From: Tachypleus tridentatus
Lineage: Eukaryota; Arthropoda; Merostomata; Xiphosura; Limulidae
Assembly (NCBI RefSeq): GCF_004210375.1
Contig: NC_134834.1
Location: forward strand, 93,066,170-93,130,169
DNA length: 64,000 nucleotides
Direction of reading: 5' to 3'
Part shown: positions 1-64,000 of the stretch, in pieces
How positions within the stretch are numbered: the stretch's first letter is position 1
Layout of the letters: every line of letters starts with the position of its first letter
Translations under genes and position numbers: made by a program
The notes under the pieces: model-generated
Database searches by the model: none
What the model was told of the DNA's origin: nothing
What the model saw: only the letters and a program-made list of their open reading frames with translations

Positions 1-417
1 CGTTTCTATAGTAATCACTAGATGGCACTAATGCATATCATTAGAACCTCTTTAACAGTGTATCGTTTCATATTGCTTATATTGTACACAAGAATATACT
101 TTTGTAATTAAAAGTCATACAATTAAACTTACTCTCACGCGCTAAGCGTTGTGTTTCGAAATACATAAAATTTTCTGTAATTTAGTATCTTGTTGTTATT
201 AACATGATTAATAATTCTTGCAGAAAGGTCTAGTATAATACATGAAATGCCCACACAATAGAATATAACTAAACTCATTAGCAGTATATATAACTGTTTG
301 TATATAGTGTAGCTAGGTTCAGAACGATTTTGAGAATAAACAGCTGAGTCTCACCCAATAACAGTTTCATTTTTTTTCCATATCAGTTTCTCACCCGCGT
401 CAGTGCATAATTGAAGA

Positions 418-532
418 GTGTGTGTTTTTCCAAAAGCAAAGCCACGTTAGGCTATCTGCCGTACCCACCGAGAGGAATCGAACCCTGATTTTAGTGTTAT
501 AAATCCGAAAACTTACGGCTGTACCAGCGGAG
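418..532 (-). repeat. Short tRNA-derived SINE (Val-like head), copy 1
   Basis: Read on the minus strand this is a tRNA-like head with a B-box-like GAATCGAACC complement, followed by a short tail ending in AGCAAAGCC-type sequence and a GT/CA-rich end. The same unit recurs at 4914-5032, 13989-14098, 17130-17228 and 33312-33430. The presumed anticodon loop reads TTTACAA-like, suggesting a tRNA-Val ancestor; that is inference. Confidence 0.7.
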
Positions 533-809
533 GACTGATTGAAGAGACAGACCGATTTTCACCAATATTTAAATACTAGTGCGCACTTACACAAAACTTG
601 TGGCATTATAGGTGTTTAACCACTTATTTTAGTTTAAATGTAATTTGTCTTTGTGCGTATGTGGATCAGATTTTAAGATTTGATTAAGCTCACAAATGAA
701 TATTTATTTCACTAGATAATACTTTCACAGCATTAAATATTTTATTCACGCGACTCAACTCGTCTTGACTAATTCACCTTGCTTCCCAGACTTCTCACCT
801 GATTAATAT

Positions 810-985
810 ATTAAGATCAATCCCACTATTCGTTGATTCGTTGGTAAAAGAGTAGCCCAAGAGTCGGTGGTGGGTGGTGATGACTAGCTGCCTTCATTCT
901 AATCTTACACATTTAAATTAGTGACAGCTATCGCAGTTAGCCTTGTGTAGCTTTGCGTAAAATAAAAAAATAAAAAATAAACTTC
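810..985 (+). repeat. Partial Thr-tRNA-type SINE body
   Basis: Only the body survives: the AATCCCACTATTCGTTG block, the AGTAGCCCAAGAG block, GGTGGTGATGACTAGCTG and the terminal TAGCTTTGCG, followed by an A-rich tail. The tRNA head is missing or unrecognisable. Confidence 0.75.
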
Positions 986-1368
986 CTGGACTTCTTTAAT
1001 AAAACAAAAATTACCTCCTCTCATTCAACCACCCTTCGATTCAATTAGCTAGTCTTTCCCCAACGTCCAATGATGTGATTTTCATAGCTAATCTTCTGAA
1101 GGACACCACACTAAAAATCGTTTTAAAATCTAAGTATATTGGACCCAAAATATAAATATTTTTGCCTTTTCTTAATTTTACCAAACCACTTGTTATTTGA
1201 TGGCAGTTTTGGTAATGTTCCTTCCGATTCATCTGAAAGATGTTGGTTTTAATGAGTTAAAAATCGAAAGTACAGAATAACAAACAAAAACGGATGATTA
1301 TTTATTACCATAGGAAAGAAATTGTTGAATACACCATTAATACAGTTAAACCAATAACCCGAATGATC

Positions 1369-1410
1369 TTATATATATATATGTATGTATGTATGTGTGT
1401 GTGTGTGTGA
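1369..1410. repeat. AT/GT microsatellite
   Basis: A run of TA dinucleotides, then TATG tetranucleotides, then GT dinucleotides. Simple repeat with no coding content. Confidence 0.9.
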
Positions 1411-2376
1411 AATAAAAACAGGTTATCACAGATGTCTTTATTTATATGAACTTTTAAATCTGTCTTCTATTCAAGTTGAACGCAAGTTGGAGGAGAGATC
1501 AAATACATTGCTTGCACATTGACTTGAACTTAGTGGTTTTTACTTTTGTGTTACACTTTTAAAGTGAACTGAGAAACTGAGGTACAAACGTGAAATTTAT
1601 TTAAATACTATTTCATCCTGTAAGAATATTCATTTTATTAGTAACCCAGGAACTACACCCACTAAACTAACGTACGGCTTGTTTATGCAGGAAAATATTG
1701 TTTCTACAATAATTGAATCCCAATAGTAAGGAAAATCGTATTTCGTAGGTCTTTCCAGTGTTTTGTTTGTATAAACATAGTTTAAAACTTTATCTTTTTA
1801 CCATTCTACGACATACATTAATATTAGGCTTCTTGGATTGTAAAACAAAATCAAAAAGAAAGAAATCAAACCTTTGGATACTCATAGTATTTAAGTTTGA
1901 TCTAAAGCCACTTTTACCAGTTTCGTCAGAAATAAAAGCTTGTAATTGACTATATTTATTTCTGGTGAATAAATTCATGAACGTACAGAGTTTTAGTGTA
2001 GCTTACTCATTGTACATACCAGTAGTTACTTGGTATTAGAAAGTTAAACCTAAGTTATTTAAGTAAAAAACACTTCTATGTGTGTTACGTTTGACATTTC
2101 GAATTCTCCCTTGACTATGATATGTAATAAAGTTTTGAAACATAATGAATAGTAATTCAGTTTTCTCTGCTCAAAATTTAGTCTTAAAAACAGAAAAAAA
2201 AAACACTTTGGATATTTATTAAGTTATTTATGTTTCTTATTTCTTTATTAAGAAGAAATTCAGTTTTTACCTTTAGTTTTCTAAAGGTGCTACGAAGGTC
2301 GATATACTCCGTGTGCGTCAATTTTCTGATAGGAGGAGCTTGCTGACTCAGTGAGTTAACTCCGCCAGCTAAACAT

Positions 2377-3720
2377 ATGGTCAGTCGAGACATACAAATT
2401 ACTGCCGAGATGACTTCAACTGAAAGCATCAGATGTGCTAATGAAGAAGCTAACGAGAAAAGACGTGTAGAGAACCAAATTATTCAAGGAATGAGACCTC
2501 TCTTTCTTACTTTAAGAATATTTGGTATTTACGAAACCAGACATCGAACCATGAAACGGTGGTTACCGCTTTGTTTTTACTTCGTTTACCTCCTTCATTC
2601 GATGCTGGGTTGGATTCCCTACCATCTAGCCAATGGTACAATAAGTACATTTGTTCAGAAAACTGGGTTCACACTACGCATCTTATTCTCATTTCTTTGC
2701 ATTGCAATATACAAGCATCGAAGAGTGGAAATTGACTCGCTGCTGAACGACATGAACCAGTTCTACAGTATTGTACCAATACGTGAGTTAAGGAAGCTGA
2801 GATGCCATTGTACGATATTGACTACCATGGGCTGGATGTTTTTGGTAATTAGGGCGAGTATATGTATGTACTATAGTGTACACTTTGATATAGAAGGTTA
2901 TGCTCCTGTTTTCCTATACAACATAAATATCACAGAAGAATCAGTTCTTTCGACTGTCGTTAGAGTGATAATTTTTGTCGACTGGTTCTTATATAACATT
3001 TGTTTAGTACCAATGTCGTTTATCGCCTATCACTTTGTATCCTTGTGTTTGTTTTTCAGACTAAAAATTGAATCGTTCAGTGAGTGTCTAAAAACAAACG
3101 TCGAAACAACGACTGACGGTCCACACCATGGCCAAAATATCGTAAAAGAAGACATTGAACAAGGTGAGTTAAGTATATGTCATGATACAAAGAAGATACC
3201 ACATGATATTAACCATCAGCAAGGAAACATCAGTAATGACCTGTTAAAAACGTGCATCTTACATTCTAAGTTATGTGTTCTAGGCAGGATGTTTGACAAC
3301 ACTTTTACAATAATCGTGTTTCTCTGTTATGCTGCTATTATCACAGATACGTTGATATACATTCCAATTTTTGTGTCCTGTTTTCACGAAGTGGACTATC
3401 TTGGCGGTGTCGCTCAACCCTTCACAGTTCTGAACGATATATTACTATTTTTCATTATGTCCGTTTCAGCCTTCAGAGTATCAGAGAAGGCTAATGACCA
3501 ATCTGTTTTGGCATTAATGGCTTCGTGTCAACTGACAGTTAATGATATTCGTGCTATTCAACTCAGTAGATCACTCACAATGGCATGCACAAATCTGGAC
3601 ATAAAACTGACAGGTTGGAGATGCTTTATGATCTCACGTGGATTTGTTCTTACGGTTGTAAGTTCTGTTTTTACATTCGGAGTGATTATTTACCAGTTTA
3701 TGTCACAACAAAATGACTGA
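2377..3720 (+). CDS. Gustatory receptor-like 7-TM protein (single exon, 447 aa)
   Basis: Uninterrupted ATG-to-TGA frame with the layout of arthropod gustatory receptors, ligand-gated channels of chemosensory membranes. Hydrophobic segments lie at about residues 62-80, 96-113, 147-166, 191-227, 309-333, 350-366 and 421-442. The family signature TYhhhhhQF appears as TF-GVIIY-QF at 433-441, preceded by LTGWRCFMISRGFVLT, typical before the last helix. An N-terminal inside topology is expected. The loop between helices 4 and 5 is unusually long (about 228-300) and very polar, with acidic and His-rich stretches. A second ATG 11 codons in (2410) could also start translation. There are no introns. 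A polyadenylation signal AATAAA follows at 3863. The second receptor of the window (23317-24582) shares the layout but is only distantly similar. Ligand unknown. Confidence 0.85.
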   Translation: MVSRDIQITAEMTSTESIRCANEEANEKRRVENQIIQGMRPLFLTLRIFGIYETRHRTMKRWLPLCFYFVYLLHSMLGWIPYHLANGTISTFVQKTGFTLRILFSFLCIAIYKHRRVEIDSLLNDMNQFYSIVPIRELRKLRCHCTILTTMGWMFLVIRASICMYYSVHFDIEGYAPVFLYNINITEESVLSTVVRVIIFVDWFLYNICLVPMSFIAYHFVSLCLFFRLKIESFSECLKTNVETTTDGPHHGQNIVKEDIEQGELSICHDTKKIPHDINHQQGNISNDLLKTCILHSKLCVLGRMFDNTFTIIVFLCYAAIITDTLIYIPIFVSCFHEVDYLGGVAQPFTVLNDILLFFIMSVSAFRVSEKANDQSVLALMASCQLTVNDIRAIQLSRSLTMACTNLDIKLTGWRCFMISRGFVLTVVSSVFTFGVIIYQFMSQQND

Positions 3721-3862
3721 ACCTTCAAGTATAACCACATTTACAAGTCTGTAATTCTTATAAAGACATGGAAAAATGAACACATGTTGATGAGTTACAT
3801 CGTCAAACATTATGAGAAATATTATTTGGTTTTTAATTCAACTTTATTTATTGTTTAAACTT

Positions 3863-3868
3863 AATAAA
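3863..3868 (+). terminator. Polyadenylation signal of receptor 1
   Basis: AATAAA, 143 bases past the stop codon of the receptor, in an A-rich context. It is the first canonical signal downstream and would give a short 3' UTR. Confidence 0.55.
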
Positions 3869-3904
3869 AAGTACCGCAAATCCAAATTATTTTATCGTAT
3901 TTGA

Positions 3905-3966
3905 CGATATATATATATATATTTGTATTATATATATATTATATTATTATATATATATATATATAT
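3905..3966. repeat. AT dinucleotide microsatellite
   Basis: Nearly pure alternating AT with a few interruptions, just past the receptor 3' end. Slippage-prone simple sequence. Confidence 0.95.
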
Positions 3967-4913
3967 TTCACTGTTTAATCTTCACATTCAGTTATCCCTA
4001 ACATGAAGGTCATTTAAAGAATAAAGGTCACTAGAGATAGTTCATTCCGTATTTTGGTAGTAAAACTAAATTATGTAAGTTCAAACTAAGCTTCTCACTA
4101 ATAAATATGATAATTACCAAATCTCAATCGGGAAACATACAACTACTCAAAAATGAATGTCTGTGTGTGTAAAACCTAAAGCAATACTATTTTTGATAAT
4201 GAACTGAATAATAGAAAATTAAGTTGTTGAAAGGAAAAATTGCTTAGCCGTTGATAGAACATGTGACTTTTATCCTTTTATGTCCATTCAACATATATAA
4301 TAAATTACTTTATATTCATAATTCTTACGGTATTTTATCCAAACTCAGTATATTTCAGTGTAAAAGTCCAGTGAAGTGGACTGTGTAACACCTCTCAGTG
4401 TCTCAACAATAAGACTGAGAATACAGAATGCCAAAAATTCGGAGTTGGTTCTCCATAGTGGGCACAGCAGAAATAGCTCATTGTTCCTACTTTTGCTTAA
4501 AAACAAACAAGTTGCCAGGACGCAAATGTTAACTCTTGAAATGAATCATAGGGTTGTGGCTTTTACAGCTAGGAAATATGATGAAGCATACCAAAGTAAT
4601 TCGAAACAGTTTGTTTTTTTTTACTAATCTCTTTTGTACAAGGCATACTTTCTCCAAAAGAAAAAAACAAATATTCTTTGTAAATCAGTGTGATTGTAAC
4701 TCTTGCAAAATATTAGACCACTTAGGGCTAGCCGGGTCTCAAGGCCTGAATTTTGAATTATCTTCAAAATTAAAGACTGTCAGTTTTTTTAAAAAAATTA
4801 GATGGTCATTTGATTTCTATATTTCGCTAGTTAAAAATAAGGTGTTATAAATTATCTGAAAGCTAAGAGTCACTTACACATTTTTATACGACACCAGCGG
4901 CTTTTTAACACAT

Positions 4914-5032
4914 ATGTGTGTTTTCTTATAGCAAAGTCACAGCGGGCTATCTGTTGAGCCCACCATGGAGAATCGAACCGCTGATTTTAGCGTTGTAAAT
5001 CCGTAGACTTACCACTGTACTAGCGAGGATGC
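4914..5032 (-). repeat. Short tRNA-derived SINE (Val-like head), copy 2
   Basis: Same unit as 418-532 in the same orientation: CA-rich end, AGCAAAGTCACAGCGGGCTAT block, B-box complement, and a GTACTAGCG-type A-box complement at the far end. Confidence 0.75.
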
Positions 5033-6099
5033 ATTTTGTTTAAACCATTTATGTATCAGTAAAATAATTTGACGTCTATGAACAGTAAATAAATGACTCC
5101 ACAGTTCATTACTGAGAGGTGTAATGTGTAATTTGTATTGAGAATCATTATATTTGGTAGAAAGACATGAACTATACGGAATGGCGTGGTCTTCAGATAA
5201 CGTCGACAGAATGTTATTTTAACTTATACAAGTTTAAATGTGTATATAATGTTTTATCTTTAAATAAACACACGAAGTATACTTCATACGAATGCTTGCG
5301 TATTCTTTGAATGTATTATGTATTGAAAACGTTAAAACCAGTGTGTAACAGATATACGTATATCAACTTATTGTATGTTACTTAATTACTGTGTCTTCAA
5401 GTTTAAAAACAAAACGTATCTGTAATTGTCTTCTTACAAGTAGAAATGTAATTTATTCTCCTATTTTACAAGCCTATAAAGAGTTTAATAAAAGTGCTTC
5501 AAGTAACGGCTTTATATTTGTCTTGTGTTTATGTTTGGTAACATTAAACAAAATACATGCATATTAAAGCCATGGACATTTTAAACTTATTTTACTTATA
5601 TTTCTCCACTTTTCTCAAATTGTCTTAAATAATCATAGTTGTGGGTGTATTCAAGTCCCTCGGTAGGACAATACTAAGTCTGTTTACCCTCAAATCAGGA
5701 ATTCGATTCCCTGCGGTAAAAACAGCAAACAGACGAATGCGGCTTTGTTATAAAGCAAAGAATTATTTTACACGTGGGAACTAAGTGTGTGCATTTTTAG
5801 TGTGTCTATTTTGTTTAGTGAGATGAATTTTGTTTTGCGACAAAACACTCTAATTAAAGAAAAAAATTTACATTTTGAATTTAATTTTACGTCACATCCT
5901 GTATTCACAGGAATAGAGCTACTTTTCACTCTTTTAAATCTCCAGTTACTTTCAGAAGAAAATAAGGAAAACAGAAAATTTGCATCTAAATACTGAAGAA
6001 ACGGATAAACTAAAAATAAGTAAAACAAATATTAACTTTTATTCATGATGTTAGAACAACACGTAAGTTAAAAAGTCTTAATACAAATCAGTATATCTG

Positions 6100-6200
6100 A
6101 GGACTTACAACGCTATAAACTGGGATTCAATACCAGTAGTTAGTAGAGCACATATAGCTCATTGTGTAGCTTTGTGCTTAACTACAAAAAAAAAAAAAAA
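6100..6200 (+). repeat. Third-type SINE, 3' part
   Basis: Contains the block GGGATTCAATACCAGTAGT, then AGCTCATTGTGTAGCTTTGTGCTTAACTAC and a 15-base poly(A). The same block order occurs at 12063-12192, 28830-28950, 34124-34245 and 35066-35190, so this is a third small tRNA-derived family. Confidence 0.6.
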
Positions 6201-6337
6201 CTTTATTTAAAACGAAAAAAACCCTGTGTCCCCATCGCTTCACAAAGACGGACCTTTCTTCTCCTAGAGCAAACTAAAAAATTTATCGTTTTATTCTAAA
6301 TTAGTTTTTGTTGTTACTTTGTCAACCTGGTGCGAAA

Positions 6338-6628
6338 CATATGATGACCTGTCTTCATATGATGTCCTGTCTTAATATGATGACCTGTCTTCATATGGTG
6401 ACCTGTCTTCATATGGTGACCTGTCTTCATATGATGACCTGTCTTCATATGGTGACTTGTCTTCATATGGTGGCCTGTCTTCATATGATGTCCTGTCTTA
6501 ATATGATGACCTGTCTTCATATGGTGACCTGTCTTCATATGATGTCCTATCTTAATATGATGACCTGTCTTCATATGGTGACCTGTCTTCATATGGTGAC
6601 CTGTCTTCATATGATGACCTGTCTTCAT
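6338..6628. repeat. 18-bp minisatellite, about 16 copies
   Basis: The unit CATATGATGACCTGTCTT is repeated about 16 times, with variants such as GGTGACC, GATGTCC and TTAATATG. Because the unit is a multiple of three, both strands stay open: plus reads (MMTCLH)n and minus reads (MKTGHH)n. The periodic frames are by-products of the repeat, not evidence for protein. Confidence 0.95.
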
Positions 6629-6762
6629 TGCATTTTACCCCAAAATGTCTATTTCATTGCGACTTTTTATAATTTTTTTAGCGGTGTAACTTTTACAGAA
6701 GGTTCATCTTGTAACACAGGATGTACTTCAATTTAGAATTCGCCATATTTATTGGAAGAAGA

Positions 6763-7035
6763 ACCTGGAATGGCCAGATGGCTAGAGTGTTCGACGCACA
6801 ATCTGAGGGTCTCGTGTTGTAATCCCCATCACCGGACATGCTCGAATTTTCAGCCATGGGAACGTTATATAGCGAAGATCAATCCCACTATTTGTTGGTA
6901 AAACGGTTGCAGAAGAGTTAGGTGTAAATGGTGATGACTAACTGCCATCTTTCTAGTCTATCACTAGAAAATTAAGGATGACTAGCGCAGATAGCTCTTG
7001 TGTAGCTTTGCGCTAAATTCAAAACAAACCAAACT
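6763..7035 (+). repeat. Thr-tRNA-type SINE, near full length
   Basis: Head with A-box-like TGGCCAGATGG and a damaged B box, then the usual body (CACTATTTGTTGG, GGTGATGACTA, TAGCTTTGCGC) and an AAACAAACC tail. About 270 bp, the usual size here. Confidence 0.85.
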
Positions 7036-7090
7036 GTTTGAATAACATTACTCCAACACTACAACCCGAATATCTCTCAAATCCAAAGAT

Positions 7091-7350
7091 TGGGCTTGGC
7101 ATGACCAGGTAGTTAAGGCACTCGACTTGTAATCCCCGTCGCGACAAATATGCTCGCCCTTTCAGCCGTTGGGCGGTTATATGTCACGGTCAATCTCACT
7201 ATTCGTTAGTAATAGAGTAACCCAAGAGATAGCGGTGGATGATGATGACTAGCTGCCTTCCCTCTAGTCTTACACTGCTAAATTAGGGACGACTAACACA
7301 AACAGTCCTCGTGTAGCTTTGCGCGAAATTCAAAACAAACCAAACAAATA
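7091..7350 (+). repeat. Thr-tRNA-type SINE
   Basis: The head GGCATGACCAGGTAGTTAAG has lost part of the anticodon arm and B box. The body is intact up to TAGCTTTGCGCG and the AAACAAACCAAAC tail. It sits about 55 bases from the previous copy, in the same orientation. Confidence 0.85.
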
Positions 7351-8353
7351 CAGAGATTAACCTCAAGTTTCGTCCGTTAAGAATGTACTTAATAGTTATT
7401 CTTTAGCTCTATCAGGATCAATGTTTAACACATTTTAATAAAACTATGAATCCAGACAGACAAGATTTTGACACTCAATTTTCCTTGTCATTCATCAATA
7501 TGGTATGAACAGTACGTTCAATAACTTTACAAGAGCATTTATAGGATTTTTTATCACTTTTCATAGTGCTACAAATACAGACGTTTATGTAAATAACATT
7601 TAACCAAAGCAACAGCCACGTATATTAATGTAACTGCTTTAAGGCAATCACATATTTCAAAATTAGTAGCCTGCGACACGTCAGTCATTTGTTTCTAAAG
7701 ATCGAAGAAGTGTGTGAATTATAGTTATATCTTGCTCTATTAAGGTTTAATTTTTAACCGTATTCCTAGAAGTTTTAAAAATAAAACTTTAAAACTGGTT
7801 CTAAAAGCACTAATAAATACGCAGTATCACGTATTTCGATTCATCAGATGAATTTCAGCATACAAACCATTTTATTTGTTTTATGTATGTCCATAGTTTA
7901 ATGTTTAATCAGCAATATTGTATAAGTTATTCAATTATTGTTTTTTTTATTTTATCAAATAATAATTGCACAGGCAAGTGATGATCTTATTGTCTTGAAA
8001 TATTTACGTTTTCCACAGAAATTGCTATACGATGAATTCGAAAATAATATCCATTTTTCTCCATCACATTCATGTTGTTAACAAAACCCTCTATGCACAT
8101 TTACATAGGTAATCACTTTCATTGAAATCACGACACATTTTGTTATGCTTAAAATACTGACAACCTCTGGCTATATATTTCTCTAGACCAATTGCGACGT
8201 GAGATTCTTATTGTTCAGTCTACAATCCACGGTAAACACAACGCTAGTATATAAACAGTTAAAATGCCGCATCACGTGTTACTTCTAGCCAGTAATTGTT
8301 TGTGCGTGAACTTAGACATTATTTTGTCTTTTCAATACTATTTATTAGTTGCT
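7351..8353. other. No feature seen
   Basis: AT-rich sequence without long open frames, tandem repeats or recognisable element ends. The 5' end of the transposon remnant at 8354 should lie in its last few hundred bases, but I could not find a TAACACTGCAC-type terminus there. Confidence 0.5.
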
Positions 8354-8712
8354 ATGGCAGCAAGAGAATGTATAATTGAGCCAAATATTTTCTGTTTTAT
8401 TAGTAGTAAATTTTTGTAAAGAAACAAAGGTAAACCATTACCTATTACGTATTACGCGAATTTTGGATTAAAACTTGGGGATCAAGATAAATCGTGGGCT
8501 CCGCACAAAGTTTGCACAATTTGTATCGAGAAGACAATGGATTAAAGATGAGAAAAAGTATTTGCCTTTTGGAATTCCAGTAATCTGGCGTGAACATAGA
8601 AACCACGGAGATGACTACTATATTTAGTCATGTAATGTGTGAGGCTATACAACACTCGAAATAAAACAAAATTTCTTATCCGAGCCCTCAATCTGCTATA
8701 AGACCTGTTGCT

Positions 8713-9024
8713 CATGATGTACCTGTATCTTCTCCACCGGAGACTGTTGATACAGATTTCATGGACATGATGTACCTGTATCTACTACAGTGGAGACTAT
8801 TGATACAGTTTTCATGGACATGATGTATCTGTATCTCCTCCACCTGAGACTGTTGATACAGTTTTCATGGACATGATGTACCTGTATCTTCTCCACCGGA
8901 GACTGTTGATACAGTTTTCATGGACATGATGTACCTGTATCTAATCCACCGGAGACTGTTGATGCAGTTTTCATGGACATGATGTACCTGTATCTAATCC
9001 AGTGGAGACTGTTGATACAGTTTC
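8713..9024 (+). repeat. 53-bp minisatellite inside the transposase remnant
   Basis: Six units begin CATGATGTACCTGTATCT at 8713, 8766, 8819, 8872, 8925 and 8978. Unit 1 reads in the family frame as HDVPVSSPPETVDTDF. The 53-bp period is not a multiple of three, so the frame rotates at each copy, which suggests expansion after coding function was lost. Confidence 0.95.
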
Positions 9025-9036
9025 ATCTGATTATGA

Positions 9037-9310
9037 CCCAGCATGGCCAAGTGGTTAAGGCACTAGACTCGTAGTCTGAGGGTCGCGGGTTTGAATCTCC
9101 GTAACACCAAACATACTCGCTCTTTCAGCTGTGAGGGCGTTTTAATGCTGCAGTCAATCCCACTATTCGTTGGTAAAAGAGTAGCCCAAGAGTTGGCGGT
9201 GGGTGGTGATGAATAGCTGCCTTCCCTCTAGTCTTACACTGCTAAATTGTTGACGGCTAGCGCAGGTAGCCCTCGAGTGGCTTTGCGCGAAATTCAAAAC
9301 AAACCAAACC
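9037..9310 (+). repeat. Thr-tRNA-type SINE with 12-bp target duplication
   Basis: The head CCCAGCATGGCCAAGTGG carries an A box, an intact CTCGTAG-type anticodon loop and a B-box-like GGTTTGAATC. The body and AAACAAACC tail are complete. Flanks 9025-9036 and 9311-9322 match at 10 of 12 positions (ATCTGATTATGA / ATCTGGTTCTGA), marking insertion into transposon copy A. Confidence 0.9.
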
Positions 9311-9605
9311 ATCTGGTTCTGAATCTGATGTCAATAGAAATGATGATAGGGATTGTTTTCAACATGAAACGTCTGGAAAGGTTTCATCAAAACATCGAGA
9401 AATGGAGATGAATCATCAGGAAAGGCAGAATATTAGCATGATGGCTGATTACTACTGGTCATTGAAACGAGATTCTCCAGACACAACACATAAAAGAAAT
9501 ACCACAACACGTAATCTTTAAACTAAAAGTTATAGATTTAGCATAATTAATTCAGGATTAATTAGGATACTTATTTCTTTGATATTAATGTTCTTCCTTT
9601 GACTT

Positions 9606-9671
9606 CGAGTTTGTTTGTATTTTTGTCAACAAACATATTAATAATAAAATGTTTATTGTGCTAAACGAAAT
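9606..9671. repeat. Direct repeat, left copy (with 9922-9988)
   Basis: About 65 bp containing TTTGTTTGTATTTTTGT, ATTAATAATAAAATGTT and ATTGTGCTAAAC. It recurs at about 85-90 percent identity just past the SINE at 9672-9920. It is far too long for a SINE target duplication. Confidence 0.8.
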
Positions 9672-9920
9672 GGTCCGGCATGACCAAGTGGATTGAGAGT
9701 TCGAATCCCCGTTCCACTAAATATGTTCTTCCTTTAAGCCGTGAAGGCGTTATTATGTGACTGTCAATCCCACTATTCGTTAGTAAAAGAGTAGCCCAAG
9801 AGTTGGCGTTGGGTAGTGATGACTAGCTTCCTTCCCTCTTGTCTTACATTAGGGGCTGCTAGCGCAGATAGCCCTGGAGTAGTTTTACGCGAAATTAAAA
9901 AAAATACCAACAAACAAAAC
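9672..9920 (+). repeat. Thr-tRNA-type SINE, head shortened
   Basis: The head GGTCCGGCATGACCAAGTGG is joined almost directly to the B box GAGTTCGAATCC, so the anticodon arm is lost. Body and tail are near complete. It lies between the two halves of a 65-bp direct repeat. Confidence 0.85.
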
Positions 9921-9921
9921 A

Positions 9922-9988
9922 GTCGATTTGTTTGTATTTTTGTAAATAAATTTATTAATAATAAAATGTTCATTGTGCTAAACCAAAT
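9922..9988. repeat. Direct repeat, right copy (with 9606-9671)
   Basis: Right-hand copy of the 65-bp repeat described at 9606-9671. Differences are mostly single substitutions (CAACAAACA / AAATAAATT in the middle). Confidence 0.8.
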
Positions 9989-10184
9989 AATAATTTCATC
10001 AAAGTAACCGTTATTCTTTCAGATTTGTAAAAAAAATCCTTATATGATTTTTGATATGATATGAGCGTCATTGATTCATGCAGAGCATATAGGATCTTAT
10101 TTACATAACGAAATTTTACTGACCTGAAAATGAACCCATGAAACTTATTTCTTACCATTTCAGTATGTAACATAATTCTTTTAG

Positions 10185-11322
10185 TTTCTATTTTGTTATT
10201 TTTTGTTGACGATTGGAACGCATAATCACTTCAGTTGCTGTGCTATAATAATCTGTTAACGTTTGGACACATAATAATTTCAGTTTATATTTTGTAACTC
10301 CCTGTTGATATCTAGACATATAGACATAATCATTTCAGTTTATATTTTGTAACTCCCTGTTGATATCTAGACTCATTTCAGTTTATATTTTGTAACTCCC
10401 TGTTGATATCTAGACTCATTTCAGTTTATATTTTGTAACTCCCTGTTGATATCTAGACTCATTTCAGTTTCTATTTTGTAACTCCCTGTTGACATCTAGA
10501 CACATAATCATTTCAGTTTATATTTTGTAACTCCCTGTTGATATCTAGACTCATTTCAGTTTATATTTTGTAACTCCCTGTTGATATCTAGACATATACA
10601 CATAATCATTTAAGTTTCTATTTTGTAACTCTCTGTTGACATCTGGACACATAACCATTTCACTTTCTATTTTGTAACTCCCTTTTGATATCTAGACACA
10701 TAATCATTTCAGTTTCTACTTTGTAACTCCCTGTTGACATCTAGACACATAACCATTTCAGTTTCTATTTTGTAACTCCCTTTTGATATCTAGACACATA
10801 ATCATTTCAGTTTCTATTTTGTAACTCCCTGTTGATATCTAGACTCATTTCAGTTTATATTTTATAACTCCCTGTTGATATCTAGACATATACACATAAA
10901 CATTTCAGTTTCTATTTTGTAACTCCCTGTTGACATCTAGACACATAACCATTTCAGTTTCTATTTTGTAACTCCCTTTTGATATCTAGACACATAATCA
11001 TTTCAGTTTCTATTTTGTAACTCCCTGTTGACACCTAGACACATAACCATTTCAGTTTCTATGTTGTAACTCCCTGTTATATCTAGACACATAATCATTT
11101 CAGTTTATATTTTGTAACTCCCTGTTGATATCTAGACATATAACCATTTCAGTTTCTATGTTGTAACTCCCTGTTACATCTAGACACATAATCATTTCAG
11201 TTTATATTTTGTAACTCCCTGTTGATATCTAGACATATAACCATTTCAGTTTCTATTTTGTTACTTCCTGTTGGCGTTTGAACACATAATCCCTTCAGTT
11301 GCTGTGTCGTAACTCCTTGTTG
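10185..11322. repeat. About 1.1-kb minisatellite with 43- and 49-bp unit variants
   Basis: Roughly 22 units built on CAGTTTATATTTTGTAACT followed by CCCTGTTGATATCTAGA. Short units (43 bp) join CTCATTT directly; long units (about 49 bp) insert ACACATAATC or ACACATAACC. Long and short forms are interspersed, giving a higher-order pattern. Edge units (10185-10270, 11260-11322) are more diverged, as usual in tandem arrays. No coding frame survives across it. Confidence 0.95.
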
Positions 11323-11715
11323 GGATTTTTGATTTTAAACCGGTTATTATTCTTCAGATTGTCTACTGTTGATAAAATGTATAATTTTCCCATTATACAG
11401 CAGAATAACCAAAATTATCAGCTACTTGATTCTGTATTGCTCTGGTTTTCGTTGTCCCCCTCACTCAAATATCATCGAACAATTATGTTGTGACGAGAAG
11501 GAAAATAAGTGTTCAAGAAATAGAAAATCAGATAATGATCAAACCTGGTGAAGGTATTGCTTTTCTGAAAAGGGTAGTTCATGCAAAGTAGGTTAAACAG
11601 TTAGGCATTCTCGCAGTAGCACACATGAAACTGATCCATAAATAAAGTATTGATATATGGAAATTTATTCAGGTGTAGTTTTCCAAATCGTATCAGAGGT
11701 GCGTCAGTTTAATCA

Positions 11716-11945
11716 TGTTCTGTCGGCCAGGCGTGGTCTGATTGTTTGCCTGCCAACTGTGAATAATGGTAACAATGGTTCAAGTCGCATTTCTGCAAAA
11801 TCGCACTGGTACTTTGGAGCTGTAGATGCGTTATAAGAATGACGGTCATATCTTAGTATTCGATTAGAGTAGCTCAAGAGTCGGCGGTGAGTGCTGTCGT
11901 CTATTAGTAACGTTTAAAATTAGAAACAGCTACTAGCGAAACAAA
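11716..11945 (+). repeat. Old, diverged tRNA-derived SINE
   Basis: Recognisable by GGCCAGGCGTGGTCTGATTG at the head, CGTTATAAGAATGACGGTCA, ATTCGATTAGAGTAGC and CAAGAGTCGGCGGTGAGTG. Related copies with the same ATTAGAGTAGC block lie reversed at 31874-32155 and 39370-39600. Probably an older subfamily of the Thr-type SINE. Confidence 0.6.
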
Positions 11946-12062
11946 TATTTGTAATTGAAAACACATTTTTGTAAGTTTTATTTTCTTCAACTAGTTAAAT
12001 AATTGGATGAAGACATGATTAATAAAAAAAAAATTAATTTCATCTATTGGTGTTCATTCTCA

Positions 12063-12192
12063 GCGCCAACTAGTGGCACAATTGTCTGCAGACTTGCAAC
12101 GCCAGTATCTGGGTTTCGATACCCGTGGTGGGCAGAACACAAGTAACTCATTGTGTAGCTTTGTGCTTAAATTCAAACAAACAAATAAATCA
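12063..12192 (+). repeat. Third-type tRNA-derived SINE, best copy
   Basis: The head runs from GCGCCAACTAGTGGCACA through a B-box-like GGTTTCGATACC, then GTGGTGGGCAGAACACAAG, CTCATTGTGTAGCTTTGTGC and an AAACAAACAAA tail. About 130 bp, shorter than the Thr type and without its GGTGGTGATGACTA body. Confidence 0.75.
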
Positions 12193-12349
12193 TTCTAAGC
12201 AGAATACGTTTCAACTTATAATTTAGCATGAAAATATGAATTTCGTTGAGTGAATAAGCACAGCTGCGTAATTTTTATTTAGCATTTCAAACTCGATAGA
12301 TCTTGAAGCAAACAAACATGTGAACCTTTCTCAGAGTTACAAGCTACTA

Positions 12350-12389
12350 GGGCGCGACATGGTCAGGTGGTTAGGGCACTCGACTTTTA
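12350..12389 (+). repeat. SINE head stub
   Basis: Only the 5' 40 bases of a Thr-type head are present (GGGCGCGACATGGTCAGGTG, then GGTTAGGGCACTCGACT). The rest is lost. Confidence 0.6.
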
Positions 12390-12640
12390 AATACATTGTA
12401 ATTTATTCATTGATGTTAATCATAATCAGTTAGAAGTGAGTCTACTTTACGTGCTTTGCTGTTCTAACGTATTTCGATACTAATTTCAATTTTTTTATCA
12501 TGGCAATAACAAAGGTTACAAGTGAGCTATAACTTATTTACAATTATATTAAAAGTATATTTCCACACGATGGTTCTTATTTCGATGTATTATTCACACA
12601 CTTGAACACAAAATTACTGAACTGAACCAATAGCTTGTAT

Positions 12641-12912
12641 GTTTGTTTTTGAATTTCGTGCAAAGCTACCCTAGGGCTATCTGCACTAGCAGTCCCTAAT
12701 TTAGTAGTGTAAGACTAGAGGGAAGGCAACTAGTCATCACCACCCACCGCCAACTCTTGGGCTACTCTTTTACCAACGAATAGTGGGATTGACCGTCACA
12801 TTATAACGTCCCCACGGCTGAAAGGGCGAGCGTGTTTGGCGTGACCGGGATGCGAACCCGCGACCCGCAGATTACGAGTCGCACGCCTTAACACGCTTGG
12901 CCATGCGGGGCC
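12641..12912 (-). repeat. Thr-tRNA-type SINE, full length
   Basis: Complete minus-strand copy: CCCCGCATGGCCAAGCGTG head, CGTAATC anticodon loop, GGGTTCGCATCCC B box, body and AAACAAAC tail. Close to the consensus, so a fairly young insertion. Confidence 0.95.
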
Positions 12913-13231
12913 TCTCATACATATTAATCCGGGTGAATTAACAGATTATTTATAATTGAATGAAAGAAAAACAAATGGAAATGAATAAATATGAAAATGT
13001 GAGATATGCTATGCGGATATTTTCATAACATTAAGAATGTGTGGGGAAACAACAGTGAAAGATATATAGATATGTGAATGTTAACTGTGGAATTGTTTGG
13101 TGTAATTAATAAAGCTTCTCTGATTTTTTCTTCTGTTGACGTCACTTTCAGGTTTTAGTTCTGTTCAGAAAGTGTGTTTGTTTTTGTTTATGTATAATGA
13201 ACTTATGAAGAGGACTTGGTTTCTTTTAACC

Positions 13232-13509
13232 GGTCCGGCATGGCCAAGCATTTTAAGGCGTGCGACTCGTAATCCGAGGGTCGCGGTTTCGCATCCCCGT
13301 CGCGCCAAACATGATCGCCCTTTCAGCCGTGGGGGCGTTATAATGTGACGGTCAATCCCACTATTCGTTGGTAAAAGAGTAGCCCAAGAGTTGGCGGTGG
13401 GTGGTGATGACTAGTTGCCTTCCCTCTAGTCTTACACTGCAAAATTAGGGACGGCTAGCACAGATAGCCCTCGAGTAGCTTTGTGCGAAATTCAAAAACA
13501 AACAAACAA
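13232..13509 (+). repeat. Thr-tRNA-type SINE, full length
   Basis: A complete copy with GGTCCGGCATGGCCAAGC head, CTCGTAA loop and full body, ending AAAAACAAACAAAC. It lies at the 3' end of the Penelope-like element, which reads on the other strand. Confidence 0.95.
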
Positions 13510-13514
13510 TTTTT

Positions 13515-15560
13515 TTTAACCTGATCTTCAAGTTACACATGTTTCAACTGCCTAGTTTTTACACATTGCATTTACAATATACAGTGCAAACTATTTTTGT
13601 TGATGTGATTGGTTACATAATTTTCTTAGCATGTGTTTAACGTTCATCCCATGGGTAAATATGAATCTAGCTGTTTTGTTAAGGTTATATTTGTGTGCTA
13701 ATCTTTTTTCAAATTTCTAATAGAGAAATATTAAAATTGTCTATATATGGGACAGTAAATTAGCTAGGTTTCTTTTGTTTTCTGGTGTTTTTGAACTTGT
13801 TTGTGTTTTAAACGTGTCTTGTCTGCGTTTTTTTAATTCGTTAATATCTTGTGCAATACTGAATTCGTTTATAATAGTAAAGCATTTAGTCAAATATGTA
13901 ACTTATTTATCGATGTTTTCTGTGAGTCATACAGTGTATGCTAAATTTAAGAGGCTTTTGAATGTCCCTAGTTTTCGGTGGATTACATTATTAGAATTAC
14001 AACGCTAAAATCAGGGGTTCGATTCCCCTCAGTGGGCTGAGCAGATAGCCCGATGTGGCTTTGCTATAAGAAAAACACACAAACACACACATTATTAGAA
14101 AACCTGTTTATGTCATTTCCGCTGAGTGTCTATTTTGCGATGAATTTTTAGTGGTGCAGCCTTGGGGTTTCTTGTTGTGTTAACGTTTAATAAAACTACC
14201 GTGTAGTTGTTTTCAGTTTCAGCTGTGAAGTGTGTATATATGTATTGATTGTTTATGTGTTGAAGGAGTTTTAGTTTTTCATCTTGACGGTTAAAACCGC
14301 GAAAAACACCATCTATTTATATATCTAAACCAAAATGAAGGCTTATATATGAAAGTGACAATAGCATGTTGTTCTAGGCGATTTAAGAGAAAGTGACTGA
14401 AGCACTTAATAATGGATTTTCTATGGGAAGTCTTCATAATTGAAGGAAGTACGAATCTTTGTACTAAAAGCAAGCAGATGTGGCCAGTTGTAACAGTTGA
14501 TTTAGATGTTTCTGTTTTATATTGATCCTACTTTTAGGGGTCTTATGAAATAATTTCTGCAGTAAGTTGTATTGCTTCATGACAGTTTGTAGAAGTAGGC
14601 TGATGACATCAAAGTTGGGAATAACAACTTTATTGTCTCTAATTATGTAAATATTATAGAAGATGTGTGTTTTTTTTTATAATTGGGCGCATGTTTTGGA
14701 AACTAAGGGTTTCAAAATCTGGTTGAGTTTTAGTTATTTAGAGTTTTAAGTACAACTGTGATATCCTACAATGTAAATATTTCTTGTACATACGTTTGAC
14801 TTGTTTTCAGTATATTATTTTAAAACAAGTGGATTGCGTACTGTCCGTTTATTGATTGCATTTATCACCAACAAGTCACGAACACCTACTGTAAAAGAAC
14901 CCCGGTTCCAAATCCGTATACAAAACCGCGACAACGAGGATTACGAACGCCATCGCCACTGTAACTACAAGCATGTTCCAGCGATTAGACGTGCCGAGAG
15001 CCACTAATGGTGTACAAGTAGAAGTCTACGATATGGATTTCTTTATCTACATTTTGGTTAAGATATTATATAAAGTTTTAGAATTTGTCTTTCTAATGGT
15101 GTCAAATTTTGTTTTACACACTTATTTTTCTTTATTATTTTCTAAGTTTTTTTTTTCACTAAATTCCTGAAGAAAGTTTTCAGTGAATCTGGTTTTAGTT
15201 TAGTAGGGAAACTTCTTCCTTGAATTACGATGAATCAGATGAAGATTATTCTTGAGGTCTTGGACTTGGGATTAATTTTTGTTGGATGGATTTGTGATTT
15301 CATCGTGTTACTTCTTTTCTGCAAGGTTCTTCAAAGCTAATACTTAAGTCTAACTCCGAGGCAGTGGAAGGAGTTACTGTGTAATTAAAATATTTATTTA
15401 GGGTTGTGCTTTGAGGTTCCCTCGGTTGAAAGCTCGTGAGATTGATTATAATGATCTTTACAGTGTCTGGTTTGTTTATTTTTTTATTGTGTGGACAATT
15501 AAAGCTTTACTCCTTTTTTGTCCATATTTCCTTTGATAGTTAAGCCTAATGTAGGTTCTT
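13515..15560 (-). mobile_element. Decayed Penelope-like retroelement
   Basis: Read on the minus strand, several frames give parts of a Penelope-like ORF in the right order. At about 15490-15360: VKIIINLTSFQPREPQSTT, then NKYFNYTVTPST, resembling the N-terminal region. At about 14640-14540: VVIPNFDVISL, then after a frameshift HEAIQLTAEIIS, resembling RT motif A. At about 14530-14440: LNQLLQLATSACF and YKDSYFLQL. At 14473-14291: LNRLEQHAIVTFIYKPSFWF then RYINRWCF, where a RYVDDTF-type catalytic box has lost its Asp pair. At about 14240-14100: FTAETENNYTVVLLNV. At about 13800-13630: YNLNKTARFIFTHGMNVKHM, similar to the thumb end. The GIY-YIG endonuclease is not clear. A SINE (13989-14098) interrupts it. 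Dead. The family call rests on recall of Penelope proteins. Confidence 0.65.
13989..14098 (+). repeat. Short tRNA-derived SINE (Val-like head), copy 3
   Basis: Plus-strand copy: TTACAACGCTAAAATCAGGG, B box GGTTCGATTCCCC, AGCAGATAGCCCGATGTGGC, then CTATAAG and a CA-rich tail. It interrupts the Penelope-like element. Confidence 0.8.
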
Positions 15561-15968
15561 TGTTGTACTAATGATAAGAGCAAGTTGTAACTTCCAGTAC
15601 TAGTCAAATGAGGTTGTTACGACGGTTAAATTAATCTTAACAAAGACTTTTCAGTAATCTCTACTTTCCCTTATAATCTGTTTTAAAAGTTTTATTTAAG
15701 TTTGTTTAAGATACTTTTAATTTAATTTTTATGGTAAACTGGAGGTTTATTTTATTTTTAGGAAGGTTGGTGTCACGTTTTTACTTTTACATGTTTTAAG
15801 AAAGGTAAAACTTAGAATTACAATCTCCAGTTTTATTTGATTTTTCCGCAATAATCTGCCCACTACCGGCATTTAAACCCAAGGGGAGGGGCTTCTGTAA
15901 TAATATAAATTTCTTCTTCCCTATGTAGCTATAACATAAGAAGATTAATTTGTTGAGGCTTATGTTTT

Positions 15969-16153
15969 TTAACACTCCTACGAAAAGTGGGGCCTAATAG
16001 GCCCCAGAGCAACTTGAAAGGTTATTAATATTAGGCTAATAATTTTGTATTTAAATGAAATTGCCATTTCATTTAATGAAATGAAATCAAATGTTAATAA
16101 CCTTTCAAGTTGCTCTGGGGCCTATTAGGCCCCACTTTTCGTAGGAGTGTTAA
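15969..16153. mobile_element. piggyBac-type MITE with perfect 56-bp inverted arms
   Basis: TTAA occurs at 15969-15972 and 16150-16153, directly flanking a 177-bp unit. Its ends are CACTCCTACGAAAAGTGGGG and the exact complement. Arms 15973-16028 and 16094-16149 are identical in inverted orientation over 56 bp. The middle holds a small imperfect palindrome of AATGAAAT motifs. TTAA target duplication plus a CAC-type terminus fits non-autonomous piggyBac elements; no transposase is present. Perfect arm identity suggests either recent insertion or gene conversion between arms. Confidence 0.85.
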
Positions 16154-18312
16154 TGATAACATTAGGCTTAGCTAGCTTTTTGAGATTGACGATAGGAAAA
16201 TTAAATTATAATTTTGGTTAAAAAATAAAGATATTATTTTTCTGTTTTTCCTTTTTAATAATATAAATGTAATTTGCAATTAAAATTAATACATCGCTAA
16301 AATCATTACACAATAAATTGCTATTAAACACATGAACTCGACCTCAAAAACGTTTCTGCGTATGTTTCGATGTCTATAGTATCACCTTTACGTGTGTGTA
16401 AATTATTATGTGGGCATATAAGTCCTAACCATGCCTATGTCATTCCTTCTGAAGATATTTTATACACAAGTGTCGTTTTAAATCATGCAAAATAAATATA
16501 TTATTTCATATCTCTTTACAGTATTGGCGTATTCTTTCGGTGAGGCATATGCCGTTTAATGGCAATATTAGGCTTAGTTGGTTTCTGTAGCTTTAATGAC
16601 GCGAAAATTCGACTGTAAAAGAGGTTGAACATATACATATATTTTCCTTACAAATTTTAGACGGGTTTAAAGAGAAGCGCTAGAACTACAAAAGCCATCA
16701 AATATCTGTTAAACGGAGACTATTTCTCTTGCAAAGTGTACTATACGTTGAGTCATTCTATATGGAGTTTATAAACAAAATGTTGAGAAATATTTTAACA
16801 AAACTATTGACTTTTGTTTCAGTGCCTTAAACCTCTATCACAATGACTTTAACAAGACTTCTATCAAATCACAGAAAGTACATTGGTGAGCGTGTAATAT
16901 ATGTTGTAAGGCTCCTCATGTTAGAGAACAAATGTTAAAACTTTGTTAATATACGTTCTTGACATCATATGAAGGAGTCCCATTGTACTTAGTTTGATTT
17001 TCAAGCGATGACACTTTGCAACTCTCCAGACTTTTTCAGAATAACATAAGTTTATTGAAGTAAAAGAAAATTTGCAGAGCGTTACAAAACCCATTCTTAG
17101 CTGAATTATATTATACATGTTTCTTGCAGTAAGTCGACGGATTTACAACGCTAAAATTCGATTCCCCTTGGTGGACACAGTAGATAGCCCGATGTGGTTT
17201 TGTTATAAAAAACACACACACTCACAGGTTATACATTTTAATGTCCAGTCTTGTTTTGAGACGATTTTTTCTTCTCTATTCAACTCTTCTATATCCTGTT
17301 CACCTATTATTTGCACTGACAACCCAACTCTGCTATATCTACCTAGTGTTAACAGGTTAATAAGTGTTATTCCACCTCGGCTATTGAAACTTGATATTTT
17401 AGCGTTATAAGCACTCAGATTTAGTGCTGAGCTACTGGAAGCTAAACACTGAATAAAATAACACCTTGCCTTTAAAGACAGTGATAAAGATTTTTTATGC
17501 TAAAACGAAAACTTTTACTTAATATTGTGACTTGAAAATAGAAACATAATTGGTTCAAAATATGTATATTGAAATATACATGCGCGTATTTAATAAACAG
17601 CAACTCATTCCTTAACCGAAATGCAAACATTAACCAGATATGCCTATATATAAGGATAGATCTTATAATAGTGTAACGTTGTTAAACATGAATGTTCAGA
17701 ATATTCAACATATTGACGTGTATTAAATGTTTCACTTCGATTTAGGCAATGGAAGAATTCGTTTATTAGGTTTTCACTGGGTTACAGCAAAGTATTTGTA
17801 CCGTAACGGATAATAACTCATCTTCTTTCCATCACACAATATGACGACAAGTAAAGTAACTCCAATCCTTAAACAGCACTAGAGAGGACCAAACCATAAG
17901 ATAAGTCACTAATAATGGTAACAAAGAGTTTTGCAACTGTCCTAACAGAACGGTTCTGATGTGTATTATTGGTATTACCAAACTAACAGTAAGGGAAATG
18001 TGAAGAGTTAAATGTTTTTTCAAGACAGGATAAATGACTGTTTTATAATTACGAAAAAACACCTTATTTATACGTATATATATTTTAGTGTTGAAATCTA
18101 TTTGAAAGCCTAAAGAATACCACAGTTGATGAAAAAAATTGTTGAAAAGCTACCTCAAGACTACAATTTCATGTATTCCCATTTCATAAAACAGCATGAC
18201 GATGAAAATAATAAAAGGTGGCTTCTAGTAGAACGGATTTATGTGTCAATCTTTAAAAACTATTGAAGAAAGACACTAACTGGTGAATTTACCACCTTCC
18301 AAAAACACGACA
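16154..18312. other. Gene-free stretch
   Basis: Apart from a Val-like SINE at 17130-17228, I see nothing: AT-rich sequence with only short open frames and no domain, tandem repeat or element end. Confidence 0.5.
17130..17228 (+). repeat. Short tRNA-derived SINE (Val-like head), copy 4
   Basis: GTCGACGGATTTACAACGCT, a shortened B-box region, GTAGATAGCCCGATGTGG, TTTTGTTATAA and an ACACACAC tail. Same unit as 13989-14098. Confidence 0.75.
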
Positions 18313-19471
18313 TATACTCTTCAAAAAAAGAAACGCAAAAGGCAAAATATGAGACAAATTGTTAACAAGTTTATTCCGGGTAGTTCTGTATGACATGTGT
18401 GAAACTTTGCACATTCACTGCTGAACATCTAAAGTCTGCAAAGGCGAAGTCCACGCTCACTAGTTGAAGTTTAACGTCACTCAACGTCAATAATGAGTAT
18501 GCCCCGTGAACATCAATAACTGCTTGGCATCTCCTGCCCATGGAAGCGATAAGATGACGAATCGCGTCCTGTAGAATAGCTGTCCACTCAGCCTGCAAAG
18601 CTGCTGCAAGCTGAGGTAGAGTCTGCGGTTGAGGTTGTCGCCGTCGCAGACGTCGGTCCAACTCGTCCCAAAAATGTTCGATGGGGTTTAAATCTGGTGA
18701 TCTGGAGGGCCAGAGAAGAACGTTGATGTTGTAGTGTCTCAAGAAGACAGTGGTGAGTCGGGCTGTGTGAGGACGGGCTTTGTCATGTTGAAAACGTCGT
18801 TGACGTTCACCATGATGGGTTGCACATGGGGCCTAAGAATCTCGTCGACGTATCGTTGAGCCGTAAGATTCCCTCGAATGTGCAAAAGGTCTGTTGAGGC
18901 AGTAGATGTCGGTGTGGTGGTCCTATCCCGAAGGTGACGTAACCGAATGTAGCGATCTTGTGCGGGCGTGGTCACACGAGGTCTGCCAGATCGTGGACGG
19001 TCACGAGTTGATCCATGTTGTTGGTGATGATTCCATAGTCTTGTGATGGTGCTTGGGTGGACATTCACAGCTCTGGCAACATCTGATCGAGATTCGCCTG
19101 CTTCCAATTCAACCAATGGCGATGTTGCGTTGTGCTTCAGTCAGTCTTGGCGTAACTGTATTGCGTGTCGGTGGCTTAACACTGAGCTATGGAAACCGAG
19201 AACCCGTCACTTTTATAGGGATTTTGCACATGTTGCACTTGCAAAACATGCAGATCTCTCAAACAAATTTATTGGTCACGCATGCGTTTTGGCGAAAAAT
19301 CCGATGTTTTCCTCCGTTTTCAAAGTGCACGACTTTTATTGTCATTTTGGTCTGACAATCAGTGCCTTAACACGTGTAACATCACATACTCTGAGCTTGT
19401 AACGTTATTACATATATTTCTCTTTAAAATAACAAAAATATCCTTTTGCGTTTCTTGTTTTGAAGAGTATA
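18313..19471 (-). mobile_element. Internally deleted Tc1/mariner-type element
   Basis: TA duplications (18313-18314 and 19470-19471) flank a 1155-bp element. Both ends start TACTCTTCAAAA and match for about 28 bp with one mismatch, ending in GAAACGCAAAAGG. The minus-strand transposase starts near 19116 with a helix-turn-helix region (SDVARAVNVHPSTITRLWNH, GRPRVTTPAQDRYIRLRHLR). It then jumps to LLHIRGNLTAQRYVDEILRP. The segment that should carry the first catalytic Asp is missing; from typical family length about 120 residues are lost. A one-base frameshift near 18790 precedes KARPHTARLTTVFL, and the frame continues as RSPDLNPIEHFWDELDRRLR with the third catalytic acid (Glu). The element cannot make active transposase, but intact ends could still be mobilised by a relative. 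Confidence 0.9.
18371..19116 (-). pseudogene. Tc1-type transposase remnant
   Basis: Coding remnant of the element at 18313-19471. The N-terminal frame spans 19116-18739 and the C-terminal frame 18742-18371; the latter begins with TTG, not a start codon, and is simply the continuation after the frameshift. The DNA-binding domain and the DxE C-terminal half are recognisable; the central RNase H strand with the first Asp is deleted. Confidence 0.85.
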
Positions 19472-19748
19472 CTTAAGGTAGGAAAAAACTGACTGCTACT
19501 GATCATATCAGAACGAAGATGTTAATTATACTTACAGCATTGGCTGTTTAAAAGGAGATGTAATGGGCCAGTCTTCTCAGACGCTTATCGAGCCGGGTAG
19601 AAATGTTATTCTATAACGTTAATAATAGTAGGTCTATTAGTATTATAATTTAATAGGTAAACGTAAAGCTTAGCTAAAAGAGTATTTAATTTTGTTGTTG
19701 TTGTTGATTTTGGCGACAGCTCTATGTGATAAAGCTTCTGAATTGAAC
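19472..19748. other. Spacer between Tc1 and Tigger elements
   Basis: 277 bases between the TA duplications of two DNA transposons. No feature seen except a short TTG trinucleotide run at about 19692. Confidence 0.5.
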
Positions 19749-22147
19749 TACAATAGTACCTCGGTTCTAGAACAACTCCCTTCTCGAACAATTCGGTTTT
19801 CGAACATATTGTTTGAGAAAAAAATGTCTCGGTTGTCGAACATAAACTCGGTTCTCGAACTAAGCTGTCGTGACCCAAACCCCCGAAATAACCTGACTGA
19901 TGACCCGAACGACCCTTCGACCATTTTTGGCCCACGCCAAGCCTGCCCAAAACATTTCACCTGTTGCTCAATCCACACTCCCGCTAAAATCTGCTGTGAA
20001 CGTTCTCGCTTTTCTGTTGGTTTTTTTCTAAATATTCTGGTTAAATAAGCCACCATGGGGTCAAAGAAAGATAATGAAAGCAGCAAACCAAAAAGAAAAG
20101 TTGTTAGAGTCACAATAGAGGTGAAAAAAGATCTCATAGCGAAGTATGAGAGTGGTGTTCGTGTGTCTGACCTTGTTACACAGTTTGGTATGGTGAAGTC
20201 TACAGTCTGCACCAAACTGAAAAATAAAGAGTTCATCAAAGGAGCTGATGTTGCAAAAGGAGTGACAGTGCTTACGAAACAAAGATCACAAACAATGGAA
20301 GAGGTAGAAAAACTGTTGTTGATTTGGGTAAACGAAAAACAGTTAGCTTGTAATAGCATTTCTGAGACTATCATTTGTGAGAAAGCAAAGCATTTGCATG
20401 CTGACCTCTTGAAAAACACCCCTGGAACAAGTGCTGATACAAGTGATGCCTTTAAGGCTAGTAGGGAGTGGTTTAAAAAATTTAGGAAGAGAAGTGGCAT
20501 ACATAGTGTGGTGAGACATGGGGAGGGTGCCAGTTCTGAGAAAGACGCTGCTGATAAATTTGTTAGGGAATTTAAGGACTATGTAGAAGCTGAGGGTTTT
20601 ATTCCCCAACAAGTGTTCAACTGTGATGAGACAGGCCTCTTTTGGAAGAAAATGCCAAAGAGAACTTACATCATCAAGGAGAAGTCAATGCTAGGACACA
20701 AGCCAATGAAGGACAGGCTAACTCTATTGTTATGTACTGATGCAAGTGGGGACATAAAACTTAAGCCTTTGTTTGCGTACCATTCTGAGAACCCGAGGGT
20801 TTTAAGAAAAATAATGTCCTGAAAAGTAAACTAAATGTCATGTGAAGGGCTAATAGTAAAGCATGGGTAACCAGGCAAATTTTTTATGGAGTGGGTCCAT
20901 GAAGTGTTTGCCCCAAGTGTAAAGAATTACCTTACGGAAAAACAGTTGCCACTCAAGGCCCTTCTTGTGATGGACAATGCACCTGCTCACCCACCAGGCT
21001 TAGAGAACGGTTTGGCGGAGGAGTACAGTTTCATTACGGTGAAGTTCTTGCCACCTAACATGACTCCTCTCATTCAGCCCATGGACCAGCAGGTTATATC
21101 GAACTTTAAGAAACTCTACACCAAAGCACTGTTTCAAAGGTGCTTTGAAGTGACTTCTGACACAGAGTTAACCCTCAGAAAGTTCTGGAAAAATCACTTT
21201 AATATCCTCCATTGCTTGAGGATCATAGACAAAGCCTGGAGGGAAGTGTCTTTGAGGACCATGAACTCAGCCTGGAAGAAATTGTGGCCAGACTCAGTAG
21301 CAGATCCAGACTTTGAAGGCTTTGAGGCTGAGCCTGTTATCGAGAATATTGTCTCACTAGGCAAGTGTATGGGCTTAAACGTGAGTGGTGATGATGTGGA
21401 GAAGTTGGTAAAAGACCACAACACTGAGCTCACCACGGAAGAACTCCAAGACCTTCAGAAGGAGCAGCAACAGAAGGCAACTGAGGAAGTGTCTTCAGAT
21501 GAGGAGGAGGGAAGGGAGGATGTTCCTAGTTCACTAATCAAGGAAATGTGTGGAAAATGCTAGAGTTACAACGTTTTGTGGAAAAAGTTCACCCTGACAA
21601 AGCTGTAGCAAATCGCAGCATAAACCTTTTCAATGACAATGCCATGTCTCACTTCAGAAACATTTTAAAATGCAGACAGAAACAAACCTCATTAGACAAG
21701 TTTTTAGTGAGAAATAGGTCCAGTGAGTCTTAAGCAGGTTGTAGCAGTACAAAGAGACAGAAAAGAGAAAGAACCCCAGAAGGAAAGTTACCTGACGTTT
21801 TTATGGAAGGTGACTCCCCTTCCAAACAATAACAACCCTCCTACTCTACATGTTCACCACCTTTCATTTAGCCATCAGTTCTCCTCAGCACAGGTAAAGT
21901 GCAGTTAAATTTTCATTTATTGTTTTTTTATTGTGTTTATAGTTTTTTTGGTTGACTTTATGCATGTGAGTATTATTATACAGGTATAAATAAGCAATAT
22001 TTTTACTTAAAATGCTTCACAATGCGTAATTTTTGGATGTCTGTAACGGATTAATTTAAGTTACAGTATTTCTTACAGGAAAAATTGATTCGGTTTTCGA
22101 ACAGCCTTCTGGAACGGATTAAGTTCGAGAACCGAGGTACCACTGTA
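19749..22147 (+). mobile_element. Complete Tigger (pogo-type) element with TA duplication
   Basis: TA lies at 19749-19750 and 22146-22147. The left end begins CAATAGTACCTCGGTTCT and the right end, complemented, begins CAGTGGTACCTCGGTTCT. This is the CAGTGGTACCTCGG terminus of Tigger elements, with one or two changes on the left. The inverted similarity continues imperfectly for about 60 bp and includes a TTCGAAAACCGAAT-type block. Inside lies one transposase gene (20055 to about 21733) with several lesions. The length, 2395 bp, is that of an autonomous Tigger, so this copy is full length but inactive. Confidence 0.92.
20055..21733 (+). pseudogene. Tigger/TIGD1-like transposase, frameshifted
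   Basis: The start ATG (20055) sits in an ideal Kozak context, GCCACCATGG. Piece 1 (20055-20822) carries the CENP-B-like N-terminal helix-turn-helix (VSDLVTQFGMVKSTVCTKLK), the second HTH_Tnp_Tc5-type domain, and the first catalytic Asp in FNCDETGLFWKKMP. A frameshift near 20800 and a TGA follow. Piece 2 (20886-21563) carries the second Asp in LLVMDNAPAHP and the third in PLIQPMDQQVISNFKK, then an acidic linker. A third frame (21548-21733) supplies the C-terminus HPDKAVANRSINLFNDNAMS. All three catalytic Asp positions survive, so decay is recent. Overall resemblance to vertebrate TIGD1/Tigger1 proteins is high by recall. Confidence 0.9.
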
Positions 22148-22589
22148 TTTTGCTATTACATAACAGAAGTTATCAAAAAGTAATAATAAAAACATTTTTA
22201 ACAATTTAACATAAATATTGATTATTCAACAGAAACACAATTGTTGGCCTAAGAACAATCAGACGATAGTTTTGTTGCTAAGTGACTATGTATATTGTTG
22301 ACTATCACGAAAAAAAAAGTGAAAGTTTTCTCGATAGAGTGACAAAGGGAACAGACTTTTTATAGTTACTAATATTAGTGGCGAATTATAAGTTGATGCT
22401 CAGTAATTTAGAGTATTTCATATTTAACTTTACAATATAAATTTCAGTGTGTAAATTTGTATTTAAGTTATAAGATGGCTACGAATAAATGGTTGCAAAA
22501 ACTATAAAATACAATACTACGTTATTTATAAAATACAATGTGATAACTACATTATTCATAAAATACAATGTGATAACTGCCACAACTTC
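22148..22589. other. No clear feature
   Basis: AT-rich sequence. A short imperfect duplication of TTTATAAAATACAATGTGATAACT occurs around 22520-22585, at the edge of the Penelope fragment. Confidence 0.4.
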
Positions 22590-23010
22590 TGTATTGGAGA
22601 AAGAAGTAGAAAAATGGAAACCAAATCCAAATAACACAAAAAGTCACCTTCACACGTTTTCTAACACTGCAAATCAAATAAACACAACATAACCATAGAA
22701 AACACTCAATTAATAAATAAAGAAACAAATATAAACAAAAACTCAAAATTAAAGAAGCTTTAGTTATACAACAACTCGCCCAAAATAAACCAATACAAAG
22801 AAACACCTTTATACCTTTATTAATAAATATATCCAACATCTAAGCACGCCCTCTACCGCCTTCAAACATGTGGTCAGTTAATGGTCAGTTACCTCTTTCT
22901 TTCTTTGTGAGCCTGACGATGACCGAAGAAGGTCGAAACGTTGTTCACTCCTCTGCATAGTGTTTTCTCTACCCATACCAGCCGTTTTCACATATATAAT
23001 TTTCTATACA
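22590..23010 (+). mobile_element. Penelope-like element, 3' fragment
   Basis: With frame changes, 22700-22830 reads KETNINKNSKLKKA, then LVIQQLAQNKPIQRNTFIPL. This resembles the C-terminal end of the GIY-YIG endonuclease of Penelope-like elements (KRKIAEALYIQ-type). The 3' non-coding unit follows, with CCTGACGATGACCGAAGAAG, GTCGAAACGTTGTTC and a hammerhead-like fold (22907-22948). A related unit is inverted at 47465-47680. Family assignment is inference from the end of the ORF and the tail motif. Confidence 0.55.
22907..22948 (+). ncRNA. Hammerhead-ribozyme-like motif in Penelope tail
   Basis: Stem I GTGAGC (22907-22912) can pair with GTTCAC (22943-22948). Between them come CTGACGA (CUGANGA core), one extra T, stem II GACC/GGTC around GAAGAA, then GAA, a minimal ACGT stem III and a T at the expected cleavage position. 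Two copies at 47.5-47.7 kb keep stem I with compensating changes. Hammerheads are known in the pseudo-LTRs of Penelope-like elements. The extra T and the nearly absent stem III make activity uncertain. Confidence 0.55.
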
Positions 23011-23316
23011 AGTGGAGTTCCTCGTCATAACGGATTAAAGCAATTAACATTTTAAAAAGGTTTTGAAATGATTATGCGTGTACATTATACATTGCGCGAA
23101 TAACAAGAACTAAATTATCATAATTTTTCTGTGTAGGTCCAGTTAACAACAATTACCTGACAGTTGTAAATTAAATGGCATATTTCTTTTATGTCAAAGG
23201 CACAACACTGCCACCTGCATTCCTTCTTAATATCACAATGATATGAGTGAGGTCCCAATAATCAAAATAATAATAATTAATACAAATATGAAAGAAATAC
23301 AAAGCATGTTTTTTTC

Positions 23317-24582
23317 TTAAGGTTGGGGCATAAGCTGACAAATGACAACGATATATGTTAAAACACAACTTGCCACTGATAAAACAAAACTTCTACTGAT
23401 TGTGAAGAATTGCCAACCTGTCAAGTTAAAAAATGGCGTAGCTTGGATTACGTTGTTCAGTAAGGATCCAATCATCTGCTGTTCTTCAACGGTGGATACA
23501 GAATTGAACACAGAGAGCTTTGTATTAAGGGAAATCTTTAAGTCATCGAAGCTGTCAGAAATACTGGCTGCTGTAAAGGACATCATTATGAATAGAAAAA
23601 CATTGTTTGCAATAACAATCATGAGCGTGCTATAGTTCAACGAATTAGACTTGTCTGTAGTCCCTAACAGGCTTGGTATGTAAACTAGTGTGTCCATTAT
23701 AATAACAACATATATCAAGAATATGACACACGAGAATACATCATCAAACTCTGTGATTGCTTCCAAGTAATTTCTCAGATGTTTTTGCAAATTCTGAATG
23801 AAGTTGGTGGATCTGGGGCCTTCTCTTGGGTCTAAGTGGTCTCGAATATAGGTGTTGTGATGATGAATCTTATTACGAATGTATAAACAAACTCCCACGT
23901 AAAATGCTGCTAAAAAGACAACGGGACTGCCAGCAATGCTAAACAGCAGCCAATCAGTCATTATAATAACCTTTCCAAGCGTTTCAGACACCTTTATTCC
24001 ATAAAAGTACTCGTCCATATAAATGTGTGTGCTGGTTTGGTGTAAAGATATAGCGTTGTAAACAAGAAAACTCAAAAGGTAGATGCATTCGACTGCAACA
24101 ACCAGCATAACTTGTACTCTTAGCTTTCTTACACTATTGTTTGGTAGTTTCTCACCCATGTTGTCGATATTGTTCATCACTTCGTCAAGCGAATGGCGTT
24201 TCCACAGACACACACAGACGCAAACCAGAATGATGAAAAGTCTTGTTAGGGAAGTGCTGGTAGATAAAGAAAGAAAGAAGGAAGTTTTTTGAAGATCTCT
24301 GACTAAAATATTAGCAAATGAATGGATGAAATAGAAGAGGTAAAAGATAACGGGTGACCAAACTCTGAGTGTCTTCCTTCTGTAATCTTTAACATCGTTT
24401 TTCAATGGCATATCTGGTGTTTGTAAGATAGGAACCCCTAGTAATCGAAGAAAGAACAGGACAGTCTTTAATATCCTTTTCAGTCTGTTTTTATCGTTTG
24501 TTTTACGGAAATTCCGTACTGACAGTTTCTGACTGACTGTGAATAAAGATATTCTTGAGTTAAGTCTATCTTTTGCTGACAT
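23317..24582 (-). CDS. Gustatory receptor-like 7-TM protein (single exon, 421 aa)
   Basis: Uninterrupted minus-strand frame. It is open four codons further upstream from a GTG, but the first ATG at 24582 (MSAKDRLNSR) is the plausible start: a TATA box lies about 75 bases upstream. Hydrophobic segments lie at about residues 72-92, 112-127, 156-180, 203-235, 282-304, 317-340 and 398-418. The C-terminus has NLTGWQFFTISRSFVLSVAS and the TYhhhhhQ(F/L) signature as TY-IVVIC-QL (409-417); the final Phe is Leu. The helix 4-5 loop is short and His-rich, unlike the long loop of the receptor at 2377. No introns. Expected to be a chemosensory cation channel; ligand unknown. The opposite orientation and about 20-kb distance suggest a dispersed cluster rather than a recent tandem duplicate. 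Confidence 0.87.
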   Translation of the reverse strand: MSAKDRLNSRISLFTVSQKLSVRNFRKTNDKNRLKRILKTVLFFLRLLGVPILQTPDMPLKNDVKDYRRKTLRVWSPVIFYLFYFIHSFANILVRDLQKTSFFLSLSTSTSLTRLFIILVCVCVCLWKRHSLDEVMNNIDNMGEKLPNNSVRKLRVQVMLVVAVECIYLLSFLVYNAISLHQTSTHIYMDEYFYGIKVSETLGKVIIMTDWLLFSIAGSPVVFLAAFYVGVCLYIRNKIHHHNTYIRDHLDPREGPRSTNFIQNLQKHLRNYLEAITEFDDVFSCVIFLIYVVIIMDTLVYIPSLLGTTDKSNSLNYSTLMIVIANNVFLFIMMSFTAASISDSFDDLKISLNTKLSVFNSVSTVEEQQMIGSLLNNVIQATPFFNLTGWQFFTISRSFVLSVASCVLTYIVVICQLMPQP

Positions 24583-24655
24583 CTTCAAAGTCACGTGCTT
24601 GCTACGAAACGGCCTGTCTGTTTGACAACAGAGTATTGTGAAAACTTAAGCTCAC

Positions 24656-24665
24656 TTTTTATATA
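24656..24665 (-). promoter_or_regulatory. TATA box of receptor 2
   Basis: On the minus strand the sequence is TATATAAAAA. Transcription would start near 24630, giving a 5' UTR of about 45-50 bases before ATG 24582. This supports that ATG over the upstream GTG. Confidence 0.6.
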
Positions 24666-24699
24666 CTTCGATTTTCATTGTTGTTTTACTGAACACCAC

Positions 24700-26313
24700 A
24701 ATTTTCATAGGACCATTCGTGACGTTTTTCAAAACCCACGCCTAATCGAATAGTCATTTCTAAACCACGCCTCCTCTGGAGTTCAATAGAATCGTCATTC
24801 AAAGTTGCCTGATCAACATTTACTGAATTGTTTATTGCACAATACACTAAACTGAAGGCTGTTCACTTAACATAGAACAGTCAATACGTTTGTATTTTAC
24901 TCGAAATAACTTTCAAGTGAAACTTATTAAGTCAGACATATTTTATTGTATACTTTCAAGCATGGAACCACAGAGAGCTTCCACTTGACAAAATCATACA
25001 ACCTATGTTATAGCTGCAATCATCTCTACTATTTCCACTTAACATTCTTCTATGACCCATAGTCTTCAAATGAATTCAACCAGTAACTGAATGTGCATAT
25101 AATGTCATTTTTTAACATCAGAACACGACTACTTGGTTATTTAGAATTCTGAATTTGGCATCACCACGCGCTTTTTTTGTTTCCAGTGGCAACCAACGAC
25201 AGCAATAATTTTCATCATTTTTTCTACTTAGTTGGTCATATGAAAATTTGTTTTACGCGTTATTATTGACTAGATCTGTTCGAAGACATAAAAACGTATG
25301 TGAGAAGTAGCACGTGCAATATAAGTAACAATTTGTTTTACTAAACACGTGATAATATTTTTGTTTTATTAAACACGTGATAATATTATCTTTCTGAGGA
25401 CAGCACAAGTTTTCTTACTTATATTTTTAGATACTTATCGAGGTTCACATGAATTTTCCTATTGATGTTTTCATTTAGTTCGTTCGAACGTTCTTCACTT
25501 TTGATAAACTATAAAACTCAATAACTTTCCATAATGTTGAAAATCATTTCAATCGACCTGGTAACAAAACATAAAATGTTTTCATTGTTATTCTTGTGTT
25601 CCCATTTTTCTACGTTCTTCACACTACGTTCTTATACCATTTGCTGGTACACACACATTTGTATTCGTAGTATACACATGCATTTATATTGGTAGTATAC
25701 ACATACGTTAAAATTGATAGTAAGTATACACACACACGTTTATATTGATAGTAAGTATACACACACGTTTATATTGGTAGTATACACATACGTTAAAATT
25801 GATAGTAAGTATACACACACGTTTATATTGATAGTAAGTTTACACACAGGTTTATATTGATAGTATATACATACATTTATATTGATAGTAAGTATACTCA
25901 CACGTTTATGTTGGAATTTATCATAAAACCAATGGTTGAAGGTAACATTTTTTAATGTGTCGCTCTTAGTATTTTCTTAAAATTAACTCATAGGTCATCT
26001 AATAGTGAACTTACTTGGCTTAAGAACTCCATTAAGTTTATATTTAGGCTTAAATTCTAAATACGTAAACGATAGCTACAAAGACGTACCAACAAGTTGT
26101 GTTATAAACACTTGGGCTACAATAACTCCAAAACTACGCACGTAAAGTTATCTATAAATATACATTAACTGAAAAGAAAACAATACAAACAGATCAGACT
26201 AATTTTTAATATGTAAATTAATTAATTAATGATGTATTAGATAAATTGAGATACGTTATTGTAGCTATTACGATATTAATAGGTCATACAAACTTTATGT
26301 TAAAATTCCGAGC
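24700..26313. other. Gene-free stretch with a minisatellite
   Basis: No gene seen. A 29-bp minisatellite occupies 25648-25915. A TTAA-rich run lies at about 26217-26230. The rest is AT-rich and without recognisable repeats. Confidence 0.5.
25648..25915. repeat. About 29-bp minisatellite, roughly 9 copies
   Basis: The unit is close to GTATACACACACGTTTATAT followed by TGATAGTAA. Variants carry ACATACGTTAAAATTGATAG or lack the second half. It is AC-rich, suggesting growth from an AC microsatellite. Confidence 0.85.
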
Positions 26314-26582
26314 GGCCCGGCATGGCCAAGCATGTTAAGGCGTACGACTCGTAATCTGAGGGTCGCGGGTTCGCATCCCGGTCGCATCAAACATGCTCGC
26401 CCTCCCAGCCGTGGTGGCGTTATAATGTACGCTCAATCCCACATATGGTAAAAGAGTAGCCCAAGAGTCGGCGGTGGGTGGTGATGACTAGCTGCCTTCC
26501 CCCTAGTCTTACACTGTTAAATTAGGGACGGCTAGTACAGACAGCCCACGTGTGGCTTTGCGCGAAATTAAAAACAAACAAA
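26314..26582 (+). repeat. Thr-tRNA-type SINE, full length
   Basis: A consensus-like copy: GGCCCGGCATGGCCAAGC, CTCGTAA loop, GGGTTCGCATCCC B box, full body. Flanks AAAATTCCG (left) and AAAATTTCG (right) are a probable 9-bp target duplication. Confidence 0.93.
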
Positions 26583-26674
26583 ATTTCGGCCTAAATTTAT
26601 TTTATTTCATAATGTTTAATTTTCTTTTTTTTTTTGGACTGCTATAGACCACGTTTTAGTGTTAATAAAAGCAC

Positions 26675-26817
26675 TTAGTTTGTCTTCAAATGTGTAAGTA
26701 TGAAATCACAACTCGGGTGACGATGGTAGCGGCCTCTGTTAATCGAGCATGAAAGACAAATATTTCCACTTCCAGTTGTTTTTCCACATTTTGGGATGAT
26801 TGGGCCTGAAAACAAAA
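26675..26817 (-). other. Candidate coding exon, unrecognised
   Basis: On the minus strand a strong pyrimidine tract plus AG (TTGTTTATTTTTGTTTTCAG) precedes a frame reading GPIIPKCGKTTGSGNICLSC, INRGRYHRHPSCDFILTHL and a stop. Four Cys and several Gly look protein-like, but the frame is short and I recognise no family. No partner exon was found. It could equally be a decayed element. Confidence 0.2.
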
Positions 26818-26959
26818 ATAAACAAACTAGACAGGCTGAGAGAATAGTCACCGCCTGGGGGAGTTCAAAGTTTATCTGATTTTCATTAAACCTGCACGTG
26901 GTGTGGTGATATAATATAACGCAGCTGAATTTGTTAAAATATATCATTGTTTTCATACG

Positions 26960-29900
26960 AGTTAGGCTACGTATTTGTTGACTTGGGCGAAAGCCAAAGC
27001 CAAAAAGACAAACAGAAGAAGGCTGGCAGAGAGAAGACAGGTATATCTTGGCGATCAGAAGAACCTTGAATACAACAATAACAAATTAGCCTGAGCAAGG
27101 CAGGGTTATGTGAATCCAAATGCTATGGCAGAGATCTGTGGATCCAATTCCTTGAAATCAAATGTGGGAAGAAACGAGAGTACCCCAATAAAATCCACTT
27201 TCATTAACAAGCCATCTGCACCTGAAGATGGCTATTTGTACGTGAAACATTTCTTTGCATTGATCGTAAGTCAGCCTTTATAGCTACCTTACATTATACT
27301 ATTTTAAGGCAGACTGCTGTCAGATACTTTCACATCATGACCAGCCCATCTCATATGTGCCTTCATAACCATTACTTCAAGGTCTGACAGCTTAGCTCTT
27401 GAAAGTCAGAAAATCTTTACATGCTAACATATATTCATTATTCTCCTAATACAATTTAGTAATTAAGCTTTCCAACGTAACGAATATAAATCGTTCAGGT
27501 TTCATGGACATAAAGTAAAAATGGTAGAACTGGAACCATAATAATCCTTCAATTGCGTGGCATGTCTTATCCTTTCTTATCCCAGACTTTCTGGCGTAGG
27601 CTCCCGAAAACAGCACTGGATTTATTTCAACCTGCATGAGTAGAATAACCTCCAACAACAGAGTCTTGATCACAGGGTAAGTATAGTAGACAGTGTCATG
27701 GGGTGAGTAATAGAAGTCTAAAGACAACTGTTTAGCCACTGAGGATGTTGCCACATTTCATTGCTCAAACAGTCCCGAGTCGACTCTGTGCAGACCCAAG
27801 TGATGTAAGTTTAGATTTGAAGCACATAAGTGTAAAATGACCATATTTTTAAAAGTTCCTCATTTTTTGGAAAGTAAGGAACCCTCTTAATTATCCTGTT
27901 TAGGTTATGCTTGGTTAAAAAAGTACGAGCTAACACGGAGGATGTAATACGTTAAATACAAAACAGTACACACAGCGAAATGACAGTTTTAAGAACTAAT
28001 ACATGATTTTATAATAATACTGAGGCCCAATATTATCTATAAGAAAACAAAACCATTATGAATAACAAGTACACTTGGACTAACGTTTCTTAGATTGGAT
28101 GTAAAATCTACTTTAACGTCTCCAAAATTTTCCAACGTAAACTTATTGTATCCTACTTTCAAACAACGTAAGATGGAATAGAAGAAAATTAAATAACATG
28201 TTTTAAAACTAAAAAATATGTTAATTGTAAAAATTCCTAGGAATATAAATCTAATCTCTGTCTGGTGGTTCGGGTGTTCATTGTGTGTGTGTTTTAGGTA
28301 AATAAACTCATATCAATGTGTGTATGTTTCACATTAGGTAAGTAAACCTAAATCATTCCATGTGTATTTCACATTATATAGATAAACTGATATCAATTTG
28401 CTTGTGTGTTTCACATTACGTAAGTAAAAGTATACCAATGTGTATGTGTTTTTCATTAGGTATATATACACGTTGATAACTACAATTTCGAGCTGACATC
28501 AGGGCTTTTATGCCGGTGGTGAATTGTATCACGAGAAGTTTATTTTGAGGCTTAACCCTAAAAGATACTGACTTGTACTATGCACTTGAGTTCCACATAT
28601 TGCACCATATTAAGTGAGTTTTCTATTTTTATCTGTTATAACACTCAGGGTAAAGAAATGACCAAAAATGAATGAAATAATTCATTTTCTATTAAAAATA
28701 CACAGATAACTCCTCTAAATATTAGTGTAATTTACTATAATATGGATATTACGTTTTTTTACATATTCATATTACACATATCTCGATATGGAACTGATAT
28801 TCAACAAAGTTATGGATTCCCAAGCTAATTGTTCCCCGTTGCTCAACGGTAAGACTTGAGGCTTCTGACACTAAAAACTGAGTTTCGATACCCGTGATGG
28901 ACACCTTAAAGATAACCCATTGTGTAATTTTGTAGTCAACTACCCAACCTATTGAGTTAATAGTTTTTAAATGTGTTAAACGTCGACAGGGCCTAAACAA
29001 ATTCCATCGGTAAAGTTATTTTCACATTAATAGTGTTATATAAAGGGTGCTATTAAACCTCTTTCGACCCCTCACTTTAACAACCGACAAAAGTCCCTCT
29101 ACTGATAGGATAATTGTTGTTCGTTAAATTTTGCGCGAAGATACACGGAAACTATCTATGCCAGCCGTCCCTAAACGACGGCAGGTAGCCTTGATTAACT
29201 ACATTTCCTTTAGCCTACCGCTTCAACACTAGAGACAATTAGCAAATATAACACTTGTGATGTTGACTAGTTGCCTTCAAAATAAGAGACAGTCAGTACA
29301 AACAACCCTCGTGTAGCTTTATCCGATATTTAAAGAACAAGTAACTCTCTTCCGAATTGTGAAATGGTTAAATAGTGTGAGAGCAGCTAATCGCCACTAC
29401 CTACCACCAACTCGAGGTCTGCTCTAATCGAACAGTGGCATTTGACTGTCATTGTGTGCAATACACCCGCATCACCAAAGTGTGGAACACGAAATTGTTT
29501 AATTCATTATTATTTTTACTTTGTAGTCACTTGGCGTGAATCATGAAAACTCAGATACACAGCCGCACACATAAACCACTGAACCAAGTTCGCTCACTTT
29601 TAGTAGAAGTTAACTTGAAGAAATCAAAGACAAGAAAGGTATAGAAATTATTGCATCAGGTGACTTAGCAAAGTGTGTAATTAAATAATAATGGTAAGAT
29701 TATATATTCTTTTACCATCTTTCTGTTGTAAACAATCAATCATTTCAATAAGTGGGTAAACATATGTGAATTTTTGCGTTGTGCATTCTTATGTATTTAT
29801 TTTTAAGTGCATAACTAAACAATTAGCTTACTCGCAATGTGTAAACGGTGGGTAATGAAACATAAGATCTTACCGTTATAAGCCCCTAGTATAACCGTTG

Positions 29901-30227
29901 AGCCACAAGGAGACAATCCTTTGTCAACTTAAAACTTTCATTATCTCTTACCCTGATACAGGAAAATATATTTATCTTTCGTCGCGAAGGCTTTCTATAA
30001 TCAAGGAGTTATTTTTCGATATAAAAGCCTCCACTTTGAAAATGAGGGTGTTCATCTGAGTAGACTAGACGTGATTACTAAATCCTTTTCCCTCTTAGAA
30101 TCTCTTCTGTGTGCGTTTTTATTTTCTTGGAGAATAAAGAAAATACATCACTACATTAGGATATACAAATATTTCTTGGAAAGTATTAATGATTGCTTAT
30201 AGAATTTCTGACTTTCGATTTTACTGG
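26960..30227. other. Gene-free stretch with old SINE pieces
   Basis: No supported gene. A frame at 27754-27446 (minus, 102 codons) has no recognisable domain. At 27221-27250 a CCTGAAGATGGC block followed by GTGAAAC recalls the Penelope tail motif but lacks pairing. A third-type SINE lies at 28830-28950. Two heavily diverged Thr-type SINE bodies on the minus strand lie at about 29105-29200 and 29376-29470. Confidence 0.45.
28830..28950 (+). repeat. Third-type tRNA-derived SINE
   Basis: Head CCCCGTTGCTCAACGGTAAG, B-box-like GAGTTTCGATACCC, then GTGATGGACACC and CCATTGTGTAATTTTGTAGT. Same order of blocks as 12063-12192. Confidence 0.65.
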
Positions 30228-30498
30228 TAAATACCGATAAAACACTATAAAATAAACGACCTTATAACATCAAAATGTTTATTGTATTTAACTAAATACT
30301 CAACGTTTCGCTTTACGTCTTCTTCAGGAGCGTTCACTAAAACATATACTGTAATTGACAGTGGAACGTTTTTGAAGCAGTTGTAAAGCGAAACGTTCAA
30401 TGTTTAATCAAATTGAAACAACATATTGGTGTTATAAGGTCGTTTATTTCCAGTATTAATGTGTATTTTATATTGTAGAAAATAAATACCGATAAAAC
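30228..30498. mobile_element. 239-bp inverted-repeat insertion with 16-bp target duplication
   Basis: Perfect 16-bp duplications TAAATACCGATAAAAC lie at 30228-30243 and 30483-30498. Between them, arms of about 65 bp (30251-30316 and 30384-30450) are inverted and about 80 percent identical, both starting AATAAACGACCTTATAACA and reaching CGTTTCGCTTTAC. The left arm, complemented, contains CTCCTGAAGAAGACG then AAGCGAAACGTTGAG, the Penelope-tail type of motif, so this is probably a non-autonomous Penelope-related insertion. Confidence 0.75.
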
Positions 30499-31061
30499 TC
30501 TTGATTAAAAGAAAAAAGAATGATGCGGGTGATTTTCCAAAAAGCGTCAGACATGGTTATTAAATTTACTTCCCATTAACGTACCCACTTCCCAAGGCCA
30601 CAGTGCTCTGAAGATTTAAAGCTTTCCATAAGAGCTCATACGTTAGCGGTAAATTTAATTTTATAATATCATATAAAATATTAGCTACTCTTACAAAACT
30701 TTAACATAAATAGAACTATGTTTTGTACTGTTATTATTCAAGAGAAATTAGTGTTCACATAATATACGGTGAGCTGAACACTCGTTACAGTATTGAAATC
30801 TAAAACTCCGAAAATCGCCGATTTTAAGGTATCTGCATAAAACTGAAAATAATAACCCCAAAACAACGATCTTAACATATCTAAATAAAACTAAAAAGCA
30901 GCTAAAAATAAGCATCGATTTTTAAGAAATAAACAACAAAAAATAGAAACCGTAATTATTAGGTACGTGTTTTTATCGATTAAGCCTGAAGCATTGGATA
31001 TTTTAGAATACGTTAAATAAAATCGTATAAAAGAAGAAAAACTGAAAACAAATATGAAGAA

Positions 31062-31346
31062 GTTTGTTTGTTTGTTTGTTTTGGAATTTCGCACAAAGCT
31101 ACTCGAGGGCTATCTGCGTCAGCCGTTCTTAATTTAACAGTGTAAGACTAGAGGGAAGGCAGCTAGTCATCACCACCCACCGACAACTCTTGGGCTACTC
31201 TTTTACCAACAAATAATGGGATTGACCGTCACATTATAACGTCTTCACGGCTGAAAGGGCGAGCATGTTTAGTGCGACTAGGATGCGAACCCGCCACCCT
31301 CAGATTATGAGTCGCACGCAATTATGAGGCTTGGCAATGCCGGGCC
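31062..31346 (-). repeat. Thr-tRNA-type SINE, near full length
   Basis: Minus-strand copy with a long GTTT-repeat (AAAC)n tail, full body and a head slightly altered by an insertion near the A box (GGCATTGCCAAGCC). Confidence 0.92.
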
Positions 31347-31527
31347 TCATCTATAGTCACTCTAAACCTTAGGTAAACTAAAGTAAGCAACATGTGTCAT
31401 AAAACCCAAATACAAACTATTACTTTTTTTTACTGACATTCACTTTATTCACAAGAAAAGACGTATGGTAATGTTTCAGAACAATATAATGTAGATAAAT
31501 AAAGTGGTAACAAATTTGCACAATAAA

Positions 31528-31780
31528 TGTATTAATGATAACCATATAAATGAAAACTTCATTATATACTGTAGATACGAAACTCCTGCTGCTAGTGAAC
31601 CACAGCAAACCTGTCAGTATAAAACAAGACGAAGCGTAGTAAAACATTATTCATTTGAGAACTCACCATCTGCTTTCTATAGAGGATTTATAGATGATCC
31701 CCATATATCAAAACTGTCAGCCTCATGGATAAAGGAATATAAAATAATTGTTGTAATCGTTACATGCATGCTGTAGCTAC
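31528..31780 (-). pseudogene. Gustatory receptor-like C-terminal remnant
   Basis: On the minus strand the frame at about 31640-31530 reads FILTGLLWFTSSRSFVSTVY, then FIYMVIINTF. This matches the LTGW-FF-ISRSFVL signature and the TYhhhhhQF helix of the two intact receptors: TG-W-F-SRSFV-TV is conserved and the final QF appears as TF. Upstream, 31760-31690 reads SFIHEADSFDIWGSSIN before a stop, similar to the ISDSFDD / SEKANDQ region ahead of the last helix. Only the last quarter of a receptor is visible and it is broken, so this is a receptor pseudogene fragment. Confidence 0.5.
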
Positions 31781-31873
31781 GATCAGTAACCCTGAACTAA
31801 ACTTTGTTAAGCTACGTACGAATATCTACTGTGGTGGCAACATAGCTCATGATTCGAACACTAGAAAATTTGT

Positions 31874-32155
31874 TGTTTGTTGAATTTTTTCGCAAGGTTA
31901 CTCCAGGGATATCTGCGTTAGCTGTAGCTAACTTTAGAGTAATAGACTGAAGTAAAGATAGCAGCTAGCCAACACCAATAAACGCTGGTTCATGGGCTAC
32001 TCTAATCAAATAGATGGATTTGACTGTCACTCTTCTAACACGCCCTCGGGTCTAAAGTACTTGGCTTGACATTTATTTTTGGTGTTAGCTGAGCGCAAAC
32101 CATGAATCATTGGAGCTAAAGACCGTCATATTAAATACTGAGCCACTCTAAGTCC
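31874..32155 (-). repeat. Old diverged SINE
   Basis: Diverged minus-strand relative of the Thr-type SINE: TTTTTTCGCAAGGTTACTCC, GCAGCTAGCCAACACC, ATGGGCTACTCTAATC and TTTGACTGTCACTCTTC blocks in order. The head is barely recognisable. Confidence 0.6.
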
Positions 32156-32515
32156 CAATAGAAATAACATTTTCAGACTCTGAAATAGCTTTGAACTAAA
32201 CATTAAACCTCTTCGCAGCTGCTAGATAAAAGCCAAGTGTATGCTACTCCGAATATTAAAAAAAAACACAAAAAACTCTCACACAAATAATCGAAATCGA
32301 TCGAAATATAAAGGTTTCAGGTGTAGCATCCAGTTAGGTCTGTTTTAAATATGTATCCAATAGAAGAACTGAGTTAAGTATTCCTGCTTATCTTTTAGAT
32401 ACGTAAATATGTTATTTGAAATGCATAATGGATTTATTATTATATATTTATTTTAACATCGATGTTTTAGTTAAACATATATTTAGAAATACATGTAGCT
32501 AATATTGTTAAATGT

Positions 32516-32585
32516 CTATTGCGAAATTCCCGCCTATCCTATAAATTTGTAGAAGATTCTCGTGTGTAAAATCAACAATGTACTA
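32516..32585 (+). repeat. Second copy of a heat-shock-element-bearing segment
   Basis: About 70 bp starting ATTGCGAAATTCCCGCC and containing AAATTTGTAGAAGATTCTCG and TCAACAATG. It matches the complement of 37107-37176 at roughly 80 percent. It includes GAAGATTCTCG, the distal heat-shock-type element of the candidate promoter at 37.04-37.15 kb. Similarity fades toward the proximal part. No open gene follows it. Confidence 0.6.
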
Positions 32586-34123
32586 TGTGTGTATCTAAAT
32601 ACCAGTGATTGTCCAGTATTGTTTCCAACTAAACGTTCGAAAATTCAAAAGAAACAGACACAATCAATGACATTGATTCAGATATTCAATTATATCTTTT
32701 TACTACGCTAGGTGCTAATACATTGAAAACTGTCTGTATATATAAATATATAACCCATGATTATTGTTATTGTTACGTTATTGTTTCCTACATGAAATAC
32801 GTTTATTGTTAGTTCTTGTATTAAAACATAGACATCTCTGACCGAAATATTCTGCAGTTCGTTATACAAGAAAAAAAAAAAGCGATTTATATTAATCCTC
32901 TCTAAATACAGCAATTATGTACTCTTGTTGATATAATATATAAATAAATAAAAAACTTCATCATTAATGCACTGAAAGTCAAACATTCCTCTCCAATAGT
33001 CTTAAAATTTGTGATAAAAATCAGGCTAACTTCAAATGTTTTTTATAACATTCCTATTAATTTTTCAGTTATGGATTCGAAATCAGATGTGTGTAAAAAT
33101 AGCGTTTTAAATCATTTGTTTACCCAAGAGTCCTTTTGTTTAGTACCAGAACTTGTTGGTTTGGATGGACGATGAGAGATAAGATTCTCTAAAATGCTAC
33201 TTGTCTATGCAGTATAATACTTTAAAATTTACCTTTACATAACGAAAGCAGATTAACCCTACACCGCCAACAGCTCACATGCAAATACCAGCTATACACC
33301 GCAACTAGGCGAACATGTGTTTTTCTTATAGCAAAGCCACATCGGGCTATCTGCGCAGCCCACCGAGGGGAATCGAACGCCTGATTTAAGCGTTGTAAAT
33401 CTGGAGACATACCGCTGTACTAGCGGGGTGCACTCGGCGAACAAAGCATGGGTACAGAAAAGTATGGATCCCAGTTATACCTCTCGTTCCATACCTCAAG
33501 CAGCTGAGAAATAAACGAGTATTTCATACGAAGGCATGCTGATCAAAATGACAGACGTAAAGCCTATGAAATTCTGTGTAATTGGTTTATTGAAACGGTC
33601 GCTGAGAAACCGTTATCTTCATGCACTAGATTGATTATGAAATTATGGAAAACCAACAAGGAAGAGCGGTGTAGTCTGAAAATGACAGCTCTATGAAAAA
33701 ATATCTTTCAAGGAAAGATTCTCTGCACTCCAAGATCATCTGACCAGATCAGCGATATGGATTGTAATGACGTAGTGAGGTTCCAAATTTATTTTAATAT
33801 AACACAGTCAGCTTCTGTAGTACAATAATTCTTACGTTAGCCGTCACCTAAAATCAAATAATTATTAAACAACATGAAACTTCCAACCAGTCAGCCTTAA
33901 TATCTTGATAGTTAACACATGAATTACGTATTAGGTAAAATACGACTCTTTTAACCTGAAATAAGCATTTAAAGGCCCAGTAATGTAAACTAATTATTTT
34001 GTTAACCCGTACGTATAAATCAGAGCTAATCCGTCCAATAGATAGTTAAGTACGAAGCACATCTTAAACAATAGCATACAAATGGGTCTTTAAATTGCAA
34101 TCACGATGCAGTCTCTCTTATGC
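32586..34123. other. Gene-free stretch
   Basis: Holds a Val-like SINE (33312-33430). At 33545-33640 a non-coding stretch resembles 39223-39297 at about two thirds identity; both may be decayed copies of one unidentified element. Nothing else seen. Confidence 0.4.
33312..33430 (-). repeat. Short tRNA-derived SINE (Val-like head), copy 5
   Basis: Minus-strand copy: GTGTTTTTCTTATAGCAAAG, ACATCGGGCTATCTGCGCAG, CCACCGAGGGGAATCGAACG and TACCGCTGTACTAGCGGG. The best preserved of the five copies. Confidence 0.85.
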
Positions 34124-34245
34124 TCGTCCCCTAGTAGCATAGTGATAAGTCTATGGACTTATACGATAAAAAACGGGTTTTGATACCAGTGATGGGCAGA
34201 GCAAAGATAGACCTTTATATAGCTTTAGGCTCAACTATAAACAAT
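34124..34245 (+). repeat. Third-type tRNA-derived SINE
   Basis: Head CCCCTAGTAGCATAGTGATA, B-box-like GGTTTTGATACC, then AGTGATGGGCAGAGCAAAG and a degraded TAGCTTTAGGCTCAAC end. Further reversed, degraded pieces of the same family lie at about 34580-34690 and 34715-34785. Confidence 0.65.
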
Positions 34246-34784
34246 CATACCAAGAAACATTTTCATACGTACATGATTAAATCGAGTATCTGGTACACTC
34301 GATTGTATTACATTTTTTAGGGAAATAATTGTGGTTACAGATTAAAACATTTTTTACACATACAAAGAATTATTTAATAAAAAACGTGAAAAAGAAATTT
34401 AAAAACAAATTTTCCTTCCTTTTTAAAAATAATATTTTTTTTCTACAATTATATCCTATTTAGATCCAATAATCTTTCAGTCATTGAAAACAATAGTAAT
34501 AAAAAAGACAGATGTTAAACGTATCACACTTTCACTGAACATTTATGTAACTTAGGTGAGTTCGTTTATTTTTTCATTATTATTTTAGTATAAAGCTACA
34601 CAACAGGTCATTTCAACTCTGTACACCGCCAAGAATCGAGCTCCGAATTTTAATGTTGCTAAGAAGTCTGTAAACTTCTTGTTGAAATAACGTGAAGTTT
34701 ATATGTACTAAATCACAAAGCTAAATCAGAGGTATCTGTGTTCTGCTCACCACTACAATCGAAACCCGGTTTCTAATATTGTAA

Positions 34785-35066
34785 GGGTCCGGTATGGACA
34801 GATGGTCAAGACATTCCACTCGTAATTTGAGTATCGCGTGTTCGAATCCCCGTCACACCAAACAAACTCATCTTTTTAGCCGTGGGAGCATTATAATGTG
34901 ACGGTCAATCTCAATATTCATTGGTAAAAGAGAAACCCAAGAGCTGGCGGTTGGTGGTGATGACTAGCTGCCTTCTCTCTAGTCTTACACTGTAAAATTA
35001 GGGACGGCTAGCGCAGATATACACCGTGTAGCTCTGTGCGAGATTCAAAACAAACCAAACCAAACC
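34785..35066 (+). repeat. Thr-tRNA-type SINE, full length
   Basis: Head GGGTCCGGTATGGACAGATG, CTCGTAA loop, perfect B box GTGTTCGAATCCCC, body and AAACAAACC tail. A loose 3' tail of another copy (CCCTCGAGTAATTTTTCGCG) lies at 35290-35330. Confidence 0.9.
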
Positions 35067-35190
35067 CACTCCTCCCGTGGTTCAGCGTTAAAAATTTATT
35101 GGTTTTAAACATTAAAATCTGGCGTTCGATTTCCCACGATGGATAGATCGTAGATAGCAATGCGTAACTTTGTGCTATAACAACTGTACC
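35066..35190 (+). repeat. Third-type tRNA-derived SINE
   Basis: CTCCTCCCGTGGTTCAGCG head, GCGTTCGATTTCC B box, ACGATGGATAGATCG and TGCGTAACTTTGTGCTATAA blocks. Abuts the previous SINE tail. Confidence 0.6.
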
Positions 35191-35883
35191 AATATTTATG
35201 TTGTATAGTCCTGCCATCTAGTGCGAAATTGTTACGTTATACAATATTTGTTTTTCGCTTGCTAAATTAAACACAGCTCGCACAAATAGCCCTCGAGTAA
35301 TTTTTCGCGAAATTCAATCCAAACCAGTTTCAAACACATTTATTTTACTAAATCTGTAGGAACTTAACCATACCCGAGTTGTGTACATATTAAGTTATAA
35401 TAGGGTTTTATTTTACTGAGTAGAAAACAAATGAAAAGTTAGAGAAGATTGGTATCTTCCTGGGTAGTCATGCTTCACTCACGTTACTGTTTTAATTCAA
35501 CTTTGCTGGTTATGCTGTACTAACAGATTTACACGTGCGAATGCATAGCTAGATATGTTGTTTTTTTTTTATTTCCAAATATGCCAGTGGCAATATAATA
35601 ACTGAAAGTACGTAAGAATAAAATTATTTACGTCCGCTATTTTATTTCCTATTCCAAGACGTAATCACAAACGTGTGACTAAAAAAAATTACTCAAACAA
35701 CTGATGAAATTTAGAAACAAAATGCGACTATAGAATTAATCTTTTACCAGTTATCAATATAATTAAAGTTTCTGGTTTTGTCCGAAGTATGGTAGTAATG
35801 ATTAAAAGCAGAGAGAGTATATGTATATCCAGCGTAGTAGAGAAAGGAAGTTGAAAAAAAAACCCAAAACACACAAGTATCCT

Positions 35884-36162
35884 GGCCCGGCACGGCCAAA
35901 CGCGTTAAGGCGTGCGACTCATAATCTGAGGGTCACGGGTTCGCATCTCCGTCGCGCCAAACATGCTCGCCCTTTCAGCCGTGGGGGCGTTATAACGTGA
36001 CGGTCAATCCCACTATTCGTTGGTAAAAGAGTAGCCCAAGAGTTGGCGGTGGGTGGTGATGACTAGCTACCTTCCCTCTAGTCTTACACTGCTAAATTAT
36101 GGACGGCTAGCACAGATAGCCCTCGAGTAGCTTTGTGCGAAATTCAAAAAACAACAACAACA
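35884..36162 (+). repeat. Thr-tRNA-type SINE with 12-bp target duplication
   Basis: A complete, consensus-like copy. ACACAAGTATCC flanks it on both sides (left just before 35883, right just after 36160), so the insertion is well defined and young. Confidence 0.95.
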
Positions 36163-38458
36163 CAAGTATCCGTAGTGGCCAACCCTACTAACTGATCTAT
36201 ATTTACCATCAATGTAAATACGAAAACTATGCATTTTTAGCTAAAAATAACGTCTTCTTGACAGATTCCGAATTATTTCTAGATGATTAAACCATAATTG
36301 ACTGGTCCAGTTGCAAAAGAAAAAGTTATATTACAAACAAACAATCTTCTTTAAAATTATAGTTGCATGACGTAGTTTAAGTTTATTAAAGATGAATTAC
36401 TTGGATGAACAAAGAACATTTTTAAACACTTGCCTTGGTAGTGTTTTAAATTTTTATCAACACACGTATATCATATTAAATTATTAGCGTGTTAAATGTA
36501 ACAATTGCTACGTATAATAATTTATCTCGGACGAATTTCCGAGTTATTATGTTATGTATGTTACGTATTTATAACTTAAATGAATGTTAATATGCATCAC
36601 AATTGTGGTATTTGCCAACAATAATGATACACACAATTTTCTTTTTTTAACAAAAATATATTATAATATATAAATAGTAATTCAATTGATAATAATGGTT
36701 ATTACAAATAATTATTACAACTAATGATTTACAACTCAAAAACAATATTTTATTTACGCTCCGGGTCCACAACTAGTCTTTAATCTTAACTGGCCTCAAA
36801 CCGCTTACAAGCTGACATTTTACTAATAAAGATATTTAATGTCCTCGTAGAAATACTAGCGTATGAAGTTAATTCTCTGAAGTTGAACGTTTCGTAATGT
36901 TCAAAAGTTATGAACGTTTCTGGTCAAAAATCTGTATTTTACTGATTAATAAACGTTTATCGCAATTATACCTTCCGAATATACTAACTGTAACAGACCA
37001 TAATATTCTGTCTGTCTCTCCGCGTCTTGTGGTGGCTAGCTTTTATACTCATTAGGCGAGATTCTCGAAAGTTCAACAATATTCGAAGACACGCTAGTGT
37101 TTTCGTAAAACATATATTGTTGATTTTTACTCTCGAGAATCTTCTACAAATTTAGAGAACACGCGAGACTTTCGCAATACATATTTAATAATGTACGTTA
37201 CACGCATTGAACTGAAACAAACTTAGATATTAAAATAAATTCATAATGGAAACGTACATATGACCTTATATTTCGTGAAACATCTGTTTTCTGTTTATTC
37301 GTATAATAAACAACCAACACTTTTCCAATAATTACAGCTATTTATTTACTGAATTATGATATCACACTTCAGTACAAAACATTAATAAATAATAATAACA
37401 AATATACAAGTACATGTAGAAGCAATATCCACACCATACTGACATTAAATATCTACAGTCAGATATAAACTTATATAAAAATGTATCGCAAAGTTTACTC
37501 CAATAACTCATAATGGTATGTGCTTCAAAAAATAAGTGACATTAAGGGCCTAAAATTATCTTTTACATCAGAAACGATGAGGATTGAGATATGTATACGG
37601 TGGCTGTAAGTGACCTTGAATAAGTTATCTATTATAAACATGTTTTAGGGTAAGAATTATCGTTAAATAAAAAATATAGCTGTATAGATCTGGCTACTGA
37701 ACTTAAATAAACTAAACCAAACAAAATGTGGACGAAAGTGGAGATACCACATGATCTGGTTCATCATCATATTACAAACTAAGTCCTCTCGAACTTACAT
37801 GGAGAATTAATTCCCCACATTATTGACTTCCCCACCCCACTTTGTCTGTCGAAAACTTGATGTTTGAATATAATTTCAGCTATAGTGATTATATTTTACC
37901 TTTAGATAACTTTAGAACACTACTACTTTTTATGACTATTTGACAATAAAGTAATATTTTACGATTTGAAATTCTAGTTCTCTTTAATTTGCCAGTATAA
38001 AAGTTCCTGAAAGTTCTTTAAAATATTTAACTGATAAAAAAGCACATTGACACATTAAATGCAAATAAATTGGAGTTTTGTAACACAGTTCCAATAACTT
38101 TACTGTAAGAAACAATTTACTAACCAAGCAGCTTAAATATTTTCTGATTGGTAGATACAGTTGTGCTAATCTTAATTATCAGAGAACACACAGACGTGTT
38201 TTTAAATAATATGATCAGTAGTTAATCAAATATCTGTATTGATGTTTACGTATGCGGATTTAAAATATATATTAATACAACAAATTTCATGCTTGATTAA
38301 TAATAATTGTTGAAAGTAGGCCAGATTCCAAATTAACTAGATTCTGCATGGTCTTATTTGGGTGATGATAAGTCATCAAAAAGACAACAAAAAAACGAAA
38401 CAGTTCGATATATATATATACGTCATCTTCTTTCTTCGGATTAAATCAAAACCTGTCA
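36163..38458. other. Gene-free AT-rich stretch
   Basis: No coding frame over 60 codons is convincing. The only structured part is the candidate promoter at 37040-37144. A TA repeat lies at 38409-38420. Confidence 0.45.
37040..37144 (-). promoter_or_regulatory. Candidate heat-shock-type promoter without a visible gene
   Basis: On the minus strand the order is: a distal element GAAGATTCTCGAGA (37144-37131), a proximal element GAACTTTCGAGAATCTCG (37074-37057), which is a perfect GAAnnTTCnnGAAnnTC array, then TATAAAAG (37047-37040) 10 bases downstream. Transcription would run toward lower coordinates from about 37015. No open frame over 60 codons follows before 35.2 kb; an AATAAA complement lies at about 36750, so any transcript could be short and non-coding. 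Heat-shock factor binding is known for such arrays; function here is inference. Confidence 0.4.
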
Positions 38459-38474
38459 TTGTTTTCATCTTCTA

Positions 38475-38806
38475 GGATACACGATGCAACCATGTTCTTA
38501 CGTGAGTTGACAAAAGGTACTAGTTATGAGAATAACAGTTATAAAGTAACAACTTATTTTCTCTGCTGGATTGATTACACCAACAAAACTGCATATTACA
38601 AAACTAACTTTATGTTTAAACTTAATTCGATAAACCGGTATGAGTACGTTATATTACAAGAGTATAAACATAAGTCATGTGATAAACACAGCCAATATAA
38701 AGTTGTGGTGGAACGGAATGTAACAGAATTACATTTTAACGTCACTTATAGTTTCTTAAGTAGTATGATGTTACCAAAAACTTATGCTTTGTGGATGGGT
38801 GTGTAG
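38475..38806 (+). other. Candidate exon or gene fragment, unrecognised (about 110 codons)
   Basis: The open frame extends upstream to a TTG, so it has no upstream ATG. A pyrimidine tract with TAG (CATTGTTTTCATCTTCTAG) just before 38475 looks like a splice acceptor; an in-frame ATG exists at 38492. The frame reads NSYKVTTYFLCWIDYTNKTA, then FKLNSINRYEYVILQEY and ERNVTELHFNVTYSF, with four N-glycosylation sequons, two Cys and a TAG stop. This looks like a secreted or extracellular protein end, but I recognise no family and no upstream exon. It could be chance. Confidence 0.25.
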
Positions 38807-38929
38807 CAATACCTTCCAACGTTAAATATGCATTCACTCACATGATAGAGATGTCTTTAGGGAGAGGGGGTTTAGAATTTTCAGTAAAAATGTCACTTAC
38901 ACTTAATGGCACTGGAAAATAAAGGTAAA

Positions 38930-39310
38930 TGAATCATCTCAGGGTACTAGGACCATACAAAAGAAGCCTTTCAAAAGTCGTACTCCAACAGTGGTAAATA
39001 AAGTACTGCAGTTTGTAACAGTTGAGGATCCACAAACACAACGATAAGTGGCAAAAGCTTCCAGCATGCTTTAAACAACATTACGCAACATAATAAAAAA
39101 GGACCTCCAACTAGAAACAAAGCTAAAATAGCAGGTACTGATATTTCTCGTTCAACTGTTGCATAAGTCATGCAGTTGGAGAACAAAATGGATATTCGTA
39201 CTACTCTACACCAAGATATGCGCTCATGTCATTTCTATGTGATTGGAATGTTGAAATAGATGCTGGAAAACCGACATCCTCGTATACCAAATAGATTATT
39301 AGAAGTCTGC
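38930..39310 (+). pseudogene. Possible mariner-type transposase fragment
   Basis: Broken frames read PTVVNKVLQFVTVEDPQTQR, then TTLRNIIKKDLQLETK, resembling the helix-turn-helix start of mariner/Tc1-type transposases (Q-R-x-V-A-K, T-L-R-x-I-x-K-x-L). Stops occur every 10-30 codons and no ends were found. Weak call. Confidence 0.3.
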
Positions 39311-39369
39311 AGGAAACAATAATGTGCTTTGATTGTGACACGTTTACAATGCAGACTTTTATAAAAGTT

Positions 39370-39600
39370 TGTTGAATTTTCGTGCACAATTAATTGAGGA
39401 CTATTTGTGGTAATTGTCCTAAATTTTAAAGTGAGTGACTAGATAAAAAGAAGCTAATCAACATTCAAACTATTTACTCTCAGCTCAAGAGCTATTGTTT
39501 CACTAACGAAAAATGCGATTGATTAGAAAGTGTGTTAGGCAACGGGTGTGGATGCTACAGTCCTGTAATTTATGATTCGATGCCCTAGTCAAGCCATGTC
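39370..39600 (-). repeat. Old diverged SINE
   Basis: Same old subfamily as 31874-32155: GTTGAATTTTCGTGCACAAT, AAGAAGCTAATCAACATTC and CAGCTCAAGAGCTATTG, with TTTATGATTCGATGCC near the head end. Confidence 0.5.
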
Positions 39601-39852
39601 AGGCACCCTCTCTCAATGGGTACTACACTACAGAGCAATTGTCAAGACGCACAGTAATCAGATAGGACTTTAAAGATTACATGCGATAAGCTGTTGGAGT
39701 ATCTTAAAGAAACGTATACACCTACACTTACAGATGACTCACATCTGTACACAGTTATTACACATAAAGATAGGAAGAAATACATGAAAGGTGAATAAAG
39801 AGAACCTTGTCCAAAAGATACGAGAAATTAAAGACTAGTCATCAAGAATTGA

Positions 39853-40003
39853 GGAAAAACAGGACAATTGTGCGTTTCACAAGTACATCATTTATCAGGT
39901 TCATGGCTTCGCCGGGAAAAACATCATCAGGTACAAGCGAAACTATGATCGTGGTAAATGGTGTATTTGTGAAAGGTACAATTGTTCTGTTTTCTTCAGT
40001 TCT
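39853..40003. repeat. Imperfect 150-bp palindrome
   Basis: Arms of about 60 bp, roughly 75 percent identical, run from ACAGGACAATTGTGCGTTTC to its counterpart ending GTACAATTGTTCTGTTTTC. As a result both strands encode NRTIV-F-like frames. No target duplication found; likely an old MITE. Confidence 0.6.
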
Positions 40004-40114
40004 GTAACTTTGAAGTTTCACCAAGTGCCAACTGTTTCAAGTATCAGTTATATTAAACAGCTATCAAGTTAACCACATACAGAAAACCAAAACTCAATCA
40101 ATGCCTCTATCCTA

Positions 40115-40298
40115 GGCCCCGAATGGCCAAGGTGGGTTAAGGCGTTTGACTCCTAATCTGAGGGTCTCGGGTTCTAATCTCCATCGCACCAAACATGCTC
40201 GCACTTTCAGCTGTGGGGGCGTTATAATGTGACGTTCAATCCCATTATTCGTTGGTAAAAGAGTAGCCCAAGAGTTTGTGGTGGGTGGAGATGACTAT
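40115..40298 (+). repeat. Thr-tRNA-type SINE, 3' truncated
   Basis: Head GGCCCCGAATGGCCAAGGTG, GGGTTCTAATCTCC B-box-like region and body as far as GGTGGAGATGACTA. The last third is missing. Confidence 0.88.
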
Positions 40299-41460
40299 AC
40301 TTTTATTATAACTTGATTTTCAGGCACAAACTATGATGTAAGGTTAAAAATCACCTTTCAAAACTTAAAAATTGTATCGTGATAACTAAATTAGATTTGA
40401 AATTGTATGCGTATGAAACTTGGCCTTTCGTTTTGACTAGAAATACCTCGCAAATAAAAAAAATGATTATGTGAATTATTAGTAATGAATAAACAACTGA
40501 AAACAAACAATGTATTTTACAATTTCATATAGTTCACTTTCTTTACTTTCAAGTTTACATCATTTTGGGGCAGGAAGCGTGTGTTCCATTACTATCTTGC
40601 CCAAAATTATCTTTCATGAATATAAATTGTATAGGTAGGACATTGTTTTCTCGAATACTGAATGTGTCCTGCATGAATGCTATTGGTTGAAATGATTCAG
40701 ACATAAACTTTAAATTTACCTTTTATTTTGCTCCATAGTTCAACAAATAGTTGCTGTTTTATTATGAAGATTAAACCTTTAATAATTCAACACAAAGAAA
40801 GTTAACTAAAGTTGGAAAAAAATGACATTTATATTTTAAAAGGTACCGTTTTTGAATATTAGTTTAAAGACCATAGTTTTATTTAAAGTTTTTATTGAGT
40901 TTGATCAATTAAATACGTTCATGATTATACATGTATTTTTGTATTTTATTTGTTATTTTTGTTATTCTTGGTTAATAAGATTAATTTCACTCAGAATCAA
41001 TGTCAACTGTAGTTAGGTCCTTTATCGCTGTCAGTGAAGTATTGAAGCTACCAATAATAAAAAACTAATAACAATCAATATGAAGTTTTGAAACAACACC
41101 ATTTGTGAAATAAGAGATTTATTTCTGTACGATGTTTGTCTCTAACAGTAAAAATATGTTCAAGTTCTACTGCTATTCTATATCATTGTTTATAGGTAAA
41201 GTTTTCATTAACTGGAGAAACAACAGCTGCATTCAATAAAATAATAGTTTTAATTTCAATGGACTTAATACAAATATAACAGAGCTGCTAATGTTTTACT
41301 AGTGTTAGGTTTTAAGTGATAATTCATAGTTTTTGACATAATACAGTGTAACTTATTGGTATAAAGTATAGTTAGCCCCATTAAAAAGTAAGATGCATGA
41401 ATCTAAACACTTTAACGAAGCAAATTCAATCTTCGTGAACTTCTTGAAAATCTAGCGATA
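40299..41460. other. No feature seen
   Basis: AT-rich sequence upstream of the RPLP1 pseudogene, without open frames or repeats I can name. Confidence 0.5.
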
Positions 41461-41470
41461 GTAGCGACAT

Positions 41471-41480
41471 CTCTTTTTCG
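41471..41480 (+). promoter_or_regulatory. 5' TOP-like start region of the RPLP1 pseudogene
   Basis: CTCTTTTTCG: a C followed by a pyrimidine run, 45 bases before the ATG at 41516. Ribosomal-protein mRNAs start with such a 5' terminal oligopyrimidine tract. Its retention argues for gene duplication, since a reverse-transcribed copy would lack introns. Confidence 0.45.
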
Positions 41481-41532
41481 TCTGTGTTGTATGTAATTTC
41501 TAATTATTATCAAATATGGCAACTAACGACGA

Positions 41533-41807
41533 CGTATGTTTGTTTTTGAATTTCGCGCAAAGCAACTCGAGGGCTATCTGCGCTAGCCGTCCCTAATTTT
41601 GTAGTGTAAGACTAGAGGGAAGGCAGCTAGTCATCACCACCCACCGCCAACGTTTGGGCTACTATTTTACCAATGAATAGTGGGATTGACCGTCACAATA
41701 ACGCCCCCACGGTTGGTAGGGCGACCATGTGTGGTGCGACTGGGATTCGAACCCGCCATCCTCGGATTACAAGTCGAACGCCTTAACACACTTGGCCATG
41801 CCGGGCC
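41533..41807 (-). repeat. Thr-tRNA-type SINE inside RPLP1 exon 1
   Basis: A complete minus-strand copy. The 11-bp target duplication ACTAACGACGA lies at 41522-41532 and 41808-41818 and is part of the coding sequence, splitting codon 6. It destroys the reading frame of the P1 copy. Confidence 0.95.
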
Positions 41808-42479
41808 ACTAACGACGAACTTGCATGTGTTTACGGTGCTTTGATTCTTCAAGATGATGAGATTACAATCATTGTAAATGTTCTTTTACGATTTTTTTTG
41901 GTGCCATTTAATGGCATTATTTTTGTTAATTTTATGTCTAGTTAAGTCCACATGTCGATTTATAATGTTATCACTCAGAGCATTGCCAAAAGGAAAATGT
42001 AAAGCATTATGTTTGGAATAATACATTTTACAAAGCAATGTTCTGTCTTACACTTTTCGTTCTTCAAAGGTTTGGTGGCAACACCTGATAAGACGTAGGA
42101 AAATAGTTTTACTTTTGTAAGCAACACTACCATTGCTTGTACTGGTGTGGTTATGGAAAGGATGTGATTTTTCTATTCAGAGTTACTTTTAGACTAATGT
42201 AATATATATGTATCAAAGTGGATCATTTGTGCTCCAAAATTGTCGCAAAGTCAAATTTTAAATCCACTCTTGTTTTTTAGGGAATAATCGATTTTCCACT
42301 CTTTTAAACTTAAAATTTTGAATTTAAACTCTTATATAAACTTGTAACTCTTATATATATTTGTAACTTGTAGTAACGTAAGTAAGGTGTCACTGCTGGC
42401 ATCTACTACCATCAGAAATTAATATGACTAATAATTTAACTCTTATCGGAAGTGGCCAAAATTATATGTGTTTTAAGTA

Positions 42480-44720
42480 ATTAATTTTGTTGGTATTTAG
42501 AAGGACAGAAAGACTGAAAGTTGATATACTAATGGGTTATGCAGATTTTCTTCAGGATTTTGAAAAAGATCAAGCATTAGTTATGTGATCCAGATCTCAT
42601 TTTTGGAAACCATTAGTGAGTAAACAGGTGTCGGTGGATTGGAGGATTGTATATATTACTTTTATAATTAAATAGAATGGAAAAAAAAAAAGTACCCTTA
42701 AGACCAGATTAAATGCTAGTTAGTACCAATACTGCAGTGGGAAAATTCTCTTTCTTGTGCATGAGATGAAAAGGTTTACACAATCAGTTTGAGGTATATC
42801 ATCATTATGGTATTAAATTTTACAATATGAATGAAAGCCACTGTGGATGTTTTAAATGAAAATTTTGCCTCACTAATTTATGTTTTTGAGAACATTACTT
42901 GTTAGCCAAATGGTGAAAATAATGTGGGCTTTACTTGCATGTTTAATAGATTTTCAGAAAGTTTTTAATAAAATAACACTCAGAAAATAACCAATAGAAT
43001 CACATCATTAGGGGTTGGAGAAATGACTAGTTAATTGGATTGTGTGGATGTTAGATACGAGAAAACAAAAGTTTGTCATTAATCTAGTAAGACTGTATCA
43101 TATTATTTAAGTACCTAGTTGGGTCAGTTGATAAGTATAACAGATAAATGCAAGGTAATATACTGTAATGGATTTGAGTTATAATTTGGATATAGATGAT
43201 AATTCGATAGTATGACTAAAGAAAAAAGATCTTAGCATGGTAGTGACTATGTCTCTTTACCATTGACAACTGTGGTGGTAGTATTAAATAAAGAAAATAT
43301 AAAACGTGGTGTCACAACAACAGACTAGTTCTACTTCCTCTGTTGTACTTGTGTGTTTATGTAAACAGAAATCTCTAATTGTTCTACCTCTTTTTCAAGC
43401 CAAATAAATTTAGAATTGCACTGTGTATGTCAGTTTCTTTTTGAAGAGTAACCATGCATATATTAAGAGCATTTGCAATGAGAGAATATACAAGTCATGT
43501 GGCTAAGTTGGCAGGACATTAAATAGCAACATCAAAATCAGTTTATATTTTTATTCAAAAGGAAGTCATTGTGTAAGAGAGAAGACAAACAACCAAATCA
43601 AATGCTGAATCAAAAAAAAATAAAAACAGTGGCCTGAGTACAAACAATCTGGTTGCCTTGTTCTTCTCTGTATCCTGGCCATATCTACCAGTGAAAAGAC
43701 TAGCAGTTAAATATGTCATGACTACTGAATGAGTCATTAATTTTTGCACTACCAGTAATATGTTACAAAAAATTACTATTATTATGAGTGCAGATATTCC
43801 TCGAGTAGCTTTGCATGAAATTCAAAACAAACCAAACTGTTATTATGCAGTTTGTTTTACAGATCCTACACTTTTAGTGCTTAACCCAATAGTTCAATTC
43901 TACATATATCTATTGATTACTGTAGTTAATATTGTAATGGAAACTTCTTTGCTTGTAGAAGGGACAGGAGAAGCAGATGAATTTTTATTTTATTTTTAAG
44001 TTTTTTAAATTTCCATCAAGGATGGGTATTTTGTATTTTTTAACATCACTTCATCTTATTGAATTCATTGTATCCATTTTCAAATTTTACAGCACCACTG
44101 GCAAAAAAGTCTGTGTAATGTCCCTAAAGACATTTTATGTAACTTTGAATCTTGCTAACACAATTTTGTAGTATATTTGTAGACATGAATTCCAAATAAA
44201 AGAAGTAATTATTTATCAATCATTAGTTATGTCTCCCTTGGACTACTTGTATAGGTATGGTCTTATTTAAGAAAGAATATTTAATTACTGATAAGAGTTT
44301 AGACAAGTGCTTCTAGGACAGTTCCTGGGGTAGAAGGGTTATCCTGTAGTGTTTTCTTGTTTTTGAATTTTGTGCAAAGCTACCAGAAGGTTAACTGTGC
44401 TAACCATTCCCTATTTTATCAGTGAAAAATTGGAGGGAAGGCAGCTAGCCATCACAGCCCATCTACAACTCTTGGGTTACTTTTTTACCAATGAATAGAA
44501 GGACTGACCATCACATTGCAACATCCCACTGCTGAAAAGGCAAACATGTTTGGTGGAATGGGGATTTCAACCTATGGCTCTCAAATTGCAAATCGAGCTC
44601 CCTAAAAACCTTTAAATAATAGTTTAAGATCTCTCAACTTACTATCTCTAGAGAAAGAAAGAGAGATGATCTAACTAAAGTGTAGAATAAAGGCCTCTGA
44701 CTTTATTTATTCCAGAAATA
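42480..44720 (+). mobile_element. Degraded CR1/L2-like LINE in intron 1 of the RPLP1 pseudogene
   Basis: Broken frames follow the order of a CR1/L2-type reverse transcriptase: SVDWRIVYITFI (about 42630), CLTNLCF (42870), LIDFQKVFNKITLRK (42940-42990), GLEK-LVNWIVWMLDTRKQKF (43010-43075), KEKDLSMVVTM-like remains (43215-43250), SLVMSPLDYLYRYGLI (44200-44265), and after a SINE a trace LSLEKERERDDL (about 44640). Stops are frequent. These fragments show only that intron 1 was invaded long ago. Confidence 0.6.
44350..44605 (-). repeat. Old Thr-tRNA-type SINE
   Basis: Minus-strand body and head with many substitutions (TTTTGTGCAAAGCTACCAG, GGGAAGGCAGCTAGCCATCA, ATGTTTGGTGGAATGGGG). It splits the degraded LINE. 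Confidence 0.8.
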
Positions 44721-45499
44721 ATAGGGCAAAAACAGACAAGATTAAGTTCTGGAGAAGACATAGGGTTCCAGTTATTATGGTAATAGGGAGATTGACTTAT
44801 GAAAAAGTTGTCACTAGCAGTAGTGGAGGATAACACTTTAAAGTTTCTAGAGAGGGGAGTTGGTAACTGCCTGGAAAATAATGTATATGTGCATAGATAT
44901 ATATTTTATATTACTGGATGTTTATGTTTGTATATATATTTATTTTATGTTACTGGATGTTTGTGTGTGTTTTTATATATATTTTATGTTACTAGGTGTG
45001 TGTGTATGAGAATATATATATATATACACACATTCATTTTGTTTTGAGCTGTTCCTAATGTTGAAATCTCAAACTTTTGATCATAAATGTTTGCAATAGC
45101 TTATCTGTTTCACATCCATCATTGAACTACAGTCAGGAAGATGTTTATTTATTCTGTTGTTTTTTTTATTTATTTATTTTTTCCTGTTATAAACTATTTT
45201 TGCCCTCTATATTCAGATAAAATCAACACTGTCTCAAAAGTTGCAGATGTGTGTGTGGAGCCTTACTGGTCTGGTAAGTTAAACTTGATAATGTATCATA
45301 TAGAAAGTGTTTTGTGTGTGTGTTGTTTTTTTTACAAAATAAATGCAGATCTGAAGGTACTTGCCAAGTTTGAAAATACATTGTTTATTTAACGTCTTTT
45401 AGTGTAATTTAAGAAATAAAATGAATGTTTCACTTAAGTGATATATAAAGAACCCAAACAAACATTACACAAAGTTCATATAACAAAAAAGGTACAGTA

Positions 45500-45840
45500 T
45501 ACAGTTAATCTTTCTACCAGAGACTGAGAAATGATGGGCATAATATGCACAATGAATTGGAAGAAGCAATATACAAATATTCCTTTGTCAACTAAGACAA
45601 TTTTATTTTTTAATAGAGTAGTTGGTCTATGGAATGTGTTGCCTTTGGATGCTGTGGAGACAGTAGATTTGAGTGAATTTAAAAGAAAGCTTGATAGATA
45701 TATGAATAATATGGGTTGACTTTAATTTCTTTAGTTTGGCTTAGAGTGTGGGACATCTGAGTTGAACCAAGAGGTCCATATTTGTCCCTAAACTTTACTA
45801 TAAGTTCTTTCACTGTAATATGAAATTAAACAAAGTATAC
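45500..45840 (+). mobile_element. 3' end of a CR1/L2-like LINE in intron 2
   Basis: The frame 45585-45719 reads ILFFNRVVGLWNVLPLDAVE, then TVDLSEFKRKLDRYMNN and a stop. This is the conserved C-terminal tail of CR1/L2-type pol proteins (RVV-LWN-LP, FK-LD). It is followed by a 3' UTR-like GAGGTCCATATTTGTCCC. Separate from the intron 1 fragments because exon 2 lies between. Confidence 0.65.
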
Positions 45841-47518
45841 ATGATTTATGATCCAGTCTTACAGTTTGTCCTAGAACTAGCTAAAAATTTTTATTGTGCA
45901 TAATTTTAATTTGTTTCCTTATTTGCAGGTTTGTTTACTAAAACTTTAGAAGGTGTGGATTTGAAACAGCTAATCACCAATGTAGGTTCTGGTGCTGGTG
46001 TTGCTCCAACAGGTTGAGCTCATAGTGTCGCAGGAATAGCACCAGCTGAACCTGCAAAAGAAGGTTTATATTCTATATTTACTTTTGAGCTAAATGAAAA
46101 AAGCATAACTTAGTGATATGATAATTTATATTTTAAACACATATTGTTATATAAACTGAACTAAACATTTTTGTCTCTTGGGAATGGGGCAGATACTTAT
46201 AGAGCAACATTGAACTAGTTTTGTTAATGTCATTTACTAATGTATAGCTACATTACCACAAATGTACACTATGCTTTGCAAAATAGAAGTACAACATATT
46301 TGAGGGATTAGCTCAGTTTTTGTTAGGTTTTGATACAGAATCAATTAGAAACAATTTTTGCAAATGATAATGGTCAGTGCACAATTGAATTTTTTGATGT
46401 TTTGTCATGAAATGGTTTTACTGTATTGGTCATTGTTAGATAATTCATGTATGTACAGTGTGAAAACCTTTCATAAAATAGGTGTAATACTAGCAGTGGC
46501 TGCTGAAAAAAAAATGTAAATCCATTACACTTGATGAGTTACAGGATTTGATTTGGAATCCTCAAGTTTAGTCTCACATCAGGTTCTTAGATTATAAAGC
46601 TTCTTTTATTATGTATTCAACTTAATTTAGCATGTTTGGCTACTGACAAAGTTTTTTTTTGCATGATAACCAACTGTTGTATAGTACCTCAAAAACTACA
46701 GTATTCTGTGACAAAAGCAGGTAAGTTGGTTGGTTTTTTAGTGTTTTGTGATATAAAGCAACAAGGTTATGTGAACTACTTGAGTGGATATTATGGTGTT
46801 TGTATCACTGCTCCAGAGATGGTAAGTAATGCAATAAAATGAAAAGAACTTTTTCAGTTCTGAAACCATTATTGATTTGACCAATCTTTTGAAAACTTGT
46901 GAGCTTTAAATTGTGCTCTGAATATAAAAACATATTTCAATGCACACTAAATGCCAAAATTTGTACCATGCAGTTAGAACCAGTTTTTCACCACTAGTGA
47001 AGCAAACTTCAATGCAACTTCTAGCTTATAAAACTGTGCATTTTAGTTACATGTGCATAAGAACAAATAGCTGATATAAGAAATTTACTTATGATCATCA
47101 AAAGGTTTTTTTGGTAAGTTCTTATATAAGGATTTAAAGTGGTGGTTAGAAATTTAAATAATTGTGAATTGAATACTTTTCAAACTATGCTCAAACAATA
47201 TTGTTGTTGAGAAAATAAAATATGACCACTTATGTGTGGGGCTAGGGGAATTGGTTCATGTATCCTAATATGGGCATTAGTGTTCAGGGTAGCTAACCAA
47301 TCCAACCCTGTCAAATGAGATTATTTATAACATAAAAATAGTGCTTAGATAGAAATAGTAGCTTCCAGTAGAAGATGAAATGTCATATTTTTTTTATATA
47401 AATATAAAAATTATTAGAAAGACAATAATAGCTAAAATGGAAAAAATACTTAATGACAGTAACCATTTAAAATGCAAAAACGGCTCGTTTGGGTTGAGAA
47501 AATATTTTACATAGAAGA

Positions 47519-47560
47519 GCGAACAACGTTTCGACCTTCTTCGGTCATCGTCAGGTTCAC
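47519..47560 (-). ncRNA. Hammerhead-ribozyme-like motif, left arm
   Basis: On the minus strand, stem I GTGAAC (47560-47555) can pair with GTTCGC (47524-47519), using one G-U pair. The core is CTGACGA, extra T, GACC-GAAGAA-GGTC, GAA, ACGT, T, as at 22907-22948. Confidence 0.5.
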
Positions 47561-47675
47561 AAAGAAAGAGGTAACTGACCGGAAGCTGACCACATGTTTG
47601 AAAGGGGTTGTGTAACTGTGTGTCGAAATGTAGAGGGCAGTATTAGATGTTTGAATATATAATTTTATTTATTTT

Positions 47676-47717
47676 GTGAACCTGACGATGACCCAAGAAG
47701 GTCGAAACGTTGTTCGC
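47676..47717 (+). ncRNA. Hammerhead-ribozyme-like motif, right arm
   Basis: Stem I GTGAAC (47676-47681) pairs with GTTCGC (47712-47717). Core CTGACGA at 47682-47688, stem II GACC/GGTC around CAAGAA, GAA, ACGT, T at the predicted cleavage site. Confidence 0.5.
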
Positions 47718-48125
47718 TCTTCTATGTAAAATATTTTCTCAACCCAAACGAGCCGTTTTTGCATTTTAAATTTCTCAACAAGTGGGTTTCTCGACATCAC
47801 TGACAGTAACCATTGTTTCTTCTGTGTGTTAATGATGAAAAATGTCTTCATAAATGGATTTTCTTATACACTTATTATTTGCATCCTATACTAGAGTAAG
47901 GTACTGCTCATTCATTGTGTTTCTTTATATATGATTTAAGATGTATTTTTTTACTTTTTGCTTGTTTTGTTCCTGATGCGATGTGCAATTTTTATGAACT
48001 TAACAGAGGTGAAAAAAGAAGAAGAACGTGACTTTTAAGAGGAGGATAATGTGTGTATGTGTTTTGGTGAGTTCTCCTCATATGCACACACTTTTAACTT
48101 TCACAATTAAGCAAACATCAATAAA

Positions 48126-51100
48126 CACAAAATCTTCAATTCTGTTTTAAGCTGTAGCAAATACAAAGAAAAGAAGTGACGTAATCCGGTAAAACTGAGC
48201 ATGAGTTAAAATGAGATGGGTTTTGTCTCGTAAATATTTTTTTGAATTTAAAGTTAAGTCCACCTGTTAGCAATTTTGATGTTAGTATTACTCTGTGATA
48301 ATATGATTTTCAATATGCAAGTATTTATGACACATAATGATATATATAGGAATTAAAAATGTATACAATGAACTGTATTGCTATTATATTGGAAAATAAG
48401 TACTAACTACCTTAATGACTTTGCATTTATTAATATTTCGTAGAAATATGTAGTGACTGTGATATTGTTGGGAACTCTTTAAATACAGTTACTTGCTTTC
48501 AGTGATCAACTTTAACCCTAAAAAGACAAGTAAAAATACACTGATAAAATAATATTTTAACCATGATTACAGAGCAATGTAGTTTTATTGAACTTATATT
48601 ATTTTTGTATCTTATAAAATCCTAAATCTGTCATGTCTAACCCTTACCCCTTCATTTAGTTATTCTGGTCATTAAAAAGAGTGACCTTTCACTCTATACA
48701 GGAGTTGAGTATGTTATGCTAAAGAAAGTTTGGAGATTCATTGTCTTATTACAGCCCATGCCATCAGATTCAGTCATGATGCTTTCATCTAACAATCTTT
48801 ACTGTAAGCCTGTGGTATAGTTTTAATTGCAAAAAGCTATCTTGTTTGAAGCATACGTCTCTCCTTGCATGCTATCCATACTCCATCTGTTGTACAGGTA
48901 CAGTGTTTTCCAGTGACCATTTCGATTGTCTGTTCACACAGAAATTCAAATATATTGTATCTGGTGACTTGACCAGTATGTATTCTCATGAAATAACAAG
49001 AATACTTATTTCATTCTTCAATTTTTTTATGCAAGCAATAGTTTAATATATTATGATATGAAAGTAACTTGACTAAACATGGTTGGTGTTGCTTTTCCAA
49101 ACAAGAATTCTTCTCTATCATATTTTGCAATGTTTTCTGGAGAAACTTCTGTCACTGATCTTTGTTTTTTTGTAAATTCTCACTTGTTACAAAATGCTAC
49201 ATTTTACTTGCTGTAGTTTGGGTTCAACTTGTATCACTTTTTGGATAATTCTATTGCTTAAGTTCATCAATATTTCTTTGCTTTCCAACTGCACAAGTAC
49301 ATAGAAGATATCCTTCTCTGAGAAATAACAAATCCCAGAATTGAACATAGCTTTATAATAGTGCCATGTGTTTTCAAAATGGAAGGGAGCTGTTAGCAAT
49401 GTTGTTTGTTTTTGTCCATTCATAGATTTTAAAAGGTTTCAGTGTTATAGGGGATAGAATGCAGCAAGTAATAAAATAACATATACACACACACACACAC
49501 GTATGGCCACTCCACAGAACAAGGTTGTTCAATGAGGTGACACAACTAGGTCGTGATTAAATTTTTTGAAATAATTTTAAGTTAACATATCTCTTACTTT
49601 AAATTGGCAGTGTCGTCATATTTTCTTAGAATAATTTCACAACATGTTTGTAAGGAACTACAGAATATAACAGATAAAAAAATAGTTCACTAATATCAGA
49701 TCACTGGGCTAATAAAGGGTAATCAAGAGACCAATGAAAGTGTATGCATTATGGCAGGGTTACTGGAGGTTATATTTACAGTGTTGTCATGAAACTGAAA
49801 GATTATTTCCAATACAATTGGGTAATGTATTGTTTTAGTTTTCATTCTTACCAAGTCTCTCCCATGAAATGCAAAAATAAAAGGTTTGTCATTTACTGGT
49901 GAGAGGGGGGATAAAAAACATTAAATGTAATTTATGGGTGTTTATGGGTTTCAATATGACATTAAAACGGAAGCATTTTGTGATCTGAATATATGAATAT
50001 TTTGCATTGAAAATGCTTGTTACACTCCCTTCCTTAAAGCAGTAAGTTTTCACTGACATTGCATTAGGTATGGAATATAACATTCTTGACTCCTTCAGTT
50101 GTACAGTTAAAGCAGTTTTTCTGATTTGGAGTTTAGTAACCTTAATATAATTATATTTACTATGCAAGTTATATCTTGTAAATAAATATTTTGCTCACAG
50201 TATTATACGTGTATTTTAACTGGTAGCACATTTGTTGAAAATTTATCAAGAAGAATTTTCACTTTGCTTGATTAATTTTCCACTGCAGTGTAGTACAGAA
50301 GTATTTAAGTGTTGGCTAAGTAATTACTTAGCTTCAGTAAAACTCTATTGTGCTAAAGCATTCAGATGTTGTAAGATCATAGATTTCGTGAACATGAGAG
50401 TGGGTTTTTGTGGGGTTTTTCTTTCTGAACTCTCACTTGGCTTATTGTGTTTCATTTCATTTTACTTGTAGGTATGTTGGACTAAACATTCTTCAAGCAG
50501 TGGACCAGCTGCTTTATCACAGTTCTTTTCTCTAGCGAAGTATTTCTGACTACTAAAGTAACTTATCTTGATCTTGTTGACTTAAACCCATCTTTGGTCA
50601 TAATACTGTAGTAATTATACAAACAAGGCAATGGTTTCAACAATGTACACTGTTTAAATTGATGGTTAACTCACTTTGAACATGTATAATGACTAAAGAT
50701 TACATCTAATAAATCAATATATTGCCACTCGTTTAAAAATACAATCAAGAAAAGCATGATTTCTGTATGAGGTTAAAGAAAGTGATATTGTCTGTTCACT
50801 GCTCTGAACATTATTATCAAATTTAGTTGAAGGATATATTTGTAATGGTTAAGCCAGTGTGCCTTTTGCCATAAATATTTTTTATTCTAAAATTTCCAGT
50901 TCGATGCCATATAACATTTTAAACAGACTCTTCAGAAACATTTATATGTTAAATAAATTGTGTGTATAACATGACTGTTGGATAAACTCTTCCAAATACA
51001 CAAGTCACAAAGCGTATAAGTACCATAAATATTACTCGGGGATTGAACAGGTTTGAAAAAGGTCATGAATTTCAAGCCATGACCTTAAGGTTTGTTGTTG

Positions 51101-52345
51101 ATAATCTTGAAAATACTGTTAAAAATTGTTTTAAAGTATTCGAAATTATCATTCATTGGATAGTAAAAAATGCTCAGAGAGACAAAACATTAGAACTGTA
51201 AGTAAAGTCCTTATTACAGGTAATTTTTAATACCTGTTTTCTGTTAAAATTATCGGTCACTATTGTTGTTATAGTACCCTGCTGTGACTGTTCTTATTGT
51301 AATCTTAAAATAATAAAATGGGCTAAATTGTGTATGTAGTGTGTTGATTGGATGATCTCAAAGAGTCCTGGAAAAGTAGACGTATTATACTTTTGCATAA
51401 TAAGTTAAAGCTAGAGTGTTATTAGAAGAATTGTTACACCATGACTAATTTGCATCATCAGGAGTAACCACATCTACTGTAAAGACAGAATTATTAGATA
51501 GAAGGTGGGAACAGAAACAAAGTCTCTTTCAAAACTTCTAATGTATTGGAAACAGGTGAAGCAGCTATCAAAACTCATGCAAGTACTGACAAGCCCATAC
51601 ATATTAAACAAAAATAAAGGATAGTAATTTGCTAAAATAAATATACAGTCATTGGCAAAGAAACTTTAAGAAAACTAGGTGCTAAGTTGAAACAACTTAA
51701 AAGCAACTTGATATTTACAAATGTGAATCATTGAATATCACAATTGTAAATACCAGTAACAATGTCTATGTAGTCCAGTAGAGCTGTGACAATTGCTCAG
51801 TTTAATAATAAAAGCATAATTTGAATATCAAAAGACATCCTTCCTACACATTTTTTTTTAAAAATAAGATTTTAGCAAAGTCGTCTTTTAGCCAGGAGTG
51901 TCCCCTAAAAACAAATTGCTCTATTACTACTAAAACTGGTCTGACAAAATATGATTGATATAGTAGTAAGCTCAATAGAATCCATAACTGCTTAATGTCA
52001 TTTTATATCATCCTAAATATAAAAACTATGAAACAGATTAAACATGTTGGTGTTAGGATCCCCTTTGATGATAAGTTTGACTTTTGTGACATGAATCTTG
52101 CATTACTTGTGAAGGATTATATTTGTACAAGGAACTTTGTATTAGAAAATGTTTTATTCAAAGGAATAATTTGTAATAAGCATCCTGCAAGCATTTTGTA
52201 AACAGTATTTATGACAAAAAATACCATGTAATTACCATCAAAAATCACACATGCTCATATTTGATGTTATGGTACTATCAGTCATTGGTTAAACTTCTGG
52301 GTCTGTAGTTCTAAAGCAAGAAATACCCTTGTAACATCACCTTAC
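48126..52345. other. Gene-free stretch
   Basis: AT-rich sequence with only short open frames (for example 50232-50471, 51995-52201), none with a recognisable domain. A CA microsatellite of about 9 repeats lies at 49483-49502. No SINE seen, which is unusual for this window. Confidence 0.45.
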
Positions 52346-52520
52346 ATGATCCAGGCTTCACCTGCAGTCTTTTCAGCATCACTGAAGGATCCACTGTTGA
52401 ACCCAGTGAAGACATGATAAATACAGTTCTTTTGTTTCTTCTCTATATCAACCCTGTTTGTAATTACATAAGAAGCCAAGCAGACGGTCATAATCGCTAG
52501 TCCAGTTCTTCTGCTTTAAA
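52346..52520 (-). other. Candidate coding exon, unrecognised
   Basis: On the minus strand a short frame reads RRTGLAIMTVCLASYVITNR, then VDIEKKQKNCIYHVFTGFNS and GSFSDAEKTAGEAWIM, ending TAA. It looks like one membrane helix with basic flanks. A possible splice donor CAG-GTGAAG follows KTA. I recognise no family, and upstream stops leave no clear start, so it may be a pseudo-exon. Confidence 0.2.
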
Positions 52521-53389
52521 GAATTTAAAATAACCATGGCAACATGAGTATTGATTGCACATACTGTTATCTTCCTATAGCAATGTTTTACTGGATCAGC
52601 TACATGAAATATTATGGAGTTTGTTTAAGGAGCTAGATTTCCCGATCCTCAGTGTTATATATATAGCATTGTATCTACCACAGGTAGTTGTGACTACATT
52701 TGCTGTCCACAGCAATAATGTGTTTGGCCAGGAACTAAAAATATTTCATATTTGAGAATTGTTCCCAGTTTCTTGAACAAATGTTAATTACTGTTAATTT
52801 CAAACTATTTAGTGTGTATACACCTCAACCAACATTCAGTCTCTTAGTATGAGAGGAATACCTGCTAGGTATACTTCACTTCATGTTGATCATAATATCA
52901 CCTGCTGGAACATGATTATTTCAACTCATCAAGGTTTTGGATATAAAATTATAAGCATGATACAGGGTGTGACTTTATTTCTGCTCTAAACTACTCAAAA
53001 TTGAGTGAGGAGACCTCCCAAGGAAAGTTCTGTTCTTTCAGTTTACCTCTTCTGGGAATAAACATTCACCCAAGAGGAGTAGAGGATTCTGGTGGTTGAG
53101 AGGTCCAACACTAAGACGCCACTATGGCCTTGAATTCCTGTAGATGGGATGCCTTGCGGTGGCCCCATAGGGTCAATAGACTGGTTCACTTGGGCTAGGG
53201 TCAACCAAATACCAGTGTTGGATGTTCTCAACAGGTGTTGTGAGTGTTGTATCTGATGCTAATGTTTGCATATAGTGCTCATGAAACCCTGGCATTGCTG
53301 TAGTGTCCTTCTTTGGCATTGTAGTGCAGCCCCTTATAGGGCTTCAAGGTGGGTGTGGTCGGTCAGTGGGTGTCAAAACATCCTTATTT

Positions 53390-54170
53390 TATCGTGGATC
53401 CTCCAAATCAAACATTAATAAAATAGTGATAAAACAGTTTATAGGTAAACGACTAAATTTTGAATATTCTGAGAAGCAATCTTCAACATCTGTAATACCT
53501 GTATCTCATTTTCTTATATTACATTCTTTTTCAGACAAACCTTTGGGGCAAATATCTCCCTTTTTATTCAGAAGGAACTAGAGGGACTTGCTGACTCTCC
53601 AGAGTCAGTCAAAAAGCTTCACTCTGGTGACATATTGGTAGATACATCCACATCTCAACACAGTGAACTTCTCTTGTATTCAAAGGCGATTGAGGATATA
53701 TTCCTTGTGGTTATGCCCATGCTACTTTGAATTCGTCATGAGGAGTTACTGTTGAGAGGGATTTGAAGAACATTCCTGAATCAGAGATTCTCACTGGTTT
53801 CTTCACCCAAGGAGTTTCTGCAGTGAGGCGTATCTTCACTCACAAAGATGGAATTATGGTGCTGAACAATTTCCTCATTTTAACATTTACATCACTGCAT
53901 CGACCTGCCACCATCAAGGCGGGTTATCTTAATTGCAAGGTACAGCCATACATTCCAAACCCTCTCAGATGTTTCCAGTGTCAGTAGTTTGATCACTCGA
54001 AGACATCATGTCATGGTTCCTTGATGTGTGCTCGTTGTGGTGGCAAAACCCATGATGCCTGTGAGTGTGAAACGGATCCTAATTGCATCAACTGCAATGG
54101 CTCTTACCCATCCTACTTTCATTCTTGCTCTCTCTAAGTGGTTGGAAGAAAGAGAGGTGCAGTATTTGAA
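53390..54170 (+). pseudogene. LINE ORF1 (gag-like, CCHC zinc knuckles)
   Basis: Frames read SHFLILHSFSDKPLGQISPF, then GYLNCKVQPYIPNPLRCFQC, a stop, FDHSKTSCHGSLMCARCGGK, THDACECETDPNCINCNGS and SC. The first knuckle is C-x2-C-x4-H-x4-C; a second and third follow. This is the nucleic-acid-binding ORF1 typical of Jockey/I-type LINEs. At least three frame changes or stops. Confidence 0.8.
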
Positions 54171-54888
54171 GATGATTCAAAACATTTACCCTAAGGCTTG
54201 AAAGTCGCTGTCCACCACTTCATCTCGAGCGTATGCTGCTGCACTTTGTTCCACTACTACAGTGAGAGTGTAGACAGATCTCTTTGTGCCTCCAAAAGAA
54301 TCGTTCTCAAATCATATGAAAAGTCTTTTGACCTCCATGGTTAAAAAAGTTGATGAATCAACATCAACACCCATCTCTGTCCCTAACATTCGTTCCAGCA
54401 AACCCCAAGATATACTTCCTTTGGTTCTGCGTACAGGTATTTCCTCGGATACATCTCCCACCCGAAAATGCAAAAAATGATCATTCGCTTACGTTCTCAG
54501 TCGCTGGAATCCTCTTTCAACGTCAAATACCTGCCCAATCAACCCATGCCAGGATCCATGAAAGTCGACAGACCTCCCTTGAATAAAGAAAAAGACGTGG
54601 TCGAAAACAGAAGGGGTCTCCACTCAAGATGGCCATTTTTTATTTGTGTAGGCGAGTTGGGTGGAGAATTCTTGTCATTTCTGTACAAAGGAAACTGCCA
54701 ATACAATTATCTTTGTACAGAAATGACAGGCTGTGTGATGGACGAGTGCATGGATAGGTGGCACTGTTGATTGATCAGCATGTGCCCACCCTCTCTTTGC
54801 CTTTCAATACTCCCTTGGAAGCCGTAGCTGTGCGTGTTTTCTTTGGTCGTATCATCACTGTTTTTCTTTTTACCTATCTCCTGAAGTC

Positions 54889-55320
54889 TTGGACCAATCA
54901 GATCTTGATGCTCTTGTTCAACAGTTGCCATCTCTCTTTTTAATCTTGAGAGACTTTAATGGACATAATACCCTCTGGGGAGATACTGATATTGATAGCA
55001 GGGGTTGCTTCATAGAGCATATGCTCTCAGATCACAACCTTTCCATTTTCAATACTGGTTCTTATACTTATTTTCATGCACCTAGTCACCCCTTTACTGC
55101 TACTAATCTGTCAATTTGCTCCCTTTCACTATTCTCCTACTTTTCATGGAGGGTTGACAATAACCCACGAGGCAGTAATCATTTTCCTATAATTCTGAGA
55201 CTCGCCATGGTCGATACCGCCCGACCCGCGTGCTTGGGTGGAAGCTGGATCACGCAAACTGGCCCTCTTTTACTGCTTTTGCAGATCTTAATCCTGTCAT
55301 CATCTGTAAGACATCAATAG
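54889..55320 (+). pseudogene. LINE endonuclease domain (APE-type)
   Basis: The frame reads LILRDFNGHNTLWGDTDIDS, then GCFIEHMLSDHNLSIFNTGS and TYFHAPSHPFTATNLSI, followed by NPRGSNHFPIIL. DFN-H-WG and the target-site region are those of APE-type endonucleases. The catalytic SDH box is SNH here, so the Asp is lost. Confidence 0.8.
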
Positions 55321-55859
55321 ATGACTGCATGGCAGCTGTGACTGACTGTATCACAAAGCAGCTGCTCAATGTATTCCGAAAACATCGACACATTTTCCAT
55401 AATATCCTTGTCTGTGGTGGAATCCTGCCTACTACATGGCACTGAAGGCTCAAAAACAGGCCTGATATACTTTTCGTAGGTATATCTCACACTCTCGAAT
55501 TGCATCACTTTCCAGCAGGCCCATGCACATGTTAGACGGGTAAGACATCAAAGCCAGAAGAAATATTGTATTAAGTTCAAAACCAGCATATCTTCTACTA
55601 CCAGTTTCAAAGTAATATGGGACAAGATTCGAAAGGTCAATCGGCAATATAATTTTGTGCCCATCTCGATCTTGCTCTCTGATGGCTAAGAAGTGGCTGA
55701 TATTCAGAGCATCGCCAACACTCTAGCTGAAAGCTTTTACTGGGTATTTAGCACTTCTGATTCATCCTCCACATTCTTAGTCATCAAGACTAGGGCAGAG
55801 CGATTACCTCTTTCCTTTTGAGCTGATTGTCTTCATACTTGTGGAACTCAAATTGGCCC

Positions 55860-56720
55860 TTCATTGGTTTGGCAATACATCAGTTGGGCCTGATGATATA
55901 CACTATGAAAAGTTGTGCCATCTGTCTCTTGCTGTTCTTCTAATTGGTTTTAACTGGATCTGGCAGGAGAATGTTTCTCCTGATGCCTAGCGCCAGGCTA
56001 TTGTCCTACCTTTCCCTAAGCCTAGGAAGGATCCCAAGATTCCCTCAAACTACCATCCAATTGCTTTGACGAGTTGTCTCTGTAAGACCTTAGAGAGAAT
56101 GGATAATGCTCATTTTATTTGGTTCCTCGAATCAAACAACCTCCTCTCACCCACCAAGTGTGGGTTCCGACTACAGTGCTCCACCATGGACCACCTGATT
56201 TGACTTAACGTCAATCAGAGAAGCCTTTCTCAAACGACAACATCTTGTATCAATATTATTTAACTTTGAGAAGGCTTATGATATTACATGGATGTATGGC
56301 CTTTTGCGAGACCTCCATTTATATGGGTTACGTGGTCATTCACCCATTTTTATTAAAACTTTTAATGGATAGGCGACTCCAAGTTCGTGTGGCTTCAACA
56401 CTTTCCTGTTCTTTTCTACAGGAACTTGGAGCCCCTCAGGGCTGTATTTTGAGTGTCACACTTTTCAGTATAAAGATTAATGCCATCACTGAACAATTCT
56501 CTCTTTCTGCTGCAAACGGGCTCAATGTCGACGACTTTCACATCTCGTGCCAGTCATCAAACATGAGGTATATTGAGCGGCAGCTACAGACTCTCCTCAA
56601 TTATTTACTGAAGTGGACCACGGCAAACGGTTTTCTCTCTCTCTTTAAAACCATTTGTATGCACTTTTGCCGCCAACAAGGTATTCTCCCTTGTCCTGAA
56701 CTTCGTATCAGTTAAGTTGT
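55860..56720 (+). pseudogene. LINE reverse transcriptase domain
   Basis: Pieces in order: VGPDDIHYEKLCHLSLAVLL, AIVLPFPKPRKDPKIPSNYH, PIALTSCLCKTLERM, then FEKAYDITWMYGLLRDLHLY, LGAPQGCILSVTLFSIKINA and GLNVDDFHISCQSSN. The catalytic box is NVDD in place of Y/F-x-DD, so both Asp of motif C remain. Multiple stops and frame changes. Confidence 0.85.
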
Positions 56721-57359
56721 GCTACCTGTAGTCCATGAGACAAAGTTCTTTGACTGTAAGCTGACTTTTATGCCACACATCAAACAGCTATGAGTCAAAT
56801 GTACAGGAGCATTGAACATCCTCCATGTCCTTTTTTCCACCATTGGGGAAGCGGATCAATGTTCTATGCTGAAGATATATTGTGCTCTTTTTCACTCAAA
56901 CTAAACCTTGATCACTGGTCTGTGGCTCTCCTAGGATCTTGGCCTTGAACATGCTGGACCCCAATCATCATCAGAGACTTCGGTTTTGCACTTCTCCAGT
57001 CTGGAGCTTATATACAATCTCATTAACCTCCTTTACAGACCACAGTTTGTAACTGTTTTTACTGTATGCTTCGAAACTTCAATTCTTACCACAGTATCCC
57101 ACCTGGGGTTGTATTTTTCTTCCTCAGTGGGCCACGCTTTTCATAACGGATGATCTTCCATTGCTCCTTTTGACTTTTGTATCCAAGTGCAGTTGAATGA
57201 ATTGTGTCTGTCTTTGGATAACAGTGCTGTATCCACTTGTCAGCCCATTCCATTATGGCTTATAACAATCCCCAAATGTGACTTTTCTTTAAGTCATCTG
57301 AGAAAAGCAGATACTCCCGATTGGAAATACTGTCTGTTATTTGCTGAACATCTTTCGAA

Positions 57360-57700
57360 CCACACTTCCATTCATATTCATACAGATGGTTGGAAGTCAA
57401 GTGACTCTGCGGGCTCTGTTTTGGTTTGTTGTGATTTGGGGGCTGTACACAGAATCTCCTTTACAGTTTCTGTGTTCACTGCCGAATTATACGCCATTTT
57501 TTCTCTGGATTACTTAAAAGTTAAGCAGTACTTAAATTGCACTATTTATACTGACTCGCTTAGTTCTCTACTGGCCATGGAATTGATTAACGTTAGTTCT
57601 CACCCTATTCTCTCCGATATTCAAACCCAACTGGCCCATTTTTCTTTTACACCTACTTTTACCCAGTTTTCTGGATACCAGGCCATGTTGGTATTCTCGA
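57360..57700 (+). pseudogene. LINE RNase H domain
   Basis: Reads HIHTDGWKSSDSAGSVLVCC, then FTAELYAIFSLDYLKVKQYL, IYTDSLSSLLAMELIN. The D-E-D catalytic pattern (HTDG, AELYA, YTDS) is intact. Part of the open frame 57187-57927. Confidence 0.85.
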
Positions 57701-57991
57701 GAACGGGTTCTTTGACACCACAGCTAAATCTGTCTGATCTGGCACTATCATTGTTGTGCCTGTTTCATACATGGACTGTAATCCTGCATTCAAAACTCAG
57801 TACTTGGCCAGTTGGCAGTCGACTTGGAGTGAGCAACGTTAAAACAAGCTTTCCATATAAATACCCTTTATTGGATTTTAGCCGTCTTGCTTCTGTAATG
57901 ATCGATAAAGGAAGTTGTCTTAACTAACTACGCATTGTTCACAGATTTCTAACTCGTCGTTTTCTTTTATCTGGGACTGATGCATCATGTG

Positions 57992-60255
57992 TAACACTGC
58001 ACGAGAATTGTTTTGCTGATTGTGACAGGTACCTAGTAGGTATGCACAAATATAGTTTTGGTTTTGCTTCATCACGTAGGAACTCTGAGAAATAGAGTTA
58101 ACTGTTTACCGGCAATAACGTATTTCATTGCATTTATGTTTCTAATACGCTATTAAGTTCAACATAATTAAAAGCGTTTTGCTCCTGATTTTCGTTAGTA
58201 TTCTCTGTCCGGTGCAACACGTTGCAGTGTCCAACAGTAATCAGTAAGCATTGACGGATTCCAGTTGCCCTGATATCGTTGTTCCATTGTAGCAATGTCC
58301 TGGTGAAGCTTTTCACCATGTTCGTCACTGACAGCACCGATATTTGCGGGGAGGAAGTCCAAATGTGAGTGGAGGAAATGAATCTTGAGTGATATGTTGC
58401 ACTTCATTGTTTTGTATGCTTTGAGAAGTTTGTCTACCAGCTGAATGTAATGTGGGACTCTGTAATTGCCAAGAAAATTGTCAACAACGTCTTTGAAGGC
58501 TTTCCAGGCAATCTTTTCCGGCCCAACTAACAGTTTTTCGAACCGCTTGTCACTCATAACATGTTTGATCTGAGGACCAACAAATATGCCCTCTTTGATC
58601 TTGGCCTCAGTTATACTTGGGAACATCTGTCTTGAATAATGAAATCCTTCGCCTTCTTTGTTCAATGCTTTCACGAAATTCTTCATAAGTCCAAATTTTA
58701 TGTGAAGAGGAGGCCCAAAATCTTGCCAGGTCAACAAGCGGTTTATGAGCCACATTTTTCTGTCGTGGAACAAACTTTTTACGGAGTGGCCAGCTCTCTC
58801 TAGAATAATGTGACTTTTGGCACGACTGTCCCATTCACAGACGAAACAACAGTACTTTGTATAGCCGAGCTGCAGTCCCAGTAACTGAGCAACGACTTTT
58901 AGATCTCCACAGATATTCCACTTGTACTTGCTGTACTTTGCTTTAGCAACATTTCATGTTCTCGTAGGTTTATTTCATGTATGCTGCATAGTCAACAGGT
59001 ACTGAAAGGTGAACGTTGTCATTGCGTAACAGAACAGCTTTGAGACTTAACATTGATGAATCAATAAAGAGACGCCACTCTTGCAGGTCATGGTCACAAT
59101 CCAAAGCAGAGAACAATTCTTCGATGTCAACACAGAAACGGAGACTGTCAACATGTGCAAAGAATTTGATTATATCATCTTGGCGGCTTTGAAAAACAGA
59201 AATTTTCGTGCCTGGTGACAGCAAACACCATTCCTGCAGTCTCGAACCCAGCAATTCGGCTTTTGCTATTGACAGATCCAAATCTCTGACCAGATGGTTT
59301 AATTTTGACTGTGTTATGAGATGTGGATTGCCTGAGGATCACGGTTCAAAATCCGGATCAATGTCACTGCCAGTTCCCTGCATAGCAGTTTCTTCATCTG
59401 GTTCGTTTAAGGTCCATTCCTCTGGTGGTTTCGGAATTGGAAGACAATCGTCATGTGGCACGGGTCTCATTGCTGAAGGCAGATTAGGGTATTCAATTGA
59501 CTTCTTGTTTTTTGCAGAGAAACCAAACGCATTAGTTAAGCAGAAGTAACAGTCCGTCACATGGTCTTTCTGTTCTCGCCATATCATCAGGACAGCAAAC
59601 GGCATTGTCTTTCGAGTGCCTCTGAGCCAAGCTCTCAGACAGCACAACAAATGTGAGGCGCCCATTCCTGGTTTTGATCATCAATTTTACAGCCGAAGTA
59701 CAGATGATATGCTTTCTTCACAAGAGCAGTCATTGAGCGTCTCTGATGAACAAGCATATATTCGCCACAAATACTACAGAATGTATTTCGGCTGTTACGA
59801 CATTGACAAGGCATATTGACCGACACGAATCGTCATGTAAAATGTCTATAACATCTAACTTACTTGTTACAGTGCTACTGAGGCAATGCTATATTCTGAA
59901 ACAATAGTACACACTATAAGGTCTACATTAATCCAATGAGCAGCATCTGTATATGCAAGCCACTTTTATAGCCTGCTGAGACAGTGTCAAGCTGGCTCCG
60001 TGCTGCATACTTCCACAGAACTGCTTCCAATCTGGCCTGGACATGCCCAGACTGCACAAAACATTGTTCATAGGTCTCTTACAGAAACAAAAAATTTGGA
60101 CACAAATATATGAAAAAAATATTACAAAACTGAAGATTTCGATGAAACAGTGCCTGATTGGTAAATTTGGATGGTATTTTGGCCATCAGCAGCCAAAACT
60201 ATATAAGGAACGCCCAACAGTGTTCAAGAAGCAAAAACTTTGTTGTGCAGTGTTA
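57992..60255 (-). mobile_element. TIR element (copy B) of an unrecognised transposon family
   Basis: A 2264-bp unit bounded by TAACACTGCAC (57992) and its complement (ending 60255). Termini match at 24 of 31 positions, including a second shared block, TTTTGCT. It sits inside a LINE whose C-terminal region is cut between GTDAS (57985) and a CDIQ-like codon run (60258), giving an internal proof of both ends. A TA dinucleotide lies at each edge; it may be a target duplication (TA, with termini ACACTGCAC) or part of the TIR. The minus strand carries one broken gene, 58195-59814, leaving about 440 bp 5' and 200 bp 3' non-coding. No other gene is inside. Copy A (8354-9521) has the same protein ends. 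Confidence 0.7.
58195..59814 (-). pseudogene. Transposase-like protein of the TIR element, about 540 codons, broken
   Basis: Start ATG 59814 (MPCQCRNSRNTFCSICGE). N-terminal Cys-rich region: CSIC, then DQNQEWAPHICC, then MPFAVLMIWREQKDHVTDCY with FC, a plausible zinc-binding domain. Next an acidic linker, then LLGSRLQEWCLLSPGTKISV, EEWRLFID-type QEWRLFIDSSMLSLKAVLLR, and at about 58950-58820 WNICGDLKVVAQLLGLQLGY, TKYCCFVCEWDSRAKSH. Then FGPPLHIKFGLMKNFVKALN, FPSITEAKIKEGIFVGPQI, NISLKIHFLHSHLDFLPANI, GAVSDEHGEKLHQDIATMEQ, MLTDYCWTLQRVAPDREY and stop TAA. At least four frameshifts or gaps. GDLK, CEWDSR and SDEHGE could be a DDE-type acid set; that is conjecture. I recall multicopy, uncharacterised relatives in arthropods and cnidarians. 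Confidence 0.75.
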
Positions 60256-60309
60256 TCTGTGTGACATTCAGGCCACATTTTACTGCCTTGCCGTTGTTTC
60301 GACTCTCAA
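60256..60309 (+). mobile_element. LINE continuation, segment 2
   Basis: Resumes the interrupted LINE: CTGTGTGACATTCAGG, then GGCCACATTTTACTGCC read as GHILLPCRCFDSQ. This is the cysteine-containing C-terminal region following RNase H. A SINE then splits it. Confidence 0.75.
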
Positions 60310-60573
60310 GGCCTGGCGTGGCCAGGTGGTTAAGGCGCTCGACTCGTAATCCGAGAGTCCCCGTCATACCAAACATTCTCTCCCTTTCAGCCATGGGGGC
60401 GTTATAAGGTAATGGTCATCCACTATTCGTTGGTAAAAGAGTAGCCCAAGAGTTGGCGGTGGGTGTTGATGGCTATCTGCCTTTCCTCTAGTCTTACACT
60501 GTTAAATTAGGAACAGCTAGGGCAGATAGCCCTCGTGTAGCATTGCGCAAAATTAAAAAACAAACAAACAATA
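60310..60573 (+). repeat. Thr-tRNA-type SINE nested in the LINE
   Basis: Near complete copy with a shortened B-box region. Flanks CGACTCTCAA (60300-60309) and CGACTCTTAA (60574-60583) are its target duplication, and the LINE frame FDSQ / RWHHFKHV reads across once one copy is removed. Confidence 0.93.
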
Positions 60574-60890
60574 CGACTCTTAACGATGGCACCATTTTAA
60601 ACATGTTTTGTCCCAAAGTTAAACAGTGTTATTGGAGATGGTGACACTGTCCACCTTACAAATGTTTTTAATTTTTTAAAGGCAGTTAATCTTTTTAATG
60701 CTATTTAAATTTTTAATTTATAAATTAAACATTTTTAATATGTTTCCTTTTAAGTATTCGAAAATTAAACTGTTTTGTTTTACCTTAATTTCCTTTTATG
60801 AGTTTTAATATTTTTGTTTTAATTTTAACTTTCTACCGGATGTTTGACGCCCAGTTGCTTTGCATCCTAAAACACCAAACCAACGAACCA
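60574..60890 (+). mobile_element. LINE continuation, segment 3 and 3' end
   Basis: RWHHFKHVLSQS, then VIGDGDTVHLTNVFNFLKAV and NLFNA with a stop, the C-terminal end of the LINE, followed by an AT-rich 3' UTR and an ACCAAACCAACGAACCAAC tail at about 60870-60890. Confidence 0.8.
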
Positions 60891-62482
60891 ACTTAAAAAG
60901 TCATCTGGTCATTTCTCTTCTGATGATGATGATGTGTTTTATGAATTACACATTCAAACACTCTATGATGGTTTGAAGAAACTGGTCTCGGAGGTTAACA
61001 TTGTGGTAACTATCGCTCCTTTTCGAAAAGTGAGGGAGTTAACTAAAGTAATAATATACAACCTGTGTTATTTCAACAAACCTAACCATTTGGATCAGGA
61101 AAGAGAGAATTTCTCAAATGTGTTGAGAACTTCAGCTTGGAAGAAACTCGGTTATCTCAAGAGAAACTGAATTCAAAATGTTTCATGAATAAGGTAAAAT
61201 TACTCGCGCTTGGCATTGTGGTCTACACAAGTGACTACTAAATGTGGATTCCCAGCAAATGAATTAAAGAAAATTACCTTGCTTCATTTTCTCCAGGAAG
61301 CAGTTAATTTATTTCCATATGTATTCCAGTCAAGATTTCCAACAACTTTGAATCTAATACCAGCCTGAAGTTTAAAATGTGCAAACACATATCGACTAGT
61401 TTGTGTTTTCTTTAGTTTAGAAAGTTGAATGTTTCAAGTTCACAAAGAATTTTTCAAAAATGTTTAAGTTCATACGTATATTGGAATGTTTTTCCAATAA
61501 ATTAATTTAGTCATCCATTGGACAACAATTCCAACCAGAAAGTGTTGTACTAGCAGTACTAGGAAAAAACAATTAATTTCAATAATTTAAAATATATTTA
61601 TTAAAATGATTATTTACTTACTGCATTACAAAACCTCAAGAACTTAATACAGCAAATGTTTTCATCAAGACCAAAATGTTTTTCATTGTAGCTTTGCAAT
61701 AAGACAGTGTTTATTGTTGCAGTGATTCTTACAATTATGTTTACAATATAAACATCAAAACCTTTTCCTGAACATCTTCAAGAATGGTTATCATGAACAA
61801 GTGATAGATATTCACTACTTGCACTTTATCTGCATGTTTTGAAATCAGTGAAGATAGAATATATATAGTTTTTAGAAAATGGGTGTAACGTCATAAATCC
61901 TGAAATATCACTTTGGTCAGTTTTATTTTGTCTTCTTCTGTATTAATTTGAATTTAGAACATAAAAAATCCTCTTTAAACAGAAACATTTAGTTTATCTT
62001 TAATATAATATATTTATCAAAACTTACATATAGTTATTGTACAACAGCATCAATATTTTTTCCTACGTGTAGTAAGACATTTAGAATCTTACATAAAGCA
62101 ACATTTTCTACTCTACTCAATAGTTAAAAATTTACAGCGTCACATTTTGTGATGTCATCAGACTAGCCAAAACCAGATGTTTTTCGAACAGTAGTAACTT
62201 AGTGACTCTTGCGCAGTTTCATTTTCAATTCTAGCATAAAACAACATATTAACACTGAGTGATTTATAGCTCTAACTTGAAGCACGTGGCTTCAGTATCT
62301 TTAAAATTGTAAATAGTATTATTGTGCATAATGTTAGTGTTTCCTTTAATATCTCGTGGTTTTTCATTAAGTAACTTATTACCAAGAAAACTTTAGGGTT
62401 AGTATTTTGTATTATAAATAGTTCATTGTATATTTATTAAAACGTTATTACACTATTTAAATATAACATATCGTGTTATCGG
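60891..62482. other. Gene-free stretch
   Basis: A frame of about 90 codons ends at 61170; it starts with an acidic SSDDDD stretch and reads VFYELHIQTLYDGLKKLVSE, with no ATG and no family I know. The rest is AT-rich without features. Confidence 0.4.
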
Positions 62483-62763
62483 TTTGTTTGTTTGTTTGTT
62501 TGGGAATTTCGCACAAAGCTACACGAGGGCTATCTGTGCTAGCCGTCCCTAATTTAGCAGTGTAAGACTAGAGGGAAGGCAGCTAGTCATCACCACCCAC
62601 CGCCAACTCTTGGGCTACTCTTTTACCAACGAATAGTGGGATTGACCGTCACATTATACACCCCCACGGCTGGGAGGGCGAGCATGTTTAGCGCGACGCG
62701 GGCGCGAACCCGCGACCCTCGGATTACGAGTCGCACGCCTTACGCGCTAGGCCATGCCGGGCC
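62483..62763 (-). repeat. Thr-tRNA-type SINE with 11-bp target duplication
   Basis: Complete minus-strand copy with an (AAAC)n tail. CGTGTTATCGG flanks it at 62472-62482 and 62764-62774. The head carries a CGCGCTAGGCCATGCCGGGC complement. Confidence 0.96.
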
Positions 62764-62774
62764 CGTGTTATCGG

Positions 62775-63556
62775 AAGTATGTAAAACACAATTGATAATA
62801 TACAGGAGTAGCAAATAAAGTTAACTTAATGATCGATTTCCGATTATTATTGATAATACAAAGTAAAGCAAAAAAGTATAATTATCTTCTATTTTGTATT
62901 TGCTTTAAACATAGCAGCATAACTTGTATTAATACCACTACGTGTTTTCACGTTATGAGCATGAAACATTGTACCAGATATCTAGTATTTACATCCACCA
63001 ATGAACAAAAGTTCTTTGGTCTACATTTGACTATTGTAGTTTTCATACAAACTCAAACAGACCTCTGTAGATAATGAACAATGACTACGATACACTTCTC
63101 TCTGACATCGAACAAACTAACGATAACAGAGGTTTATTTTTTAAAGAACATTTTACAAAAACTACGTTCAACAGTAGGCCTAAATCAAAACATATTTCAG
63201 CAGAAATTCTGATACCAACAGATGTCCAACTTTCAAACAAAATTGGCCTCGCTTGTAAAATGTTATATGCAAAACGTCTTTGCTAATCAGCTGATATGAA
63301 AAATGCTGACTGACTTATTTACAGACTTGCACTGTCTGACTCGCTAAATGATACTGACCTAATTCATTACATCCAAGTTGCTCAATCTAGTATTCGTGTA
63401 CTGTACCTCAAACACAGCATCATTTTTCAACATACTACTATACACGAAGCTTCAAGTTTCTACATAAAACTCCTGGACTTCAAATAAACATTAAATCATA
63501 TGAAAGACTCTCTATTTCAATCTTGGAACAAAGTTATAATTCTGCTACACAAGATT
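62775..63556. other. No supported gene
   Basis: Two short plus-strand frames (62829-63074 and 63074-63286, the second starting ATG and reading MNNDYDTLLSDIEQTND) abut each other but show no domain. The sequence is more codon-like than its surroundings, so a decayed gene or element is possible. Confidence 0.3.
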
Positions 63557-63568
63557 AAACGTAAACGT

Positions 63569-63816
63569 TTTGTTTCTTTTTTCAATTTCGCGCAAAGCTA
63601 CTCGAGGCTATCTGCCCCTAATTTAGCAATGTAAGACTAGAGGGAAGGCAGCTAGTCATCACCACCCACCGCCAACTCTTGAGCTACTCTTTTACCAACG
63701 AATAGTGGGATTGACCGTAACATTATAACGCCCCCACGGCTGGGAGGGCGAGCATGTTTGGCGCGACCGGGATTCGAACCCGCGACCCTCAGATTACGCC
63801 TTAACACACTTGGCCA
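63569..63816 (-). repeat. Thr-tRNA-type SINE with 12-bp target duplication
   Basis: Minus-strand copy with a slightly shortened head and 3' body. AAACGTAAACGT flanks it at 63557-63568 and 63817-63828. Confidence 0.95.
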
Positions 63817-64000
63817 AAACGTAAACGTGAAAAGTTACTCTCAATAATGCCATAAACAGTCTACGTAAAAGAACTAAAATGTTCTGAATACTGATCAACT
63901 TAGCAAACAAAACTAGAAGTGCTCACAGTTAATATACCCAACTTAAACAACGATGACAAGTAACAGTAGTAGTTACAGCATATTATGATGTATGAAGATT

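Follow-up and report, generated by a model that had tools for sequence, protein, structure and literature searches.

The window analysed here, a stretch of 64,000 nucleotides from Tachypleus tridentatus, carries at 57995..60252 a Chapaev3-like transposon copy with its gene on the minus strand, which reads CACTGCAC...GTGCAGTG and whose ends are taken from a comparison of 32 copies of the same family (F1). It is flanked by the target triplets TAA on the left (57992..57994) and TTA on the right (60253..60255), the latter with one mismatch to TAA; relatives have a TWA target site duplication (TSD). The 5′ end, upstream of the open reading frame, has on the minus strand an outer block CACTGCACAACAA (60240..60252), the same 13 bases of which start both ends in intact relatives, and an inner block GCTTCTTGAA (60223..60232) at position 21, which makes this the short end. 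At the 3′ end the outer block survives as the remnant CACTGCAC (57995..58002, plus strand), and 28 bp have been lost immediately inside it.

Just left of this element ends a broken non-LTR retrotransposon (54775-57927, plus strand), with an endonuclease match (54775-55320), a weak reverse-transcriptase match below the Pfam cut-off (56209-56715) and, by eye, an RNase H (57154-57927). Two adjoining open frames at 20049-21563 (plus strand) match HTH_Tnp_Tc5 and DDE_1 and represent a Tigger/pogo-like transposon with few breaks, and a Tc1-like transposase fragment matching DDE_3 lies at 18371-18832 (minus strand). A 442-aa open frame at 23317-24645 (minus strand) matches the 7tm_7 chemosensory receptor model of Pfam (E 2.7e-17), which suggests an arthropod host; a 457-aa open frame at 2347-3720 (plus strand) resembles it by eye and has no Pfam match. 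Additionally, a repeat of ~82 nt occurs at 12833-12922, 13231-13313, 26312-26395, 35884-35965, 40115-40197, 41726-41807 and 62683-62763, with 79-88% identity to the flank of one F1 copy (L027); it is also present in many of the loci collected and by eye looks like a tRNA-like SINE.

The original prediction had described a transposon bounded by inverted arms at 57992-58022 and 60225-60255. The arms are present, with 24 of 31 nt (77%) complementary, and the element is real, but it starts at CACTG, 3 bp inward of the ends as first placed. The ungapped match is partly accidental, since the 28-bp deletion near 58003 has put a second inner repeat in register. Within the window TAACACTGCAC occurs exactly at the two ends only, and with up to two mismatches it occurs 19 times against 21.1 expected; when the two ends are aligned locally with gaps the score is 30.5, unremarkable beside 2000 random pairs of window sequence (median 18, with the top 20 at 34 or more). 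As the window sequence alone is insufficient as proof, the ends were established from other copies.

We searched the 2.17-Gb genome with the C-terminal fragment of the protein and scored the best 150 of 15396 first-look candidates, among which the matches other than the window itself have 67-81% protein identity. The F1 sample comprises 50 loci, 30 from this search and 20 more, chosen as the best matches to the query and not at random. Requiring both ends left 33 loci without the duplicate L004, and 32 once L036 (a duplicate of L029) was dropped; the window's own locus (L001) is outside this set because of its end deletion. Among the 33 copies, identical flanks of 2 bp were found in 7 against 7.9 expected, which speaks against the 2-bp TA duplication suggested at the outset, while 3-bp flanks were identical in 18 (6.8 expected) and 4-bp flanks in 1 (0.2 expected). 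The target duplication shown by the copies is 3 bp (TWA), and the ends are not those first proposed. In the set of 32, an exact 3-bp TSD is seen in 18 copies where pairing flanks between copies gives 6.7 expected, and none of 20000 permutations reaches 18; the other 14 have one mismatch (8 copies), two (4) or three (2). The TSD is preceded by A in 25 of the 32 and followed by T in 27, with both in 22, giving the context A-TWA-T. Excerpts of PMC4079192 give this A/T context as always present in Chapaev3, so that for F1 we speak of a strong preference. Sequence comparison within the window also uncovered a paralogous empty site for the insertion at L018 (22659..22790, minus strand), where GATTTGCAG with one TTT corresponds to GATTT-element-TTTGCAG. 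A second candidate, L034 against L032 (about 70% identity), is compatible and gapped.

The copy in the window is dead, as seen from its frameshifts, the 28-bp end deletion and neutral decay. Over the whole element it differs from the F1 majority by 12 indels and 5.4% substitutions, with the 28 bp lost inside the 3′ end; the 32 copies themselves differ from the majority by 3.1-5.8%, and the median F1 length is 2305 bp. Its C-terminal part has a median DNA identity of 91% to 49 copies, and against the majority base dS is 0.052 and dN 0.054. Silent divergence thus equals replacement divergence, as in decay without visible constraint. Genome-wide, the F1 3′-end pattern with up to 2 mismatches has 1052 sites, compared to 0 for the control; a DNA search with 74 nt of the 3′ end, by a method that passes over common words, gave no match. 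There were no MITEs among the loci first examined; short copies emerged from the genome-wide pattern searches, where 17 of 22 F1 end pairs among the matches listed enclose derivatives of 441-467 bp, and L051 is likewise short. These are internal deletions that retain both ends. Contig C19 bears 8 of 40 scored F1 5′-end matches, some in near-identical groups, possibly through segmental duplication. In the left flank of L049, beside its F1 insertion, lie three tandem short copies of the TIR start (joined-query positions 1-26, 39-64 and 77-102).

One broken gene on the minus strand had been predicted, and we find the same, in four pieces: the Cys-rich N-terminus (FCSICG...PHICC) at 59635..59832, DCYFC and a linker at 59339..59677, the first Asp (FIDSS) at 58970..59338, and the second Asp, C(2)C, LH, H(4)H and the Glu at 58195..58953. 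The Cys-rich N-terminus, likewise noticed beforehand, follows the pattern FCxIC...PHxxC..C...DCYFC. Where GDLK, CEWDSR and SDEHGE had been read as three acidic boxes, the first and last do bear putative triad residues, but CEWDSR is part of the C(2)C motif. By eye the triad would comprise two Asp residues, in FIDSS (59060-59062) and CGDLK (58903-58905), and the first Glu of SDEHGE (58321-58323), and these residues are probably the catalytic ones. The C(2)C, LH and H(4)H motifs were also found by eye in the alignment, and a DDE core is predicted.

Searches for named relatives of this protein gave little. Pfam has no credible match for the F1 protein, and 21 members gave no transposase match at E≤1, though Pfam does name other transposases within the same window; NCBIfam and PDB sequence searches found no credible relative, and searches of viral and prokaryote contigs, run without a positive control and so of little weight, found no relatives. 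Alignments by hhalign to the RAG1 core are not significant (E 0.17 and 0.21), both of the best lying in the D708/C727/C730 register, and that to the RAG1 N-terminus covers 63 columns (E 0.024, probability 2%). The AlphaFold model has a pLDDT of 55.6 and a pTM of 0.45, with the Glu region (residues 495-518) below 50; modelling on close copies alone gives 42.3 and 0.22. With the former model Foldseek gives no match at E≤0.001, and its list is headed by poorly scoring kinases and other folds like RNase H, namely a sugar kinase, an IS transposase, YqgF and a phage nuclease. RAG1, Transib (HzTransib) and ProtoRAG (BbRAGL) lead only after Foldseek's best 1000 are realigned, on what is a low-confidence model.

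The same genome contains four more families, two of them with many long open frames, which we located via one further query and two family queries. The members are L052, L053 and L055 for F2 (97-98% DNA identity), L054, L060 and L061 for F3, L056 and L057 for F4, and L058 and L059 for F5. Several F2 and F3 matches are stop-free, within open frames of 559-629 aa; the N-terminus of L054 is apparently frameshifted. Between F3 and F5, pN is 0.169 and pS 0.811 with silent sites saturated, so that purifying selection has acted between families.

Taken together, the element in the window very probably belongs to the Chapaev3 group of cut-and-paste DNA transposons, within the CMC or RAG1/Transib-related clade, and is a dead copy of an autonomous element. 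The placement draws on published hallmarks and a weak match of the predicted structure, and not on the profile of any named family. According to excerpts of PMC4079192, Chapaev3 elements have CAC..GTG termini, a TWA TSD preceded by A and followed by T, and C(2)C, LH and H(4)H motifs; Garfield_BM is 2289 bp long and encodes 556 aa, and most others have a single exon. The present families resemble the elements described there (Garfield_BM, Merrow and Conan) in termini, TSD and A/T context, motifs, length (~2.3 kb), protein size (~560 aa) and open frames free of interruption. CAC...GTG termini are found in the 32 F1 copies and in 10 F2-F5 copies; besides the 18 F1 copies, 8 of the 10 F2-F5 copies (all except L059 and L060) have an exact TWA TSD, a figure helped by an end search that admitted only the flanks TAA, TTA, TAT and ATA for L054-L057, favouring TSD-like flanks, and gave equal flanks a bonus for L058-L061. 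The F1 median length agrees in size, as does the F2 frame of 568 aa counted from Met. Passages of PMC4411706 group Chapaev3 with Transib and RAG1 and describe an N-terminal Chapa zinc finger in Chapaev3 and RAG1, while CMCT in part of PMC12730594 unites Chapaev, EnSpm, Mirage, Transib and others. The transposase is thus, as first supposed, of a kind that Pfam and NCBIfam leave unnamed, and it is probably of DDE type, but its family, ends and target fit Chapaev3, for which termini and TSD of this kind are published. This placement makes the original prediction of an unknown superfamily ordinary, and closes an annotation gap for an abundant protein-coding repeat that has no Pfam model and fits Chapaev3.

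Other identities seem much less probable. As there is no Pfam or NCBIfam model and the likeness to Chapaev3 is one to a published description, F1-F5 might be a separate unnamed lineage nearby within the CMC/CMCT clade; we find this unlikely given the match in TSD, A/T context, termini, motif set, length and open frame. The many copies with long open frames might also suggest a host gene family, though such a family would hardly show the defined ends, TSDs, empty site, spread over many contigs and short deletion derivatives seen here, and we give the idea almost no weight. TWA is also a Harbinger TSD. A PIF/Harbinger-type element, for which 3-bp TSDs are given in part of PMC12730594, would account for the 3-bp TWA TSD of F1, but the C(2)C/LH/H(4)H motifs, the structural rows headed by RAG1 and Transib, and the absence of any Pfam transposase match among 21 members at E≤1, in a window where other transposases are named, make it extremely improbable. 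The Harbinger DDE transposase domain itself was looked for in the same Pfam search of those members and was not found.

Within the Chapaev3-like families, the ends have a further feature in common. Each of the five families has an inner block that is present at both ends, 10 bp deeper at one than at the other (positions 20-22 against 30-32), an offset first measured in F1 and afterwards sought in F2-F5. The F1 block GCTTC.TGAA lies at position 21 in the 5′ end and at 31 in the 3′ end, that of F2 (TGAGGCAAG) at 20 and 30, and that of F4 (GTACAAG) at 22 and 32, while the blocks of F3 (GTTGCATT) and F5 (GTTGCAT) are both at 31 (5′) and 21 (3′). For instance, among 22 F1 copies with both blocks the offset is 10 bp in 13, 9 bp in 5 and another value in 4; the 3′ block TTTTGCTTC is absent within 60 bp in 10 of 32 copies, and a shorter core, TTTTGCT (one mismatch, from position 21 on), is at positions 26-29 in 31 of 32. 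When one end is compared with the other, the best ungapped diagonal is 9 or 10 in all five representatives with a skip of 13, 14 or 16, and with a skip of 12 the top diagonal of F5 is a different one (-25). An absolute diagonal of 9-11 arises in about 13% of shuffles per family and in 2 of 18 cross-family pairs; with F5 left out, 1 of 1500 shuffles has it in all four families. Taken singly, F3 has a p of 0.27 for its best diagonal.

Patterns of the ends with a free gap of 2-31 bases were also searched genome-wide, with 0 control matches each and the first 100 places per family listed. The F3 pattern has 719 sites, with 52 of 28 nt, 46 of 38 and 2 of 39 among the matches listed; the corresponding figures are 260 sites for F2 (50 of 28 nt, 35 of 38 and 15 of 37, 39 or 40 among those listed), 127 for F4 (44 of 27-29 nt, 54 of 37-39 and 2 others) and 2388 for F1 (58 of 29-31 nt, 40 of 39-41 and 2 longer, those listed being from one contig). 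The matches listed thus belong almost entirely to two length classes, and the modal length difference is 10 bp in each of the four families searched in this way (F1-F4). Facing pairs among the matches listed combine one short and one long end in 135 of 136 cases (22/22 in F1, 42/42 in F2, 39/39 in F3 and 32/33 in F4, where the exception has a 32-nt match), counts that are not independent as copies within a family share descent. Short derivatives among the matches listed, of 579-981 bp in F3 (20 of 39) and 1210-1938 bp in F2 (15 of 42), retain one of each end.

An active transposase of roughly 560-590 aa would have bound bipartite ends, composed of an outer block from CACTG and an inner block, paired the two, cut at CAC/GTG with its DDE RNase-H core and inserted the element at A-TWA-T with a 3-bp duplication. 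We infer that the blocks are transposase sites and that cleavage follows RAG/Transib chemistry. Most probably a dimer would touch the outer block where it cuts and reach the inner block via another domain, an asymmetric synapse accommodating the unlike spacers, with pairing of a short and a long end perhaps preferred. Chapaev3 might then obey a rule like 12/23, with every element carrying a short and a long end that differ by one helical turn and a transposase that favours unlike ends; we put this forward tentatively, at somewhat under an even chance. That the offset was instead inherited from one ancestor and kept by descent, without function, we judge to be nearly an even prospect. All five families come from one genome and one superfamily, copies within each are not independent, F3 and F5 have a common inner block and spacing though the sequence between differs, and derivatives by internal deletion retain both ends trivially; the F3 p-value and the alternative F5 diagonal also favour descent. 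Against it, the difference has a mode of 10 bp in each family even though outer, spacer and inner sequences mostly differ among F1, F2, F3/F5 and F4 and the 3′ end is the long one in F1, F2 and F4 but the 5′ end in F3 and F5; and five of five is reached in 0 of 1500 shuffles. The finding that seems new, and is worth testing, is the asymmetric inner-block spacing in all five Chapaev3-like families. Our literature search, which did not extend to Repbase Reports and so does not establish absence in print, noticed no report of Chapaev end asymmetry among the titles listed, and excerpts of PMC4079192 do not mention it or use the words subterminal, asymmetric or spacer. Two of these families keep many long frames open among copies that are nearly identical.

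End asymmetry of about one turn is already known in kind, in RAG, some Transibs and the P element. The RSS has 12 or 23 bp between heptamer and nonamer (PMC8289069, in part), which places the start of the nonamer at 20 or 31, compared to 20-22 and 30-32 for the inner blocks of F1-F5; in both, the second block is about one turn deeper at one end. Unlike the RSS, F1-F5 have neither the nonamer nor the exact heptamer sequence, and their offset is 10 rather than 11. The F1 protein is like RAG1/RAG2 in a D-to-C(2)C spacing of 19 and, on the low-confidence model, in a predicted fold nearest RAG1, whereas its profile alignment with RAG1 is not significant. Transib and ProtoRAG belong to the same transposase clade as Chapaev3 (passages of PMC4411706), and HzTransib and BbRAGL are in the top structural rows after realignment. 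ProtoRAG has spacers of 27 and 31 and a few Transibs have 12/23 (parts of PMC8289069 and PMC8355894), but most Transib families are symmetric in the former source, and both groups differ from F1-F5 in end sequences and TSD, which is 5 bp in ProtoRAG against 3-bp TWA. In the Drosophila P element, the distance from TIR to transposase site is 9 bp at one end and 21 bp at the other (excerpt of PMC7776569), again about one turn apart. If the rule is true then, with Chapaev3 in the RAG1/Transib clade, asymmetric signals would be ancient in that clade or have been favoured in it more than once, and RAG, a few Transibs and ProtoRAG would not be alone in having them. How the 12/23 asymmetry of V(D)J signals arose is debated, and such a rule can be put to a direct test in these five Chapaev3-like families, distant relatives whose ends carry a 10-bp offset at RSS-like positions.
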